Source of the DNA: Sphingobacterium cavernae
GTDB lineage: Bacteria; Bacteroidota; Bacteroidia; Sphingobacteriales; Sphingobacteriaceae
Length of the DNA: 64,000 bases
Assembly (NCBI RefSeq): GCF_008520265.1
Contig: NZ_VIQM01000116.1
Coordinates: forward strand, 1-64,000
Reading direction: 5' to 3'
Shown here one piece after another: positions 1 to 64,000 of this stretch. Every line of letters starts with the position of its first letter. Within the stretch, counting starts at the first letter, position 1. The translations under genes and the position numbers were made by a program. Below the pieces are notes generated by a model that worked only from the letters and a program-made list of their open reading frames with translations, ran no database searches and was not told the origin of the DNA.

Positions 1-36
1 TGAAATATTATAAAAAGTAAGCAAATATATAATAAC

Positions 37-74
37 AAAATAAGCGCGAATGATCTTTCATCCGCGCTTATTTT
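37..74. terminator. Bidirectional hairpin terminator after queE
   Basis: A perfect 12-bp inverted repeat (arms 37-48 and 63-74, AAAATAAGCGCG and its complement) surrounds a 14-base loop. A- and T-rich flanks on either side let it act in both directions. It lies directly downstream of the minus-strand queE stop. Confidence 0.75.
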
Positions 75-78
75 ATTA

Positions 79-702
79 TTAAGGAATATTTAAATATTTG
101 TGGGTTTGTAAGGAAATATTCCACTTTGGATTATCCTTTACATAATCAATAATAAGTGGTGTAACCTCTGCTGCTTTTGACCATTCAGGTTGTAAATAAA
201 GCTTGCAATTTGGTGCTGCTAATGCGGCATGCTCTTCAGCCCATAGGAAATCAGATTTGTTAAAAACAATAACTTTCAATTCACCAGCAGCTGCTAAAAC
301 TTCTGGTCTCGGACCTTTAAATTTCTTTGGAGATAGACAAATCCAATCCCAATCTCCGCTTAATGGATATGCTCCCGAGGTTTCGATAAAAGTTTCAATT
401 CCTTCCTCTTTCAAACGTCTCGTCAGCAAATCTAAATTATAGATTAAAGGCTCACCACCTGTAATGACAACTGTTTTTGAGGGATGAGTTTTTGAATTAT
501 TTACAATTGTTTCAACAGAAGTAAGAGGATGTAAATCAGCATCCCAACTTTCCTTGACATCACACCAGTGGCAACCTACGTCACAACCTCCAAGACGTAT
601 GAAATATGCAGCTTTTCCAGTATGATATCCTTCACCTTGAATAGTGTAAAAATCCTCCATTAGAGGTAATAATGATCCGTCTTCAGGAACTTGATGTGAC
701 AT
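79..702 (-). CDS. queE: 7-carboxy-7-deazaguanine synthase QueE
   Basis: This radical-SAM enzyme converts 6-carboxytetrahydropterin to 7-carboxy-7-deazaguanine in the queuosine/preQ0 pathway of tRNA modification. The 207-residue protein has the FYTIQGEG substrate-loop signature near residues 18-25. It has a CX3CX2C iron-sulfur motif (CDVGCHWC, Cys40, Cys44, Cys47) and the TGGEP motif at 81-85 that contacts S-adenosylmethionine. The length is normal for the family. I prefer the ATG at 702. The frame extends 21 bases further to a TTG, but that TTG lies inside a TAnnTTTG promoter box at 721-728. No other queuosine genes are adjacent; the next gene is divergent. The assignment rests on the conserved motifs and is secure. 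Confidence 0.93.
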   Translation of the reverse strand: MSHQVPEDGSLLPLMEDFYTIQGEGYHTGKAAYFIRLGGCDVGCHWCDVKESWDADLHPLTSVETIVNNSKTHPSKTVVITGGEPLIYNLDLLTRRLKEEGIETFIETSGAYPLSGDWDWICLSPKKFKGPRPEVLAAAGELKVIVFNKSDFLWAEEHAALAAPNCKLYLQPEWSKAAEVTPLIIDYVKDNPKWNISLQTHKYLNIP

Positions 703-720
703 TCTATAATTATTAGAGTG

Positions 721-728
721 CAAAGGTA
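721..728 (-). promoter_or_regulatory. Candidate -7 promoter box of queE
   Basis: TACCTTTG on the minus strand matches the Bacteroidota -7 consensus TAnnTTTG exactly. It places the transcription start about 12 bases before the ATG at 702. No clear -33 TTTG was seen at the usual spacing. Confidence 0.5.
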
Positions 729-803
729 CGATTATTTGCTATTATGTCATTGGCCATATGTGTCTAATGTAGATGTGCATTGGTTATTTAATTGTCAAAA
801 TGT

Positions 804-811
804 TATATTTG
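804..811 (+). promoter_or_regulatory. Candidate -7 promoter box of the T9SS surface protein
   Basis: TATATTTG matches TAnnTTTG exactly and lies 19 bases before the ATG at 831, implying a leader of roughly a dozen bases. A weak TTGG lies about 20 bases upstream. Confidence 0.45.
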
Positions 812-830
812 ATTTTAGCCAATCGTAATT

Positions 831-3800
831 ATGAGCGTCTTCCTAAGAGCTATTATCTATGTTATATTCTTAGTCCACAGTATAGAGGTATTTGCAGATG
901 GCTCAAAAGACTTATACCCCAATGGAGTTAGGGGCGGGCGAGCTTTCATGGAAAGTATAACTTATCAAAGTGGTATATTAACTCATATTTATTATAATCA
1001 TGCAAGACATTTTGCTTATCTACAGAAGGATGAAACACTTGCTGTGGCATCAAGTGCACAAGGTGTTAGAGGAGGAACAATTCGTATAGTAAGTCCTTCT
1101 GGAAGACAATATTCAACAGGAAACGATGTGTTGGGAAAAATTAGTGGATCTGCTGGCTTCACAAATAGACAAGCAGAATTAGCAGGACCACGAGTAGGGT
1201 ACCAACCTTTTGAAATAACAGCTCAAGAGGATGGAATATGGATGATTGAATTTTTAACTCCAGATAGCACAGCTAATAATAATGCTATTCCTAACGTAGG
1301 AGCAAATGATAATTGGACTCAGCCCGATAATCAAAATGTAATAGCTGCTTGGGACGTTTCTGTGAGAAACAAATCAGACACAGAGTGGTTAGGTGGTCGA
1401 GTGTTTGTCAATGTATTGAATCTACACATACATGGCGACAATATGGCAAACATTAATCGCGCCTATTTTGGGGTAAATTATGTATTAACAAAAGATGGTT
1501 ATTATTATAAGGTGGACGGAAATGGCAGTATAGGACTGAAGTTTACCTATTTTGTTAATAATTCAGGGATTTTAAATTCAGATAATACACCAAGTTATAA
1601 GAGCTCGACAGAAGGATACAATGCTCATCTTCATAATCCCAATTCAAAAGATATTGGAAATGAATTCGTAACGCACAAAATATTTTACACCGTGCCTAAT
1701 GCAGACTTGCCGCAAAATAGTCATAGTGCGTTGGGATCAACTTGGTTGCTGAACGAAGTGCAGATTCCTAGTGTTAAAAATATTAAGGTAGGTAGTTCAG
1801 AATCTACCGAAAATAATATAAATACAAAGGGAAGTGAAATTTCATTTCACACTAATTATGCTGGAAGATATAAGGTAATAGTTAGGAGTATCGATGAAAA
1901 TATTAATTTCATTCCATGGGAATCAATAGTACAAGGAGAGATAGGAGAAAATAAATTTGTTTGGCCTGGAATTGATGGTGATGGAAATTTAGTGCCAGGT
2001 GGTTCTTATACTATTCAAGTTAGTATTTCATCTATTGAGGGAGAAGTTCATTTTCCTTATTTTGACATGGAAACAAATCCTAATGGGTTAAAGTTAGAAA
2101 GGCTAAATAGAGATAATGGATTACTAGAGCCAGCAATTATATATTGGGATGATAGTAATATTCCTCGTGGTAATAACATAGCTGAACATTCTAATCCCAT
2201 AGTGAATCTGGAAGGGATTTTAAGTAATGTCAATGGACACCGTTGGGGAACATATACTGTGTCTTCAGGAAGTGCTAATAATAATCTATTTACTGGTTCA
2301 AATAGTTTTGGCAATAATATGGCTATGAATACTTGGTCGTATGCTGTTCATGTAGAAGAGTTGTCAGAAAAGGAAATAGTAGTAGAAGTTGCTGATTTAG
2401 AAGTTGTCTCTCTTTTGGCAGATAAAGATACCATTGAACTGAATGAAAGGGTTAATTTTACAGCTAAAGTAAGAAATAATGGACCTTCAGATGTTATTAA
2501 TGGTAAATTTGAATTCAGTTTACCTTTAGGTTTCCAAATTGAAAATGTCACTTTGGAAACTAATGATTGTGCAAGTATTGGTTCAATAAATAAATTCAAC
2601 AATACTTTAACTCTGACTCTAAATATAGAAAATGGTTGTGAAGCTACATTTCTTATTAGCGCTTTCGCAAATAATGTTCCTGATGATATTTATGGTCATG
2701 TACTTGCAGAGGCAGGAGTAGTTAGACCTAAAGGTTACACTGATCCAGATGCAACGCTTAACAATATTGCAGAATTAGATCCTAAGTCTGCACGTGAAGA
2801 ATGTGCTCCGAGTGGCTGTAATAATACAAAGACAAACGCAGATGTATTTTTGCTGGAACCTATAAATGAAAGAGGGAAAATTTCACTCCTAAAAGAGGTA
2901 AGGCATGTAGATAGCAATGGTTTTGGATTTCAGGAAGCTGGTGAGATATTAGAATATAAATTTACAATTCGTAATGTCGGTCAGGTGAATATTTCTGAAT
3001 TAGTTATTCTGGATTCATTATTATCTCCTTCTCGTTTACCCTTAGATGAAGTGGTGTTAGCTGTTGGTCAAGAGTTCGATATCGTTGTTCCATATACAAT
3101 TACAGATGAAGATGTGAATAGAAAATTTATTATAAATAGAGCTTTCGTTGTAGGGAAAAATCCAAGAAACTTTGATGTCAAAGATATTTCTGGTACAACC
3201 TATACGAATGATGACAGTACAAAAATTGATATTGATAAGCTTCCTGTAATACAATTAAAAAAATCTGTTGTAAATCGTGGTACAGGTGAAAATAATCAAT
3301 TCACAGTAAATGATACGATAATATATCGCTTTGAAATACTACATCAAGGGGATGTTGGTATTCAGGATATTAAGTTATTTGATAATCTATTATTCACTTC
3401 ATCACACACAGTTTCACCTAATCAAGTTAGTAACAAAACTATTTTTGTCGAATTCCCCTATCACATCACAAGTGCAGATATCAGTAGAGGGTATATAGAA
3501 AATTCTGCAGTGGTGGAGGCGAAAGATGTAAAATATGCGAATCTTCTTAGAGATACTTCTGGGAATACATTTTTAGATAACCAGAAAACAATAACTATAG
3601 TTGCAAAACCTCCAATAGCTTTGCCAGACTACATAGAAATCTTTCAAAGCCAAAATGCATCACTCCAAATTCTTGCAAACGATCAAAAGGGTAGCAGTGG
3701 TTGGGAAAATGGGAGAATTGAGATTATAGAACAACCATCAATGGGCAGTCTGTCGATAAATGGTGTGGATATATATTTTACACAACATAATAATCTCGAA

Positions 3801-4442
3801 AGTGGAACAGATTATTTTACATATCGCATTATTGATAATAGTATACTCTCAAGTGAGATTGTTCGTGTAGATATTGAAATAATTAAGACAATCCCCGTTA
3901 CAGTTAATGATTATTTCATTCAGAACTATAATACAAAAATAAAAATCAATCCAACCTTAAATGATTATGTAGCGTATTCTGAACTTGATTTAGAAAGTAT
4001 TAGTGTAATTAACCAGCCTTCAAATGGCACATTAGTTTATCTGGGAAAAGGCGAGTTCAGCTATGAGTCTGATAAAACATTTTCTGGAGTAGATGATTTT
4101 ACTTACCGGATAATGGATAAAAATGGTAATTGGTCCGAGCCCGCAAATGTAAAAATTGAAATTTCTGGAATATTGATACCTAATGTAATTACACCTAATG
4201 GAGATGGTTTAAATGATTTTTTTGAGATCATTGGATTATATCAATTCGAAAGTGTAGAGTTGCAAGTTTTTGATAGATTCAAAAATTTAATCTATCAAAA
4301 TTCAAATTATCAAAATAATTGGGAGGTAAATTCTACTGTGCGTGATGGAACTTATTTTTATATCTTAAAGTTGAACAAAATAGGAGAGCGACCTATAATT
4401 CGGAAGGGATCGCTATTAATTACACGAGAAATGTTGAATTAA
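831..4442 (+). CDS. Large type IX-secreted surface protein with DUF11 repeats and gliding-type C-terminal domain
   Basis: This 1203-residue protein starts with a Sec signal peptide (hydrophobic stretch at residues 5-20, cleavage near FADG). It ends with a CHU_C/gliding-motility-type C-terminal sorting domain from about residue 1116 (ITPNGDGLNDFF... followed by a final RKGSLLI strand). In Bacteroidota that domain directs proteins through the type IX secretion system to the cell surface. In between are DUF11-like beta-sandwich repeats (about 520-625, 680-780 and 805-910). Two cadherin/Ig-like modules follow (about 930-1015 and 1020-1110, the latter starting VNDYF). The first 500 residues resemble no domain I can name. 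No enzymatic motif is visible, so adhesion or a structural surface role is inferred only. The gene is monocistronic and convergent with the broken gene that follows. Confidence 0.85.
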   Translation: MSVFLRAIIYVIFLVHSIEVFADGSKDLYPNGVRGGRAFMESITYQSGILTHIYYNHARHFAYLQKDETLAVASSAQGVRGGTIRIVSPSGRQYSTGNDVLGKISGSAGFTNRQAELAGPRVGYQPFEITAQEDGIWMIEFLTPDSTANNNAIPNVGANDNWTQPDNQNVIAAWDVSVRNKSDTEWLGGRVFVNVLNLHIHGDNMANINRAYFGVNYVLTKDGYYYKVDGNGSIGLKFTYFVNNSGILNSDNTPSYKSSTEGYNAHLHNPNSKDIGNEFVTHKIFYTVPNADLPQNSHSALGSTWLLNEVQIPSVKNIKVGSSESTENNINTKGSEISFHTNYAGRYKVIVRSIDENINFIPWESIVQGEIGENKFVWPGIDGDGNLVPGGSYTIQVSISSIEGEVHFPYFDMETNPNGLKLERLNRDNGLLEPAIIYWDDSNIPRGNNIAEHSNPIVNLEGILSNVNGHRWGTYTVSSGSANNNLFTGSNSFGNNMAMNTWSYAVHVEELSEKEIVVEVADLEVVSLLADKDTIELNERVNFTAKVRNNGPSDVINGKFEFSLPLGFQIENVTLETNDCASIGSINKFNNTLTLTLNIENGCEATFLISAFANNVPDDIYGHVLAEAGVVRPKGYTDPDATLNNIAELDPKSAREECAPSGCNNTKTNADVFLLEPINERGKISLLKEVRHVDSNGFGFQEAGEILEYKFTIRNVGQVNISELVILDSLLSPSRLPLDEVVLAVGQEFDIVVPYTITDEDVNRKFIINRAFVVGKNPRNFDVKDISGTTYTNDDSTKIDIDKLPVIQLKKSVVNRGTGENNQFTVNDTIIYRFEILHQGDVGIQDIKLFDNLLFTSSHTVSPNQVSNKTIFVEFPYHITSADISRGYIENSAVVEAKDVKYANLLRDTSGNTFLDNQKTITIVAKPPIALPDYIEIFQSQNASLQILANDQKGSSGWENGRIEIIEQPSMGSLSINGVDIYFTQHNNLESGTDYFTYRIIDNSILSSEIVRVDIEIIKTIPVTVNDYFIQNYNTKIKINPTLNDYVAYSELDLESISVINQPSNGTLVYLGKGEFSYESDKTFSGVDDFTYRIMDKNGNWSEPANVKIEISGILIPNVITPNGDGLNDFFEIIGLYQFESVELQVFDRFKNLIYQNSNYQNNWEVNSTVRDGTYFYILKLNKIGERPIIRKGSLLITREMLN

Positions 4443-4443
4443 A

Positions 4444-5377
4444 CTATTCATGCCATTCTTCACGTCCTAAAGGTTTTTTATTCTCCAAATTTGGATATGA
4501 TTCCTCTAATTCACCACTATCCTGAATAGAAGGTAATTTTGGTTGTCCTGCATCAATCCATACCGAATACCAAAACGATGATACCGCATGTATTGCAGAT
4601 TTGAACCGACGCTGTACCATTCCGTTCATCGCAAGATCGTAAGCTTTGACATATTTGTCCGAATAGGTTTGAATCAGTTGATTGTTGCGCTCGATATATG
4701 ATCTTATTTCTGTTGATTTAAATGTGTTGGACAGATTTTTCTCTATCTGCAATATGGAGTCAACCAGCGCATTACTTTCGCGTACAATTTTCCACGCGTA
4801 TTCTACTGGATCTTTAATGTATTGCGCAGGACCTATGAATAAATCATACTGACCCATATACATTTCGGGAATACGTGTTTCCCAGAGCACATGAATACCA
4901 ATTTGATTGGTGTTGACCATTGTAATTACTGGTTGTATGCAGTGGCACATGCGCATCTGCTACATAATGTCCTAAGTCCGCACTCAATTGAACTATTCTT
5001 TTATTGTTTTTGGTTTTGAACGCCTCCACCAAATTCAAGTAAGTTCTATTAATTTGCCAAGGAACAATACCTTGAGTAAGCAATTTCTTTTCATTTAGTT
5101 TTTCTTTAGCCTTAGACCAATGAATGGGAATGCTATCAATATGATCGTATTTGTCCAAATCAATATAATGCTTTGGGCCTTCGATTGTATCAACATAACA
5201 TCTTTTATCCGCATCAACTGCCTTTGAAGTTATTTGTTTAATATGTGTTTTATAATAGGAAGCTAATTCTGTTGGAAGTAGAAAAACGGCCGTTTCATTG
5301 ATTTTTTTATGCGGATTGAATCCCCAAGAACAAAACAGTAGGATAATACCTATCGATAAAAGATGAAAGTGATTCAT
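4444..5377 (-). pseudogene. Frameshifted zinc-dependent phospholipase C-like / S1-P1-type protein
   Basis: Two overlapping minus-strand frames together make one protein of roughly 310 residues. The first (5377 to 4844) has a signal peptide (MNHFHLLSIGIILLFCSWG) and the metal-site segments HKKIN, DADKR, HYIDLDKY and LGHYVADAHVPLHT. These are typical of the Bacteroidota zinc-dependent phospholipase C-like family, whose metal-binding fold is shared with S1/P1 nucleases. After NYNGQ the frame goes astray. The correct continuation, TNQIGIHVLWETR, is in the second frame (to 4444). The break is at about 4924-4927, where a CACA-like repeat appears two bases short (or one base has been added). All metal-site motifs before the break are intact. 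This is either a recent frameshift mutation or a sequence error. Confidence 0.8.
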
Positions 5378-5495
5378 AATTAGTGGATTATGTACTATAA
5401 TTTATGAAAAATTTTTAATTAAAAGTAGTTTAATATGAATTTATGACCTTATTTAATAAAATTATGTATTTTCGACTCACATTATATTGCTATAC

Positions 5496-6482
5496 ATGAA
5501 GATACTTTATGCTATTCAGGGGACAGGAAACGGGCATTTGTGCCGAGCTATGGATATTATTCCTTGTCTGCAACAGTTTGGTACAGTTGATGTGCTTATG
5601 AGTGGTATTCAGGCGGATATTTGTATGCCCTTTGATATCAAATATAGACTTCATGGGTTAAGTTTTATCTTCGGGAAATCTGGCGGAGTTGATTTATGGA
5701 AGACTTTTATGAGTTCGACTGTACGTAAGCTCTTGCAAGAAGTAAATGAAGTGCCTGTGCAAGATTATGACCTTGTAATTAATGACTTTGAACCGATTAC
5801 AGCTTGGGCGTGTCAGACAAAAGATCTTCCATGTATAGGGTTGAGTCATCAGATAGGCGCAATGCATCCTAATAGTCCAAAGCCCGAAGAGACGGATATG
5901 ATGGGTAAATTCATTATGAAAAATTATGCGCCCGTATCACAAGCATATGGATTTCATTTTAAGCAATACCATAAATCAATTTTTACACCAGTCATTCGTG
6001 AGCCAATCCGCAAATTAGAACCTACAAATTTGGGACATTACACTGTTTATTTGCCAAGTTATGATGATGCGCATTTGTTGAAGCATTTAACCAAATTTTC
6101 AGATGTGCAATGGGAAGTTTTTTCGAAGCATAATAATAAACCATTACATGTCAAGAATGTGAAAATTCAGCCTATCGATAACGATGCATTTGTGAAAAGT
6201 ATGGCTTCAGCAGAAGGAGTGTTATGCGGAGCAGGATTTGAAACACCAGCGGAAGCCTTATATCTAGGTAAAAAAGTACTGGCTATTCCAATGAAAAATC
6301 AATACGAACAACATCTAAATGCCGCTGCACTAGAAGATATTGGAATTCCAATAATTAAAAGTTTAAAAAAGAAATATGAGTACGATATAGAGGTTTGGTT
6401 AAACAGCACGAATAAAGTCAAAGTGGATTATCCAAACAATACTATGCAAATTGTAGAATCAATTATATCTAAAAATACATGA
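5496..6482 (+). CDS. MurG-like glycosyltransferase family protein
   Basis: The N-terminus KILYAIQGTGNGHLCRA has the glycine-rich GxGNGH(xx)RA loop of GT-B fold glycosyltransferases of the MurG/UGT type. The C-terminal half has the matching nucleotide-sugar segment (CGAGFETPAEALYLGKKVLAIPMKNQYEQHLNA), where a glycine-rich turn precedes a conserved E and a Q-E-Q stretch. The protein has 328 residues from the preferred ATG at 5496, since an ATG three codons upstream would add only MLY. Donor and acceptor are unknown. It overlaps the next gene by four bases (ATGA), so the two are translationally coupled in an operon with the FKBP and aldo/keto reductase genes. It is not MurG itself, because the sequence is diverged and the context is not a division cluster. 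Confidence 0.75.
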   Translation: MKILYAIQGTGNGHLCRAMDIIPCLQQFGTVDVLMSGIQADICMPFDIKYRLHGLSFIFGKSGGVDLWKTFMSSTVRKLLQEVNEVPVQDYDLVINDFEPITAWACQTKDLPCIGLSHQIGAMHPNSPKPEETDMMGKFIMKNYAPVSQAYGFHFKQYHKSIFTPVIREPIRKLEPTNLGHYTVYLPSYDDAHLLKHLTKFSDVQWEVFSKHNNKPLHVKNVKIQPIDNDAFVKSMASAEGVLCGAGFETPAEALYLGKKVLAIPMKNQYEQHLNAAALEDIGIPIIKSLKKKYEYDIEVWLNSTNKVKVDYPNNTMQIVESIISKNT

Positions 6483-7207
6483 AATTAAAATTTATTTACG
6501 CCTTATTATTTTTTGGTGCTGCCGTCCATAATGTAGATGCCCAAACCAAAAAGAAAACTAATTCCACAACAAATAAAACGGCTAAATCTGTTGCTACCAC
6601 AGTTCAACCCTTTGCTTTAAAATCAACGAAAGATTCTTTATCGTATGCTTTGGGTGTAGATGTTTCTAAAAATCTAAAAAATGCGGGATTTGAAATTACA
6701 TCTGAAGTTTTCCTCAAAGGATTGAATTCTGCGTTAAAAGGAGATTCATTGTTGTTGACTGAAGACCAAAATATGGATGTGATTCAAAAGGAATTCACCA
6801 AAATATACGAAAGAAAGAATGCAGAGCTAAAGAAACCAGGTGAAGAATTTTTAGCTAAAAATAAACAAAGACCAGAAGTCAAATCTACTCCAGAAGGTGT
6901 ACAATATGAAGTCTTGAAAGAAGGAGAGGGGCCGCAACCTACTTCAGAATCTGAAGTGGAAGTTCATTACAAAGGTACATTGATCGACGGGACACAGTTT
7001 GATAGTTCTTATGACCGTAACGAATCATTGACGTTAAATTTGAATCGTGTGATTGAGGGTTGGAAAATTGGTATTCCGTTGATGAAGGTTGGTTCTAAGT
7101 ACAAGTTTTATGTGCCGTATCATTTAGCTTATGGCGAACGTGCAACAGGTTCTATTCCAGCTTATAGTGTGCTAATCTTTGAGGTTGAACTTTTAGGTAT
7201 AAAATAA
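6479..7207 (+). CDS. FKBP-type peptidyl-prolyl cis-trans isomerase, exported
   Basis: This 242-residue protein has a signal peptide (hydrophobic residues 5-17, ending VDAQ). A Lys/Thr/Asn-rich linker follows, then an FKBP N-terminal dimerisation segment from about residue 50 (SLSYALGVDVSKNLKN) and a C-terminal FKBP catalytic domain at about 145-242. The catalytic domain carries the usual VHYKGTLIDGTQFDSSYDR, VIEGWKIGIPLMKVG and YHLAYGERA segments. It resembles the Mip/FkpA group, which folds proteins in the periplasm by isomerising prolyl bonds. The start ATG overlaps the stop of the glycosyltransferase, and the aldo/keto reductase begins three bases after its own stop. Confidence 0.93.
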   Translation: MKLKFIYALLFFGAAVHNVDAQTKKKTNSTTNKTAKSVATTVQPFALKSTKDSLSYALGVDVSKNLKNAGFEITSEVFLKGLNSALKGDSLLLTEDQNMDVIQKEFTKIYERKNAELKKPGEEFLAKNKQRPEVKSTPEGVQYEVLKEGEGPQPTSESEVEVHYKGTLIDGTQFDSSYDRNESLTLNLNRVIEGWKIGIPLMKVGSKYKFYVPYHLAYGERATGSIPAYSVLIFEVELLGIK

Positions 7208-7210
7208 TAT

Positions 7211-8104
7211 ATGCGCTACAATAAGTTAGGTAAATCGGATATTTTAATTTCAGAAGTAGGCTTTGGATGCATGTCTTTACAAGCTGCAAATACGTCCGAA
7301 AATGAATATTTAATTCATAAAGCCATTGCTTCGGGCATTAATTATTTCGATACAGCTGACTTATATGATTTTGGTGAGAATGAAAAGCTGCTCGGTAATG
7401 CCCTAAAGGGCAATCGAGATAAGGTAGTTTTAGCTACCAAAGTTGGGAATAAATGGAATGCGGACAAATATGGCTGGACTTGGGATGTATCAAAAGATTA
7501 TATCAATCAAGCTATCGAAGACTCGCTGACAAGGCTTCAGACAGATTATGTTGATCTTTATCAAATACATGGTGGAACTATAGAAGATAATTTTGATGAG
7601 GTTATAGAAACTTTAGAAAATTTGGTTTCGAGTGGAAAGATAAGAGTGTATGGGATTTCATCTATTCGCCCAAATGTGTTTTTACGATTTGCTAAAGATT
7701 CGAATATGGTTTCTAATATGTTGCAATATAGCCTTTTAGATACTCGACCAGAACCTTATTTGAAGGAGTTTGAAAATGAGAATATTTCAATTTTGTCAAG
7801 AGGTGCATTTGCACAGGGTTTATTAGTTGGAAAGTCCCCAAAATCCTACTTAGAGCATAGCGAAACTGAAGTTGCTAATATTATTCAAAACGTTCAGGAC
7901 GTTTCGAATCAATTAGATATTTCTAAGGAATCCATAGCACTTTCCTATTTATTACGTTACAAGAAAATCACATCAGCTGTGATCGGTGTTCGCACTCAGC
8001 ATCACCTAGACAAGTTGATCCTAGCTGTGCAAGAATTAGAAAATCTTCAAATCGATTTTGATTTATGGGATATTCCAAAAATTAAATATACTGCGCATAT
8101 ATAA
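7211..8104 (+). CDS. Aldo/keto reductase
   Basis: This 297-residue NAD(P)H-dependent oxidoreductase of the aldo/keto reductase superfamily has a TIM barrel with the catalytic tetrad visible: Asp47 and Tyr52 (FDTADLYDFGENE), Lys77 (LATKVG) and the His of YQIHG near 119. The late segment SAVIGVRTQHHLD is the usual cofactor phosphate-binding loop. The substrate cannot be read from sequence. It is the third gene of the glycosyltransferase-FKBP operon and is followed by a strong terminator. Confidence 0.9.
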   Translation: MRYNKLGKSDILISEVGFGCMSLQAANTSENEYLIHKAIASGINYFDTADLYDFGENEKLLGNALKGNRDKVVLATKVGNKWNADKYGWTWDVSKDYINQAIEDSLTRLQTDYVDLYQIHGGTIEDNFDEVIETLENLVSSGKIRVYGISSIRPNVFLRFAKDSNMVSNMLQYSLLDTRPEPYLKEFENENISILSRGAFAQGLLVGKSPKSYLEHSETEVANIIQNVQDVSNQLDISKESIALSYLLRYKKITSAVIGVRTQHHLDKLILAVQELENLQIDFDLWDIPKIKYTAHI

Positions 8105-8105
8105 T

Positions 8106-8147
8106 AAACAGAGCAGGCGGGATTAAAGAATCTCGCCTGCTCTGTTT
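8106..8147. terminator. Strong bidirectional terminator
   Basis: A 19-bp stem (AAACAGAGCAGGCGGGATT against its complement, with one G-T wobble) has a 4-base loop and is followed by a run of ten T on the plus strand. It closes the operon ending at 8104 and lies just beyond the minus-strand alpha-galactosidase remnant. Confidence 0.85.
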
Positions 8148-8164
8148 ATATTTTTTTTTGTTTC

Positions 8165-10124
8165 TTAATTACTCGTAATTTCTAAGATCGAACTTTTTAT
8201 ACTACCTCTCAAGTACCAATCTAATCCGACTTTCATTAAATAATCCCCAGAGAAAGTCTGTTCATTTCTATTGAATTGAGGTTTTTGATTTGGCATCAAA
8301 TTGATTTCTTTAATGATGTATTTTTTATTCGGATCCAAACCTTTCAAGACTAGTTTGCTAAACACATCACCAGAAAGTATATTCAGGTTGTAATTGGAAC
8401 AATACAGCTTTAGATTTATCCTCAGAAATAGTCATCCATGCTGCAGAATTGTTGTTGTAAGGAGATATTAAACGATAAATTTCACCCTGACCAATCACTG
8501 TTTGTAGTCTGTTGAAATTCTTTACTGCTTCTTGGTAATAAGTTAATTCGTCTCCGCTAAATTTCTCTAATTCGATATCAAAACCTAATTTCCCGCTCAT
8601 TGCTACGTCTGTACGGAATTTGATCGGCTGTTTACCCCAAGATGTTACGTGTGCACACTGTGCTGCAAAAGGGAAAAAGTACGAGTACGAATATTGCAAG
8701 TACACGCGCTGCAATCCATCTGTATTATCACTTGGCCAAAATTCTTGGAAGTACTTCAAACCACCGTATTCTGCTCTACCGCCACCGCCGCTACACCACA
8801 TCATTTCTAATTCTGGATATTTGCCTCTGAAGCGCTAAAGAACACTGTATAAACCATTCACATAGTCTACGAAAAGATTATTCTGATTATCCTTCAGGTA
8901 AGGTGAGTGTTGGTTAGTCATGTAGCGATTACAATCCCACTTGATGTACGCGATGTCCTTGCCATCTTGCATGATTTTATCCAATACATTGTAGACGTAA
9001 TCTTGGACTTTTGGATTAGTCATATTTAATACCAATTGTTGTCTACGCTCATGAATATCACGATTTGGAAGTTTCAATACCCAGTCAGGGTGTTTTTCGT
9101 ACAACTCACTTTTTGCACTGATCATTTCTGGCTCAACCCAGATACCAAATTTCACACCTTTATCATGCGCTAATTTTACGAGATGTCCAATTCCATTTAG
9201 CAATTTTTCCTTGTTTGGTTCCCAGTCACCTAAACTTGTATGGTCATTATTACGTGGATATTTGTTACCAAACCATCCATCGTCTAGCAAGAATAAATCA
9301 ACTCCAAGTTTTTTAGCATCGCCAAACATATGATCTAGTTTTTTCTCATCAAAGTCAAAATAGGTAGCTTCCCAGTTATTTAACAATGTTGTTCTCATTT
9401 CACGACCTTTATAGATACCGTAGTCCAAAGCCCATTTGTATAAATTACGACTTGCTTGACCTTTACCTTTCGTCGTAAAGGTATAGATGAATGAAGGTGT
9501 CTTAAATTCTTTGCCTGCGGCCAAATTATATGCAGAAGAATAGTTGTTGATACCATGAAGGATTTGAAATTTCCTGACCAAGCGAGAGTATCTGCAATGA
9601 CAGTTCCTTCATCTTCTGTTGCGGGTTTGTCAACAGATAATAAGAATGATGGTAAATCAAAGTTTGTAGCTCTTGTCTCTAATTTTGATTCTATTCGGTG
9701 AATTCCTTGTGGAAGTAAAACCTCTTCGTTGCGCATTTCATTGATCCAATCGCCGTAAAAGTGTTTCAAATAATACTTTTCTGCATTCAATTGCAATGCT
9801 GCTGAAGCTTAATTTTCTAATACTACCGTCTGCTTGTTTTATCAGCAAAGCTGGCTCGCGAATGGTGTTCATTCCACCTGTTATCCATGTGTCAATTTCC
9901 GTATTTGGCAATTGCTGATAATCTCCTTTATTGGATAAAGCTTCACCCAAATATATTTGTTGTAAAGTTTTGGCTGAACTTACACGAAATACTAGCGCAG
10001 AGTTTTGCGTTTCAATCACAATATCTTGGCCTTTTGAATGGAAAGATATTGTAAAGATCAGAAGAAGACTAAATCCAAATTTTGAAACAAAAGCATTTAG
10101 ATTGGTTGATTTTTGTTTACTCAT
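8165..10124 (-). pseudogene. Broken GH36 alpha-galactosidase
   Basis: The minus strand encodes a GH36 alpha-galactosidase in several pieces. From 10124 there is a signal peptide and the start of the N-terminal beta-sandwich. The frame then shifts near 9800, and about 100 expected residues between SIRKLSF and the AEKYYLKHFYGDW region are missing. A second shift near 9575 follows LAWSGNFK, with about ten more residues lost. The catalytic barrel (9581 to 8367) is in one frame but carries an in-frame TAG at 8835-8837, where a Glu-type codon is expected between YSVL and RFRGKYPELEMM. A last frameshift near 8380 separates the C-terminal 66 residues. The nucleophile segment YIKWDCNRYM and the acid/base segment WPSDNTD remain. 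With four or five independent lesions, a sequencing error is unlikely. Full-length relatives have roughly 720 residues. Confidence 0.9.
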
Positions 10125-10337
10125 AATGTTGTTATGTTGATTATAAAAATGGCTTGCTAAAACAGTAATAATTTTACCTTATAGATTAAATAAATCAAAG
10201 TGTAATGCTATTGTTACTAAAATTGTAATATAATAAAAACACTTTTTAATCTTAAAATTAATTTTAGCAATGTTATGCAAAATTAATTTATAACTCGTTG
10301 TACTGATAAAAATAGATGGTAGCACAAAAAAAATTAG

Positions 10338-10363
10338 CGCCAACATTTACCTAAATGTTGGCG
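10338..10363 (-). terminator. Terminator of the L,D-transpeptidase gene
   Basis: A perfect 11-bp stem (CGCCAACATTT with its complement) has a 4-base loop. Reading the minus strand it is followed by TAATTTTTTTTT, and it lies 39 bases beyond the stop of the gene at 10402. Confidence 0.8.
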
Positions 10364-10401
10364 ACAATTAAAACAATTATAAATTTTATGGGATCGGATA
10401 T

Positions 10402-11199
10402 TTAATAAGTAGAATAAGCGCTATCAATGTCATTGACAACATCTCTTTGAGCCAATAGCGTATTCGTTGATTTCTTTAATATTTTTGAGCTGGCTAAATA
10501 TGATGGATCTTCAGCATAAATAAACACCATAGTTCCATTCTTTATTGTATTAATGATAGGTTTATTCACTTCGCGTGGCAGAGCAGGACAACCGTAGCTT
10601 CTCCCTAATCTACCTGTGGCATTAATGACAGATTGACTGCAATAATCCGCACCATGTATCACTACCGCTCTTGGTTTTGCTTGGTCATTAATTCCTTTTT
10701 CCAAACCGTGTAACACCAATGAATAGCCATTTCCACCCATATAGGTGTTTTCTGTCGTATAAAATCCTAAAGAACTTTGAAACGAACCGTGACTATTTGA
10801 AAACGAAGTAGCATATTTTTCGCCACTATTTCGGCCGTGTGATACAATTGTATTATACAGTACTTTCTTATTTTTCATGTCGATGACATGCATGCGTTTT
10901 TCTGTAGATGGCAGTGTAAAGTCTATAACCGTGATAATATCTTTGTTTTTAAATTCCAAATTTTCATAACCTATCATCGCTTTATCGAAGGCTTCGAATT
11001 TTAATTTACCGGCAAGACCAATTTCCTCATATAAGATTTCAGATTCAGATCTCGTATCTACATAAGCGGAATCTTTTTCAATTTTATTTGGAATATTCGC
11101 CGTTACTTGCGGCTGAAGGTAGGTTGCTGCGGTTTGACTGATTATAGTAACAAGTCCTATACAGGTTGTTACTAAAGTAATAATTTTTGTTTTTCTCAT
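10402..11199 (-). CDS. Murein L,D-transpeptidase catalytic-domain protein (YkuD_2 type)
   Basis: This 265-residue protein has an N-terminal signal or anchor segment (residues 5-25). Its C-terminal half has the catalytic motifs of the YkuD_2/L,D-transpeptidase group: IHGADYC with His182, and SYGCPALP with the nucleophile Cys204. Enzymes of this type act on peptide cross-links of peptidoglycan in the periplasm. Residues 85-125 form the beta-rich start of the catalytic fold (TVIDFTLPSTEKRMHVIDM). It follows a second, different L,D-transpeptidase on the same strand with an 87-base gap. The start at 11199 is an ATG directly before the hydrophobic segment. Confidence 0.85.
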   Translation of the reverse strand: MRKTKIITLVTTCIGLVTIISQTAATYLQPQVTANIPNKIEKDSAYVDTRSESEILYEEIGLAGKLKFEAFDKAMIGYENLEFKNKDIITVIDFTLPSTEKRMHVIDMKNKKVLYNTIVSHGRNSGEKYATSFSNSHGSFQSSLGFYTTENTYMGGNGYSLVLHGLEKGINDQAKPRAVVIHGADYCSQSVINATGRLGRSYGCPALPREVNKPIINTIKNGTMVFIYAEDPSYLASSKILKKSTNTLLAQRDVVNDIDSAYSTY

Positions 11200-11286
11200 A
11201 AGCGCACTTTATCCTTTCGTGATGTACAAAATTCGTTATCAATTATTTATAAAAGTGTTAAGAAATGTTAAATCCTTAACTTATGG

Positions 11287-12318
11287 TTAATCTATGACAA
11301 TTACTAACGAAGAATAAGGTTTCACCCAGTCATAAATAAACTTTGAATGTGAGGAAGCATTGCGAACACACATATGTGAACGCGGCACTGTACCTAGACT
11401 CCAGCTAGTCTCAATTATCTGTCCTTTTGGATTATTAACAGGGACACCATGTATATACGCTCCATTTGTAAAACGTGATGCCCAAGGCGCAAATCCTTCA
11501 ATACTTGTCGTACCATCCTTGTAATAAAACATCTTCGCTTTCTGTTCTTGCACCAAAAACATTCCTACAGGAGTTTCCATTGCATATGGAGGATTATGCT
11601 TGCCAGTGGTTGCTTTATTCATGCTACGGATGTACCATGTGTCATCAATATGATCCAACGCACAGATATTTTGATTGGTAACATCAATTACCACTATATG
11701 TTTGAATGATAATGTGTCGCCTAAAGCTTTTACATATCGTTTTGGAATATCCCATTCACCTTCAAAATTGCTTAAACCTTTTACACGAACCATTTTGAGC
11801 GTATCGCTAGATAAAATTTTGACTAATGAGCCATCACGACCATAAATCGATGGAAGTTTAGTTTCGCCAACTTGGTATAGGGGAGCAGACTGATAACGTT
11901 CTGTGCCCAACGTGTCTGACACTCTTTTGTACGCATTTCGTTTGAAATTTGCTACTGTAGGTGCTTCGCCATGTTTGTTTTTGTAATTTGAAACCAATCC
12001 ATATTGGTTATGCTCACGCTGAAAATTCTCGATATAAGCTAGTTTTTCTTTGATCTTTTCCCATTGAAAAACGCGGAACGTGTCATTGTATTCATATTTG
12101 TCCTCGAGTGTGTATTTGTCGTATTTCAGCTCTTTTTTGAGTTTTATATCCGCAGCAGTTCTTGCACGTTTTTTTTCGGCTTCTTCCTGCTCTTTGCGTA
12201 CATTTTCAATACTGTCTTGTTTAGCTTTTTCAATCTCTTCGGGTGTTTTCTCTTTTTTCGAAGAATTACAAGAGATGATAAATTGGGTGATAAATGCAAA
12301 TAGTAGTATGTAGCGCAT
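11287..12318 (-). CDS. L,D-transpeptidase (YkuD) lipoprotein
   Basis: This 343-residue protein starts with a lipoprotein signal peptide (lipobox IISC, Cys17). A very charged Lys/Glu-rich stretch follows at 20-65. The C-terminal YkuD-type domain runs from about 205 to 340. Catalytic residues are His290 (YIHGVPV) and Cys317 in SHMCVRNA. In most YkuD enzymes the latter motif reads SHGC(I/V)RM, so the Gly before the Cys is Met here, while the Ser, His, Cys and Arg are kept. It likely acts on peptidoglycan from the membrane. It is upstream of the YkuD_2-type gene on the same strand, so the two may form a wall-remodelling pair. The substrate is unknown. Confidence 0.85.
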   Translation of the reverse strand: MRYILLFAFITQFIISCNSSKKEKTPEEIEKAKQDSIENVRKEQEEAEKKRARTAADIKLKKELKYDKYTLEDKYEYNDTFRVFQWEKIKEKLAYIENFQREHNQYGLVSNYKNKHGEAPTVANFKRNAYKRVSDTLGTERYQSAPLYQVGETKLPSIYGRDGSLVKILSSDTLKMVRVKGLSNFEGEWDIPKRYVKALGDTLSFKHIVVIDVTNQNICALDHIDDTWYIRSMNKATTGKHNPPYAMETPVGMFLVQEQKAKMFYYKDGTTSIEGFAPWASRFTNGAYIHGVPVNNPKGQIIETSWSLGTVPRSHMCVRNASSHSKFIYDWVKPYSSLVIVID

Positions 12319-12368
12319 ATAGCGTATAATTGATTTTAATGTAAGTGATTAAATCAAATATATTAAAA

Positions 12369-12971
12369 TTAAATTATTGGGAATAATTTTGTTTCAATCT
12401 CTCGATCAAATAATTGCAACTTATCGAAGAAAGGCCTTGTTTGCGGATTTTGTGCGATTATATAAGGAATAAAGTAGTTTTCCTTTTGCGTATGCAATAC
12501 GTAATAGCCAAATAATAAACCATTGTTCTTTTGCACAGATTTTACTTCCGAAACTCTTTTTACGTCGTTTAATAAATTGAAATTCTGAACCTTGTTGTTG
12601 TTGTCTTCAACTTGAATTTCATGTGTTAGGCTGTTGTAAATCATGCGTTGATTTTTACTTGCTTTCAGATGATTGTTCAAAATGAAAAATTGACCAATCA
12701 AATAGAGACTGACAGGGAGCATGATTAAGGCAATTTTGAATTTACTAGCCAATACCATAGTAATTAATAATAGTAATACACCAACGCCAACAGTAATAAG
12801 TGTTTTCTTTACAGCAGATTTGTAGATGGATAAAGGGGCACTTATTTCAATAATTTCGGAAGGAGAGGACAATCGTTGAGTCGTACTCCATGATCCAAAA
12901 AGATTTAGCTTACGCACAATTGAAAAGATGAGCATAGCAATAAGGGCAACTATAATGATGATTTTTATCAT
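12369..12971 (-). CDS. Uncharacterised membrane protein
   Basis: I do not recognise this 200-residue protein. It has a hydrophobic N-terminus (residues 1-18) and two closely spaced membrane segments (about 52-72 and 77-93). The C-terminal half is soluble and beta-rich. Its layout resembles small bacterial PH-like membrane proteins: two or three helices followed by a domain with N-SLTHEIQVED-type strands. This comparison is only an impression. The gene starts nine bases after the panB stop, so the two are probably co-transcribed, but no functional link is apparent. Confidence 0.7.
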   Translation of the reverse strand: MIKIIIIVALIAMLIFSIVRKLNLFGSWSTTQRLSSPSEIIEISAPLSIYKSAVKKTLITVGVGVLLLLITMVLASKFKIALIMLPVSLYLIGQFFILNNHLKASKNQRMIYNSLTHEIQVEDNNNKVQNFNLLNDVKRVSEVKSVQKNNGLLFGYYVLHTQKENYFIPYIIAQNPQTRPFFDKLQLFDREIETKLFPII

Positions 12972-12980
12972 CCAGTATTT

Positions 12981-13796
12981 TTAATATTGTTCTTTTTCGT
13001 TTGGATAATCCTTTGATTTAACATCCGCTACATATTGCGCTGTAGCATTGGTTATTGTGTCAAATAGATTTGCGTATTGACGCAAAAATTTTGGTTTAAA
13101 ATCTTTTGTCATACCCAACATATCATTGACTACTAATACCTGACCGTCACAACCATTCCCTGCACCGATTCCTACTGTTGGGATTTGCAAGGACTTCGAA
13201 ACTTCTTCGGCTAATTTAGCTGGAATTTTTTCCAAAACAATAGCAAAACATCCAGCTTCTTGCAATGCTAGAGCATCAGTTTTCAAACGTTCTGCTTCAG
13301 CTTCTTCTTTAGCGCGGACACCAAAATCTCCAAACTTGTAGATAGATTGAGGTGTTAACCCCAAATGTCCACATACTGGAATGCCTGCATTCACAATCTT
13401 TTTGATATTGTCAATAATCTCTTCACCACCTTCCAATTTCAGTGCATGCGCTCCTGATTCTTTCATCATACGTACAGCTGCTTCGTAAGCTTTTTCGGTA
13501 GAACCTTGGTATTCTCCAAAAGGTAAATCAGCCAGTACCATCGCTCTTTTTGCGCCACGCGCTACAGCAGCGGCATGATAGATCATGTGGTCTAATGTGA
13601 TGGGAAGTGTCGTTTCATAGCCAGCAAACACATTCGCAGCCGAATCACCAACCAAAATAACGTCAACTCCTGCTTCATCCAATGCTCGCGCCATAGAATA
13701 ATCATAGCTTGTAAGCATACTGATTTTTTCGCCTCTGGCCTTCATATCGCGTAATGCAGAGGTAGTGATACGTTTTATGGGTTTGTGTACAGACAT
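12981..13796 (-). CDS. panB: 3-methyl-2-oxobutanoate hydroxymethyltransferase PanB
   Basis: PanB transfers a hydroxymethyl group from methylene-tetrahydrofolate to alpha-ketoisovalerate, the first committed step of pantothenate synthesis. The 271-residue protein shows the family landmarks ISMLTSYDYSMARALDEAGVD, VGDSAANVFAGYETTLPITLD, the LEGG segment, and GHLGLTPQS. It ends with IPTVGIGAGNGCDGQVLV. The frame is open upstream to 13916, but conservation begins at the ATG at 13796, and a TAnnTTTG promoter box (13817-13824) lies inside the extension, so the shorter start is right. It is divergent from the pseudouridine synthase gene. Confidence 0.96.
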   Translation of the reverse strand: MSVHKPIKRITTSALRDMKARGEKISMLTSYDYSMARALDEAGVDVILVGDSAANVFAGYETTLPITLDHMIYHAAAVARGAKRAMVLADLPFGEYQGSTEKAYEAAVRMMKESGAHALKLEGGEEIIDNIKKIVNAGIPVCGHLGLTPQSIYKFGDFGVRAKEEAEAERLKTDALALQEAGCFAIVLEKIPAKLAEEVSKSLQIPTVGIGAGNGCDGQVLVVNDMLGMTKDFKPKFLRQYANLFDTITNATAQYVADVKSKDYPNEKEQY

Positions 13797-13816
13797 GTTC
13801 TCTCTTAGTTTAGTTG

Positions 13817-13824
13817 CAAAATTA
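13817..13824 (-). promoter_or_regulatory. Candidate -7 promoter box of panB
   Basis: TAATTTTG on the minus strand fits TAnnTTTG exactly, 20 bases before the panB ATG. It supports the start at 13796. Confidence 0.5.
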
Positions 13825-13895
13825 TAAATAAAAATAGCTATCCGTTCATAATATTGTAAAAACCTCAAATATCCAAAATACTCGTATTGTTTTGT

Positions 13896-13903
13896 TATTT
13901 TTG
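13896..13903 (+). promoter_or_regulatory. Candidate -7 promoter box of the RluA-type gene, nearly leaderless
   Basis: TATTTTTG fits TAnnTTTG exactly. Only four bases separate it from the ATG at 13908, so transcription would begin at or within a few bases of the start codon. Confidence 0.45.
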
Positions 13904-13907
13904 CAAG

Positions 13908-14651
13908 ATGACGCAAAACGAAAACCGTTTATTTAAATTTCCGAAGTTCGCAGAACTTATTATTCACGAGGATGACAATCTAATTGTTATTAATAAACCT
14001 CCATTTATTGCATCATTGGATCAACGCGAGGGTGGTGAAATCAATATTTTGCGCTTAGCAAAAAAGTATCATGCAGACGCACAAGTTTGTCACCGACTAG
14101 ATAAAGATACTTCGGGCGTGTTATTGATTGCCAAAAATCCTGAAACCTACCGTTTGGTTTCTATTGAGTTTGAAAAACGTCGTGTCAATAAAATATATCA
14201 TGCTATTATCCAAGGTACGCATGTCTTTAATGACTTAAAAGTGGATTTACCAATTTTGAATCAAGGAAATAAAAATGTTTCTATTGATAGAGCAAATGGT
14301 AAACCCGCGGAGACGATCTTTAATAGCTTGACTTATTTTAAACATTTCACCTTAGTGGAATGTAAACCCATCACGGGTCGTATGCACCAGATACGTATTC
14401 ACTTAGCGACACAGCATGCTGCCATTGTTGGCGATGCGATGTACCGTGGCAAGCCAGTTTATCTTTCTCAAATCAAAAAACGTGGTTTCACAATGGGAAA
14501 AGAACAAGAAGAATTACCAATTATGAAACGTTTTGCTTTACATTCCAAAAAAGTTGATTTTACTATCGATGGCAAGCACTATGCATTCGAAGCTGAGTAT
14601 CCAAAAGATTTTGCTACTTTACTTAAACAATTGGAGAAATTTGATTCTTAA
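13908..14651 (+). CDS. RluA-family pseudouridine synthase
   Basis: This enzyme isomerises specific uridines of rRNA or tRNA to pseudouridine. The 247-residue protein has the RluA-family catalytic motif CHRLDKDTSGVLL with the catalytic Asp65. It also has the preceding NKPPFIASLD strand and the ITGRMHQIRIHLA segment. It lacks the S4 RNA-binding domain found at the N-terminus of RluC/RluD, so the target position cannot be named. The ATG at 13908 is preferred over an upstream one at 13887, which precedes the promoter box. It begins an operon with the TlpA-like protein (16-base gap) and pyrF. Confidence 0.92.
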   Translation: MTQNENRLFKFPKFAELIIHEDDNLIVINKPPFIASLDQREGGEINILRLAKKYHADAQVCHRLDKDTSGVLLIAKNPETYRLVSIEFEKRRVNKIYHAIIQGTHVFNDLKVDLPILNQGNKNVSIDRANGKPAETIFNSLTYFKHFTLVECKPITGRMHQIRIHLATQHAAIVGDAMYRGKPVYLSQIKKRGFTMGKEQEELPIMKRFALHSKKVDFTIDGKHYAFEAEYPKDFATLLKQLEKFDS

Positions 14652-14667
14652 GTTTTAGATTTAAACT

Positions 14668-15273
14668 ATGGAAAATAAACGTAGTAAAAGACGGATTTGG
14701 AATTATGTGATATGGGCTATTTTATTTGGTCTTATATTATTGCCAAGTAGTCGCATTTTTATTCAGCAACAGTTAATGAAATTAGGTTTTTTTAAGCCTA
14801 AATTGGAAAATGTAGATAAACCTGCTTCAGAACATAATTCAAGTCAATCGACTTCTGAATCATTAGGAAGGGTGTCATTTAAAGACGAAGCGGGAAAGCT
14901 ATATAATGTTGATGAGCTAAAAGGTAAAGTATTATTTATCAATTTTTGGGCGACTTGGTGTCCGCCTTGTAAAGCTGAAATGCCTTCCATTGAAACGTTA
15001 TATAATAAATTCAAAGGAAACGATAAGGTTCAATTTTTGCTTGTAGAAATTGAAAACGATATAGAAGGGGCAAACAAATTTTTGCAGCAACAGAAACTTA
15101 ATCTACCTATTGTATATCCTAATAGTAGCATACCTAATGAGTGGCTTTCGGGAGCTATACCAACAACTGTAATTTTAGATAAAAATGGTGAATTAGCTGG
15201 AAGAGAGCAAGGTATGCGTGATTACAGTGCAAAATCAATTGAAGATTTTATTCAAAATCTAATAAATCAATAA
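14668..15273 (+). CDS. TlpA-like membrane-anchored thioredoxin
   Basis: This 201-residue protein has one N-terminal membrane anchor (about residues 10-27), a polar linker, and a thioredoxin-fold domain from about 68. The domain carries the redox pair WCPPC (Cys98, Cys101) and the cis-Pro segment AIPTTVILD. The domain faces the periplasm and is expected to reduce or exchange disulfides there, as TlpA/ResA-type proteins do. The partner is not evident: neighbours encode a pseudouridine synthase and PyrF, with short gaps of 16 and 6 bases. Confidence 0.9.
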   Translation: MENKRSKRRIWNYVIWAILFGLILLPSSRIFIQQQLMKLGFFKPKLENVDKPASEHNSSQSTSESLGRVSFKDEAGKLYNVDELKGKVLFINFWATWCPPCKAEMPSIETLYNKFKGNDKVQFLLVEIENDIEGANKFLQQQKLNLPIVYPNSSIPNEWLSGAIPTTVILDKNGELAGREQGMRDYSAKSIEDFIQNLINQ

Positions 15274-15279
15274 TATTTT

Positions 15280-16113
15280 ATGACCAGACAAGAACTTATC
15301 GAGCAGATCAAGGAGAAACGTTCATTCCTTTGTGTAGGTCTTGATACAGATATAACAAAAATTCCTGAACATCTTTTGGGGGAAGAAGACCCTATTTTCA
15401 CATTCAATAAAGTGATTATAGAGGCTACAGAAGACTTGTGTGTGGCTTATAAACCTAATATTGCTTTCTACGAGAGCTATGGCGTGCAAGGATGGCATTC
15501 TTTACAAAAGACATGGCAAATTCTTCCCAAGAATTGTTTTAGTATAGCTGATGCAAAACGTGGTGATATTGGAAATACTTCAAAAATGTACGCGCAAGCA
15601 TTTTTCGATCAAGCGCAATCTGGAATGTCCTTCGATTCGATTACTATAGCACCTTATATGGGGAAAGATTCGGTTACACCGTTTTTGGATTTCGACGAAA
15701 AATGGGCTATTGTGTTGGCTTTAACTTCAAACGAAGGTTCTAAAGATTTTCAAAATTTCACTAATGCAAATGAAAAGCAACTTTTTCAAGAAGTGATAGA
15801 TAAAGTAAATTGTTGGGGTAGTATAGAAAATCTTATGTACGTGGTAGGAGCGACACGTGGTGAAGCTTTCTTAGAGATACGTAAACATGCGCCTGATCAT
15901 TTTTTATTAGTGCCTGGTGTTGGTGCACAAGGAGGTTCCTTGCACGAAGTGTGTAAGTATGGAATGAATAAGGACTGCGGTTTATTAGTAAACAGTACAC
16001 GCGGAATTATTTATGCTTCCTCAGGAAAGGATTATGCTGAAAAGGCACGCGAAGAGGCTATTAAATTACAACAAGAAATGGAAAAGGAATTAATTCTTGC
16101 AGGTGTCATTTAA
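15280..16113 (+). CDS. pyrF: Orotidine 5'-phosphate decarboxylase PyrF (type 2)
   Basis: PyrF decarboxylates OMP to UMP, the last step of de novo pyrimidine synthesis. The 277-residue length and the catalytic motif [10 protein letters not shown] (Asp91, Lys93, Asp96) identify the longer type-2 form common in Bacteroidota and Actinobacteria. FLCVGLDTD near residue 16 and [11 protein letters not shown] near 210 are the substrate-phosphate loops. It is last in a three-gene operon and is followed by a hairpin. Confidence 0.96.
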
Positions 16114-16137
16114 TCAAAAACATAATAAAAAATTTAG

Positions 16138-16168
16138 TAAGCCAGCATCTAAAATGTTGGCTTACTTA
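16138..16168 (+). terminator. Hairpin after pyrF
   Basis: A 13-bp stem (AGTAAGCCAGCAT and its complement with one wobble) has a CTAAA loop, 24 bases after the stop. The T-run is weak and displaced by about 20 bases, so this could also be an mRNA-stabilising stem. Confidence 0.55.
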
Positions 16169-16546
16169 TAGATAAGATATTTTTTTATATTTTCTTGTTA
16201 CAATTGACTTTAATTATGTGATGAAAACCACATTTTTTTCTAAAAACTTGTTTCTTATTGATTAATATGTTTGTGACCACTAAAGCTCAATAATCTAGTA
16301 CTTGTGAAAATTATATAATTTAATGTGAATAAGCTTTTCTTTCTTGTAAAGTGTTGTTTTTTAGGAAAATAAATAAACTATAACCGTTGTAAAAGAATCA
16401 CTACAATTAGTTAGCAAAATGTTTATGTAAGCTTTTGAAATGTATTTATGTTGTTTATTTGTGTTGTAATTATTACCTAATGTTATTGACAATAGAAATT
16501 GTTGTGGTAGTAATTTAATTATTAATGCAACTTTAAACTTACGCTT
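16169..16546. other. Gene-free AT-rich stretch
   Basis: About 380 bases between the pyrF hairpin and the 96-residue gene hold no plausible frame, tRNA or recognised RNA. The stretch is rich in TTGT/ACAA words and presumably carries the promoter of the downstream small gene, but no convincing TAnnTTTG box at suitable distance was found. Confidence 0.5.
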
Positions 16547-16837
16547 ATGGAAGCTTACAGAAACAGGGTAATTGAATCATTGCAATTATTGGGCGAAATT
16601 AGGAATCAATTGTTTACACAAATTGTAAACATTGCCTCAGATGGTGAGTTAAAAGAAATTTTGGATGTATTTGAGGAAGGTGATTATTACGATTTTGAAA
16701 TGGATCAATTTGAAAATTCTTCAGATGTTAATATTATTAAATTAATGCAGCTTTGTAAGAATATTGAAATGGCCTTTGATAGTATTCAAAATGTTAATGC
16801 TGTTGGAGACGAAGAAATTTTCCTGTCTGCATCGTAA
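16547..16837 (+). CDS. Small acidic hypothetical protein
   Basis: I do not recognise this 96-residue protein. It is strongly acidic, especially in residues 40-65 (DVFEEGDYYDFEMDQFE), and predicted largely helical, with no signal peptide, cysteine pair or metal motif. It stands alone between two transcription units on a long AT-rich intergenic region. A real gene is suggested by its ATG, its length without stops in AT-rich DNA and its clear compositional bias, but no function can be given. Confidence 0.55.
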   Translation: MEAYRNRVIESLQLLGEIRNQLFTQIVNIASDGELKEILDVFEEGDYYDFEMDQFENSSDVNIIKLMQLCKNIEMAFDSIQNVNAVGDEEIFLSAS

Positions 16838-16960
16838 TTATATTCGAGATTTTTATCTGTCAAAATAGATTATGGTCTTTTTGATAGATATATCCAACGC
16901 TTTTTGAGATATTAGTCGTATTATCTCTAATGATTAGTTATAATACATTTAAAATGAAGA

Positions 16961-16983
16961 TGCCAATCTTAATTTGATTGGCA
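16961..16983 (-). terminator. Hairpin after pstB
   Basis: An 8-bp stem (TGCCAATC and complement) with a 7-base loop lies eight bases beyond the pstB stop and is followed on the minus strand by a T-rich tract. It is a modest terminator candidate for the pst operon. Confidence 0.55.
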
Positions 16984-16990
16984 CCTTTTA

Positions 16991-17800
16991 TTAACTTATA
17001 TATCCTTTGACGTATTGCTGTGTTATTGGATTTTGAGGATTCATCAATACATCTTCGGTTTTTCCAAATTCTACTACCTCACCGTTATAAACGAATATTA
17101 TATAGTCTGAAACGCGACGTGCTTGACGAAGTATATGTGTAACCAATACAATTGTATAATCTTTCTTTAAATCGATTAATAGGTTTTCAATAGTTTGTGT
17201 GGATATAGGATCCAATGCTGAAGTACTCTCATCACCAAGTATTATTTCGGGCTGAACAGCCAATCCACGTGCTAAGCAAAGACGTTGCTGCTGACCAATT
17301 GATAATCCTGTTGCCGAACTATCAAGACGATCTTTTACTTCGTCCCAAAGTCCCACATTTCGGAGTTGAGTCTCTACAATTTGCTCCAACACCTTTTTGC
17401 TTTTCTCCCCATGAATTTTAGGGCCATAAGCTACATTCTCAAAAATAGACATAGGAAGTGGGAATGGTCTTTGTGAAAGTAATCCCATTTTCTTACGAAT
17501 ATGCGTGACTTCAGCATCTTTCGCGTAAATATCCTCACCATTTACCAAGACCGAACCTGTAACATTCACTTCTTTGGAATCATCCATCAGACGATTTAAT
17601 GTTTTCAGTAATGTAGTTTTACCACAACCCGATGGACCAATAATAGAAGTAATTGAATTATTGGGAAAATCAAGATTGATATTCTTTAATATATGTGCTC
17701 CTTCGATATGTACATTCAAATCCTTGATTTGAATATGTGGTGTATTGGGAAGGACTATATTTTGTGTTTCTTTTGTTTCGATGCTAGAATGTGCGTGCAT
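16991..17800 (-). CDS. pstB: Phosphate ABC transporter ATP-binding protein PstB
   Basis: PstB powers high-affinity phosphate import. The 269-residue protein has a Walker A GPSGCGKTT (55-63), a Q-loop LLSQRPFPLPMS, the ABC signature LSIGQQQRLCLARGLA and a Walker B ILGDESTSALDP. The usual Pro of DEPTSALDP is Ser here. The switch His is in VLVTHILRQA. The ATG at 17800 lies 46 bases inside the pstA frame. No start that keeps the first strand is available further in, so the long overlap seems genuine. It is the last gene of pstSCAB; no phoU follows. Confidence 0.94.
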   Translation of the reverse strand: MHAHSSIETKETQNIVLPNTPHIQIKDLNVHIEGAHILKNINLDFPNNSITSIIGPSGCGKTTLLKTLNRLMDDSKEVNVTGSVLVNGEDIYAKDAEVTHIRKKMGLLSQRPFPLPMSIFENVAYGPKIHGEKSKKVLEQIVETQLRNVGLWDEVKDRLDSSATGLSIGQQQRLCLARGLAVQPEIILGDESTSALDPISTQTIENLLIDLKKDYTIVLVTHILRQARRVSDYIIFVYNGEVVEFGKTEDVLMNPQNPITQQYVKGYIS

Positions 17801-18609
17801 ATGACAATAATAAGAATGATCAATGTAAGTACTAAAGCGGAAGCGTAGGCTCTACCTTGTACTTCTGGAATAGGACTACTTAATTGAAAAAATATGGCTA
17901 ATGGTAAAGTTGCTGCTGGTTCATCAATGTATTTTGGTAGATTATCCGAAAAACCTGTTGTTAATAGTACACCTGCAACATCGCCAATAGCTCTACCAAA
18001 TGCTAATAATATAGCTGTAAAAATTCCTGGTTTGATATATTTGAGTAATACTTTAGCAGTTTCCCAAGTGGTAGCTCCCAAAGATTTGGTTACATTTTTT
18101 AAATCAATAGGAATAGTTCTCAATAATTCATCTAGTGTCCGTACAACGATAGGAATTGTTAATAGTGTAATAGTGATAACACCACCCAACAAAGAGGCGC
18201 GTATACCAAGCCAAACCATAATACTAAAAGCTATAGCTCCGTAAACAATAGAAGGGATACCAAATAATACGTCGAATAATAATTTGGAAGACTTTTCAAG
18301 AAATGAACCTTTCTTAACGTACATATTTAGGTACAATGCGATTGGGATACCTACGATTGTAGCTAAAACTGTAGAAAGTCCTGCAAGATATAAAGATCCC
18401 AAAATAGCATTAAAAATTCCACCGCCTTTGCCAATGTAAAATCCACCTTGTGGCGATTGAGAAATCATTTCCCAACTGATATAGGGCAATCCTTTGTGTA
18501 GGATAATGCCAATGATTAGAAATAAAGAACCTGTAATACTGATGCCCGAAATTTGCATCAATATCTTAGCGATTTTTTCGCTTCTTAATCTTCTGTTAAT
18601 ATTTGACAT
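17755..18609 (-). CDS. pstA: Phosphate ABC transporter permease PstA
   Basis: This 284-residue inner-membrane permease has six predicted membrane helices. It has the permease coupling region near LRTIPIDLKNVTKSLGATTWET, the EAA-type loop that docks on PstB. It pairs with PstC to form the phosphate channel. The start overlaps the pstC stop as TAATG, which implies translational coupling. Confidence 0.94.
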   Translation of the reverse strand: MSNINRRLRSEKIAKILMQISGISITGSLFLIIGIILHKGLPYISWEMISQSPQGGFYIGKGGGIFNAILGSLYLAGLSTVLATIVGIPIALYLNMYVKKGSFLEKSSKLLFDVLFGIPSIVYGAIAFSIMVWLGIRASLLGGVITITLLTIPIVVRTLDELLRTIPIDLKNVTKSLGATTWETAKVLLKYIKPGIFTAILLAFGRAIGDVAGVLLTTGFSDNLPKYIDEPAATLPLAIFFQLSSPIPEVQGRAYASALVLTLIILIIVICTHILASKQKKHKI

Positions 18610-19496
18610 TAAGCGTGTTCCTCCAATCTATTTAAAATAATTTTTGAAATGAGGTTAAACCCAAAAATGATGACAAATAGTAGCAATGCTGCAAACATTA
18701 ATGCCGCGTCATACAATGGAATTGACATCATTTCACCAAAATTATTAGCAATCAAAGCGGGGATTGGATAACCTGCATCAAATAAAGATTGAGGTACTTT
18801 AGGTATATTACCACAAACCATCAATACGGCAACCGTTTCACCGAACGCACGTGAGACTGCTAACACGATAGCGGCTATAATACCAGGTTTCGCCTTGCGC
18901 AATACAACTTTTTGGATCGTTTCCCATTTCGTTGCGCCTAAGGATAAAGATGCAGCTTTTAGTTCATTAGGAATAGTTTTTAAAACTTCCACCATAATAC
19001 TAATCATTATCGGAAATATCATTACAGCCAACACAATGCCTCCTGCAAGAACAGAATAACCAGTGGTACTTACATTGAATATCGGTGCAATCCATTCTGA
19101 AATTAATGGAACAACAAACAATACCCCCCATACACCATAAAGTACTGGAGGAATTGCTGCCAATACATTCATTAATGGCAATACGGACTTGCGCAATCTA
19201 TCAGAAGCGTACTCGACCAAATAGGTTGCAGCTAGTATACATAATGGAACTGATATGATTAATGATATGAAGGTAACCCACAATGTGCCCATGATAAAAG
19301 GAAGGAAACCGAAATTTCCTTTTTGCGGCGACCATACTTTTTCGGTTAAGATAGAGAATAAATTCACACTGTCAAGTAAAGGAGAAGCTTTCAGTGCTAA
19401 ACCCATAACAATTAGTACGACCACAGATAATGATATGATTAAAAGTGACCGCGACAGATTTTTGGCAATAGAATCTTTTAGTAATCTAAGTTTCAT
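18609..19496 (-). CDS. pstC: Phosphate ABC transporter permease PstC
   Basis: This 295-residue permease has six membrane helices. A periplasmic segment after the first helix reads SVNLFSILTEKVWSPQKGNFGFLPFIMGTL in outline. The coupling loop is LKTIPNELKAASLSLGATKWET. It is the partner of PstA. Its start overlaps the pstS stop as TAATG, continuing the tightly packed operon. Confidence 0.94.
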   Translation of the reverse strand: MKLRLLKDSIAKNLSRSLLIISLSVVVLIVMGLALKASPLLDSVNLFSILTEKVWSPQKGNFGFLPFIMGTLWVTFISLIISVPLCILAATYLVEYASDRLRKSVLPLMNVLAAIPPVLYGVWGVLFVVPLISEWIAPIFNVSTTGYSVLAGGIVLAVMIFPIMISIMVEVLKTIPNELKAASLSLGATKWETIQKVVLRKAKPGIIAAIVLAVSRAFGETVAVLMVCGNIPKVPQSLFDAGYPIPALIANNFGEMMSIPLYDAALMFAALLLFVIIFGFNLISKIILNRLEEHA

Positions 19497-20467
19497 TATC
19501 TGTTTAATTTATCTAATTCGTTTGCGCGTTGTTGATCTGTGAGCGGCACATATCCATTTTCTAGTAAATAGCCTTGTTGATTTTTATCCAAAATGAAACG
19601 AATGAATTCTTTTATTAGTTTACTAGTATTATCATTCTTGATGACAAATAGAAGTTCGCGCGTAGGAGGAGAAGGGTATTTACCCAAAGCAACAGCTTCC
19701 GTCAGTTCATCGAGATCTGCATAGAAGTTTTCTTCTGGATCAATTTTGCCATTATTGTTTTGATCGATCGGGATCACTTCAATATTAGACGTAGTTTTCT
19801 TGGTTTGAAGGTCGTATACATAATTAATATTGTTAAAACCTATCGCATTTGGACTATCTTTAATTGCCTGTGCTACGCCCGGATCACCAAATATTCCTAC
19901 ACCTTTAAGATCTTCTTGGGTTTTATCGAAAAATTTAGCCCAGGTTTCTGCTGCTCCAGCCGCGTCAGAGCGCACATAAACTCCTAGAGGAGAATCTGAA
20001 AATCTATTATCGATAGCTTTCCAAGTTTTATATCTCGAATGTATAAAGACATTCTCTAACTCTTCTTGTGTCAAACCTCTTTCTTTGATTAAGTTTGCGT
20101 TGGGATGGCTTGAGTTGAAAGTCCCCAATACAGCATCTTTAGCTACGAAAATTGGGTAAGCGCCTTTCTCGACTTCTTGTGGATGCAAATCACGAGACAC
20201 TAGACCTATATCGGTCATATTCGTAAGTACATCGGCTATTCCTTTTCCTGCACCACCTGCAGAAATATTAAAACGTACGTTAGGATGTAATTTTTTGAAA
20301 TCTTCCCCCCATAATACAACAATCGGGTATAATGCAAAAGCCCCAGAAATGGAGATTGTACCCACAAATCCATTCTTTTCATCATAACCCTCTTTGACTT
20401 TAGGTGCGCATGCACTGCATATAATTGAAAGAATTAATACTTTAGTTAATGATTTTGTTAATTTCAT
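19496..20467 (-). CDS. pstS: Phosphate-binding lipoprotein PstS
   Basis: PstS captures phosphate in the periplasm and hands it to PstCA. The 323-residue protein begins with a lipoprotein signal peptide (lipobox CSAC, lipidated Cys near residue 20). It has substrate-binding segments of the PstS-like family: GTISISGAFALYPIV, SAGGAGKGIADV and VRSDAAGAAETWAKFF. It is first in pstSCAB and divergent from the sulfur operon, with a TAnnTTTG box upstream. Confidence 0.93.
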   Translation of the reverse strand: MKLTKSLTKVLILSIICSACAPKVKEGYDEKNGFVGTISISGAFALYPIVVLWGEDFKKLHPNVRFNISAGGAGKGIADVLTNMTDIGLVSRDLHPQEVEKGAYPIFVAKDAVLGTFNSSHPNANLIKERGLTQEELENVFIHSRYKTWKAIDNRFSDSPLGVYVRSDAAGAAETWAKFFDKTQEDLKGVGIFGDPGVAQAIKDSPNAIGFNNINYVYDLQTKKTTSNIEVIPIDQNNNGKIDPEENFYADLDELTEAVALGKYPSPPTRELLFVIKNDNTSKLIKEFIRFILDKNQQGYLLENGYVPLTDQQRANELDKLNR

Positions 20468-20506
20468 TAATTATATTTACGAATATTATAAAATAAAATA
20501 TTTCTA

Positions 20507-20514
20507 CAAATATA
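20507..20514 (-). promoter_or_regulatory. Candidate -7 promoter box of pstSCAB
   Basis: TATATTTG on the minus strand fits TAnnTTTG exactly, 40 bases before the pstS ATG. No pho-box-like direct repeat was recognised. Confidence 0.45.
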
Positions 20515-20557
20515 TACTAAATTGGTAGAATATATAGCTTTTATAGCTTTTATTTTT

Positions 20558-20565
20558 TACCTTTG
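20558..20565 (+). promoter_or_regulatory. Candidate -7 promoter box of the sulfate assimilation operon
   Basis: TACCTTTG fits TAnnTTTG exactly. It would give a leader of about 60 bases before the sulfite reductase ATG. The leader is not recognised as a SAM riboswitch. Confidence 0.5.
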
Positions 20566-20632
20566 TACCGTGTTATTTGAAAAAGTAACAGATAGAAGAG
20601 ATTTAAACGAGGATTGCTACTTACTTTAAACC

Positions 20633-22738
20633 ATGCAAAGTTTTAGAACAGAATTAGAAAACCCAGTTGTAGAGCAAGAGATTATAGAACTCGAGCGTAA
20701 GATTAGAGCTTATCAGGAAGGACAAATTCCAGATGAGAAGTTTCGTTCGTTACGATTGGCTAGAGGAGTGTACGGACAGCGCCAACCGGGGGTACAAATG
20801 GTGCGTATTAAATTACCTTTTGGTAAAGTTACTTTTAAGCAAATATTAAAAATTGCAGATATTTCGGATGAATATGCTTCCAAAAATCTGCACTTGACTA
20901 CACGTCAAGATATACAAATACACTACGTTAGTTTAGATAAAACACCAGAATTGTGGGCTAAATTAGCAGAAGATGATATTACGCTGCGTGAGGCATGTGG
21001 TAATACTGTTCGTAATGTGACAGCATCGCCTACGGCAGGAATCGATCCATTAGAGCCATTTGATGTATCACCATATGCGCATAAAACTTTCGAATATTTC
21101 TTACGAAACCCGATTTGTGCCGAAATGGGACGTAAAATTAAGATTTCCTTTTCTAGTTCAGACCGAGATACAGCATTCTCTTATATACATGACTTTGGAT
21201 TTATTCCGAAAGTGAAAATTGTAGATGGGGAAGAGGTAAGAGGTTTCAAAGTATTGCTTGGTGGCGGGTTAGGTTCACAGCCTTTATTGGCGCACGAAAT
21301 CTTTGATTTCTTAACAGAAGATCAAATTATTCCTTACATGGAAGCGACTTTACGTGTATTTGATCGTCATGGCGAACGCAATAACCGTAATAAAGCGCGT
21401 TTCAAATACCTAGTTCAAAAATTAGGGTTGGAAGAAGTCTTGCGTTTGATTGAAGAAGAAAAAGTAGCAATCAAAAATAAATCTGTTGTTGTAAACAGAG
21501 AAACTATACAGCAGCCTGCAGCGCCAACGTCGGTAGTGGCACCTGTAGAACCAATTGATGCCGCAAAATATCAAGTATGGCGCACCACTAATGTTTTTGA
21601 ACAAAAACAAAAAGGTTTTTTTGGTGTGTATGTGAAAATTTTGACTGGTGATATTCCGACTTCAAAAGCGAGAGAACTAGTTGCTGGAATCCGCGATCAC
21701 ATTGCGGATGATATTCGTATTACACAAAATCAAAATTTACTTTTTAAATATGTACGTGAGGAGTCATTGCCACACTTGTTTAATTTGTTTACACAATTAG
21801 GCATAGCAAATGCTGGTTTTGATAGTACAGCAGACGTAACGACATGTCCTGGTACGGATACCTGTAATTTGGGTATTTCAAATTCTACCGAAATGGCGCG
21901 CGTTATTGAGCAATATATCCATGAATTTCATGAGGAATTTGTGTACGAGCAAGATTTGAAAATCAAAATTTCGGGCTGTATGAACTCTTGCGGTCAACAT
22001 GGTTTGGCACATATTGGTTTTCATGGTAGCTCCGTAAAAGCTGAAGGAAAAGTAGTTCCGGCAGCACAAGTTATGTTAGGTGGAGGTACAATTGGTGATG
22101 GTAAAGGGCGTGTCGCAGAGCGTGTTATCAAAGTTCCAACAAAGCGTGTGTTGCAAGTAGTTGATTTGGTTTTAGTTGATTACAAACAAAATAGATTAGC
22201 GGAAGAAAACTTTCATGCGTATTATGATCGTCAAGGAAAAGACTATTTCTATCGCTTGTTAAAACCACTTTCGGATTTGACTACCTTGACGGCAGATGAA
22301 TTTGTTGATTGGGGTCATGAAGGTACATTCGCAACCGCTATCGGTGTAGGAGAATGTGCTGGTGTGGTTATCGATTTAGTGGCTACACTTTTATTAGAAT
22401 CAGAAGAAAAAATTGAATGGGCTAATAAAGCTTTTGACAATAGTCAATATGCGGATGCAATTTACCATGCCTACAGTGCATTTGTGTGGACAGCAAAAGC
22501 TCTATTATTGGATAAAGGTGTCAATGCAAGTACGCAGACTGCAGTTATCAATGAGTTTGATGCACGTTATGTGCAAGAAGGACTATTTTCTTTCCCTACA
22601 TCATTCGCAGAGCGCGTATTGCAAATAAATAAATATGAACCTTCTAAAGAGTTTGCTGAAGTATTCATCAAGCAAGCAACAGCTTTCTATTATGAAGCTG
22701 CAGAACGTAGAGAGTCATTACGCGTAGTAAACAGTTAA
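20633..22738 (+). CDS. Ferredoxin-type nitrite/sulfite reductase with C-terminal HEPN-like extension
   Basis: This siroheme/[4Fe-4S] enzyme reduces sulfite to sulfide; the operon argues against nitrite as the substrate. The 701-residue protein has two ferredoxin-like/siroheme half-domains. The first half includes LHLTTRQDIQIHYV and RNVTASPTAGIDPLEPFDV. The second half holds the cluster and siroheme cysteines TCPGTDTCNLG (CX5C, near 405-411) and SGCMNSCGQHG (CX3C, near 447-451). After about residue 560 there is an extra domain of some 130 residues, starting at GVGECAGVVIDLVATLLL. It contains a helical stretch (WANKAFDNSQYADAIYHAY) like the HEPN fold. No flavoprotein subunit follows, so ferredoxin is the likely electron donor. 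First gene of the operon. Confidence 0.9.
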   Translation: MQSFRTELENPVVEQEIIELERKIRAYQEGQIPDEKFRSLRLARGVYGQRQPGVQMVRIKLPFGKVTFKQILKIADISDEYASKNLHLTTRQDIQIHYVSLDKTPELWAKLAEDDITLREACGNTVRNVTASPTAGIDPLEPFDVSPYAHKTFEYFLRNPICAEMGRKIKISFSSSDRDTAFSYIHDFGFIPKVKIVDGEEVRGFKVLLGGGLGSQPLLAHEIFDFLTEDQIIPYMEATLRVFDRHGERNNRNKARFKYLVQKLGLEEVLRLIEEEKVAIKNKSVVVNRETIQQPAAPTSVVAPVEPIDAAKYQVWRTTNVFEQKQKGFFGVYVKILTGDIPTSKARELVAGIRDHIADDIRITQNQNLLFKYVREESLPHLFNLFTQLGIANAGFDSTADVTTCPGTDTCNLGISNSTEMARVIEQYIHEFHEEFVYEQDLKIKISGCMNSCGQHGLAHIGFHGSSVKAEGKVVPAAQVMLGGGTIGDGKGRVAERVIKVPTKRVLQVVDLVLVDYKQNRLAEENFHAYYDRQGKDYFYRLLKPLSDLTTLTADEFVDWGHEGTFATAIGVGECAGVVIDLVATLLLESEEKIEWANKAFDNSQYADAIYHAYSAFVWTAKALLLDKGVNASTQTAVINEFDARYVQEGLFSFPTSFAERVLQINKYEPSKEFAEVFIKQATAFYYEAAERRESLRVVNS

Positions 22739-22749
22739 GGAGAGGTAGA

Positions 22750-23517
22750 ATGAGTGAAGTAAAACCATTTGTAACACTAGTCGGTGCTGGTCCAGGTGAC
22801 CCCGATTTGATTACATTAAAAGGTATTAAAGCCATCAAAGAAGCTGATGTGATTCTGTACGATGCTTTGGTAAATGAAGAATTATTAGATTATGCAAAAG
22901 AATCTTGTACGAAGATTTATGTAGGTAAACGTGCTGAACGAATGTCTACTTCACAAGATTATATCAATAAATTATTAGTTGATTACGCATTGACGCATGG
23001 TCATGTCGTAAGGTTGAAAGGTGGAGATCCATTTGTATTTGGACGTGGTGGTGAGGAGTTAGATTATATTCGTCACTTTGATATTCCAACTGCTGTAGTA
23101 CCTGGGATTTCTTCTTCGGTAGGTTTGACTGGTTTGCAACAAATTCCGTTAACTTATCGTGGAATTAGTGAGAGTTTTTGGGTGATAACAGGTTCAACTT
23201 CAGATGGACTTTTGTCGGAAGATTTGCGCCATGCTGTTAAAACTAATGCTACAGTAGTAGTTTTGATGGGCTATTCTAAGTTGCAAAAAATCATTGAATT
23301 ATATCAAGAAAATGGTAGAGGTAATTTACCAATAGCGTTGATTCAAAATGGTTCGCTAGAAAATGAGCGTTTAGCAATTGGTACGATAGATACGATTATG
23401 GAACAAGTTCATAAAAATCTCTTAGGTGTGCCTGCAATAATTGTTTTGGGTGAAGTAGTTGCCAAGCATCAATCTTTTCAAAAGTTAAAACAAGAGATTC
23501 AACATTTAGAAGCTTAA
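22750..23517 (+). CDS. cobA: Uroporphyrinogen-III C-methyltransferase CobA
   Basis: CobA methylates uroporphyrinogen III twice to precorrin-2, the branch point to siroheme. The 255-residue protein has the family sequence VGAGPGDPDLITLKGIKAI at residues 11-29. It also has RLKGGDPFVFGRGGEE near 95 and VVPGISSSVGLTGLQQIPLTYRG near 118. Placed straight after sulfite reductase (11-base gap), it supplies siroheme for that enzyme. In enterobacteria this activity is the C-terminal half of CysG; here it is separate. Confidence 0.95.
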   Translation: MSEVKPFVTLVGAGPGDPDLITLKGIKAIKEADVILYDALVNEELLDYAKESCTKIYVGKRAERMSTSQDYINKLLVDYALTHGHVVRLKGGDPFVFGRGGEELDYIRHFDIPTAVVPGISSSVGLTGLQQIPLTYRGISESFWVITGSTSDGLLSEDLRHAVKTNATVVVLMGYSKLQKIIELYQENGRGNLPIALIQNGSLENERLAIGTIDTIMEQVHKNLLGVPAIIVLGEVVAKHQSFQKLKQEIQHLEA

Positions 23518-24093
23518 ATGAATACGCTGTTTCCCATTTTCGTTAAAATGAACCAGATTCAAACCCTCTTAGTTGGGGCTGGACCTGTTGGTTTGGAGAA
23601 ATTGCAAGCTATATTTCGTAGTTCTCCTTTAGCGAAAGTAAAGATTGTTGCGGAGCAAATTATCCCTGAAGTTTTTGAATTCATTGCGGATAAAGAAACA
23701 ATTCAATTAGAGCGACGTAGCTTTCAAGAGTCGGATTTGGATGGAAAAGATTTGGTTGTAGTAGCGAGTAACAATCCTGAATTAAATAAGCAAATTCGTG
23801 AATTTACTACAAAACGCCATATTCTGTTGAATGTAGCGGATAAGCCAGAATTATGTGATTTCTACTTAGGATCTATCGTCCAAAAAGGAAACTTAAAAAT
23901 TGGTATTTCGACAAATGGTAAATCACCGACAATGGCAAAACGATTAAAAGAATTTTTTAATGAAATATTGCCCGAAGAAATTGACGAAACACTGGAGTTG
24001 TTGCAAGAATATAGAAATCAATTGCGTGGTGATTTGGAACATAAGATTAAGCAGTTAAATGCACATACACAAGATATAGTAAGTAAGAAATAG
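23518..24093 (+). CDS. Precorrin-2 dehydrogenase / sirohydrochlorin ferrochelatase (Met8-like)
   Basis: This 191-residue protein matches the N-terminal CysG/Met8 type. It oxidises precorrin-2 with NAD+ and inserts iron to give siroheme. An N-terminal Rossmann start (QTLLVGAGPVGLEKL) is followed by SNNPELNKQIRE and NVADKPELCDFYLGSIVQKGNLKIGISTNGKSPTMAKRLKE, the conserved core. The start ATG follows the cobA stop with no gap. Together with CobA it makes a split CysG. Some family members only dehydrogenate, so ferrochelatase activity is inferred. Confidence 0.9.
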   Translation: MNTLFPIFVKMNQIQTLLVGAGPVGLEKLQAIFRSSPLAKVKIVAEQIIPEVFEFIADKETIQLERRSFQESDLDGKDLVVVASNNPELNKQIREFTTKRHILLNVADKPELCDFYLGSIVQKGNLKIGISTNGKSPTMAKRLKEFFNEILPEEIDETLELLQEYRNQLRGDLEHKIKQLNAHTQDIVSKK

Positions 24094-24096
24094 GGT

Positions 24097-24795
24097 ATGA
24101 TTGATCATTTGAGAGCAAGTTTACAAGGTTTGGATGCTGCACAAATTATCCAATATATGACGGATAATTATGGTAATAGAGCGGTTTTTTCAACATCTTT
24201 CGGTATAGAAGATCAGGTGCTGACGCAGTTAATTGCTGATGCAGGTGGGAAGATCGATGTTTTCACTTTGGAGACTGGACGTTTATTTCCAGAAACTTAC
24301 TACGTGTGGAACAGAACTTTAGAACGTTACAAATTACCGATAAAGGCGTATTATCCGCAAGCGGCTTTAGTAGAGGAAATGGTCACTAAAAAAGGACCAT
24401 CAAGCTTTTACGAAAGTGTAGAGAATAGAAAAGAATGTTGTTTCATTCGTAAAATTGAGCCATTAAAACGTGCGATTCAAGGTTACGAAATCTGGGTAAC
24501 CGGTATTCGTGCAGAACAATCTGCCAATCGTGAAGATATGGATTTTATAGAGTGGGATGAAGCGAATCAAATTATAAAGATTCATCCCTTATTCCAATGG
24601 ACATTAAGCGATGTAGAATCTCATTTAAAGCAGTATAATGTACCTTATAATCCTTTGCACGACAAAGGATTTCCAAGCATTGGCTGTCAGCCTTGTACGC
24701 GGTCTGTGACACCTGGTGAAGATTTTCGTGCTGGACGCTGGTGGTGGGAAGATAAGAGCAAGAAAGAATGTGGCTTGCATGTTACCAGCAAATAA
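24097..24795 (+). CDS. cysH: Adenylyl-sulfate (APS) reductase CysH
   Basis: This thioredoxin-dependent enzyme of the PAPS/APS reductase family yields sulfite. The 232-residue protein has the [4Fe-4S] cysteine pattern of the APS-using branch. The pattern is the CC pair in NRKECCFIRK, the CxxC in IGCQPCTRSV, and the catalytic Cys in the terminal ECGLH. The nucleotide loop (STSFGIEDQVLTQ) is near residue 30 and the sulfate-contacting TGIRAEQSA near 135. APS as substrate fits the absence of any APS kinase (CysC) in this operon. Confidence 0.93.
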   Translation: MIDHLRASLQGLDAAQIIQYMTDNYGNRAVFSTSFGIEDQVLTQLIADAGGKIDVFTLETGRLFPETYYVWNRTLERYKLPIKAYYPQAALVEEMVTKKGPSSFYESVENRKECCFIRKIEPLKRAIQGYEIWVTGIRAEQSANREDMDFIEWDEANQIIKIHPLFQWTLSDVESHLKQYNVPYNPLHDKGFPSIGCQPCTRSVTPGEDFRAGRWWWEDKSKKECGLHVTSK

Positions 24796-24839
24796 AATAG
24801 ATACATAAGATAGAAAATATATACGATTAAGGGTTAAGA

Positions 24840-25730
24840 ATGGATTATTTAGATCATTTGGAGGCGGAAGCCATTTATATTCTGCGAGAGGTTGCAGGGC
24901 AGTTTGAGAATCCTGCACTTTTGTTTTCAGGTGGAAAAGATAGTATTACATTAGTTCATTTAGCTAAGAAGGCTTTTAGACCAGGCAAATTCCCTTTTCC
25001 GTTGGTACATATAGATACGGGACACAATTTTCCAGAAACCATACAATATAGAGATTGGTTGGTGGAGCAATTGGGTGAAAAGTTAATTGTCGGCTTGGTG
25101 CAAGATAGTATTGATCAAGGAAAAGTAATCGAGCAAAAAGGTAAAAATGCAAGCCGTAATGCATTACAAACGGTTACACTTTTGGATACTATTGAAAAAA
25201 ATGGTTTTGATGCGTGTATCGGTGGTGCACGTCGTGATGAAGAGAAAGCAAGAGCGAAAGAACGTATTTTCTCGGTTCGTGATGAGTTTGGACAATGGGA
25301 TCCTAAGCGTCAACGACCAGAACTTTGGAATATCTTTAATGGTAAAATTCATAAAGGAGAGAATGTTCGTATTTTCCCAATCTCTAATTGGACGGAATTG
25401 GATGTTTGGAATTACATCAAACGTGAAAATATCGCGTTGCCTTCAATCTATTTCAGTCACGAGCGTGATGTAGTGTGGCGCAATGGGCAATGGATGGCTG
25501 CAGCGGAATGTTTAAATATTGATTCGGATGATCTGGTAGAACATAAATCTGTGCGTTTCAGAACAGTAGGGGATATGACATGTACAGCTGCTGTAGGTTC
25601 TGTTGCTACAGAATTAGACGATATTATCGAAGAAATCAAAGCTTCAACTGTGAGTGAGCGTGGTGCCCGTATGGACGATAAAGTATCCGAAGCAGCGATG
25701 GAAGAACGTAAAAAACAAGGTTATTTTTAA
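24840..25730 (+). CDS. cysD: Sulfate adenylyltransferase subunit 2 CysD
   Basis: CysD is the ATP-pyrophosphatase-type subunit that forms APS from ATP and sulfate with CysN. The 296-residue protein has the PP-loop LLFSGGKDSITLVHLAKKAF near residue 29, DTGHNFPET, and FDACIGGARRDEEKARAKERIFS. It ends with the usual basic and Gly-rich KKQGYF tail. It lies between cysH and cysN on the plus strand. The gap to cysN carries an imperfect palindrome. Confidence 0.96.
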   Translation: MDYLDHLEAEAIYILREVAGQFENPALLFSGGKDSITLVHLAKKAFRPGKFPFPLVHIDTGHNFPETIQYRDWLVEQLGEKLIVGLVQDSIDQGKVIEQKGKNASRNALQTVTLLDTIEKNGFDACIGGARRDEEKARAKERIFSVRDEFGQWDPKRQRPELWNIFNGKIHKGENVRIFPISNWTELDVWNYIKRENIALPSIYFSHERDVVWRNGQWMAAAECLNIDSDDLVEHKSVRFRTVGDMTCTAAVGSVATELDDIIEEIKASTVSERGARMDDKVSEAAMEERKKQGYF

Positions 25731-25746
25731 AGTAGATTTATAGATG

Positions 25747-25809
25747 TTAGAAATGAGATATTAGACTATGTAATTGTCTCAATACTCACATCTCAATACT
25801 CAATTCTAA
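25747..25809. repeat. Imperfect palindromic repeat between cysD and cysN
   Basis: The left arm TTAGAAATGAGATATTAGAC (25747-25766) is nearly the complement of the right arm ending in ACTCAATTCTAA (to 25809). The right half contains the 12-mer TCTCAATACTCA twice (25777-25788 and 25791-25802, 14-base period). This looks like a dispersed intergenic repeat of the REP type; whether it recurs elsewhere in the genome cannot be seen here. Confidence 0.6.
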
Positions 25810-25815
25810 ATAAAA

Positions 25816-27060
25816 ATGAATATTCTAAAATTTATCACGGCTGGTTCTGTTGACGATGGAAAAAGTACCTTAATTGGCCGTTTGCTATATGATACCAACT
25901 CGATTTTGGATGACCAATTGGAGGCTATCCAAAAGGCGAATCGCAAGAACGATGATGGAACTGTGGATTTGGCAATCTTGACCGATGGTCTAAAAGCCGA
26001 ACGCGAGCAAGGTATCACTATTGATGTGGCGTACAAATATTTCCAAACGGAAAATCGTAAGTTCATTATTGCGGATGCGCCTGGGCATATCCAGTATACG
26101 CGTAACATGATTACGGGAGCGTCCAACTCGGATTTAATTATTATCCTTATTGATGCACGAAAAGGTGTAATCGAACAAACGAAACGTCACTCTTTTATTG
26201 CGAAGCTTTTATCGCTAAAACAAGTATTGGTTTGTGTCAACAAAATGGATATGGTTGATTATGCGGAGGATGTATATGAAACTATTAAAGCTGACTATTT
26301 GCAATTAGCAAAAAACCTTAAGTTGAAAAATGTTGATTTCATTCCAGTTTCGGCATTGAAAGGGGATAACATAGTTGACAAATCTTCCCGTATCGCTTGG
26401 TATGATGGATTAACTTTGTTGGAATACCTAGAGCAAGTTGAATTCGAGGAAAGCAATGTCGATACGTGGCGTTTTCCGGTGCAATGGGTAATCCGTCCAC
26501 AGTCGGAAGATTATCCGGATTACCGTGGTTATGCAGGTCGTGTGATTGGTGAAGGCGTAAAAGTAGGAGAGTCTGTGGTGATTTTGCCTAGCGGTGTACA
26601 AACAACCATTGAACGGATAGAGTTAGATCAAAAAGAATTACAAGCTGCGCATGATGGTCAATCGGTGGTCTTGCATCTAAAAGATGATGTAGATATTTCG
26701 CGTGGTGATTTTATCGTGTCAGCGAATAAACCTGCTCATGCCGAACGCGGTTTTGAAGCAAATATCTCATGGTTTGAAAATAAAGCTTTGGATACAAATC
26801 AAGTGTATTTATTACAAAATCAAACCAAAGTCACCAAAATCAAAATTCCTGAAGTACAATACAAGTTTGATGTCAATACGCAAGAACGTATTTACGATGA
26901 AGATATTCGATTAAATGATATTGGTCGTGTGTCCGTTAAAGCTGCTGAGGAAGTTGTTTTTGATTTAAACCGTGATTTCCCAGCAAATGCTCGTGCTATT
27001 ATTATTGATCCACGTAATAACCTTACAGTTGGTGCTTTGACGGTAGAAGAGTTATTGTAA
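25816..27060 (+). CDS. cysN: Sulfate adenylyltransferase subunit 1 CysN
   Basis: CysN is the EF-Tu-like GTPase that couples GTP hydrolysis to APS formation by CysD. The 414-residue protein has G1 GSVDDGKST (10-18), G3 DAPGH and G4 NKMD. Beta-barrel domains 2 and 3 follow, with FRFPVQWV-like and YAGRVIGEGVKVGE segments. It ends at about residue 414 with no C-terminal APS kinase (CysC) fusion. This agrees with an APS-reductase pathway. It is the last gene of the operon, followed by a strong bidirectional terminator. Confidence 0.96.
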   Translation: MNILKFITAGSVDDGKSTLIGRLLYDTNSILDDQLEAIQKANRKNDDGTVDLAILTDGLKAEREQGITIDVAYKYFQTENRKFIIADAPGHIQYTRNMITGASNSDLIIILIDARKGVIEQTKRHSFIAKLLSLKQVLVCVNKMDMVDYAEDVYETIKADYLQLAKNLKLKNVDFIPVSALKGDNIVDKSSRIAWYDGLTLLEYLEQVEFEESNVDTWRFPVQWVIRPQSEDYPDYRGYAGRVIGEGVKVGESVVILPSGVQTTIERIELDQKELQAAHDGQSVVLHLKDDVDISRGDFIVSANKPAHAERGFEANISWFENKALDTNQVYLLQNQTKVTKIKIPEVQYKFDVNTQERIYDEDIRLNDIGRVSVKAAEEVVFDLNRDFPANARAIIIDPRNNLTVGALTVEELL

Positions 27061-27082
27061 GATTCTTTAGATTTTTATAAGT

Positions 27083-27116
27083 CAACCTCCAAATAGTGGA
27101 AGCTATTTGGGGGTTG
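27083..27116. terminator. Bidirectional terminator between cysN and higA
   Basis: A 14-bp stem (CAACCTCCAAATAG and complement with one wobble) with a 6-base loop separates the convergent cysN and higA genes. The plus-strand side is followed by TTGTTAAT rather than a long T-run. Confidence 0.7.
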
Positions 27117-27119
27117 TTG

Positions 27120-27476
27120 TTAATATGCTTGGATTAGCACTTCAGATGGAATATGTAATTTATCTGTTAATTTTCGAATCATTTCTAATGATAATTTTCT
27201 TTTCTTGTTTAAGATTTCGCTAGCTCTACTTTTTAAACCGATAATTTCCGCTAAATCATTCTGCGAATAATTTAATTGCTCCATACGGAATTTTATAGCT
27301 TCAATAGGGTCAGGAAGTTCAATTGGAAAGTTTTCATTTTCATATTTTTCCAACAAGATTCCTAAGATTTCTAATTCATCACCTTCTTTCGTTCCTGGCT
27401 TAGCATCAAAAATTACTTCTAATCTTTCTAATGCTTCCATATAATCTTGTTCTGTTTTGATAGGTTTTACATTCAT
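27120..27476 (-). CDS. higA: HigA-type antitoxin
   Basis: This 118-residue protein has the HigA architecture. A helical N-terminal part with the sequence TEQDYMEALERLEVIFDAKPGT is typical of HigA antitoxins that begin with KPIKTE. A C-terminal Xre-type helix-turn-helix (about 72-100, SQNDLAEIIGLKSRASEILN) follows. It neutralises HigB and represses their shared promoter. It begins five bases after the higB stop, in toxin-first order as usual for higBA. Confidence 0.92.
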   Translation of the reverse strand: MNVKPIKTEQDYMEALERLEVIFDAKPGTKEGDELEILGILLEKYENENFPIELPDPIEAIKFRMEQLNYSQNDLAEIIGLKSRASEILNKKRKLSLEMIRKLTDKLHIPSEVLIQAY

Positions 27477-27481
27477 ATCTT

Positions 27482-27775
27482 TTAAATTTTGTTGGCATCT
27501 ATTTTATCATATTCGGCATGAGAGCCTATAAAGCGAATCCAAATCATTTGATAACTGAAATTGATTTTAACAATCAATCGATAATGATTACCCTTTAAAT
27601 TAAAACAAACGCGATTATCTTCTAAAACACTTAAACTTGGATATTCAAGCTTTAATTCATTCAAGTTTTTCCAAGTCCCTTTTTCAGCCTCAGCGTACCA
27701 CGATTTCAGTTGCTGTTCGCAATCTGAATGTTTTTCCCAAAACTCACGTAATATTTTCTTTGCTATAACTCTCAA
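27482..27775 (-). CDS. higB: HigB-type mRNA interferase toxin
   Basis: This 97-residue RelE-fold toxin starts MRVIAKKILREFWEKHSDCE, the classic HigB opening. It ends with IWIRFIGSHAEYDKID, which carries the conserved His and Tyr of the ribosome-dependent nuclease. The first codon is TTG at 27775; no in-frame ATG exists and the family's conserved N-terminus begins right there. It lies upstream of higA in the same operon, and a 9-bp dyad lies close upstream. Confidence 0.92.
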   Translation of the reverse strand: MRVIAKKILREFWEKHSDCEQQLKSWYAEAEKGTWKNLNELKLEYPSLSVLEDNRVCFNLKGNHYRLIVKINFSYQMIWIRFIGSHAEYDKIDANKI

Positions 27776-27791
27776 GTGTTTCTATTTTAAA

Positions 27792-27799
27792 CAAATATA
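27792..27799 (-). promoter_or_regulatory. Candidate -7 promoter box of higBA
   Basis: TATATTTG on the minus strand fits TAnnTTTG exactly, 16 bases before the TTG start of higB. The dyad at 27805-27825 lies just upstream in the spacer where a repressor would block polymerase. Confidence 0.5.
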
Positions 27800-27804
27800 G
27801 TTGT

Positions 27805-27825
27805 AATTTCCCAAAATGGGAAATT
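27805..27825. promoter_or_regulatory. Candidate HigA operator dyad
   Basis: A perfect 9-bp inverted repeat AATTTCCCA-AAA-TGGGAAATT lies six bases upstream of the higBA -7 box. Autoregulation by HigA is well established for the family; the link to this dyad is inference from position. Confidence 0.55.
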
Positions 27826-27933
27826 TATTGTTGCAGTTTGGATATTATTGTTAAGTTTAAAAGAGAAGTGTTATTACAAAACCATTGGATTTAACAACCA
27901 AAATCCAATAGTAGAAGTGATTTTGGGGTTAGT

Positions 27934-28698
27934 CTATACATCATATTTAATAGTGAGGTAAGCTGATAAGATAGATTGAATTAAAGTAGTTGCTTCGTAT
28001 ATCCTCATTATTCTAAAATTATTTGGTTGTTTATTTCTTCCATGTCTTACATCATATGATATAAGATCAAAAATATTGTAGTTCCCATGATTTGCAGTTT
28101 GTATAAAAGACCTAATTTGCGATTTTGTAATTCCATATTCCTGTAATCCATTAGATAATTTTATGCTTAATGCAGTTTTAAAGTAGAATTCAATCGTTTC
28201 ATATAGTTTATATAGATTAGTTAGATTACGTTCTAATGAATTAAGAATCAATAATTCAAAAACATCTTCATGTTCAACTGATAAATTGATTAATCTATTT
28301 AAAAAATGATCTGATGGAGAGAAATTTGACTCATTTAAATTTCTTTGTAATTCTTCATTAGAAAATGGGTATGTCCAAGTGAAATCTTCCCTTCTGGAAA
28401 TATATAGGGTAGTCATTAAAAAAGGATCTGTAATACAATTTGCAGAAACATTTATTTGTCTATCAGAGTTTCGTAAATACAGATTTAATCCTCCATTTAA
28501 TAGAGCAATAAGTGTGTTTCCCTTATTCCAAATATCTTCTAAATCTTCTAATTCACAAAAATGCATACTATATAATCTGACACTTTCGTCATAATCGTGC
28601 ATTGGAAGATCTTGCAAGGAAAATTCATGGCCGCTTAAATTTCTGAATTCATGGCTAATAGTTATCGTCTCATTAAGTAATATAACTTTACTGGACAT
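27934..28698 (-). CDS. Unrecognised AT-rich gene
   Basis: This 254-residue protein matches no family I know. It has no signal peptide or membrane segment. The N-terminal half is beta-rich with SQLxDLPMHDYDE-like acidic spots, and residues 145-254 are mostly helical. A short YDVRHGRN sequence near residue 217 faintly recalls the Arg-rich loop of HEPN-type RNases, but this is too weak to assign. The gene is notably AT-rich and lies next to higBA on the same strand, in a patch between core genes. An acquired accessory gene is a fair guess. It starts at an ATG; the stop lies 158 bases upstream of the higB start. Confidence 0.6.
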   Translation of the reverse strand: MSSKVILLNETITISHEFRNLSGHEFSLQDLPMHDYDESVRLYSMHFCELEDLEDIWNKGNTLIALLNGGLNLYLRNSDRQINVSANCITDPFLMTTLYISRREDFTWTYPFSNEELQRNLNESNFSPSDHFLNRLINLSVEHEDVFELLILNSLERNLTNLYKLYETIEFYFKTALSIKLSNGLQEYGITKSQIRSFIQTANHGNYNIFDLISYDVRHGRNKQPNNFRIMRIYEATTLIQSILSAYLTIKYDV

Positions 28699-28763
28699 TA
28701 TAATATTTATTGGAATTAGATTTAATTTCTATACATTGAGATTTTAATTTTTAAGGTTTTTGT

Positions 28764-29588
28764 CTACTTCTCCAACAAAAATCCATTCAACTCTCTATTA
28801 AAAGCTAAAGGATCTTCCAAGTTTGGAAGATGACCAGTATTTGGGATTTCAACGAAGACTGAATTTTTGATACCTTGATGCAATTCTTCCATTAGCGCTT
28901 TTGGGGTGATTTTATCTTGCTCGCCACGGATAATTAGGGTAGGAACTGTTATTTTGGAAAGCAGTTCTGTCGAATCTGTTCGTGAGGCTAATGCCAATTG
29001 TGTTGCGCAGATATTTCGAACAGAATTACGACGAATACTGCTTTTGATTAATTCTATGACTTCTTCGTTTTCTTGAATAGTTTTCTTCGTAAAAAGGTTA
29101 TCAATAAAAGCAATGGCAAATGGTCTACGACCATAGCGTAAAATCGCTTGTATGCTATCAAAACGCTTTTGTTTGCCTGCATTGTCGTCAGCTCTGTGGT
29201 GTGTGTCCGAAAGTATTAATCCTGCGATTTTTTCGGGGAAGTGTTCATAAGCACGTAATGCGATATAACCACCCATGCTCACGCCACAAAGTACTACCTT
29301 TTGCAATTCGAGCTTGTCAATGAAAGCTTCCAAATCTTTAGCAAATACATCAATGCTAAAAAATCCATGGCCAGCCGTGCTCAGCCCATGCCCACGCACA
29401 TCGATGGCAATACCTGTGATATTATCTTCGAGAGATTCGAGTTGATACTTCCAGGAATTTTTGTTGAAAGGAAACCCATGTATAAATATTATGACCTTTT
29501 CTTCGGGTTCTGTAGCCTTTTTTATATAGTATGAAATGTTTATGTCGTGAATCTGAGCTTTTCCAGATCGAATTGAGCGCTCTGCCAT
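28764..29588 (-). CDS. Alpha/beta hydrolase
   Basis: This 274-residue hydrolase has the alpha/beta fold signature. It shows the oxyanion HGFPFNKNSW near residue 37, the nucleophile elbow GVSMGG (Ser104), an acid in GEQDKITP and the catalytic His in NTGHLPNLEDP. The substrate cannot be predicted; relatives include esterases, haloperoxidase-like and 3-oxoadipate enol-lactonase-like hydrolases. No membrane or signal segment is seen. It is a single gene with no close partner. Confidence 0.88.
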   Translation of the reverse strand: MAERSIRSGKAQIHDINISYYIKKATEPEEKVIIFIHGFPFNKNSWKYQLESLEDNITGIAIDVRGHGLSTAGHGFFSIDVFAKDLEAFIDKLELQKVVLCGVSMGGYIALRAYEHFPEKIAGLILSDTHHRADDNAGKQKRFDSIQAILRYGRRPFAIAFIDNLFTKKTIQENEEVIELIKSSIRRNSVRNICATQLALASRTDSTELLSKITVPTLIIRGEQDKITPKALMEELHQGIKNSVFVEIPNTGHLPNLEDPLAFNRELNGFLLEK

Positions 29589-29673
29589 ATAAATGTTAGT
29601 GAAAATTATTTATTTATGTATCAACAATATACCTATAAATTCGCGTCTAAAGTAGAAAAAATATGAGAAAAAG

Positions 29674-29704
29674 TTTGAAATAAATAAAAATCTCCTCATA
29701 TTTG
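29674..29704 (+). promoter_or_regulatory. Bacteroidota-type promoter of tRNA-Arg
   Basis: TTTG at 29674-29677, then exactly 19 bases, then CATATTTG (29697-29704). This is a full -33/-7 pair with one mismatch to TTTG-N19-TAnnTTTG. It lies 46 bases before the tRNA. Confidence 0.7.
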
Positions 29705-29750
29705 CATCACCAAAACGGAACGACATACAGTCAGAAAGTTGAAGATAAAA

Positions 29751-29824
<74 letters not shown>

Positions 29825-29828
29825 CAAG

Positions 29829-29854
29829 AAAGCATCTAGTTTACTAGATGCTTT
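29829..29854. terminator. Terminator of tRNA-Arg, shared with xerD
   Basis: A perfect 12-bp stem (AAAGCATCTAGT and its complement) with a 2-base centre is followed by TTCTGTTTT on the plus strand. On the minus strand it lies eight bases past the xerD stop. Confidence 0.8.
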
Positions 29855-29861
29855 TTCTGTT

Positions 29862-30755
29862 TTATGACCTTGGGTGATACTGCGTGATAATAGATTGCAG
29901 ATAATCTTTGTCTATATGTGTATAGATTTCGGTGGTGGTAATACTCTCATGACCGAGCATATCCTGTACAGCGCGTAAATCTGCACCTCCTTCGACTAAA
30001 TGCGATGCAAAGCTATGACGGAATGTATGTGGGCTTATTTTTTTATTCAAGCCTATCTTAGCCGCCAAATCTTTGATGATAATAAATACCATAACGCGTG
30101 ATAAAGGTGCGCCGCGACGATTTAAAAAGACGAAATCTTCATTGCCAGTTTTGATAGGTAGGTGAGGGCGTGCCTCTTCCAAATATATTTTAAGATATTT
30201 TCGGGCTTGGTGTCCAATAGGGATTAGGCGCTCTTTATTTCCTTTACCTTCTATTTTAATAAATTCGACTTCAAGATGCAGATTTGAAATCTTCAAATTT
30301 ATTAATTCACTAACACGGAGTCCACAGCCATATAATACTTCTAGCATGGCTTTATTGCGTGTGCCTTCAGCTTGCGAAAGATCAATGGCGTTTATTAGGT
30401 TGTCAATTTCTGTTACATCTAATACATCAGGAATTTTACGCTCAAGACGAGGTGTTTCAATTAACGCGGCTGGATTGTTTTCTAGGTTGTATTCCAGCTG
30501 TAAGAAATTAAAAAAAGATTTTAGTCCAGAAATAATACGCGCTTGAGAATAAGGGGAAATATTGAATGCATTGATCCAAACAAGAAAGTTTTGAAAATCT
30601 TTAGTCGTTAGTTTGTCTATGGAGATAACGTTGTCTTCACAATATATTTTTAATTTCTCCACATCATTGATGTAGGCGAAAATAGAATTTTTCGATAAAT
30701 TACGTTCAAAAGCCAAAAATTTTTTGAAATCTCTCAATAAACTATTCCAATCCAT
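29862..30755 (-). CDS. xerD: Tyrosine recombinase XerD
   Basis: This 297-residue site-specific recombinase has the SAM-like N-terminal domain (residues 1-85). The complete tyrosine-recombinase catalytic set is Arg147 (CGLRVSEL), Lys171, His243 and Arg246 (HTFRHSFASH), His269 (LGHES) and Tyr278 (EIYTHI). Length and sequence fit XerD, which with XerC resolves chromosome dimers at dif. The position beside a tRNA might suggest a phage integrase. However, the close match to core XerD and the lack of neighbouring phage genes or direct repeats speak against it. Confidence 0.9.
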   Translation of the reverse strand: MDWNSLLRDFKKFLAFERNLSKNSIFAYINDVEKLKIYCEDNVISIDKLTTKDFQNFLVWINAFNISPYSQARIISGLKSFFNFLQLEYNLENNPAALIETPRLERKIPDVLDVTEIDNLINAIDLSQAEGTRNKAMLEVLYGCGLRVSELINLKISNLHLEVEFIKIEGKGNKERLIPIGHQARKYLKIYLEEARPHLPIKTGNEDFVFLNRRGAPLSRVMVFIIIKDLAAKIGLNKKISPHTFRHSFASHLVEGGADLRAVQDMLGHESITTTEIYTHIDKDYLQSIITQYHPRS

Positions 30756-30848
30756 CCAAAATTCTTAAAAAATATAAAAAATATATGTTAAAGTTTTTCT
30801 TACCAATTATTAATATTTAATTTGTATAATATTTAACGCTCTAAATTA

Positions 30849-33713
30849 ATGAAATTTTTAAAACCTCTAGCAGTAGCATTTTTATTGCCTGCCACATTTG
30901 GCTCGTTGCATGCTAAATCTAATTTTAATGCAACGCTTTCTACTGAAGTAAGAAGCATATTAAGTCAAGACACTTTAGCGTGGTCTGCACCTTTACCATT
31001 TGATAAGGATGTGAAGGTAGGTAAATTAAAGAATGGGTTTACATATTATATCCGCAAAAATACAGAACCTGAGAAACGTGTAACTATGTACTTAGGTATT
31101 AAAGTTGGTTCAATTCTGGAAACGGAAAAAGAAAGAGGGTTGGCGCACTTTTTAGAGCATATGAATTTCAATGGTCTTAAACATTTTCCGAAAAATGAAT
31201 TAATAGACTATTTACAAAAAGCAGGTGTTCGTTTTGGATCTGATTTAAATGCGTATACAGGTTTCAACGAAACTGTTTACCAATTGCCAATTCCATCGGA
31301 TGATCCTGAATTATTAAAAAATGGTTTACAGGTGATGCGCGATTGGGCACAGGATGCTATGTTGCAATCAGACGAGATAGACAAAGAGCGTGGTATTATT
31401 ATGGAAGAAATGCGCGGTAGTCGTGGTGCTGGTCAACGTATTCAAGACCAGATGTTGCCTTTGTTGTTTAATGGGTCATTGTATGCGCAACGTTTGCCTA
31501 TTGGAACAGAGGAAGTGGTTACTGGTTTTGATCACCAACTCATTCGCGATTTCAAAGACCGTTGGTACAGACCGGATTTGCAATCCATCATTATCGTAGG
31601 AGATATTGATCCGCAGGCAATCGAAAAGGAAGTGGTACGCTTATTTTCGGATATGAAAGTGGTTAAAAAACCTGTTGAAAGAAAGGATTTTGGAATTGAT
31701 TTGTTAAACAAAAATCAATTCAAAGTAATTACTGACGCAGAAATGCCACAAACTGTGGCACGTATTATCATCAAACATCCCGACACCAAAGTTAGAACGG
31801 TTGCTGACTACCGCACTTCACTTTTAGAAGGTGTTTTCAATCAGGTCATCAATGCACGATTGCGCGAAATTGCCCAAAAACCTGACGCTCCATTCTTACA
31901 GTCTATTATATCAATTGATGATTTCATGAATCTGTTTCACAGCATGACGCTTGCCGTTGTTCCGAAGCCAGAGAAATTGGAAGAGAGTATGAAGACGGTG
32001 GTGCGTGAACTTAAGCGATTTGAAAAATTTGGTATTACAGAAGGAGAATTCCAACGTGCTATTTCAATGTACAGTAAAAGCAATGAAATGGCGTACCAAG
32101 AACGTGATAAAGTAAAATCTGATACGTATGTAAACAATTATTTAAGTCATTTCTTAAAAGGAGATGCTGCGTTGAGCGTAGAGGATGAATATCATTTAAC
32201 AAAGCAATTGTTGCCAACGTTGACTTTGAAAGAAGTAGAAGCAATAGGTAATAAATATTATGCAGAAACCAACCGTGATATTATAATTGTTGGTCCAGAA
32301 AAGGATAATGATAAAATGCCGACAGAATCTGTTGTAACCAATTGGTTTGATGCTGTAGGCAAAGAGTTATTAACGGCGTATGAAGATCAAGTTTCTGATT
32401 TACCTTTATTATCAGCAGAGCCAATAAAAGGAACAGTTAAGTCTGTAAAAGCTATCGATGCAATCGGAAGTAAAGAATTGACACTGAGTAATGGTGTGAA
32501 GGTGATTTTAAAACCTACAACATTTAAAAATGACCAAATCCTTATTTCAGCTTTCAGCGAAGGTGGTCATTCGTTATACGATGACAAAGATTATTTCAAC
32601 GCATCTAATGCATCGGGAATTGTGGGGGCATCGGGAGTAGGTCAATTGAACGCTATTGAAATACGTAAATACCTTGCAGGCAAGAATGTTCGTATTTCGC
32701 CATATATCAATGAAAGATTTGAAGGTATTTCGGGAAGTACAGACAAAGAGGGTTTAACAACTGCTTTTGAACTGATTCACGGGTATTTCACGCAGCCTCG
32801 TCTTGATGAGGATATTTTCCAAGGTATCATCGCGCAAACAGTGGCATCTATGGAAAATAGAGACAGCGATCCAGCATTCGTTTATAGAACTGCAATCAAC
32901 AAGGCGCTGTATGGTGATAATATTCGCAAAAACAATGCTTCACCTGAACAAATCAAATCTATTTCTAAAGAAAGGACTTTAGAGATTTTCAAAGAAAGAT
33001 TTGCTGATGCTTCTGGTTTTACTTTCACCATCGTAGGTTCATTTACCGAAGAAGAAATCAAACCTTATTTGGAACAGTATTTAGCATCATTGCCTGCATC
33101 GAATAATCTGGAAGAAGCTAGAGATTTGAAGATATTGCCACCAGCAAAAGGTCTTGAGGTAGTTGTGAAGAAAGGTAAAGAAGCAAAAGCACAAGTGAGC
33201 ATGGCTTTCATGGGCGATTACAGCTATTCTGAGGACGAAAACAATAGCATGGACGCTTTAGAATCTGTTCTTACAATCAAATTGTTGGAGCGTCTACGCG
33301 AGGATGAAAGTGGAGTCTACGGTACTGGAGCTTCCACTTCTTATTCTAAATTTCCAACGGGCAGATATACGTTCAATATTGGTTTCGGAACAAGTGTAGA
33401 CAAATACCAAGCTTTGATTAATTCAGCGCTTGACGAAGTAAACAAAATCAAAAAAGATGGTCCTACACAAGTCGATTTAGATAAATTCATTATTGAAAAA
33501 ACTCGTCAGTATGAGTTGGATTTGAAAGAGAATAACTACTGGATGGGTGAAATTTCTGGAGCTTACCGATTGAAAGAGGATCCTACTGCAGTTTTAAAAT
33601 ATTTAGAAGCTGTTAAAAAAGTGAGTGTTTCTTCTGTCAAAGCTGTTGCTGAGAAATATTTAAAAGAAAATCGTTTGTTTAAATTTATTCTTCTACCCGA
33701 AGAAAGTAACTAA
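30849..33713 (+). CDS. M16-family zinc metallopeptidase, exported
   Basis: This 954-residue insulinase-family protease has a signal peptide (residues 1-22). Its first M16 domain carries the inverted zinc motif HFLEH (residues 100-104) and the downstream glutamate region EIDKERGIIMEEM near 180. Three further M16 domains follow; the later half (from about 535) has no zinc motif, the usual inactive half. It is likely periplasmic and degrades peptides. Such long fused M16 proteins are common in Bacteroidota. A single gene, ended by a strong terminator. Confidence 0.92.
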   Translation: MKFLKPLAVAFLLPATFGSLHAKSNFNATLSTEVRSILSQDTLAWSAPLPFDKDVKVGKLKNGFTYYIRKNTEPEKRVTMYLGIKVGSILETEKERGLAHFLEHMNFNGLKHFPKNELIDYLQKAGVRFGSDLNAYTGFNETVYQLPIPSDDPELLKNGLQVMRDWAQDAMLQSDEIDKERGIIMEEMRGSRGAGQRIQDQMLPLLFNGSLYAQRLPIGTEEVVTGFDHQLIRDFKDRWYRPDLQSIIIVGDIDPQAIEKEVVRLFSDMKVVKKPVERKDFGIDLLNKNQFKVITDAEMPQTVARIIIKHPDTKVRTVADYRTSLLEGVFNQVINARLREIAQKPDAPFLQSIISIDDFMNLFHSMTLAVVPKPEKLEESMKTVVRELKRFEKFGITEGEFQRAISMYSKSNEMAYQERDKVKSDTYVNNYLSHFLKGDAALSVEDEYHLTKQLLPTLTLKEVEAIGNKYYAETNRDIIIVGPEKDNDKMPTESVVTNWFDAVGKELLTAYEDQVSDLPLLSAEPIKGTVKSVKAIDAIGSKELTLSNGVKVILKPTTFKNDQILISAFSEGGHSLYDDKDYFNASNASGIVGASGVGQLNAIEIRKYLAGKNVRISPYINERFEGISGSTDKEGLTTAFELIHGYFTQPRLDEDIFQGIIAQTVASMENRDSDPAFVYRTAINKALYGDNIRKNNASPEQIKSISKERTLEIFKERFADASGFTFTIVGSFTEEEIKPYLEQYLASLPASNNLEEARDLKILPPAKGLEVVVKKGKEAKAQVSMAFMGDYSYSEDENNSMDALESVLTIKLLERLREDESGVYGTGASTSYSKFPTGRYTFNIGFGTSVDKYQALINSALDEVNKIKKDGPTQVDLDKFIIEKTRQYELDLKENNYWMGEISGAYRLKEDPTAVLKYLEAVKKVSVSSVKAVAEKYLKENRLFKFILLPEESN

Positions 33714-33732
33714 TAAGACAAATCTAAATACC

Positions 33733-33763
33733 AAAAATGCGGAGCAACAAACTCCGCATTTTT
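33733..33763 (+). terminator. Terminator of the M16 protease gene
   Basis: A 12-bp stem AAAAATGCGGAG with its complement and a 7-base loop is followed by TTTTTGG, 20 bases past the stop. Confidence 0.8.
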
Positions 33764-33876
33764 TTGGTCAAATAATTCGAGAAGTTATCCGCAATGATCC
33801 AAAATCAAATGCCTGTTTTCTACAAAACATAAAAGCCTTCTGTAATCGGTAATTCAGAATACACAACTTTTGGTAA

Positions 33877-33880
33877 TTAT
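33877..33880 (+). repeat. Left target-site duplication of the IS21-family element
   Basis: TTAT directly before the left inverted repeat matches TTAT directly after the right end (36490-36493). Four bases is within the IS21 range of 4-8. Confidence 0.65.
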
Positions 33881-33958
33881 GAGTGCAGCAAAAATGGCAA
33901 GAATGGTGCAGCATAAATGGCAATAAAGAGTGCAGCATAATTGGCAATAATAAATACA
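33881..33958 (+). repeat. Left-end repeats of the IS21-family element
   Basis: Three tandem-like copies of a unit of about 22 bases beginning (GAG)TGCAGCA(A/T)AA(A/T)TGGCAA lie at 33881, 33904 and 33928. They are probable transposase binding sites, as known for IS21. Confidence 0.8.
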
Positions 33959-33965
33959 TAGTTCA

Positions 33966-33992
33966 TCTTTTGGAACATAGAGTTCCAAAAGA
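33966..33992 (+). promoter_or_regulatory. Leader hairpin of istA
   Basis: A perfect 11-bp stem TCTTTTGGAAC with its complement and 5-base loop lies right after the left-end repeats. A second 7-bp stem (34002-34008 with 34019-34025) lies close before the istA ATG. Together they could limit expression from outside promoters. Confidence 0.55.
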
Positions 33993-34030
33993 AAAAACAA
34001 GCTTTGTCGTAGCAATAAGACAAAGTAATT

Positions 34031-35596
34031 ATGAACTATTATTTAAATAAACTTATGACCTATCATGAGGTTCACAAAATGTATCGAGAAGGTAATTCGA
34101 TACGAAAAATTTCAGAACATTTAGGACTGAATTGGCGCACGGTAAAAAAGCTCTTATCCAAAGACGACCGAAGTTACCAAAAAGAACTAGAACGGCCTAT
34201 TTCTAAGAAAAAACTTCTTGATCCCTTTCGAGATTTTGTACGGGAAAAACTGGAGCTCTACCATGATACTTCTGCCGCACAAATGTTTGATTGGCTTAAA
34301 GAACAACACCCTGACTTTCCCTCAGTTAGTGCCAAAACAGTATTCAACTTTGTACAAGGCATTCGGGCGGAATTCAATATTCCTAAAGTGAGCTCTGCTC
34401 GTGATTTTCAGATGGTTGAAGAGCTTCCTTACGGTAGTCAAGCTCAGGTAGACTTTGGTTTTTATAATATGACCACCACAACAAATAAGCAAAAGAGAGT
34501 ACAATTCTTTACTTTCATTCTATCGCGCAGCCGTTATAAGTTCATTTTGTTTAGTGATATTCCTTTTACCACGGCAATGGTTATTGATGCACATGAACAA
34601 GCTTTTCAGTTTATTGCTGGTCTGCCTGAAGAAATCGTTTATGATCAGGACAGATTGTTTATCGTCTCTGAAAACCTAGGTGACATAGTACTCACTTCCG
34701 AGTTTTCGAATTATGTGCGAGAGCGTGGAATTAAGCTTCATTTTTGTCGAAAATCCGATCCCCAAAGCAAGGGTAAAGTAGAAAACGTAGTTAAATATGT
34801 AAAGCAGAACTTTCTATATAATAGGCCATATCGTGATCTTGAAACGCTTAATGATGAATGTATAGCCTGGCTGCACCGTACGGCCAACAATCTGCCCCAT
34901 GGTACAACCAAACTTATTCCACTAGAAGAACTTGCTAAAGAGCAGATGTTTTTAGAACAGTATCACCAAGTGCTTCCCAACCCACCGCAAAAACAGATTT
35001 ACGCTGTTCATAAAGATAATAAGGTGTCTTATAAGGGTAATTTCTATAGTGTTCCAATTGGCACATATAACGCTGGTATTACTAAAGTCCACCTTAGCGA
35101 GCAGCATGGCAAATTACACATTGCAGAGCTCTCAGGAAAAGAAATCTGCGTACATGAAGTTTCAGCTTTAAAAGGGAAAAAGATCATTCTGCGTACTCAT
35201 GGCCGTAATATGGAGCCAAAGGTAACAGAACTGATTTATCAAACAGCTTCTTTATTTGAAAATATAGAAAAAGCTCAGCAATGGTTAATTGCGATAAAAC
35301 TCCATAAAAAAAGATATATACGTGATCAGATACAAATGATTGAGCGTGTCATAGAAAACAATAATGCATTTGATATATCACGTGCATTAGATTACGTTCA
35401 TGCTAATAATATACTAAGCGCAACGGACTTTAAAGCTTATCTAGATTATATCCGCTCAGAAAAAAACCATAAACCGGAACTGGAAACCAAAATTATCAGG
35501 CTTAACCCACTTTCAGCAAGCAATAACACCCAAATGGAACTAGAACCTCAGAAAAGTGATTTAACTGATTATGAATTACTTTTTGGTAACAACTAA
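34031..35596 (+). CDS. istA: IS21-family transposase IstA
   Basis: This 521-residue transposase has an N-terminal helix-turn-helix (SIRKISEHLGLNWRTVKKLL, residues 18-40) and an RNase H-fold integrase core. The acidic triad is visible: Asp near 140 in QVDFGFY, Asp near 205 in VYDQDRLF, and Glu near 250 in SKGKVENVVKYV. It ends with a region typical of IstA, including the Mu-transposase C-like barrel (KVSYKGNFYSVP, near 335). It is full length and apparently intact. The downstream gap to istB holds a hairpin. Confidence 0.95.
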   Translation: MNYYLNKLMTYHEVHKMYREGNSIRKISEHLGLNWRTVKKLLSKDDRSYQKELERPISKKKLLDPFRDFVREKLELYHDTSAAQMFDWLKEQHPDFPSVSAKTVFNFVQGIRAEFNIPKVSSARDFQMVEELPYGSQAQVDFGFYNMTTTTNKQKRVQFFTFILSRSRYKFILFSDIPFTTAMVIDAHEQAFQFIAGLPEEIVYDQDRLFIVSENLGDIVLTSEFSNYVRERGIKLHFCRKSDPQSKGKVENVVKYVKQNFLYNRPYRDLETLNDECIAWLHRTANNLPHGTTKLIPLEELAKEQMFLEQYHQVLPNPPQKQIYAVHKDNKVSYKGNFYSVPIGTYNAGITKVHLSEQHGKLHIAELSGKEICVHEVSALKGKKIILRTHGRNMEPKVTELIYQTASLFENIEKAQQWLIAIKLHKKRYIRDQIQMIERVIENNNAFDISRALDYVHANNILSATDFKAYLDYIRSEKNHKPELETKIIRLNPLSASNNTQMELEPQKSDLTDYELLFGNN

Positions 35597-35601
35597 TAAT
35601 A

Positions 35602-35625
35602 TCCCTGTCGGTAATACGGCAGGGA
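35602..35625 (+). other. Hairpin between istA and istB
   Basis: A 9-bp stem TCCCTGTCG against CGGCAGGGA (one wobble) with a GTAATA loop lies six bases past the istA stop. No T-run follows, so it is more likely an mRNA structure than a terminator. Confidence 0.5.
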
Positions 35626-35655
35626 AAAACTAATAACTCTACTAAAATAATAACA

Positions 35656-36405
35656 ATGGAAAATCAAAAACAACTGGTAAAACAACTTTGTTCAGACTTC
35701 AGAATCTCAGCGGTTGCTGCAAATTTGGATCAAATAATAGCTACAGCTGAAAGTGAAGACATTGGCTACCTAGAACTCCTAACAAGATTGTTGAAAGCAG
35801 AGCAGCAACATCGCCAACAAAGAGATGAAGTTAGACGTATGAAATCTGCTTCACTTCCCCGTAATAACGATTTATCAAACTATGATGCTAAACGTAATGG
35901 ACTTACTGATAAAAGACTAGCCACACTTAGAGAGCTTAACTGGATAGATCAACTCTTTAACTTAGTTCTTATGGGACCAAGTGGTACAGGAAAAACAATG
36001 CTAGCGGCAGGATTAGCTAAGGATGCTGTAAAGGCCGGGTATCATGTATACTTTAGAACTATGGAAGAAATAGTCTCTATCTTAAAAACCAAGGACTTCG
36101 TACGTTCGCAAACAGCAGAATACAAAAAGATGGTACGAGCCAACCTAATCATTATTGATGATGTTATGCTTTTCCCTTTAGAAAAAAATGTTGCAGTTGG
36201 CTTCTTTAATTTTATTAATCAAATATATGAATCAACATCTATTATCGTAACCACTAATAAGAAACCAACTGAATGGGCTAAAATGCTCGAAGATGAGGTG
36301 ATTGCAACGGCACTCTTAGATAGAATTTTGTTTCGGTGCGAAGTCATAAATCTAACAGGAGAAAGCTATAGATTGCAGAATAGAAAATCATTCTTGGACA
36401 AATAA
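35656..36405 (+). CDS. istB: IS21-family helper ATPase IstB
   Basis: This 249-residue AAA+ ATPase of the DnaC-like group assists IstA in target selection. It has the N-terminal helical region (LLKAEQQHRQQRDEVRRMKSA). Walker A is GPSGTGKTM (near 105-113), Walker B is LIIIDDVM (near 168), and a sensor segment IIVTTNKKPTEWAKML follows. Length is normal. It lies downstream of istA with a 59-base gap and ends just before the right repeats. Confidence 0.95.
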   Translation: MENQKQLVKQLCSDFRISAVAANLDQIIATAESEDIGYLELLTRLLKAEQQHRQQRDEVRRMKSASLPRNNDLSNYDAKRNGLTDKRLATLRELNWIDQLFNLVLMGPSGTGKTMLAAGLAKDAVKAGYHVYFRTMEEIVSILKTKDFVRSQTAEYKKMVRANLIIIDDVMLFPLEKNVAVGFFNFINQIYESTSIIVTTNKKPTEWAKMLEDEVIATALLDRILFRCEVINLTGESYRLQNRKSFLDK

Positions 36406-36433
36406 ATTTTATAGCATACTTTTGAAATGGATT

Positions 36434-36489
36434 GTGTATTTATTATTGCCATTTTTGCTGCACTCCAAATTACCAATTTTGCTGCATTC
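36434..36489 (-). repeat. Right-end repeats of the IS21-family element
   Basis: Two copies of the TGCAGCAAAA(A/T)TGG unit on the complementary strand (at 36489 and 36464) mirror the left end. Confidence 0.8.
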
Positions 36490-36493
36490 TTAT
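36490..36493 (+). repeat. Right target-site duplication
   Basis: TTAT directly after the right end, identical to 33877-33880. Confidence 0.65.
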
Positions 36494-36558
36494 TTTCCAT
36501 TTACAACTTCATAATATTTGAAGGCTTTTGTGCTATATGTAAAGTGGTTAACTTACTT

Positions 36559-37512
36559 TTATTCGTTTACAACACCCATTTTACTAAATTTATCTATTCT
36601 TTCTGTAACCAATGTATCCGAATCTTTAGCACCTAAAATGGTTAAATCTGCTAAAATCTGAGCTTTTACATTGTTTGCTGCTTCTTCAGGATTTTGGTGT
36701 GCGCCACCCATTGGTTCAGGGATAATACCATCGATTAAGCCGTTTGCTAACATATCATTACCCGTTAGCTTCAATGCTTCTGCAGCACGTTCTTTATGAT
36801 CCCAACTTCTCCATAATATCGAAGAACATGATTCTGGTGAGATTACCGAATACCATGTGTTTTCCATCATGTATACGCGATCCCCGATACCAATACCTAA
36901 TGCACCACCCGATGCACCTTCACCGATTACGATACAGATTACAGGAACTTTCAACACAGACATTTCCAATAGGTTGCGCGCAATAGCTTCACCTTGACCT
37001 CTTTCTTCAGCTTCTAATCCAGGATAAGCACCCATTGTGTCAATTAAGGTAACAATAGGCTTATTAAATTTTTCAGCCATCTTCATCAATCGCAAGGCTT
37101 TTCTATATCCTTCAGGATTTGCCATACCAAAGTTACGGTATTGTCTTTCTTTGGTGTTTTTTCCCTTTTGATGGCCGATTACCATTACAGATTGTCCGCC
37201 GATAGACGCAAATCCACCAATGATAGCTTTATCATCTTTTACAGTACGATCACCATGTAATTCTACGAACTCATCACAGATCATTTCGATATAGTCAAAA
37301 GTTTGTGGTCTTTCTGGATGTCTTGACATCTGTACTTTTTGCCACCCAGTCATATTTTTGTATATATCTATTTTTGTTTGCTCTAGTTTTTCCTCCAGCT
37401 CACGTACCGTAGCACTCATGTCCACTTTAGTTTTCTCAGCTACCTGATTAACTTTTTCTATTTGTGTTTGCAAATCTGCAATCGGCTTTTCAAAATCAAA
37501 TGACGTATTCAT
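36559..37512 (-). CDS. accA: Acetyl-CoA carboxylase carboxyltransferase subunit alpha AccA
   Basis: AccA and AccD form the carboxyltransferase that makes malonyl-CoA for fatty acid synthesis. The 317-residue protein has the coiled-coil-like start ([17 protein letters not shown]) and the signatures [36 protein letters not shown] and [15 protein letters not shown]. It continues with [14 protein letters not shown], all typical for AccA. I chose the ATG at 37512; four extra codons upstream are not conserved. The adjacent IS21-family element ends 69 bases beyond its stop, and the gene is intact. Confidence 0.96.
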
Positions 37513-37647
37513 ATAAAATAACACTGTAGTTTATTCTGGCTAAGTTACTGTATTTTTTAGTTAAATTAAAACAGTTTTTCAAGCTGCAGTTAATAGTTTG
37601 GATTGTTAAAAAATTAGTAGTTTAGCATTTTGCTGGAAAATGTCTAT

Positions 37648-38520
37648 ATGAGCATCATGGAGAAAAAAAGAATGAATATCCCTTATGTATTTATATTAAA
37701 AATCATCGCTGTCGTTATTTCATTGACGATATTCATTATGTTTCCTGAAATAAAGGATAGAGAAATACTAACACAAATGGTCACAGGTTTAAACTCGTTT
37801 TTAGTGCCCAGTATCATTTTATCTATTCTTCGATTTTTAATTATTTCACTCTATAATGCGCGCCATGCAAATCGCTCTGTTAGAGGAAATTTTGTGCTAG
37901 GAATTAACCGCTTGACAGCTATGATCAATGCTGTTTTGTTTGTCATTGCCGTTATGGTCGCTTTTGGAAAAAATCCAGTTGAATTCGTAACAAGTTTGAC
38001 GATCGTTGCCATGGCTATCGCTGTGCTATTTAGAGATTATATCACGAACATGTTAAGTGGTTTGTTTATAATGTTTTCTGAACAATTATCCGTTGGCGAT
38101 AGGATTAAAGTTGGTGAACACAGAGGTCGAATTGTAGATGTAACTTTTGCTAATATTATTTTGCAGAATGAAGAGGATGATATCGTGATGGTACCTAATA
38201 ATATGGTTTTTACCAATTCGATGGTGAATCTATCTGCACACAGATCTAATCTTTTCACTGTTAAGTTTGAATTACCATTATATGTAGCTACGGATGTGGA
38301 AACGTTGGAAAAGGAAATTCAAAAGACCTTATTAAACCACCCGAATCTTGATGAAGAAAATCCTCCATCTTTGCACGTAGTCGAAATAGGGAAGGACTTT
38401 GTTCGTTATAAAATAGAATTGTATGCAGTAAGTGCGAGCAATAAATTGCACCGCGTTATTGAAAACGAAATCTTACGAGAAATATTGATATTCGAACATT
38501 CTCGAACTAAATCATCCTAA
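37648..38520 (+). CDS. Mechanosensitive ion channel (MscS family)
   Basis: This 290-residue membrane protein has four predicted N-terminal helices (about 10-28, 42-66, 84-105, 115-140). The MscS core helix is followed by the beta-domain with QLSVGDRIKVGEHRGRIVDVTFANIILQNEEDD and VMVPNNMVF. Such channels release solutes during osmotic downshock. The frame opens upstream at a TTG (37630), but the ATG at 37648 is a better start. It is convergent with coaA and overlaps it by 14 bases at the 3' ends. Confidence 0.88.
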   Translation: MSIMEKKRMNIPYVFILKIIAVVISLTIFIMFPEIKDREILTQMVTGLNSFLVPSIILSILRFLIISLYNARHANRSVRGNFVLGINRLTAMINAVLFVIAVMVAFGKNPVEFVTSLTIVAMAIAVLFRDYITNMLSGLFIMFSEQLSVGDRIKVGEHRGRIVDVTFANIILQNEEDDIVMVPNNMVFTNSMVNLSAHRSNLFTVKFELPLYVATDVETLEKEIQKTLLNHPNLDEENPPSLHVVEIGKDFVRYKIELYAVSASNKLHRVIENEILREILIFEHSRTKSS

Positions 38521-39463
38521 CTTTCACACTTTCCACGAAGTGGTGAGAGCCTTTCTGAAGAATTAAATCTGCTCTATATTTGGTAGGCAAAATGTTGTTA
38601 TGAAGATTTGGCTTGTTAATTTCAGTCCAAATCTGAAAGGCCATTTGTTTACTTTCTTCTAATGTCAAGTTCGCGTATTTATGAAAATACGAGGAAGGAT
38701 CCTGAAATGCAGTAGCGCGTAGAGACTCAAAACGACTGATATACCATTCGATAATATCTTCTTCTTTGGCATCCACATAGATAGAAAAATCAAAGAAGTC
38801 AGAAACGAAGACTTTGTTACTTTGCCCTTTTTGTGAATTTACTTGTAAAACGTTTATACCTTCCACGATTAAAATGTCCGGATTTTGAATAAGTAAAGTA
38901 TCGTCAGGCAAAATATCGTATTCCAGATGGGAATACACTGGAACAATATGAGTTGTAATACCAGATTTTACAGCAGTAAGAAAATTTAATAGTTTCTTGG
39001 TGTCGTAACTTTCCGGGAAACCTTTGCGATTTAAAATCCCGCGTTCTGATAATATTTTATTGGGGTACAGAAAACCATCAGTTGTGACTAAAGATACTTT
39101 GGGTTTGCTCGGAAGAAAGGAAAGTACTTTTTGTAAAACTCTCGCTGTTGTACTCTTACCGACTGCAACAGAACCTGCGATTCCGATTATAAATGGTAAC
39201 TTTTGCTGGTTGCGCTGATAAAAAGCATTACTTGCATTGCGTATTTCATCGTAATTTTTGATGTGAATTTCGATCAAATGAGCCAACGGGAAATATATTT
39301 CTTCAATTTCTTCCGTATTCAACGGCTCATTCACCGCATGCATTTGACTAAGATCATTTGAATTCAAGCTATGATTGAAGTGTCCATTCAGCCCTTTCCA
39401 CTCTTCTCTATCAAATTCTTGATACGGACTACTCAATATTTTTTCTTCTTGAATGAATGACAT
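38507..39463 (-). CDS. coaA: Type I pantothenate kinase CoaA
   Basis: CoaA phosphorylates pantothenate to begin coenzyme A synthesis. The 318-residue protein has the P-loop GIAGSVAVGKSTTARVLQ (95-112), the TTDGFLYPN segment and VEGINVLQV. KYANLTLEESKQMAFQIWTEINKPNLHNNILPTKYRADLILQKG closes the C-terminal half; it is conserved in CoaA. Type I is the form inhibited by CoA in E. coli. The pathway's panB is 25 kb away in the same window. Confidence 0.95.
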   Translation of the reverse strand: MSFIQEEKILSSPYQEFDREEWKGLNGHFNHSLNSNDLSQMHAVNEPLNTEEIEEIYFPLAHLIEIHIKNYDEIRNASNAFYQRNQQKLPFIIGIAGSVAVGKSTTARVLQKVLSFLPSKPKVSLVTTDGFLYPNKILSERGILNRKGFPESYDTKKLLNFLTAVKSGITTHIVPVYSHLEYDILPDDTLLIQNPDILIVEGINVLQVNSQKGQSNKVFVSDFFDFSIYVDAKEEDIIEWYISRFESLRATAFQDPSSYFHKYANLTLEESKQMAFQIWTEINKPNLHNNILPTKYRADLILQKGSHHFVESVKVRMI

Positions 39464-39533
39464 TAGTCTTTTTATTTATTGCGGCAAATATACGACCTTG
39501 CGGTAGATATTATGGCAAGTTTTAGTATATAAA

Positions 39534-39899
39534 TTAGTCCAAAAGGCCTTCAATAATCAAAGAGCCTGTCGCTGGATTGGTCGCTAATGGCACATTGTAT
39601 AGGTCCGAAATACGCATTAACATTTGAATATCAGGTTCATGTGGGTGTTTGCCAAGTGGATCTCTAAAAAATATAATCCCAGCTATTTTACCTTCAGCTG
39701 CCATTGCTGCAATTTGCGCATCACCTCCTTTAGGACCGCTTAATTTAAGTTCTACGTCTAATCCTGTTTGAAGAATCAACGAACCTGTAGTTCCTGTAGC
39801 TACGATATGTGCTTTTCTCAAAAATTCGATATGATCTTTGACAAAACCGACCATTTCCGCTTTTTTTCCATCGTGCGCTATTATTGCTATCGTTTTCAT
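39534..39899 (-). CDS. mgsA: Methylglyoxal synthase MgsA
   Basis: MgsA converts dihydroxyacetone phosphate to methylglyoxal and phosphate, a bypass of lower glycolysis. The 121-residue protein carries the family motifs IAHDGKKAEM at the start, ATGTTGSLI and GPKGGDAQIA (with the catalytic Asp). FFRDPLGKHPHEPDIQ holds the His/Asp substrate contacts. Length is normal. It follows the SpmAB-like gene by 19 bases on the same strand, so both are likely co-transcribed. Confidence 0.95.
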   Translation of the reverse strand: MKTIAIIAHDGKKAEMVGFVKDHIEFLRKAHIVATGTTGSLILQTGLDVELKLSGPKGGDAQIAAMAAEGKIAGIIFFRDPLGKHPHEPDIQMLMRISDLYNVPLATNPATGSLIIEGLLD

Positions 39900-39918
39900 A
39901 TTATAATTGATTTAGGTT

Positions 39919-41151
39919 TTATCCAAAAAATAAATAAGCAAGTACGATGGCCGCAATCAAACCGACCAAATCCGCGATTAATCCACATACCAATGCGTGT
40001 CTGGTGTTCTTGATTCCTACTGATCCAAAATATACCGCTAAGACATAAAATGTTGTTTCTGAAGAGCCCTGAATGATACTTGCCAATCTGCCTTGAAAAG
40101 AATCAACACCATACGTTTGCATGACATCAACCATCAAACCTCTTGCACCGCCGCCACTCAATGTCTTCATTAATCCAACGGGAAGAGCAGGTACAAATTG
40201 TGTATCTAATCCTAGAGCAGCAACTAATGAACCAATTCCGTTTACGATGTAATCCATACAGCCAGTCGTACGAAATGCCGATATAGCGACCAGAATAGCT
40301 ATTAAGAACGGAATAATCATCACAGCAGTAGAAAAACCTTCTTTTGCTCCGTCAATAAATGCATCATATACATTTATTTTCTTTGCTGCGCCATAGGCTA
40401 TAAACAAAATAATAATAGAAAAGATTAGTAAGCCTCCAATCAATCCCGTTACTTTTTGCATCTGGTCAGGAGGGAGGTCTTTCAAGCCAAAGTACAATAC
40501 ACACATCAACCCTATGAAGATACTTAGGAAAACGAGTATTGGGAGTTTAAATAAATTGATTTTTTGAAAAGCAGCCACTGCTAGCATACCAGACAAGAAA
40601 GAAATAAATGTACCTATCAGTGCGGGAATAAATATATCTGCTGGATTCTCCGCACCTGCTGCCATACGCAAAGCAATTACAGATGTCGGAATCAGCGTAA
40701 TTCCAGCAGTATTCAGCACCAAAAACATGATTTGAGAATTGGTCGCTGTTTCTTTATCTGGGTTTAATTCCTGCAATTCTTTCATGGCTTTCAAACCTAC
40801 TGGTGTCGCCGCATTATCAAGTCCCAGCATGTTTGCTGAAAAGTTCATAATAATGGACCCATTAGCAGGGTGACCTTTCGGAATTCCAGGAAATAATTTT
40901 CCGAAAAATGGATAAACGCCTTTGGCGAAAACTGAAATCATTCCGGCTTTTTCACCGACTTTCATGACGCCAAGCCAAAAGGTCATGATACCAACTAAGC
41001 CAATGGAAAGTTCAGCTCCAGTTTTAGCACTATCAAATAATCCGTTTAAAAGGTTTGAGAAGATTTCTGTATCACCAAAAAATATAAGTTTAATTAAGGC
41101 TACTATAAAAGCAATAATAAAAAAGGCAATCCAGACGTAATTTAAGGCCAT
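39919..41151 (-). CDS. Nucleoside-recognition (SpmA/SpmB-fused) membrane protein
   Basis: This 410-residue integral membrane protein has about ten helices and two nucleoside-recognition (Gate) domains. An N-terminal SpmA-like half includes GVMKVGEKAGMISVFAKGVYPFFGKLFP, NFSANMLGLDNAATPVGLKAM and LVLNTAGITLIPTSVIALR. A C-terminal SpmB-like half includes GAKEGFSTAVMIIPFLIAILVAI, LPVGLMKTLSGGGARGLMVDVM and GSSETTFYVLAVYFG. In spore formers SpmA and SpmB affect spore-core dehydration. The role in Bacteroidota is unknown. The fusion order is typical for this phylum. It is likely in an operon with mgsA. Confidence 0.88.
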   Translation of the reverse strand: MALNYVWIAFFIIAFIVALIKLIFFGDTEIFSNLLNGLFDSAKTGAELSIGLVGIMTFWLGVMKVGEKAGMISVFAKGVYPFFGKLFPGIPKGHPANGSIIMNFSANMLGLDNAATPVGLKAMKELQELNPDKETATNSQIMFLVLNTAGITLIPTSVIALRMAAGAENPADIFIPALIGTFISFLSGMLAVAAFQKINLFKLPILVFLSIFIGLMCVLYFGLKDLPPDQMQKVTGLIGGLLIFSIIILFIAYGAAKKINVYDAFIDGAKEGFSTAVMIIPFLIAILVAISAFRTTGCMDYIVNGIGSLVAALGLDTQFVPALPVGLMKTLSGGGARGLMVDVMQTYGVDSFQGRLASIIQGSSETTFYVLAVYFGSVGIKNTRHALVCGLIADLVGLIAAIVLAYLFFG

Positions 41152-41276
41152 AAAATATGTATTTCATCGTAAATGTAAGAGTTATCAAGCATTCTCACAA
41201 TTGACATAAATAGTTTTTGATGAATATACTAAAATTAGCATTGAAATAACAATGATGCTGGTAAGAAAGATTATAA

Positions 41277-42551
41277 TTAGGATTGTAATGTTTGAATAAT
41301 AGCTGAAGCTTTTAGCAAACATTCGTTGTATTCATTTTCTGCTTCGGCATCAATTGTGATGGCACCTCCAGTATGAAAGGATAGATATTGCTGGCTTTGA
41401 TTGTATAAAATAGTCCGAATAATAACGTTAAAGTCAAAATCACCTAAAGGCGAAAAATAACCAACAGTGCCTGAATATACACCACGACGAGAGTTTTCGT
41501 ATCGGTCGCATAATTTCATTGCGGAGATCTTTGGTGCGCCCGTCATAGATCCTGGGGGAAATATATTTTTGATTGCTAGGACATCATTTATCTCATTACC
41601 TATAGTGCAAGTAATAGTTGATATGAGTTGATGTACTTGCTTGAAACTATGGACTTCTAGTTTTCTTTCAGCAGCTACAGTTCCAGGAAGAGCGGATCTT
41701 GTCATATCATTGCGAACCAAGTCTACAATCATCACATTTTCTGCAATTTCTTTGGGATTATTGCGTAGTTGTTCGATATTTTGTTGATCTTCTTCGACGG
41801 ATTTTCCGCGAGGTGCTGTTCCTTTTATGGGTTGAGAAATCAAAGTGTTTTCTCTTTTTGCCAAAAAGCGTTCAGGTGAAGCAGATAAAATAAACTTATC
41901 GTTGAGCTTAAAGTAAGTGGAAAATGGAGTAGGAGAAATCGTGTTTAATTTCTGATAAACATCAAATGGATTGATTACGGCATTCTCTGAAAAAAATTCT
42001 TGGCACAGATTCACTTCGTAAATATCTCCTCGACGAATATGCGAAATCATATGTTCGAAAGCCTCAAAGTATGCTTCTTTGGATAGGCGATGTTGAATGT
42101 TAATTTTTGAAGATGGTACACGAGTCTCTGTATCACTTCTAAAATCCAAAATCGCATTGAAGATTATTTCTGGAGAATCAGCGTCTATTTCTACTGAACC
42201 TTTAGAAAACTTGAGTAGGGTTTTCGGAATAAAGAAATAGCAGTCTGGAAATTGGAGTGGATTTGGAAATGAAGTTTTTAAATCTTCAATTTGATTCTTC
42301 AAATCGTAACCAAAAAAACCAAACATCCATTGCTTAGGATGTTTGGTTTTAAATTTTTCAAGTTCTTCGAAAGTATGTGTATCACTTTCGAAAGTATATG
42401 TAGCTTCTACAGCTAGAATAGCCTCAATAGAAGAAAACTCATCTTGATAGCCATTTGATTGAAGATAACATATTTGTTCAAACTGTTGTGCCCAAGCCAA
42501 CGCTTTAGACTCAAAATCCGCAATATGTACTTCAAAAATGGCTTTTGCCAT
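41277..42551 (-). CDS. pabB: Aminodeoxychorismate synthase component I PabB
   Basis: PabB makes 4-amino-4-deoxychorismate from chorismate for folate synthesis. The 424-residue protein has the chorismate-binding core: SASPERFLAKRENTLISQPIKGTAPRG, VDLVRNDMTRSALPGTV and FPPGSMTGAPKISAMKLCDRYE. The PIKGT sequence, with Lys rather than Ala, is diagnostic for PabB against TrpE. It starts three bases past the purA stop, so both genes are likely one transcript. The glutamine amidotransferase partner PabA is not in the window. Confidence 0.9.
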   Translation of the reverse strand: MAKAIFEVHIADFESKALAWAQQFEQICYLQSNGYQDEFSSIEAILAVEATYTFESDTHTFEELEKFKTKHPKQWMFGFFGYDLKNQIEDLKTSFPNPLQFPDCYFFIPKTLLKFSKGSVEIDADSPEIIFNAILDFRSDTETRVPSSKINIQHRLSKEAYFEAFEHMISHIRRGDIYEVNLCQEFFSENAVINPFDVYQKLNTISPTPFSTYFKLNDKFILSASPERFLAKRENTLISQPIKGTAPRGKSVEEDQQNIEQLRNNPKEIAENVMIVDLVRNDMTRSALPGTVAAERKLEVHSFKQVHQLISTITCTIGNEINDVLAIKNIFPPGSMTGAPKISAMKLCDRYENSRRGVYSGTVGYFSPLGDFDFNVIIRTILYNQSQQYLSFHTGGAITIDAEAENEYNECLLKASAIIQTLQS

Positions 42552-42554
42552 GTC

Positions 42555-43829
42555 TTATTTCAATACAATTGTTTGTGTACGATCCGGACCTACAGACAAA
42601 TATTTGATTGGCACTTCTAATGCTTTCTCTAAATATGCGATGTAATTTGCTAATGCAGCAGGGATTTCTTCTTTCGTACGAATGCCAGTCAAATCTTGAT
42701 TCCAACCTTCGATCTCTTCCAAAATTGGCTCAGGTTTGATAGAATTAATATCGTATGGCATGTAATCGATTACTTGTCCATCATATTTGTAGTGTGTACA
42801 AGCATAGATTTTTTCGAATGTATCCAATACGTCTGCTTTCATCATCACCAATTCCGTCACACCATTTAACATAATAGCATATTTCAATGCAGGAATATCA
42901 ATCCAACCAGTACGACGCGCACGCCCAGTAGTAGCACCGAATTCATGACCTAATTGACGTAATTGCTCACCCACTTCGTTGTCCAATTCTGTAGGGAAAG
43001 GACCGCCACCTACACGAGTACAGTATGCTTTGAAGATACCCAATACTTCACCAATTTTGTTTGGAGCAATACCAAGACCTGTACAAGCACCAGCTGTAGT
43101 TGTATTCGAAGAAGTCACAAATGGATAAGAACCGAAGTCGATATCTAATAATGTACCTTGTGCGCCTTCAGCTAATACTTTTTTGCCATCTTTTAAATAT
43201 TGGTTTACCAAGTGCTCTGAATCCACATGTGGAATAGATTTGATAAATTCGATAGCTGCTAGGAAAGCATCTTCACGCTCTTGGAAATCTGCGATTTCAC
43301 CGTGGTGTGAAAGGATTTCTAAGTGTTTAGCTTTCAATTTCTCATAACGTTCTTGGAAGTCAGGTAATGTTGTGTCACCCACACGTAGACCATTACGTCC
43401 TGTTTTGTCCATATAAGTAGGACCGATACCTTTTAGAGTAGAACCAATTTTTCCAGCACCCATTTTAGATTCTGAAGCAGCATCTAACAATTGGTGTGTA
43501 GGAAGAATCAAGTGCGCTTTACGCGCTAACACCAATTTTCCGTCACCTACAGGATCGAAACCCGCAGCTTTAAGATTGTCTAATTCTCTTTTTAAAATAA
43601 TAGGGTCGATAACTACACCGTTACCAATTAAATTTAAAGTCGTTTTATTAAAGATACCTGAAGGAATAGTGTTTAAAACAAATTTTTTGTTGTCAAACTC
43701 TAAGGTGTGTCCGGCATTAGGACCCCCTTGGAAACGAGCGATCAAATCATACTGTGGACACAATACATCCACAATTTTACCTTTACCTTCGTCGCCCCAT
43801 TGTAAGCCCAATAGCACATCAACTTGCAT
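42555..43829 (-). CDS. purA: Adenylosuccinate synthetase PurA
   Basis: PurA joins IMP and aspartate using GTP, the first step from IMP to AMP. The 424-residue protein shows the start LLGLQWGDEGKGKIVDVL (residues 5-22) and FQGGPNAGHT. It continues with GAGKIGSTLKGIGPTYMDKTGRNGLRVGD, AEGAQGTLLDIDFGSYPFVTSSNTTTAGACTGLG and GRARRTGWID. All are family hallmarks. A 79-base leader region upstream contains the fur terminator. Confidence 0.97.
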   Translation of the reverse strand: MQVDVLLGLQWGDEGKGKIVDVLCPQYDLIARFQGGPNAGHTLEFDNKKFVLNTIPSGIFNKTTLNLIGNGVVIDPIILKRELDNLKAAGFDPVGDGKLVLARKAHLILPTHQLLDAASESKMGAGKIGSTLKGIGPTYMDKTGRNGLRVGDTTLPDFQERYEKLKAKHLEILSHHGEIADFQEREDAFLAAIEFIKSIPHVDSEHLVNQYLKDGKKVLAEGAQGTLLDIDFGSYPFVTSSNTTTAGACTGLGIAPNKIGEVLGIFKAYCTRVGGGPFPTELDNEVGEQLRQLGHEFGATTGRARRTGWIDIPALKYAIMLNGVTELVMMKADVLDTFEKIYACTHYKYDGQVIDYMPYDINSIKPEPILEEIEGWNQDLTGIRTKEEIPAALANYIAYLEKALEVPIKYLSVGPDRTQTIVLK

Positions 43830-43887
43830 AGCGTATTATTTTGTGATTATGATTGAAATTTTGTACAAATTCTATTAAAAAAATAAT

Positions 43888-43918
43888 GTTCGGAAATAGG
43901 TTAATCCATTTTCCGAAC
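43888..43918 (-). terminator. Terminator of the Fur-family gene
   Basis: On the minus strand GTTCGGAAA and TTTCCGAAC form a perfect 9-bp stem, with two more G-C pairs inside, followed by ATTATTTTTTT. It lies 38 bases beyond the fur stop. Confidence 0.75.
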
Positions 43919-43925
43919 AAATTTA
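43918..43925 (-). promoter_or_regulatory. Candidate -7 promoter box of purA overlapping the fur terminator
   Basis: TAAATTTG on the minus strand fits TAnnTTTG exactly and shares a base with the outer arm of the hairpin. Transcription would begin inside the hairpin, so the purA mRNA would not contain it whole. Confidence 0.35.
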
Positions 43926-43955
43926 CTATTATTAGTAAAGTATAGAGAATTAAAT

Positions 43956-44444
43956 TTAAATTACTTCGTGCAGCTCTTCTCTTTTCTCCGAACCCTTCAT
44001 TGCTTGACAAGTAGCACAGATGCCATAAAGATTTAAAGAGTGGTGTTTAATATCGAATTTTAATAAATCACCAATCATACTTTGAATTTGGTGAATGCGA
44101 GGGTCACAAAATTCAACCACTTTATTACACTCAATACATATCACGTGGTCATGTTGTTTATAACCATATGATTTTTCAAATTGAGCCATATTTCTTCCAA
44201 ATTGGTGTTTAGTTACCAAATCACAAGAAACTAATAATTCTAAGGTATTGTATACTGTAGCACGACTCACACGGTACTTTTTGTTTTTCATGTGGATGTA
44301 TAGAGACTCCACATCAAAATGATCCGTACGTGAATAGATTTCTTCTAGGATGGCATAACGCTCAGGCGTCTTTCTTAGGTTTTTGTTCTCTAAGTAAGCC
44401 TCAAATATTTTTTTTACGGTTTCGTAGTTTTCTCCCTGATTCAT
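43956..44444 (-). CDS. Fur-family transcriptional regulator
   Basis: This 162-residue metal-dependent repressor has a winged-helix N-terminal domain ([29 protein letters not shown], then [13 protein letters not shown]). The dimerisation domain has the metal-binding [17 protein letters not shown] and a C-terminal CATCQAMKG. The two CxxC pairs could hold structural zinc. Whether it senses iron, zinc or peroxide (Fur, Zur or PerR) cannot be read safely. It lies between relA/spoT and purA, all on the minus strand. Confidence 0.92.
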
Positions 44445-44522
44445 AGTGTTTCTTGCTCCTAAGCAAATTTACCAAATAAAATATTAATAACGGAATGTTT
44501 GCGAATTGTGAGAATTAAATGA

Positions 44523-46730
44523 TTAATTCTCCGATTCATAACGCGTCACGCTTGTTATTCCAGAAACCAATTTTAGTCGGTTTATTAAGCTTTCCAATTG
44601 TTCAATATTATTAATGTTCACCATAATATTACCTTCAAAAATACCATCGTTACTCGTGATGCTTAAGGAACGAATGTTTACATTGAATTCCTGTGATATG
44701 ACATTGGTTAATTTATTCACTAATCCTACATCATCAATACCAATAATGCGTATACCTGTAATAAACGAGTGTTCAACAAGTGATGATACCCATTTAGCCT
44801 TCAATATACGATAGCCATAATTTGCCATCAATTTTGATGCATTAGGGCAGGAGGTACGGTGTATTTTTATACCTTCATTGACTGTCAAAAATCCAAATAT
44901 ATCATCTCCTGGTATAGGGTTGCAACATGCAGCTAAGGTATAATCTAGCTTTTGTAAATCGTCACCGATTAAAATTGTATCTGCATTCTTTTTGTCAATT
45001 TTTTCAACAAGTCCAGATATGTGCGAATTAAAATGATTTGATGTTAGTTCGTGTGTTTTTTCGCTGACAACGTATTCCCTTAAGTTTTTAATATCAATTA
45101 TACCTTTCGCAACGTTGTAGAAAAGGTCTTGTGAGCTTGGGTACTTAAAGAAATTAGCAATTTTGTTGATATTATCCGTATTATACGTCAACTTAAGCGA
45201 TTTCATTTTTCGCTCTAAAATTTCTTTCCCATCTTCAGCCACACGTCTCTTGTCTTCTTTCAAAGAAGATTTAATTTTAGACTTCGCTTTGGCTGTGACA
45301 ACAAAATTTAGCCAATCTTCTTTCGGTGTTTGCTTACTCGAAGTGATAATTTCTACTTGATCGCCATTTTGTAAAGGGTGACTGAGTGGCACTAACTTGT
45401 GATTTACTTTGGCGCCAATACAGGTTGCACCAATATCACTATGGATTTCGAAAGCAAAATCTAGAGCTGTCGCACTGTTTGGAAGCTGAATTAAAGTACC
45501 CTTTGGCGTGAAAATAAATATTTCATCCGAGAATAAATTCATTTTGAAGTCATCCAAGAAATCTAGTGCATTCTGTTCTGGATTACTTAGTACGTCTCGT
45601 ACTTTTTGAATCCATTGATCTAAACCATTATCAGAAGAAGATTCTTTATATTTCCAATGCGCTGCGAAACCTTTTTCTGCGATTTCGTTCATACGTTTAG
45701 TACGGATTTGCACTTCCACCCATTGGCCGCGAGGTCCCATTACCGTTGTGTGCAAGGATTCATACCCGTTACCTTTTGGTGTAGAGACCCAGTCGCGCAA
45801 ACGATCTGGATTTGGACGATACAGATCCGTAATAATAGAATATACTTTCCAGCATTCAGTTTTTTCCTTCTCGTATTCAGTGTCGATTATGACACGAATG
45901 GCAAACAAATCATACACTTCTTCAAATGGAATTGATTTCTTACGCATCTTATTCCAAATAGAATGAATTGATTTTGGCCTACCAAAAACTGTGGCATTTA
46001 TATTTTGTTCGAGCAAAAATTCTTTGATAGGAGCTATAAAATCCGCTACAAACTTTTCGCGTTCCGCTTTCTTTTCGTTGAGTTTTTTAGCGATAAACTT
46101 GTACGTATCTGGATCTGTATATTTCATCGACAAATCTTCTAATTCAGATTTAATCGCATACAACCCAAGACGGTGCGCGAGAGGAGCGTATAGGTAACTT
46201 GTTTCAGAAGCTATTTTCAATTGCTTATGGCGTGCCATGAATTCCATAGTACGCATATTGTGCAAACGATCTGCTAGTTTGATTAAGATTACGCGCACAT
46301 CATCTGCTAATGTCAATAGCATTTTACGAAAATTCTCAGCCTGAATAGAACTATTCGGGTCAAAAACGCCAGATATCTTCGTGAGTCCATCAATAATCTT
46401 TGCGACCTTTTTCCCAAATTGTGCTTCTATTTCTTCGAGAGTAATTGAGGTATCTTCGACTACATCATGTAACAAAGAACATACAATAGAAGTCGTCCCT
46501 AGTCCAATTTCTTCAGCCGCTATTTGGGCAACAGCTATAGGATGATAGATATACGGTTCGCCAGATTTGCGACGCATATCTTTGTGACTTTCTAATGCTA
46601 AATCAAAAGCTTTTCTTATTTCCTGTTTGTCGCCCTTTTGTAGTGTTGGTTTACAAGCTCTTAGTAATGCTCTGTATCGTTTTCTTATTTCCTTGTTTTC
46701 CGCTTCAATATCAATCACATATTCTTCCAT
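44523..46730 (-). CDS. RelA/SpoT-type (p)ppGpp synthetase/hydrolase
   Basis: This bifunctional stringent-response enzyme has 735 residues. From the N-terminus: an HD hydrolase domain (HPIAVAQIAAEE, then SLLHDVVEDTSITLEEIEAQFG, near 85-105), and the synthetase domain around residues 235-345 (VFGRPKSIHSIWNKMRKK, VYDLFAIRVI, PKGNGYESLHTTVMG). A TGS domain (IFIFTPKGTLIQLPNSATALDFAFEIHS) and a C-terminal ACT domain follow. The intact HD motif supports hydrolase activity, so it resembles SpoT or Rel more than RelA. The start is an ATG at 46730. Confidence 0.95.
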   Translation of the reverse strand: MEEYVIDIEAENKEIRKRYRALLRACKPTLQKGDKQEIRKAFDLALESHKDMRRKSGEPYIYHPIAVAQIAAEEIGLGTTSIVCSLLHDVVEDTSITLEEIEAQFGKKVAKIIDGLTKISGVFDPNSSIQAENFRKMLLTLADDVRVILIKLADRLHNMRTMEFMARHKQLKIASETSYLYAPLAHRLGLYAIKSELEDLSMKYTDPDTYKFIAKKLNEKKAEREKFVADFIAPIKEFLLEQNINATVFGRPKSIHSIWNKMRKKSIPFEEVYDLFAIRVIIDTEYEKEKTECWKVYSIITDLYRPNPDRLRDWVSTPKGNGYESLHTTVMGPRGQWVEVQIRTKRMNEIAEKGFAAHWKYKESSSDNGLDQWIQKVRDVLSNPEQNALDFLDDFKMNLFSDEIFIFTPKGTLIQLPNSATALDFAFEIHSDIGATCIGAKVNHKLVPLSHPLQNGDQVEIITSSKQTPKEDWLNFVVTAKAKSKIKSSLKEDKRRVAEDGKEILERKMKSLKLTYNTDNINKIANFFKYPSSQDLFYNVAKGIIDIKNLREYVVSEKTHELTSNHFNSHISGLVEKIDKKNADTILIGDDLQKLDYTLAACCNPIPGDDIFGFLTVNEGIKIHRTSCPNASKLMANYGYRILKAKWVSSLVEHSFITGIRIIGIDDVGLVNKLTNVISQEFNVNIRSLSITSNDGIFEGNIMVNINNIEQLESLINRLKLVSGITSVTRYESEN

Positions 46731-46866
46731 AAGAACCTCTTAAAAATTTCGAAATCTCCCTCAAAAAAGTTATTTTTATAACATAATGAATAAGTTATAT
46801 AAAAAGACTCTTATTCATGTCTAAATATAAAGATTAATTCTTTTATTGTTTGAGATAAAATTGAAA

Positions 46867-47529
46867 ATGTTAATGTTTAGTCTACAAAAGATAGGTTTGA
46901 GTTTATTTTTGATGTTGTCGTTGCATGTTGCATGCAATGCGCAAACAGCTATGACTCCATTGACTGTGCCTCATTATGGTGAGGGAACAGGCGAAACATT
47001 AGCATATTACGGAACTACAAAACTCGAAACAGGAGAAGTGTTACCATGGTTTCCTATTGAGACGGTGTTTGTCTATGCAGAACGGAAATGGAAAAGTGTA
47101 GCAGATAAGGAACGTTACTTGCGTCTTAAACGTAATGTTTTACGTGTATTACCATATGCCATCTATGCGCAGAAACGCTATGAGCAATTGGACAGAGAAC
47201 TTGCGTTAGCCAATTCGAAGAAGGAAGAACGCGCTCTAATCAAAGCTTGTGAACGTGAGATTAAAGAGAAAATTAATAACGAAGTAAAAGAATTGTCTGT
47301 CTCTCAAGGGAAAATATTAATCAAACTCATAGAGCGTCAAACGGGTAATACAAGTTATGAATTACTCAAAGATATGAAAGGAAGTATTACTGCTTCCGTG
47401 TATCAAGGTATGGCTCGTCTTTTTGGTCATAATCTAAAAAGTGTCTATAACGCACAGGAAGAGTTTGAAATCGAGAATATAATACGTGAATACGAGGTCA
47501 TAAGACCTATTAATAAACCATTTCAATAA
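46867..47529 (+). CDS. DUF4294-family exported protein
   Basis: This protein (220 residues from the ATG at 46867) has a signal peptide ending near CNAQ and matches the Bacteroidota DUF4294 pattern. The pattern includes LPWFPIETVFVYAERKWKSVADKERYLRLKRNVLRVLPYAIYAQKRYEQLDREL and the closing GMARLFGHNLKSVYNAQEE. The function is unknown. The frame is open upstream to a TTG, which I do not favour. It is divergent from relA/spoT and nine bases before the glutathione peroxidase gene, so the two are likely co-transcribed. Confidence 0.8.
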   Translation: MLMFSLQKIGLSLFLMLSLHVACNAQTAMTPLTVPHYGEGTGETLAYYGTTKLETGEVLPWFPIETVFVYAERKWKSVADKERYLRLKRNVLRVLPYAIYAQKRYEQLDRELALANSKKEERALIKACEREIKEKINNEVKELSVSQGKILIKLIERQTGNTSYELLKDMKGSITASVYQGMARLFGHNLKSVYNAQEEFEIENIIREYEVIRPINKPFQ

Positions 47530-47538
47530 TAGTCAACT

Positions 47539-48036
47539 ATGAGTACAAATACGATATATGATTTTAAAGTTCTAGAATTTTCTGGTAATTATAAGTCGTT
47601 ATCGGATTATAGAGGAAAAGTATTGTTGATTGTCAACACGGCAAGTGGCTGTTATTTCCGAAAACAATTCAAAACTTTAGAGAAACTTTATCACCAATAT
47701 AAGGATCGAGGATTTGAAATTCTAGCCTTTCCATCCAATGATTTTGCAAATCAAGAACCACGTACAGGCTTAAATTTAGAGACCTATTGTCGCATTCAGG
47801 AAGGGGCTACTTTTCCTGTATTTAAGCGAATACATGTGAAGGGAGATTTCGTGGATCCTCTGTATAAATTTCTGTCGCATAAATCAAAGAATGGTGTAGT
47901 GGACAGTGTTCCCTTATGGAACTTTCACAAATATCTGGTGGACAAGGAAGGTAAAGTCGTGGACTTCTATTATCCATTTACCAGTCCAACATCTTCTACA
48001 ATAAACAGACAAATCGAATCTCTTTTAGAAAAGTAA
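47539..48036 (+). CDS. Glutathione peroxidase-like protein with altered active site
   Basis: This 165-residue thioredoxin-fold peroxidase has the expected length and the catalytic Cys38 in NTASGC. Trp134 and Asn135 are in LWNFHKYLV. The Gln of the usual tetrad (NQF) is replaced by Asp68 in FPSNDFANQEP, and the usual CG(F/L) after the Cys is CYF. The change may alter the substrate or electron donor. In this thiol context bacillithiol or thioredoxin are likelier donors than glutathione. It lies directly between the DUF4294 gene and bshB1 on the plus strand. Confidence 0.85.
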   Translation: MSTNTIYDFKVLEFSGNYKSLSDYRGKVLLIVNTASGCYFRKQFKTLEKLYHQYKDRGFEILAFPSNDFANQEPRTGLNLETYCRIQEGATFPVFKRIHVKGDFVDPLYKFLSHKSKNGVVDSVPLWNFHKYLVDKEGKVVDFYYPFTSPTSSTINRQIESLLEK

Positions 48037-48076
48037 GTCTTTCATTATTCTGTATATTTGAAAAAAAATTAGGACT

Positions 48077-48796
48077 ATGAAATTAGACTTAGTGGTAATG
48101 ACTGTGCATCCTGATGATGCTGAATTAGGCGCAGGTGGTACCATTGCAAAATATGTTGCTGAAGGTAAAAAGGTTGGTATAATTGATCTGACACGTGGTG
48201 AGTTAGGAACACGAGGTACTGCTAAGACTCGCGCTGAAGAAGCGGCCGAAGCAGCTCGCATTTTAGGTGTTGCAGTACGCGAAAATCTTGAGCTTCGCGA
48301 TGGATTTTTCCAAAATAATGAAGAATCACAATTAGTTATTATTAAAGCAATACGTAAATATCAGCCCGAGATTGTGATTACAAACGCATTTGACGATCGT
48401 CATCCAGATCATGGACGCGCTAGTAAATTGGTGAATGATGCTTTGTTTTTGGCTGGTCTTCGGAGAATTGAAACAGAATTGGATGGTATAAAACAAGAAG
48501 CTTTTCGACCAAGATTGCAATTGCAATTGATTCAAGACAAATACATTCAGCCAGATATTGTCTTGGATGTGACCAAATATTGGGATATAAAAGAAAAATC
48601 AATTTTAGCTTATAAAACTCAGTTTAACTCATCAGGAGAAGATGATGAACCCCAAACGTATATTTCATCACCAGATTTTATGGAATCAACAAGGGGTAGA
48701 GGTCGCGAGTTTGGTAGAAATATACAAGTTCCTTTTGCAGAGGGTTATACAGCTCGAAAGATATTGGGAGTTTCCGATATTTTTGAATTGAAATAG
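48077..48796 (+). CDS. bshB1: Bacillithiol biosynthesis deacetylase BshB1
   Basis: BshB removes the acetyl group from GlcNAc-malate in bacillithiol synthesis. The 239-residue protein has the PIG-L/LmbE metal motif HPDDAELGAGGTI (His11, Asp13, Asp14) and the second motif HPDHGRAS near residue 112. RIFDxRxRxFG-like RGREFGRNIQVPFAEGY closes it, as expected for the BshB1 subgroup. Other bsh genes (A, C) are not in the window. It follows the peroxidase by 40 bases. Confidence 0.92.
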   Translation: MKLDLVVMTVHPDDAELGAGGTIAKYVAEGKKVGIIDLTRGELGTRGTAKTRAEEAAEAARILGVAVRENLELRDGFFQNNEESQLVIIKAIRKYQPEIVITNAFDDRHPDHGRASKLVNDALFLAGLRRIETELDGIKQEAFRPRLQLQLIQDKYIQPDIVLDVTKYWDIKEKSILAYKTQFNSSGEDDEPQTYISSPDFMESTRGRGREFGRNIQVPFAEGYTARKILGVSDIFELK

Positions 48797-48797
48797 T

Positions 48798-48844
48798 ATA
48801 CAAATAACAAAGGGATTCCAGATGGAATCCCTTTGTATTTGTAT
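48798..48844. terminator. Bidirectional terminator between bshB1 and trxA
   Basis: A perfect 12-bp inner stem CAAAGGGATTCC with its complement and an AGAT loop is extended outward by AT pairs (ATACAAATA/TATTTGTAT). It separates two convergent genes. Confidence 0.8.
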
Positions 48845-48857
48845 CAAACTATATTGA

Positions 48858-49175
48858 TTACAATTGTTTGTCTAATTTCTCAGTTAAAACAGATTTAGGC
48901 ACTGCGCCAATTTGTTTGTCAACGATTTCACCGTTTTTGAAGAACAATAAAGCAGGGATATTTCTGATACCAAAACGAACTGAAATATCTGGGTTGTTGT
49001 CCACATTTACTTTACCTACAACTGCTTTACCTTCGTATTCGTTAGCAATTTCGTCAACCACAGGACCAACCATACGACATGGACCACACCATTCTGCCCA
49101 AAAATCGATCAACACTGGTTTATCTGCTTTTAATACAAGCTCTTCGAAGTTGCTATCTGTAATTTCTAATGCCAT
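48858..49175 (-). CDS. trxA: Thioredoxin TrxA
   Basis: This classical cytosolic thioredoxin of 105 residues has the active site WAEWCGPCRM (Cys30, Cys33) and the cis-Pro segment IRNIPALLFFKNG. It reduces ribonucleotide reductase and other partners, including APS reductase (CysH of the sulfur operon). A TAnnTTTG box lies upstream. Confidence 0.95.
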   Translation of the reverse strand: MALEITDSNFEELVLKADKPVLIDFWAEWCGPCRMVGPVVDEIANEYEGKAVVGKVNVDNNPDISVRFGIRNIPALLFFKNGEIVDKQIGAVPKSVLTEKLDKQL

Positions 49176-49205
49176 AATAATACTCTATTTAAATTTATTC
49201 AGTAA

Positions 49206-49213
49206 CAAATATA
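49206..49213 (-). promoter_or_regulatory. Candidate -7 promoter box of trxA
   Basis: TATATTTG on the minus strand fits TAnnTTTG exactly, 30 bases before the trxA ATG. Confidence 0.45.
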
Positions 49214-49267
49214 GCTATTTGAAGGGAATATAAACCGTAATGCAATTGTAATAAAATCTATACCCTA

Positions 49268-52200
49268 TCAATTTAATTTATATTTAACGCCTTCCATTTC
49301 TTCAATGGTTTCAAGTAATTCGTTGGTGATTTTAATTTTTTTAGATTTTGCAGGCATTTCTACCATGATATTTTCTTTGACATCAACCACCATAAATTTC
49401 AATGAACACGTGGCAACTTCACCTTCGGGCACAGTTGATTCGACAAGGTCGTGAATCTTGTGAATCATTTCATCATTAAGTTGATGTAAAGCGATTTGAA
49501 TAGTGAAATCTTTTGCGAACTTGTCTCGCAATTCAGACAAAAGTTGAATGCTTTTTAGCTCAAAACCCCAGTTGCCAACTTGTCGGAAACGCTCTTGAAC
49601 TAAGCCACGAATTTGAACGAAATAGCCATCTTCCAAATAACTTTTGAACTTCACGTAATCTTCACCAAAAACAGCGATATCATAAGAATCTGAATAGTCT
49701 TCGATAATAAATGACCCAAAAGGTTTTCCAGCTTTTGAGACGCGATGTGCTGCATTTGCAATGATTCCACCAATTACGATTTCTTTATTTTTGATCTTGT
49801 TAAATTCCAATAATACCTCTTCATCGACTTCAGAAGCTTTGACTTTATTTATCAATTGCAATTCTGAAACTCTATTTTGACAGAAATGATTTATTTCGAA
49901 TTTATAATTATCGAGTGGGTGAGAGGTAAGGTAAATACCAATCACATCTTTTTCGTATTTTAATTTTTCAATCAATCCCCACGGTTGGCAAGGTGCTAAA
50001 ACCGGTTCTGGCAATGCTGTTGCTGCGCCACCTCCAAATAATGACGCTTGTGCTGAACTTTCATTTTCTTTGAAACGTTGCGCAAACTTTACCGCTTTTT
50101 CAATTCCAGTTGTGTTGTCTCCGTCTTTGAAGAAATATTGTGCACGATGCGTGTCAGTAAAGCCATCGAATCCACCGGCATAGGCCAATGATTCAAAAGC
50201 TTTTTTATTTGCTGCACGCAAATCAATACGTTTAGCAAAGTCAAATATGGACTTATAGGGACCTTCACTGCGTGTCTGCACTATTGTGTCGACCGCGCCA
50301 GCACCTACACCTTTGACCGCGCCTATACCAAATCGAATTGCACCAATTTCGTTTACTGTAAACTTATAGTGTGACTCATTAACATCTGGTCCTAATACTG
50401 TTAGCCCCATTCGCTTACACTCTTCCATGAAGAAGGTCACTTGCTTGATATCGTTCATGTTATTCGAAAGTACAGCAGCCATATATTCCGCAGGATAATG
50501 TGCTTTCAAATACGCCGTTTGATAGGCAACCCAAGCATAACACGTAGAGTGTGATTTGTTGAAGGCGTAACTCGCAAAAGCTTCCCAGTCAGTCCAAATT
50601 TTTTCCAAGACTTTTGGACTATGCCCTTTTTCAGCTGCTTGATTTACGAATTTAGGCTTCATTTTATCCAAAACCGCTTTTTGCTTTTTACCCATTGCTT
50701 TACGTAGGACGTCAGCATCACCTTTGGAGAAGCCAGCCAATTTTTGGGACAAAAGCATTACCTGCTCTTGGTAAACCGTAATACCGTAAGTTTCTTTTAA
50801 GTACTCTTCGCAAGCATCCAAATCATAGGTAATAGGCTCAATTCCATGTTTACGTTTAATAAACGAAGGTATGTACTCCATCGGGCCTGGACGATACAAG
50901 GCGTTCATCGCGATCAAATCGGCAAATACAGTAGGCTTAAGCTCCTTCATGTATTTCTGCATACCCGGTGATTCATATTGGAAGACACCAATAGTTTCAC
51001 CGCGCTGGAAAAGCTCGTAAGTCAATTCGTCGTCGATAGGAAAGTTGTCAGGATCTAATTCTATACCATGTCTCAAACGAACGTTTGCTACAGTATCCTT
51101 GATAAGGGTTAATGTTTTTAACCCCAAAAAGTCCATTTTTAGTAATCCCGCACTTTCAACGACTGAGTTGTCAAATTGCGTAACGTATAAATCCGAATCT
51201 TTCGCTAATGAAACAGGAACAAAGTTTGTAATATCATCTGGTGTAATAATTACACCACAGGCGTGTATGCCTGTATTTCGCATCGACCCTTCTAATACAC
51301 GCGCTTGCTTGATGATTTCTGCTTCCAAACCAGCACCATCTGCTATCGACTTCAGCTTATTTACAGCTTCAAGCTCTTCCGTACGAAGCACCTCTTTCAG
51401 CGCTTTCTCATCCATATTGAAGATTTTGTTAAGCTTTAAATTTGGAATAAGCTTGGCGATTTCATTGGTATCAGCCAAAGGTAAATCTAGTACACGTCCA
51501 GTATCTTTAATTGATGATTTGGCAGCCATTGTACCATACGTAATGATCTGTGCAACTTGAGATGCACCGTATTTATCAATTACATATTGCATCACACGAC
51601 CACGACCTTCATCGTCAAAGTCAATATCAATATCGGGCATAGATACACGGTCTGGATTTAAGAAACGCTCAAAAAGTAAATCGTACATGATAGGGTCTAA
51701 GTTTGTAATACCCAAACAGTACGCTACAGCTGAACCAGCCGCTGAGCCACGTCCTGGACCTACAGACACGCCCATTCTTCGAGCTTCTGCGATGAAATCT
51801 TGTACAATTAAGAAATAACCGGGATATCCAGTACGTTCGATTGTTTCTAACTCAAAGTCCAAACGTTCTGTAATTTCTTCAGTTAATTCTTTGTATCTTC
51901 TTTTTGCACCCTCGTAAGTTAGATGGCGAAGGAAAGCATTTTCACCTCTTTTTCCACCATCAACATCATCTTCAGCGTGTATGAATTCATCTGGAATTTC
52001 GAACTTCGGTAGAAGTACATCGCGGTAAAGTGAATAAATTTCCACTTTATCAATTACTTCTTGAATATTGAGTATGGCATCAGGTAAATCTGCAAATGCC
52101 TTTTTCATTTCATCCGAAGATTTGAAATAATATTCTTGGTTTGGTAAACCAAAGCGAAATCCTCTACCACGACCTACTGGTGTGGTGAGCTTTTCACCGT

Positions 52201-53686
52201 CTTTTACACACAACAAAATGTCATGTGCATGTGCATCAGCTTTATTAACGTAATAAGTATTATTGGTAGCGATTAACTTGACATCATGTTTTTTAGCAAG
52301 TGAAATAAGCGTATCATTCACACGGTTCTCATCTTCTTGACCGTGACGCATGATCTCCATATAAAAATCATCGCCAAATTGTTTCTTCCACCAAAGAAGA
52401 GCTTCTTCGGCTTGATTCTCGCCAATATTTAACACCTTATTTGGTACTTCACCTTGCAAATTTCCGGAAAGTACAATCAAATTTTCCTTATACTGTTCCA
52501 CAACTGCTTTGTCAATACGTGGGACGTAATAAAATCCGTCCGTGTATGCGATGGAAGCCATTTTGGCTAAGTTATGATATCCAGCTTTATTCTTTGCTAA
52601 GAACACAACTTGATAACCATTGTCCTTACGAGTTTTATCTTTACGGTCTTCACAAATAAAAAATTCACAACCGACGATTGGCTTTATTGTTTTGGCCGTC
52701 GGTTCTTCACCCGCATCAATTGCTTCTTGATTTTTAGCCTCTACCTCTTTATTGTGACCTAGTACTTTACTTACAAAATGAAATGCCCCCATCATATTTC
52801 CATGATCAGTCAACGCTACAGCTGGCATATTATATTTTGCTGCTGCAGAAACTAGATCACCAATAGAAATGGTTGATTGTAATACAGAAAATTGTGAATG
52901 GTTGTGCAAATGTGCAAATGCTGCTTCTTGTAATGCTTCTAAAGTCTGAGAATCAACTTCAATAACAGTAGAAGATTTCTCTCGGCTACGGATAGCATCT
53001 GAAGCTGCTTTGAGATTTACATGTTTTAGTCCAACTGTAGGAATAAAAGAAGGATTATGTTGTTTAAAATCTACAAAATAGCCTGTGTCAACTTGCAGTT
53101 CTTCGGTAGTAAAGACTTCACGACGTACTAATTCGAAAAAACAACGTGTAGTCGCCTCCACATCGGCTGTTGCATTGTGTGCTTCAGCAAATGGAACACC
53201 AAACAAATAGGAGTGAAGTTCTGTTAAGTTCGGTAATTTAAATCGGCCACCACGTCCTCCTGGTAACTTTAATAATTCAGCAGTAACTTCTGTACAGGTG
53301 TCAAGAACCGGCATCTGGGTCATCGGTGAATCCACAGCATAGCGATAAAATTCACAGCCCATGATGTTCAAATCGAAGCCGATGTTTTGCCCCACTACAA
53401 ATTTAGCTTTGGCTAATGCTTCGTTGAATTTTAGCAATACTTCTGGTAAAGGTACGCCTTGTTCTGTAGCTAATTCTGTCGAAATACCATGAATTTTCTC
53501 CGAATCAAATGGTATATTAAATCCATCGGGTTTGATCAAATAATCTTGATGCTCGATTAGATTACCCATTTCATCATGCAATTGCCAAGCTATCTGAATA
53601 CATCTAGGCCAATTGTCTGTATCTGTTATAGGTGCATCCCAACGTTTTGGTAAACCTGTCGTCTCGGTATCAAAAATTATGTACAT
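49268..53686 (-). CDS. dnaE: DNA polymerase III alpha subunit DnaE with fused N-terminal 3'-5' exonuclease
   Basis: This replicative polymerase has 1472 residues from the preferred ATG at 53686. The first 190 residues are a DEDD-type exonuclease: motif I IIFDTETTGLP, motif II VGQNIGFDLNIMG, motif III HNATADVEATT. A PHP domain follows from about 257 (HLHNHSQFSVLQSTISI), with HxH and TDHGNMMG. The Family C palm carries the PDIDIDFDD catalytic aspartates. Then come a beta-binding and helix-hairpin-helix region (KGVGAGAVDTI) and an OB-fold domain near the end. The frame continues nine codons upstream, but the TTG there lies upstream of the expected transcription start. Fusion with an exonuclease means proofreading can be intrinsic, without a separate DnaQ. 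Confidence 0.95.
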   Translation of the reverse strand: MYIIFDTETTGLPKRWDAPITDTDNWPRCIQIAWQLHDEMGNLIEHQDYLIKPDGFNIPFDSEKIHGISTELATEQGVPLPEVLLKFNEALAKAKFVVGQNIGFDLNIMGCEFYRYAVDSPMTQMPVLDTCTEVTAELLKLPGGRGGRFKLPNLTELHSYLFGVPFAEAHNATADVEATTRCFFELVRREVFTTEELQVDTGYFVDFKQHNPSFIPTVGLKHVNLKAASDAIRSREKSSTVIEVDSQTLEALQEAAFAHLHNHSQFSVLQSTISIGDLVSAAAKYNMPAVALTDHGNMMGAFHFVSKVLGHNKEVEAKNQEAIDAGEEPTAKTIKPIVGCEFFICEDRKDKTRKDNGYQVVFLAKNKAGYHNLAKMASIAYTDGFYYVPRIDKAVVEQYKENLIVLSGNLQGEVPNKVLNIGENQAEEALLWWKKQFGDDFYMEIMRHGQEDENRVNDTLISLAKKHDVKLIATNNTYYVNKADAHAHDILLCVKDGEKLTTPVGRGRGFRFGLPNQEYYFKSSDEMKKAFADLPDAILNIQEVIDKVEIYSLYRDVLLPKFEIPDEFIHAEDDVDGGKRGENAFLRHLTYEGAKRRYKELTEEITERLDFELETIERTGYPGYFLIVQDFIAEARRMGVSVGPGRGSAAGSAVAYCLGITNLDPIMYDLLFERFLNPDRVSMPDIDIDFDDEGRGRVMQYVIDKYGASQVAQIITYGTMAAKSSIKDTGRVLDLPLADTNEIAKLIPNLKLNKIFNMDEKALKEVLRTEELEAVNKLKSIADGAGLEAEIIKQARVLEGSMRNTGIHACGVIITPDDITNFVPVSLAKDSDLYVTQFDNSVVESAGLLKMDFLGLKTLTLIKDTVANVRLRHGIELDPDNFPIDDELTYELFQRGETIGVFQYESPGMQKYMKELKPTVFADLIAMNALYRPGPMEYIPSFIKRKHGIEPITYDLDACEEYLKETYGITVYQEQVMLLSQKLAGFSKGDADVLRKAMGKKQKAVLDKMKPKFVNQAAEKGHSPKVLEKIWTDWEAFASYAFNKSHSTCYAWVAYQTAYLKAHYPAEYMAAVLSNNMNDIKQVTFFMEECKRMGLTVLGPDVNESHYKFTVNEIGAIRFGIGAVKGVGAGAVDTIVQTRSEGPYKSIFDFAKRIDLRAANKKAFESLAYAGGFDGFTDTHRAQYFFKDGDNTTGIEKAVKFAQRFKENESSAQASLFGGGAATALPEPVLAPCQPWGLIEKLKYEKDVIGIYLTSHPLDNYKFEINHFCQNRVSELQLINKVKASEVDEEVLLEFNKIKNKEIVIGGIIANAAHRVSKAGKPFGSFIIEDYSDSYDIAVFGEDYVKFKSYLEDGYFVQIRGLVQERFRQVGNWGFELKSIQLLSELRDKFAKDFTIQIALHQLNDEMIHKIHDLVESTVPEGEVATCSLKFMVVDVKENIMVEMPAKSKKIKITNELLETIEEMEGVKYKLN

Positions 53687-53714
53687 ATCTCTTACTCTTC
53701 CTCGCTTGAACAAA

Positions 53715-53722
53715 CAAAATTA
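53715..53722 (-). promoter_or_regulatory. Candidate -7 promoter box of dnaE
   Basis: TAATTTTG on the minus strand fits TAnnTTTG exactly and lies 28 bases before the ATG at 53686. Confidence 0.45.
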
Positions 53723-54105
53723 CTCAAATTAACTGCTTTTTATAGATTAATTTCAATAGGTATTTGTTATGTTTTGTAATTCAATATAGTAAAAATTAAC
53801 AGAGTTTTATAAAGGACTAAATTTAAAATTTATCTATTTATATGATTTGATTTGCAACAAAGGAATTGTAGTAATAGTATTATTTTCTTTCAAACTTTTC
53901 ATAACAAAATTAATGCTTCTTACTTAAAACAATATGTAAGATATAGTTTATAATAATTTCATTGAAAAATTTGTATAAATACCTTTTTTAGTATAATAAT
54001 ATACCATATTACAATTTTTTGACAATTTATTGGTATTTTTATAAACTAAAATCATTTATAATTGTATAATATTATACTAATTTACTTTTATAAAACACAT
54101 TTAAT
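53723..54105. other. Very AT-rich gene-free stretch before the fasciclin gene
   Basis: No plausible gene or known RNA was found. It contains two related palindromic 14-mers, GTATAATAATATAC (53991-54004) and the perfect palindrome GTATAATATTATAC (54064-54077), the latter about 30 bases before the fasciclin ATG. Confidence 0.5.
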
Positions 54106-55056
54106 ATGGAACTCAATTTATTAAATTTTTCAAAACGCTTTTTAGCAGTATCTATGGTTGGATTATCTTCATTTTTAGTTTCATGTACGGATGATGATAT
54201 TATTGTTGAGGAGAATAGTTCAATTGTTGATGTAGTGGTTGGGTCTGCTAATTTCTCTACATTAGAATCAGCTGTCATAAAAGCTAATTTATCATCAGTT
54301 CTGAATGGAAATGGGCCATTTACAGTATTTGCTCCAGATAATGAAGCTTTTAACGCTTCTGGGGTTACCTCAAGTGTTATTCAGGAATTATCATCAGATC
54401 AGCTTAAAGAAATTTTATTGTATCATACATTGAGCTCGAAAGTTAATTCTGCCAGTATTCAAACAGGATCGAATATCGCAGTGGAAACTGCCAATGGTGA
54501 CGACGTATACGTCACAAAAAATAGTAATGGTGTATTTGTAAATGGCTGGAAAGTTAAACAAGCTGATATTATGGCGAGCAATGGGGTTATACATTCTCTA
54601 GAACGTGTGTTGATGCCAGCTGCAGGGAACTTAGTAGAAGTCGCGCAGGCAAACGCTAACCTTAGCTATTTAGTTGCAGCTGTATTGAGGGCAAGTCAAG
54701 GAACAACAAATGTCGCACAAGTTTTAACATCAGCTGGACCATTTACTGTATTTGCTCCAACAAATCAAGCGTTCATTAATGCTGGATTTCCTACGATAGC
54801 AGCTATTGAGGCTGCTGATCCTAATACTTTAGCTAGTATTTTGACATATCATGTTCTGTCTGCGCGTGCTTTCTCCTCTGATCTTACGAATGGACAAAGT
54901 CTGACTACTGTCAATGGTGGTACATTATCTGTAGCATTGGGAACGACTGCCACAATTAAAGGTAAGGCAAATACGACTGCATCAACAATTACATCGGTAA
55001 ATATTATGGCAAGTAATGGTGTTGTTCATTTAATAGATCAGGTGTTACTACCTTAA
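54106..55056 (+). CDS. Two-domain fasciclin (FAS1) lipoprotein
   Basis: This 316-residue lipoprotein (lipobox FLVSC, Cys near 27) contains two FAS1 domains at about 45-175 and 185-316. Each has the family sequence GPFTVFAPDNEAF / GPFTVFAPTNQAF and the ending ASNGVIHSLERVLMP / ASNGVVHLIDQVLLP. Such proteins are involved in cell-surface adhesion in many organisms, though the role here is not known. It is a single gene with a strong terminator downstream. Confidence 0.93.
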   Translation: MELNLLNFSKRFLAVSMVGLSSFLVSCTDDDIIVEENSSIVDVVVGSANFSTLESAVIKANLSSVLNGNGPFTVFAPDNEAFNASGVTSSVIQELSSDQLKEILLYHTLSSKVNSASIQTGSNIAVETANGDDVYVTKNSNGVFVNGWKVKQADIMASNGVIHSLERVLMPAAGNLVEVAQANANLSYLVAAVLRASQGTTNVAQVLTSAGPFTVFAPTNQAFINAGFPTIAAIEAADPNTLASILTYHVLSARAFSSDLTNGQSLTTVNGGTLSVALGTTATIKGKANTTASTITSVNIMASNGVVHLIDQVLLP

Positions 55057-55088
55057 CAAGTAGTTTTTCATAATTTATAATAGTGCTT

Positions 55089-55116
55089 CAAGGCGAACAA
55101 TTATTTGTTCGCCTTG
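55089..55116 (+). terminator. Terminator of the fasciclin gene
   Basis: A perfect 12-bp stem CAAGGCGAACAA with its complement and TTAT loop is followed by TTATTTTTTAA. Confidence 0.85.
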
Positions 55117-55263
55117 TTATTTTTTAATCTATTGATGGAAGCATAAAATTATATATTCAAAAGTTATTGGGACATAATTATATATCTACAACAGAGATTT
55201 ATGCCGCAATATTTAGTTCAGTTTTATAAATGCTGGAGAGTTCAATGAAAAGCATTTCAATAA

Positions 55264-55293
55264 AAAAAAGCATTTCTTATGAAATGCTTTTTT
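55264..55293 (-). terminator. Terminator overlapping the end of the EamA gene
   Basis: On the minus strand AAAAAGCATTTC(ATAA)GAAATGCTTTTTT forms a 12-bp hairpin followed by T. It overlaps the last codons and the stop of the EamA gene (55277), and lies before a second AGCATTTC copy at about 55250. Confidence 0.65.
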
Positions 55294-56377
55294 CTTTTTT
55301 CTGTGCTTTTTCTTTCTCTTTTCGTTGAAAGTCTGCGACCTCTATAATTCGCGGAATACTGCTCTTTGGCGCCATATGCCGTAATTTTTTGAGTTTTTTG
55401 CGGTAGCGAATTGCCCTAAATGTTCGATTATCTTTGTACAAGTTCCAGTTCATCAGTAATACAGATACCAGCACAATGCCTAAACCTGCGATTTGAAGGA
55501 TGGTGACTTGATGATCCGAGAAAAAGTAAACTAAGGCTAGTGCTACTATTGGATTGACATAAGCATAAGTACTAACTTCTGTTGCTGGTCTTACTTGTAA
55601 TAACCAAATATAGGAGCTAAATGCCAAAATTGATCCCATCAACACGAGATAAATCATAGCGCCCCAATCAGCAGAATGTACTTGTGTATAATCAAATGTG
55701 CTGTATTCGCCTTTTATGGATGCCACTAGTGTAAACGCAATACCTGCCGTCACCATTTGCCAAGCTGTTTTGACCATAACATTTAGTGTTGGTTCTTTCT
55801 TTTGGTCAGCAGATCTTGGTTTTTGATTGTATTTAGAATACAAAGATCCAATCGTCCAACCAATTGTGCCAAGAACTAATACAACCATGGCTGTGATATT
55901 CTGAGATCGTTCTTCGGCAGGAATGGTGTCTGTCATTAGTTGTTCCGCAAAAAGCATAACTACCCCTGCGAAACCGAAAGCCAGCCCCAATAATGTGGGT
56001 ATACTAGAGAAATTTTCTTTCCATTTTGGCTTGTCCAAAACAATAAACCATATCGCAGTAGCGGCGGATAGGATAGATACAATGCCACTAGATATATATT
56101 GCTCTGACCAGATAATAGCTGCCATATCCACAAAAAGCAATAAGAATCCAATAAAAACGGCTTGCTTGATGTCAGCTCTGTTGAAAATCGTATAGCCTCG
56201 CAATTTGCAATAGCCCATCAATAATGTACCAGCTATTATAAATCGTATAGATCCCAAGACAAATGGTGGAAAAGAGCGTAAAGCTTCCTCAATAAAGAAA
56301 AAAGTAGAACCCCATACGATATATACAATCGCGTAGGCTGCTATAATTTTGGCTAAGGATGCTTTTTTTTCTTCCAT
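55277..56377 (-). CDS. EamA/DMT-family exporter with charged C-terminal tail
   Basis: This 366-residue membrane protein of the drug/metabolite transporter type has ten predicted helices in two EamA repeats. YIVWGSTFFFIEEALRSFPPFVLGSIRF is in the first and YLVLMGSILAFSSYIWLLQVRPATEVSTYAYVNPIVAL in the second. It carries a long, very basic and Lys-rich C-terminal tail after about residue 315 (RAIRYRKKLKKLRHM). Such exporters often move amino acids or related metabolites. It begins one base into the Lrp-type gene's stop on the same strand, so the two form an operon. Confidence 0.88.
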   Translation of the reverse strand: MEEKKASLAKIIAAYAIVYIVWGSTFFFIEEALRSFPPFVLGSIRFIIAGTLLMGYCKLRGYTIFNRADIKQAVFIGFLLLFVDMAAIIWSEQYISSGIVSILSAATAIWFIVLDKPKWKENFSSIPTLLGLAFGFAGVVMLFAEQLMTDTIPAEERSQNITAMVVLVLGTIGWTIGSLYSKYNQKPRSADQKKEPTLNVMVKTAWQMVTAGIAFTLVASIKGEYSTFDYTQVHSADWGAMIYLVLMGSILAFSSYIWLLQVRPATEVSTYAYVNPIVALALVYFFSDHQVTILQIAGLGIVLVSVLLMNWNLYKDNRTFRAIRYRKKLKKLRHMAPKSSIPRIIEVADFQRKEKEKAQKKEKSIS

Positions 56378-56859
56378 TATGCGTTTGGATTTGGAATAAC
56401 TAATTTTTGTTCTTCTTTTACGGTTTCTAATACAATCGTGGTGCGTGTGGATATGATACCTTCGATTTTTCCCAACGTATTACGCATTAAATCCACTAAG
56501 CCAGCAGCGTCATTTGTGCGGACTTTGATTAGGTAACCATCATCACCTGCGATATCGTGTACTTCTTGTACTTCTGGAATTTCGGCTAAGGTGTAAGCGA
56601 CACCTTGCTCGCCAATGATATCCGAAGTTTTGATAAAGATGAAAGAAAGTAAATTTTGATCTAATGCAGATGGGTTGATCTTTGCATTATACTGTAGAAT
56701 AACTTCTTTTTGTTCTAATTTTTTAACACGCTCCAAAATAGCTGAAGGCGCCATGCCCAATTCGCGCGCAATATCCGCATTATTTGTACGGGCATTGTTT
56801 TGCATAATGCGCAATATTTGGTAATCAATGTTGTCGAGTGAAATTTCTAATTTTCCCAT
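56377..56859 (-). CDS. Lrp/AsnC-family transcriptional regulator
   Basis: This 160-residue regulator has an N-terminal helix-turn-helix (LDNIDYQILRIMQNNARTNNADIARELGMAPSAILERVKKLEQKEVI, residues 7-52). A RAM ligand-binding domain follows in the C-terminal half (AEIPEVQEVHDIAGDDGYLIKVRTNDAAGL). The stop overlaps the EamA start, making a regulator-exporter operon. By analogy with Lrp-linked exporters, it may control export of the amino acid it senses; that is inference. Confidence 0.92.
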   Translation of the reverse strand: MGKLEISLDNIDYQILRIMQNNARTNNADIARELGMAPSAILERVKKLEQKEVILQYNAKINPSALDQNLLSFIFIKTSDIIGEQGVAYTLAEIPEVQEVHDIAGDDGYLIKVRTNDAAGLVDLMRNTLGKIEGIISTRTTIVLETVKEEQKLVIPNPNA

Positions 56860-57066
56860 AATTCTGCAAATTTACTAAATATCAGAATATAATTCAAATT
56901 ATAATTTAAAATAAAGAATATAATTCAGCGGCAGGTAAAGTGTTTTTATTGTTGTTTAATAAGTAGTTGTATGGCCGGATTTGCGCTTTTGTGCGTTATT
57001 TAAAAACAAACACGAAAAAACATAAATATTTACCAGCAATTACTATCAAAAATAACATACTTTATG

Positions 57067-57074
57067 TAGATTTG
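57067..57074 (+). promoter_or_regulatory. Candidate -7 promoter box of the FAD/Fe-S oxidase gene
   Basis: TAGATTTG fits TAnnTTTG exactly, 30 bases before the ATG at 57105. It supports that start over the frame's earlier ATG at 56967. Confidence 0.45.
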
Positions 57075-57104
57075 TTATGTTATTGCACATTTTTTACCAA
57101 AAGT

Positions 57105-60020
57105 ATGTTACTGTCTTTAGAAAAACTGAATACTGAATTAGAGGGGGAGTTGTATTTTCAAGAAAACAATCCTAAACACCAAACTATATTAGTGGCTTAT
57201 TCAACAGATGCCTCTGTGTATCAAGAAAAACCATTAGCTGTAGCTATACCACATACCAAGTCAGATTTGCTTAAATTGATTGCTTATGCAAATGCAAATC
57301 ATGTGACCTTGATTCCGCGTACTGCTGGAACTTCATTAGCGGGACAAGTGGTAGGAAAAGGCATTGTGGTGGATGTATCTAAGTTTTTCAACCAAATACT
57401 AGAAGTTAACGAAAAGGAACAATGGGCGCGCGTACAACCAGGCGTTATTCGTGATGATTTGAATGCTTACTTGAAAAATTTTGGATTAATGTTTGGTCCC
57501 GAAACTTCTACTGCAAATCGTGCAATGGTGGGGGGAATGATCGGCAATAACTCATCGGGTTTGCACTCAATTGTCTGGGGCGATACACGCGAAAATCTAT
57601 TGGAAGCAAATGTTTTATTGAATGATGGTACAGAGGTTGTTTTCAAAGAGTTAAATCCGAAAGAATATTTTACTAAGTTAGCGAAAAAAGATCGTGAAGG
57701 CGAAATTTATCGTCAACTGAACGACATCATCACTAACAAAGAAAATATTGAAATTATAAATTTGGGCTATCCGAAAAAAGATATTACCCGCCGAAATACT
57801 GGCTATGCACTCGATTATTTAGTGGATACGAACCAACCCTTTAACCTGTGTAATTTGTTAGCTGGCTCGGAGGGGACAATTGGTATTGTCACGGAAGCAA
57901 AAATTCAATTAAGACCGTTACCGCCAAAAGAAATCGGTTTGTTGTGCGTGCATTTTGCGGATATGGTGGAATGTATGCACGGGAATGTTGTCGCATTATC
58001 GCATAATCCCGAAGCATCAGAATTGGTCGACAAATATATATTAGATTTTACTGTAGGACATCCAACCTATCAATATAACCGCTTTTTCATTCAAGGTGAT
58101 CCGCAAGCGTTGTTAATCATAGAATTCAGAGCGGATTCTGAAGAAGAAATTATTCGTCTGGCTGAGGCTCTGAAACAAGATTTAATCAGCAAAGGATTAG
58201 GCTATGCTTATCCATTGGTATTGGGTGCTGCGCAATGTAATCTGGTTTGGGATGTCCGTAAAGCTGGACTTGGTCTGATTCGTAATCTCCCTGGTGACGA
58301 GCAGCCTGTCAATTTAATTGAGGATTGTGCGGTGTCTCCATCGGATCTTCCTGCCTATGTCGCTGATGTGCAGCAATTATTAAAGGACGAGGGTGTTCAC
58401 GCTTCGTACTATGCGCATGCAGGAGCAGGAGAATTACATATTGAACCTTTTGTAAATCTAAAATCTCCAGAAGGTCGTCGTCAATTTCGCTCGATTTTAG
58501 AAAAAACAACGGATTTGGTGTTGAAATATAATGGTTCATTGAGTGGTGAGCACGGTGATGGTCGTTTGCGCGGTGAATTTATAGGAAAAGTATTGGGTGA
58601 AAAGGTATACGCCTTGTTGCAGGATGTTAAAAATATCTTCGACCCTAAAGGAATTTTCAATGCCAATAAGATTGTCAATACGCCACCTATGGACACGTCT
58701 TTACGCTATGATAAAGTCGTGGATGGTAAAGAAATCAAAACATATTTTGATTTCACAAAAGATGAAAGCATTCTGCGTCTAGCAGAGAAATGTTCGGGAT
58801 CGGGCGATTGTCGTAAAACTGAAATTTCAGGTGGTACAATGTGTCCTTCGTTCATGGCGACACGTAATGAGAAAGATACGACACGTGCACGTGCCAATAT
58901 GTTGCGTCAGTTTTTGACAAATTCGACAAAACAAAATCGTTTTGATCACGAAGAGATCAAGGAAGTGATGGATTTGTGTTTGAGCTGTAAAGGTTGTAAA
59001 ACAGAATGCCCTTCGAGTGTGGATGTTGCCAAGATGAAAGCAGAATTTCTACAGCATTATTACGATGCGAATGGCGCGCCGTTCCGTTCGAAAGTCATTG
59101 CTAATTTTACGAAATCCCAACAATTGGGCTCACTAGTAGCTCCTTTATACAACTTTTTCGCACAAAACAAATTTACGTCAGGTATAATAAAGCAAGTTGT
59201 TGGATTTGCGCCTGATCGTTCTTTGCCTGAAGTATCAGGAATCACATTGAAACAGTGGTTGAAGAAACAAAATACAGCAACATCTAAGCGCAAAGTGTAT
59301 TTGTTCTGTGATGAATTTACGGATTATAACGACACAAGTGTTGGGCAGACAGCCTACAAGCTATTGACGGCTTTGGGTTATGAGGTTTTATTTGCGCCGC
59401 ACAAAGAAAGTGGACGTACGTATTTATCAAAAGGTTTCGTGAAAGCCGCGAAGAAACTGGCGAACACGAATGTGTCGATGTTGAAAGATAAAATATCATC
59501 AGACACGCCACTTTTAGGTGTTGAGCCTTCAGCCATAATAACTTTCCGTGATGAATATTTGACGTTAGTGGACGCAGATTTGAAACTTGATGCACAAAAA
59601 ATTGCAGCTAATACTTTCATGGTAGATGAATTTTTAGCGCAAGAAATCGATAAAGGTCATATTCATGCGGAGCAATTTTCGGCAGAAAAGCAACATATAA
59701 AACTACATGGTCACTGTTACCAAAAGGCTTTTCATTTGGTTGGATATACCGAAAAGGTATTATCACTTCCTTCAAATTACACGGTCGAAGTAATTCCTTC
59801 GGGTTGTTGTGGTATGGCAGGATCATTCGGTTACGAGAAGGAGCATTATGAAATTTCGATGAAAGTAGCAGAATTGGTATTGTTGCCAGCAGTTCGATCA
59901 GCGAATGCGGATACAATTATTGCGGCAGCAGGAACTTCGTGTCGTCACCAAATTAAAGATGGTGCAGCGCGTAAATCGTATCATCCAGTCGAAATTTTAT
60001 ATAATGCTTTAATTAAATAA
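57105..60020 (+). CDS. FAD-linked and Fe-S oxidoreductase (YdiJ-like D-2-hydroxyacid dehydrogenase)
   Basis: This 971-residue fusion has an N-terminal FAD_binding_4/PCMH domain (VTLIPRTAGTSLAGQVVG, then GMIGNNSSGLHSI). The FAD-oxidase C-terminal domain ends near GSLSGEHGDGRLRGEF. A 4Fe-4S ferredoxin module follows, with CSGSGDCRK...CPSF and CLSCKGCKTECPSSVD. The C-terminal heterodisulfide-reductase-like CCG domain has HGHCYQKAFH and SGCCGMAGSFGYE. This architecture matches E. coli YdiJ, reported to act on D-2-hydroxyglutarate, and D-lactate dehydrogenases. The true substrate cannot be told from sequence. I chose 57105; the longer frame from 56967 adds 46 residues that look like non-coding translation and lie upstream of a promoter box. 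Confidence 0.9.
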   Translation: MLLSLEKLNTELEGELYFQENNPKHQTILVAYSTDASVYQEKPLAVAIPHTKSDLLKLIAYANANHVTLIPRTAGTSLAGQVVGKGIVVDVSKFFNQILEVNEKEQWARVQPGVIRDDLNAYLKNFGLMFGPETSTANRAMVGGMIGNNSSGLHSIVWGDTRENLLEANVLLNDGTEVVFKELNPKEYFTKLAKKDREGEIYRQLNDIITNKENIEIINLGYPKKDITRRNTGYALDYLVDTNQPFNLCNLLAGSEGTIGIVTEAKIQLRPLPPKEIGLLCVHFADMVECMHGNVVALSHNPEASELVDKYILDFTVGHPTYQYNRFFIQGDPQALLIIEFRADSEEEIIRLAEALKQDLISKGLGYAYPLVLGAAQCNLVWDVRKAGLGLIRNLPGDEQPVNLIEDCAVSPSDLPAYVADVQQLLKDEGVHASYYAHAGAGELHIEPFVNLKSPEGRRQFRSILEKTTDLVLKYNGSLSGEHGDGRLRGEFIGKVLGEKVYALLQDVKNIFDPKGIFNANKIVNTPPMDTSLRYDKVVDGKEIKTYFDFTKDESILRLAEKCSGSGDCRKTEISGGTMCPSFMATRNEKDTTRARANMLRQFLTNSTKQNRFDHEEIKEVMDLCLSCKGCKTECPSSVDVAKMKAEFLQHYYDANGAPFRSKVIANFTKSQQLGSLVAPLYNFFAQNKFTSGIIKQVVGFAPDRSLPEVSGITLKQWLKKQNTATSKRKVYLFCDEFTDYNDTSVGQTAYKLLTALGYEVLFAPHKESGRTYLSKGFVKAAKKLANTNVSMLKDKISSDTPLLGVEPSAIITFRDEYLTLVDADLKLDAQKIAANTFMVDEFLAQEIDKGHIHAEQFSAEKQHIKLHGHCYQKAFHLVGYTEKVLSLPSNYTVEVIPSGCCGMAGSFGYEKEHYEISMKVAELVLLPAVRSANADTIIAAAGTSCRHQIKDGAARKSYHPVEILYNALIK

Positions 60021-60063
60021 AACTTTATTGTAATTTGAATGCTTTAACTAGTAAAGTAAAACT

Positions 60064-60690
60064 ATGAAAGCTATAAAATCCATATTTGCGACAGGCGTAA
60101 TTACTGCTTTGATTTTATCGAGTTGTGGTAATTCCACTAATTCAGAGAAGTCTAGCAATACAGCCCCTTCTTTAGAGAAATTAACAAACGACAAGGCTGC
60201 AGTCAAGCAACAGTTGTTTTTACGTATTGTGGATGAGTCTCAAACAGATTCGTCACACGTGTATGTTGCAAAATCAGTTTTTGAGCAAGATACGGTAGGT
60301 TTGCAAGTCGAAGTTCTCAAAAATATCACACCAGGTGTGAATGGACAAGGTAGACCTGTAGAAGATGGATTTGTAAAAGGTGCGATCAAACTGTCTTCAA
60401 TTGGCGCAGAATCGGATGCTTTAGTGAAATCTTTAGCAACAATCTTTGGAGCGGAATCTGCTGGAGCTTTCGCGAGTTCAACCATCTTACCAACAGTATT
60501 CTCGTCGAACACCGTAGCTGTAGATTTAAGTACAAAGTCTACGTATAGCTTTAAATTATTCTTTGACAATGCTGTAGCTGAACCAGCTGAAGTGTTTGCA
60601 ACATTGGATTTGTACAAAAGATCTTTTGAAATAGGTGAAAAGGACGCTTCGTATAGAATTGGATTACTTTCTGCATTAGAAGGAAAATAA
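60064..60690 (+). CDS. Small lipoprotein of unknown function
   Basis: I do not recognise this 208-residue protein. The start MKAIKSIFATGVITALILSSCGNS has a clear lipobox (LSSC), so it is anchored in a membrane. Residues 45-200 are predicted mostly beta and form a single domain without cysteines. It follows the FAD oxidase gene by 43 bases on the same strand and may be co-transcribed. No catalytic motif is visible. Confidence 0.75.
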   Translation: MKAIKSIFATGVITALILSSCGNSTNSEKSSNTAPSLEKLTNDKAAVKQQLFLRIVDESQTDSSHVYVAKSVFEQDTVGLQVEVLKNITPGVNGQGRPVEDGFVKGAIKLSSIGAESDALVKSLATIFGAESAGAFASSTILPTVFSSNTVAVDLSTKSTYSFKLFFDNAVAEPAEVFATLDLYKRSFEIGEKDASYRIGLLSALEGK

Positions 60691-60691
60691 A

Positions 60692-60766
60692 ATATTCAAA
60701 CTGTCTGCTATATTATAATATGATTTCGATTTTATTATGGAATCTATTTTGGATAGCAGACAGTTT
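60692..60766. terminator. Long-loop inverted repeat between convergent genes
   Basis: AAACTGTCTGCTAT on the left and ATAGCAGACAGTTT on the right form a perfect 14-bp stem around a long AT-rich loop. It lies between the lipoprotein gene and the convergent MocR gene and could terminate both, although the loop is unusually large. Confidence 0.55.
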
Positions 60767-62247
60767 TATTTATAGACATCCTCATATATAGCTTTACTCA
60801 AAAAGTTTATTGCTTCTTCCGCTTCAGTTTCTGTTAAATGTGCAAACCCCAAGCGCATTCCCGTTAAATTTTGATTTTGATACAATAAATAATTTGGAAG
60901 AGTAAGGCCTTTCGATAGACAATATTTTGCAATAGATAATAATGGTATTTGCTTGCTAAATTGAATCCAAAATGCCAATCCCATTTCTGGTTTTTCAAAA
61001 TGAAGATTTTTTTCTAGATATTGTTCCAAGAGCAAAGAAAAATTATCCCGACGCTTATGGTAAATTTTAGTCAATTTTTCGAGTTGTCGAAGTAGAAATC
61101 CTTCTTTGATGAATTCTGCTAATGTTTCGTCAATTACGTAAGTTGATGAGGACTGACTTATTTTTTTAACTTTTGAAAGCTCCGTAATCAAGTTTTCTGG
61201 AGCAATAACGAATCCGAGATCATAAGGATGTGGCAATAAATTCTTAAAAGAATTTACATAAATAACCCAACCTTGTGCATCTATACTTTTTAAGGTGTTT
61301 GGAGGCGTCTTTGTGAACACGAAATCCGTATTATTGTCATCTTCAATTATTGCAAATTGATATTGTTGGGACAAGGTCAGCAGCTTACTTTTACTGGTTT
61401 GTGATAGTGCAGTAGTCGTGGGGTATAGGCTATTTGTTTGTATGTAAAGTGCACGAATTGTCTCGTATTGGAGAATATCTTCCAAATGATGTATATCAAT
61501 TCCTTGCGAATTTGTTTTGACTGTGATCAAGTCCACTCGTCTTTCTTTTAATTTCATATTCACTTCAAAATTGCCAAGTTGAGGGACAATAACTTTGTCG
61601 TTTGGTCTAAGGAGAGTGTGAAAAATATTTTGAATAGCCAGTTGATTATTCTGAAAAGTGACTATTTGATTTGTTTGAATGGCTAATCTTTTTGTAATAT
61701 ATAAGTAGTTTTGAAGTTGATTTTTCAAACTCGTACTTTCTGTATATAAATCTTTGTTTAGCCGTCTGGAAGTGCTTTTTTTGCTAGAAGCTGCACTGAA
61801 AATTTGATTTAAACTTTTTAAATTACTTAATCTATAATCCGGAGTTCCGTCTGTAAAATACAAATCCGTCTGTATGGATTGATAAGGTGAGTCCAACACA
61901 TAATTTGTATCTACAGGAAATGCAGTTTTAGTTGGAGTGTTATTTGTTTCTATTGGTTGCTGTGTTTTAGATTTTATCTTTTTCGACGAAACAAAAGCAC
62001 CCTTTTGAGGTATAATATCTACCCAACCTTGAGCGGAAAGCTCTTCGTATGCAGCTACTGTAGTCTGGCGATGAACATACAATTTTTCGCTTAGCGTCCG
62101 AGTTCCTGGAAGTTTTTCTCCAGTTTTAATAGCTTTGGTATGAATGGCATTAATGATTCCCTGCGCAATTTGTAAATAAAGAGCTGTAGAATCTTGTTTA
62201 TTTAATTTTATAAAAGTGATTATACTTTGTAAAACTGGACTGTTCAT
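60766..62247 (-). CDS. MocR/PdxR-type GntR regulator with aminotransferase domain
   Basis: This 493-residue regulator has an N-terminal GntR winged-helix domain (ALYLQIAQGIINAIHTKAIKTGEKLPGTRTLSEKLYVHRQTTVAAYEEL, residues 20-68). A fold-type-I PLP-binding aminotransferase-like domain follows from about 150. The putative PLP Lys is in YVNSFKNLLPHPYDLGFV. The architecture is that of MocR regulators, of which PdxR controls pyridoxal phosphate synthesis. Without a PLP-synthesis gene nearby the target is unknown. It is divergent from the TonB-dependent receptor, so it might regulate that gene. Confidence 0.9.
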   Translation of the reverse strand: MNSPVLQSIITFIKLNKQDSTALYLQIAQGIINAIHTKAIKTGEKLPGTRTLSEKLYVHRQTTVAAYEELSAQGWVDIIPQKGAFVSSKKIKSKTQQPIETNNTPTKTAFPVDTNYVLDSPYQSIQTDLYFTDGTPDYRLSNLKSLNQIFSAASSKKSTSRRLNKDLYTESTSLKNQLQNYLYITKRLAIQTNQIVTFQNNQLAIQNIFHTLLRPNDKVIVPQLGNFEVNMKLKERRVDLITVKTNSQGIDIHHLEDILQYETIRALYIQTNSLYPTTTALSQTSKSKLLTLSQQYQFAIIEDDNNTDFVFTKTPPNTLKSIDAQGWVIYVNSFKNLLPHPYDLGFVIAPENLITELSKVKKISQSSSTYVIDETLAEFIKEGFLLRQLEKLTKIYHKRRDNFSLLLEQYLEKNLHFEKPEMGLAFWIQFSKQIPLLSIAKYCLSKGLTLPNYLLYQNQNLTGMRLGFAHLTETEAEEAINFLSKAIYEDVYK

Positions 62248-62321
62248 TATATTTAAACTGGACTATATTATTTGACTTGAAAGATAGCATTTTTGCAGCA
62301 CTAAAAATAATTATTAGCTAT

Positions 62322-64000
62322 ATGCAGATGTATAAATCGAGTTTAATTCTTTGTAGCGTTTTGTTAGCACAAAGTTCTTTTGGTCAGGATAATAAAGTTT
62401 TACGTACGGATTCTATTTCCGAAGTTGTAATAGCAGAAAATAGGCTACAAATTCCATTTAACGAAAGAAATAAAAATATAGAAATCATTACGAAAGAAGA
62501 AATTGCCAAACTTTCTGTGAAATCTGTAAATGAGGTGCTTGCCTATATGGATGGCGTGGATGTCCGCCAGCGTGGGCCTTTTGGTACACAGGCAGACATA
62601 AGTATTGACGGCGGCACGTTTGAACAAGCCTTAATTTTGCTGAATGGCATAAAAATTTCTGATCCGCAGACTGGTCATCATACCATGAATATTCCGGTAG
62701 CCTTGGATGCGATCGAGCGCATTGAGGTGCTGCGTGGACCTATGGCACGTGTGTATGGTATTAATGCGCTTACTGGCGCGATTAACATTGTGACGAAATC
62801 TTTCACGAAGAATTCGCTGTCTGTACATTTACAAAGCGGTTCTTCTTTTGAAAATAAGGAAGAGGGTGATGGGAAAGGAAAATATTGGGGTGGAGGAGCT
62901 CAAGTCGTTGGTCATGTCGGAAATGAGCAATTCCACAATCTGATTTCTTTTTCTACCCAAAAATCGAATGGACAACGTTATAACAGTTCCACAGAAGATA
63001 TACGCGCCTATTACCAAGGTGCATTTGAGGTAAATAAATCAAATTCATTAGATTGGTCAGCTGGTTATATTGCCAATGAATTTGGAGCAAATGGTTATTA
63101 TGCTGCGCCAGGCGACAAGGAATCCTATGAATTGGTGAAGACTTTTATGGCTCATTTTTCCACGAAACATTATATAGGTGAGAAGTTTTACATCAGCCCA
63201 CGCGTTTCTAATCGATATAATACAGACGATTACCGTTATTTCCGAAATGATCTAAGTAAAGCGCGCTCAGAACATAAGAACAACGCTTTGTCATTCGAGT
63301 TGAATAGTAGATTGACTACGAATATTGGTGATTTTGGACTAGGATTGGAATTGCGAGACGAGGATATTAAAAGTACGAATTTAGGTAATCACGAACGTGA
63401 AAATTTAGGTTCTTATTTAGAATACAGAACTACATTGCTTCCGAAAATTACGTTGCATTTGGGTGCTTACAGTAATTATAACAGTCAGTATGGTTGGGAA
63501 TTATTTCCGGGGGTAGATGTAGGTTATCAATTTGTTCCAAATTGGAAATTGAATGTAAATGTAGGCAAAAGTCAGCGTGTACCATCTTTTACGGATTTGT
63601 ACCTCAAGCAACCAGCTAATATTGGAAATCCTGAATTACGATCGGAATATGCGTGGCAGTATGAGTCATCCTTGCAAGGTAAAATAGGTGAAACGCAATT
63701 GGAAATACGTTACTTTTACCGTGATATTAATGATTTTGTAGACTGGACTAAGAATGCTGGAAATACTACTGATCCTACTGAAATCAGTAAAATTCCATAT
63801 CAACCTTCAAATTTAGGAAATCAGAAGATGCATGGTGTTAGTGTTTCTGTGAGTCGTACGTATATTTTACAACAAGACAGAACACTTAAGTATAGTTTGG
63901 GTTACAATAATCTATCGCCGGAAGAGTTGACGTATCAAACTGGAATAATTTCGAAATATGTGCTAGAGAGTTTGAAACATCAAGCTTTGCTTCGAATAAT
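62322..64000 (+). CDS. TonB-dependent receptor, 3'-truncated by the window edge
   Basis: The frame is open from an ATG at 62322 to the window end (559 codons, no stop reached). It begins with a signal peptide (SSLILCSVLLAQSSFGQ). A plug domain follows with VVIAENRLQIPF (the TonB-box-like start), VNEVLAYMDGVDVRQRGPFGTQADISIDGG and LNGIKISDPQTGHHTMNIPV. It continues with RIEVLRGPMARVYGINALTGAINIVTK. The beta-barrel strands then continue to the edge. There is no N-terminal carboxypeptidase-like domain, so it is of the simple BtuB/siderophore-receptor kind rather than the SusC kind. The substrate is unknown. It is divergent from the MocR regulator. Confidence 0.93.
   Translation, partial: MQMYKSSLILCSVLLAQSSFGQDNKVLRTDSISEVVIAENRLQIPFNERNKNIEIITKEEIAKLSVKSVNEVLAYMDGVDVRQRGPFGTQADISIDGGTFEQALILLNGIKISDPQTGHHTMNIPVALDAIERIEVLRGPMARVYGINALTGAINIVTKSFTKNSLSVHLQSGSSFENKEEGDGKGKYWGGGAQVVGHVGNEQFHNLISFSTQKSNGQRYNSSTEDIRAYYQGAFEVNKSNSLDWSAGYIANEFGANGYYAAPGDKESYELVKTFMAHFSTKHYIGEKFYISPRVSNRYNTDDYRYFRNDLSKARSEHKNNALSFELNSRLTTNIGDFGLGLELRDEDIKSTNLGNHERENLGSYLEYRTTLLPKITLHLGAYSNYNSQYGWELFPGVDVGYQFVPNWKLNVNVGKSQRVPSFTDLYLKQPANIGNPELRSEYAWQYESSLQGKIGETQLEIRYFYRDINDFVDWTKNAGNTTDPTEISKIPYQPSNLGNQKMHGVSVSVSRTYILQQDRTLKYSLGYNNLSPEELTYQTGIISKYVLESLKHQALLRI

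Follow-up and report, generated by a model that had tools for sequence, protein, structure and literature searches.

The first gene of a predicted sulfate-assimilation operon in Sphingobacterium cavernae encodes a sulfite reductase (SiR) whose chain continues beyond the siroheme enzyme into a short arm, a conserved GECA motif, and a helical HEPN domain. This raises the question of what such a C-terminus does on an enzyme of central metabolism, and whether its parts form one unit. The gene lies in the window, i.e., the whole stretch of 64,000 nucleotides that was analysed, and has the following parts:

20633-22738, + strand: SiR open reading frame of 701 aa; start ATG, stop 11 bases ahead of the ATG of the next gene
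20633..22267, + strand: siroheme/[4Fe-4S] SiR core, residues 1-545 (Pfam, alignments to NirA and nitrite reductase (NiR), conservation)
22307..22348, + strand: arm, residues 559-572 (DWGHEGTFATAIGV), a spacer of near-constant length from the core to the motif (position of the D-x-G triplet)
22349..22360, + strand: GECA motif, residues 573-576 (conservation), with the invariant Cys575 at bases 22355-22357
22364..22735, + strand: HEPN domain of five helices, residues 578-701, without RNase motif (Pfam, AlphaFold, Foldseek, VIA-align)

Judged from its sequence, the 701-residue product is almost certainly a siroheme/[4Fe-4S] assimilatory SiR. Its Pfam content is two NIR_SIR_ferr and two NIR_SIR domains, followed by PF05168 (HEPN). 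Alignment to NirA places the Fe-S ligands at Cys405, Cys411, Cys449, and Cys453; these cysteines and R91, R127, K168, and K170, which we take to be the substrate/siroheme residues (R91, R127, and K168-x-K170), are each kept in all 77 representatives. The core fold is common with that of Mycobacterium tuberculosis NirA (PDB 1zj8; VIA-align Z 29.4, rmsd 3.9 over 457 residues), as are the Arg/Arg/Lys/Lys pocket and the EACG-loop cysteine of the NirA family, with Cys122 aligning at the place of the cysteine in the EACGD of NirA. The match to NirA stops by residue 540, ahead of the arm and the HEPN domain. When aligned to solved structures, K168-x-K170 is like NirA (RKYK), whereas plant NiR has K-x-N (RKWN), which argues that the window enzyme is an SiR and not a nitrite reductase. 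The closest named relative is S. litopenaei, with 96% identity.

The SiR appears, from the gene order, to be the first gene of a sulfate-assimilation and siroheme-synthesis operon in Sphingobacterium, which continues as follows:

22750..23517, + strand: CobA/SUMT, uroporphyrinogen-III C-methyltransferase of siroheme synthesis (Pfam)
23518..24093, + strand: precorrin-2 dehydrogenase/ferrochelatase of the CysG N-terminal type (Pfam)
24097..24795, + strand: CysH, APS/PAPS reductase with an ECGLH tail (Pfam, sequence)
24840..25730, + strand: presumably CysD, sulfate adenylyltransferase subunit (PAPS_reduct fold in Pfam; named from gene order and family knowledge)
25816..27060, + strand: presumably CysN, the sulfate adenylyltransferase GTPase subunit (Pfam; named likewise)
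27083..27116, + strand: terminator-like hairpin of 15 pairs, 3' of the operon (consensus match only)

The hairpin is one of two terminator-like sites found, against 4.2 on average in shuffles. Of 80 related loci, 64 have their genes in the order SiR-CobA-CysG(N)-CysH-CysD-CysN. Seven of the 80 have no match to CobA; otherwise gaps are confined to the downstream end, on which side 11 loci contain 5 kb or less. The operon context predicts that the enzyme carries out the six-electron reduction of sulfite to sulfide. No CysJ scores above the cut-off in the genome, weak matches being confined to one 735-aa protein, which fits an electron donor of the ferredoxin type. A second NIR_SIR protein, of 850 aa, is encoded elsewhere in the genome and could serve nitrite.

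Other features of the window were recorded in passing. A HigB-type toxin gene (PF09907, 107.7 bits) and an HTH_3 antitoxin-like gene lie directly behind the operon hairpin (27120-27775, - strand), and an IS21-type element, composed of a transposase-like frame with a weak rve match and IstB (208 bits), occupies 34031-36405 (+ strand). At 4444-5377 (- strand), an S1/P1-nuclease-like gene is apparently split over two overlapping frames, possibly by a frame shift; only its upstream half matches PF02265, below the cut-off. The frame at 8835-9581 (- strand) spans positions 2-222 of the 347 of the Melibiase domain, and is perhaps a truncated alpha-galactosidase.

The C-terminal domain can hardly be other than a true HEPN fold. 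Against a cut-off of 22 bits, PF05168 reaches 22.1 with the full-length protein and 25.5 with residues 560-701 by themselves, and since all 61 members of the domain alignment, the window SiR and 60 of the 80 related loci, match it at E<=0.01 (best 5.4e-9), the match stands above chance. It is the only PF05168 match in the genome at E<=0.001. The AlphaFold model built on the 61 sequences has five helices, with pLDDT >90 for most residues from 582 on. The best three PDB matches in Foldseek (2hsb, 1o3u, and 1wol) are all titled HEPN, and the fourth (1ufb) has a title without that word; 2hsb is the sole match with E <0.001 (E 4.2e-4, TM 0.74 by target and 0.60 by query). VIA-align superposes the domain on 2hsb with Z 15.6 and an rmsd of 2.7 over 117 residues, and five of its best seven matches (Z 12.4-15.6) are titled HEPN. 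The original prediction of a HEPN-like C-terminal fold is thus borne out; an unrelated fold, which it had named as the outcome that would speak against it, did not emerge, since the best Foldseek and VIA-align matches are HEPN structures.

The extent of the domain is narrower than was first proposed. The original prediction drew it from position 22310, i.e., from residue 560, the Trp of DWG. In VIA-align the HEPN fold starts at about residue 579 and covers the last 120 residues or so; therefore, the proposed interval does contain a HEPN domain, and its first 19 residues are the arm.

Across homologues, the 142 C-terminal domains form one family: 141 are collected at E<1e-3 in one step, and the remaining one reaches E 0.0012 in the first step and 6.6e-17 in the second. 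The Pfam HEPN model does not reach the divergent proteins L113 and L120. In L153 and L154 (genomes G477 and G472), a variant TGVKGECAGA is followed by a HEPN domain, which in L153 scores 21.4 bits, under the cut-off.

The original prediction noted that HEPN folds usually have to do with nucleic acids or nucleotides, and singled out the Rx4-6H motif for inspection. No Rx4-6H, the motif of HEPN RNases, occurs in the HEPN domain of the window SiR. Among HEPN-bearing homologues, some Rx4-6H string is found in 43 of 142, at most 21 of them at any one position. Many members of the HEPN superfamily are without this motif. An alternative histidine has been described for HEPN domains of the AF0298 type (PMC3710099). 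The residue aligned with that histidine is Gln635, and 80 of 81 sequences have Gln there. With Rx4-6H absent and the alternative His replaced by Gln, the domain is very probably not an RNase, as far as its residues tell; the candidate role of an active RNase was rejected on these grounds, and the negative Rx4-6H result makes a nucleic-acid enzyme unlikely. The domain may still act in assembly, partner binding, or regulation, as the original prediction proposed. Conservation within the domain is sparse: only A621 (68/69) and F642 (69/69) are kept at 97% or more in the 69 HEPN-bearing representatives, and both look like packing residues. Where present, the HEPN domain is thus not free to drift, which counts against the reading preferred below.

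The nearest structural relative, HEPN-T (PF05168) of Archaeoglobus fulgidus (AF0298, PDB 2hsb), has a similar fold across the whole domain. The SiR HEPN differs from it in being fused to an enzyme and in having neither the motif Arg nor the alternative His. Table 1 of a 2013 survey of HEPN domains holds a line 'HEPN-T (Cpin_6617)', without Rx4-6H and given for Bacteroidetes and Nitrospirae, which reads 'Fusions to a dyad of ferredoxin domains' (PMC3710099). The two NIR_SIR_ferr half domains of SiR would fit this dyad; the words sulfite, nitrite, and reductase are absent from the survey's main text, and GECA is not found in its relevant passages (PMC3710099). Going by this table entry, the SiR-HEPN fusion is probably the one listed there. 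A search of the open literature that paired HEPN with siroheme or sulfite reductase returned no pertinent paper by those terms, and no description of the GECA arm of sulfite reductases was found in the open literature searched.

Conservation of the C-terminus is highest around the GECA motif. In 81 close sequences, mean conservation is 0.915 for residues 561-585, 0.73 for 586-640, and 0.63 for 641-701. The window SiR has GVGECAG at residues 571-577, and a degenerate DNA pattern for this string has a single exact match in the 4.07 Mb genome. To delimit the family, identical and contained sequences were removed first (179 to 169 proteins), and a score of 250 bits or more against the core defined a strong homologue, a line set after the scores had been seen and lying in a gap from 313 to 230. 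Among the 152 strong proteins are the window SiR itself and some frames truncated where a locus ends. GECA is present in 151 of them, the single miss being at a contig end, and in none of the 17 weaker siroheme reductases that were fetched. The latter were chosen from 15 genomes and one plasmid, sampling 13 of the 32 census genomes that have weaker matches only. The Cys and Ala of GECA are found in 77/77 representatives against 0/17 GECA-less proteins, GECA is kept in all 69 HEPN-bearing representatives, and Cys575 is Cys in 81 of 81 close sequences. In the window SiR, it is the sole cysteine after residue 453.

The position of the motif is nearly constant as well. GECA follows the Fe-S motif by 123-129 residues in all 148 readable proteins (sd 0.73), and the D-x-G triplet begins 14 residues ahead of GECA in 140 of 151 homologues. 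The distance from RKxK to the Fe-S motif (276-426), intended as a control for indels, was set aside, since the RKxK pattern is liable to hit an incorrect site. In seven divergent proteins, two of them without HEPN, G561 and GECA make up the invariant columns beyond residue 535.

The arm and the HEPN domain can be separated. Nine of the 151 GECA proteins are without HEPN, and their chains end in GECAV or GECAA; these are a plasmid-borne SiR of Thermus oshimai and eight SiRs from one Bacteroidota family. The original prediction had described GVGECAG and HEPN as a single added domain: both are indeed there, and the occurrence of the motif without HEPN in these proteins shows that they are not one unit. 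Given that HEPN-less relatives still end in the arm, the arm may be of greater importance than the domain behind it. The possibility that the tail-only SiRs have HEPN encoded by a neighbouring gene was considered and rejected: over 900 bases downstream of each of the nine tail-only genes there is no HEPN-like frame (best E 0.33), none is annotated around the Thermus gene, and none is found among seven Pfam-scanned neighbours of the tail-only SiR at locus L119, one of which, a 103-aa frame, is without a Pfam family. Downstream of the SiR at L119 (2687-3798) are a double rhodanese and this 103-aa frame, and both are also downstream at L142; a persulfide link to the GECA cysteine is conceivable. 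Unannotated frames like sulfite/nitrite reductase, at 1.9-4.1 kb in records KR093639.1 and KR093642.1 of Moraxella phages Mcat15 and Mcat18, are 32-33% identical to the SiR of L119, and might stem from host DNA that flanks a prophage in these records.

How general the fusion is had to be counted without the HEPN domain itself, because a HEPN-derived peptide was among the queries that retrieved the 80 related loci, which are ranked by similarity. In a census of 395 Bacteroidota genomes searched with the core alone (residues 1-545), 59 have a core match at E<=1e-60, and 57 of these have long frames of the HEPN type; of the exceptions, G039 ends early and is tail-only, and in G200 the contig runs out. 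The HEPN fusion is, therefore, general in Bacteroidota that have a GECA-type SiR. On this count, a fusion peculiar to one genome, or a read-through, was rejected. A tree of 33 cores puts the GECA-less proteins on one side of a branch (95/92); the three states need three changes, and four end branches are long. The tree allows HEPN to have been added behind the arm or to have been lost in some lines.

Predicted models bear on where the arm might lie. In the model of the isolated domain, residues 561-579 have pLDDT <50, and the HEPN helices are mostly >90. The full model falls below 50 at 1-13, 38-53, 120-126, 250-254, 408-413, 449-452, 568-580, and 698-701. Three of these loops contain Cys122 (120-126), Cys411 (408-413), and Cys449 (449-452), with which the arm at 568-580 shares its low-confidence state; the stretches 38-53 and 250-254 are, we assume, on the cofactor side. 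There are 18 core positions invariant in GECA proteins and rare in others, and the low-pLDDT stretches hold eight of these 18 against 10 of 67 other invariant positions, with five of the eight in 38-53. This clustering is suggestive of an arm that belongs with the core, and weak in that invariant residues crowd round the cofactors anyway; the low pLDDT fits a plainly flexible arm as well. VIA-align with E. coli SiR gives ranges that end at residue 581-582 of the model and at residue 570, the last, of the E. coli protein, a comparison of end points only and too little to locate the arm.

We therefore arrive at a reading, to which we give a probability of about 0.55, in which the window enzyme belongs to an SiR subfamily with a GECA arm docked on the core and, behind it, HEPN as a non-catalytic module. 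The C-terminal arm of fixed length would fold back onto the core and bring Cys575, together with Glu574, into or close to the siroheme-[4Fe-4S] pocket; there the thiol might gate, protonate, or briefly accept sulfur. The HEPN domain would be a helical module that fixes the arm, and would support the dimer or dock a partner, such as ferredoxin or CysH. The parts of this reading are not equally secure. That the arm is functional and docked on the core is likely; that HEPN acts as a scaffold or docking module is somewhat favoured; a place near the siroheme has slightly less than even odds; and participation of the Cys575 thiol in chemistry is rather doubtful.

A comparison with dissimilatory systems is possible, in anatomy only. 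DsrC has a cysteine near the end of its C-terminal arm, and the DsrC arm uses two cysteines. The GECA arm has the first of these traits, its length being constant and its cysteine conserved and almost terminal; the second arm cysteine has no counterpart in the window SiR. Moreover, DsrC is a separate protein of dissimilatory metabolism, whereas the GECA arm is in-chain and assimilatory, and no sequence relation is claimed. DsrC is a sulfur-carrying partner of a siroheme enzyme: assimilatory SiRs carry out all six electron steps and release sulfide, whereas dissimilatory ones pass the sulfur to DsrC, according to the Fsr structure paper (PMC10229431). By this analogy, a cysteine arm that reaches the siroheme would perhaps be an in-built analogue of DsrC.

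Several other explanations could account for part of these observations. The arm may be only structural: GECA would serve as an N-cap or packing motif, holding the C-terminus in place against the core or across the dimer, and the thiol would have no role. This is a serious possibility, short of probable: the invariant Gly-Glu-x-Ala around the Cys resembles a packing turn, docking alone suffices for the constant spacing from the Fe-S motif, and the Fsr structure paper presumes that SiRs with C-terminal extensions use them to make the dimer firmer and to bind partners (PMC10229431). What a purely structural arm does not readily explain is that the residue remains Cys in all 77 representatives, even in chains that end two residues later. 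Alternatively, the electron donor or CysH might dock on the arm and HEPN together, allowing direct hand-over of electrons or sulfite. In 78 of 80 loci CysH lies downstream of SiR in the same orientation, and it has a match in eight of 20 divergent loci (many of them <5.3 kb, and two of the eight being the same place); the lack of a CysJ above cut-off points in the same direction. However, such a neighbourhood is expected within one pathway, and HEPN-less GECA SiRs are also found beside CysH (Thermus, L119), which leaves joint docking conceivable and rather unlikely.

The HEPN domain might also bind RNA or a nucleotide without cutting it, making the SiR a regulator that responds to sulfur state. 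Motif-less HEPN domains have been proposed as possible non-catalytic RNA binders in the HEPN survey (PMC3710099), but the only positions kept at 97% or more are the packing-like A621 and F642, and arm-bearing SiRs can dispense with the domain, so that we consider this role improbable. The chance that the C-terminus is a meaningless by-product of fusion or read-through is negligible, given its retention throughout the core-only census outside the tail-only genome and the contig end.

Among these explanations, the reading with a core-docked arm and a non-catalytic HEPN module remains our preferred one. GECA offers a simple marker for the SiR subfamily, members of which are labelled nitrite/sulfite reductase in plasmid records. 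Since the 17 GECA-less proteins are distant and a chosen sample, the arm might simply mark the subfamily. A wider proposal is speculative and on balance unlikely to hold in full: a large subfamily of assimilatory SiRs would carry a built-in GECA arm that accepts sulfur or gates the pocket, a one-chain counterpart of DsrAB-DsrC, which in Bacteroidota is held by a scaffold that was once an RNase. The invariant arm cysteine, found with or without HEPN, provides a single-residue test of whether some assimilatory SiRs make use of a thiol. If the reading is true, this family would show clearly that a HEPN domain can be retained for structural reasons in an enzyme of central metabolism.
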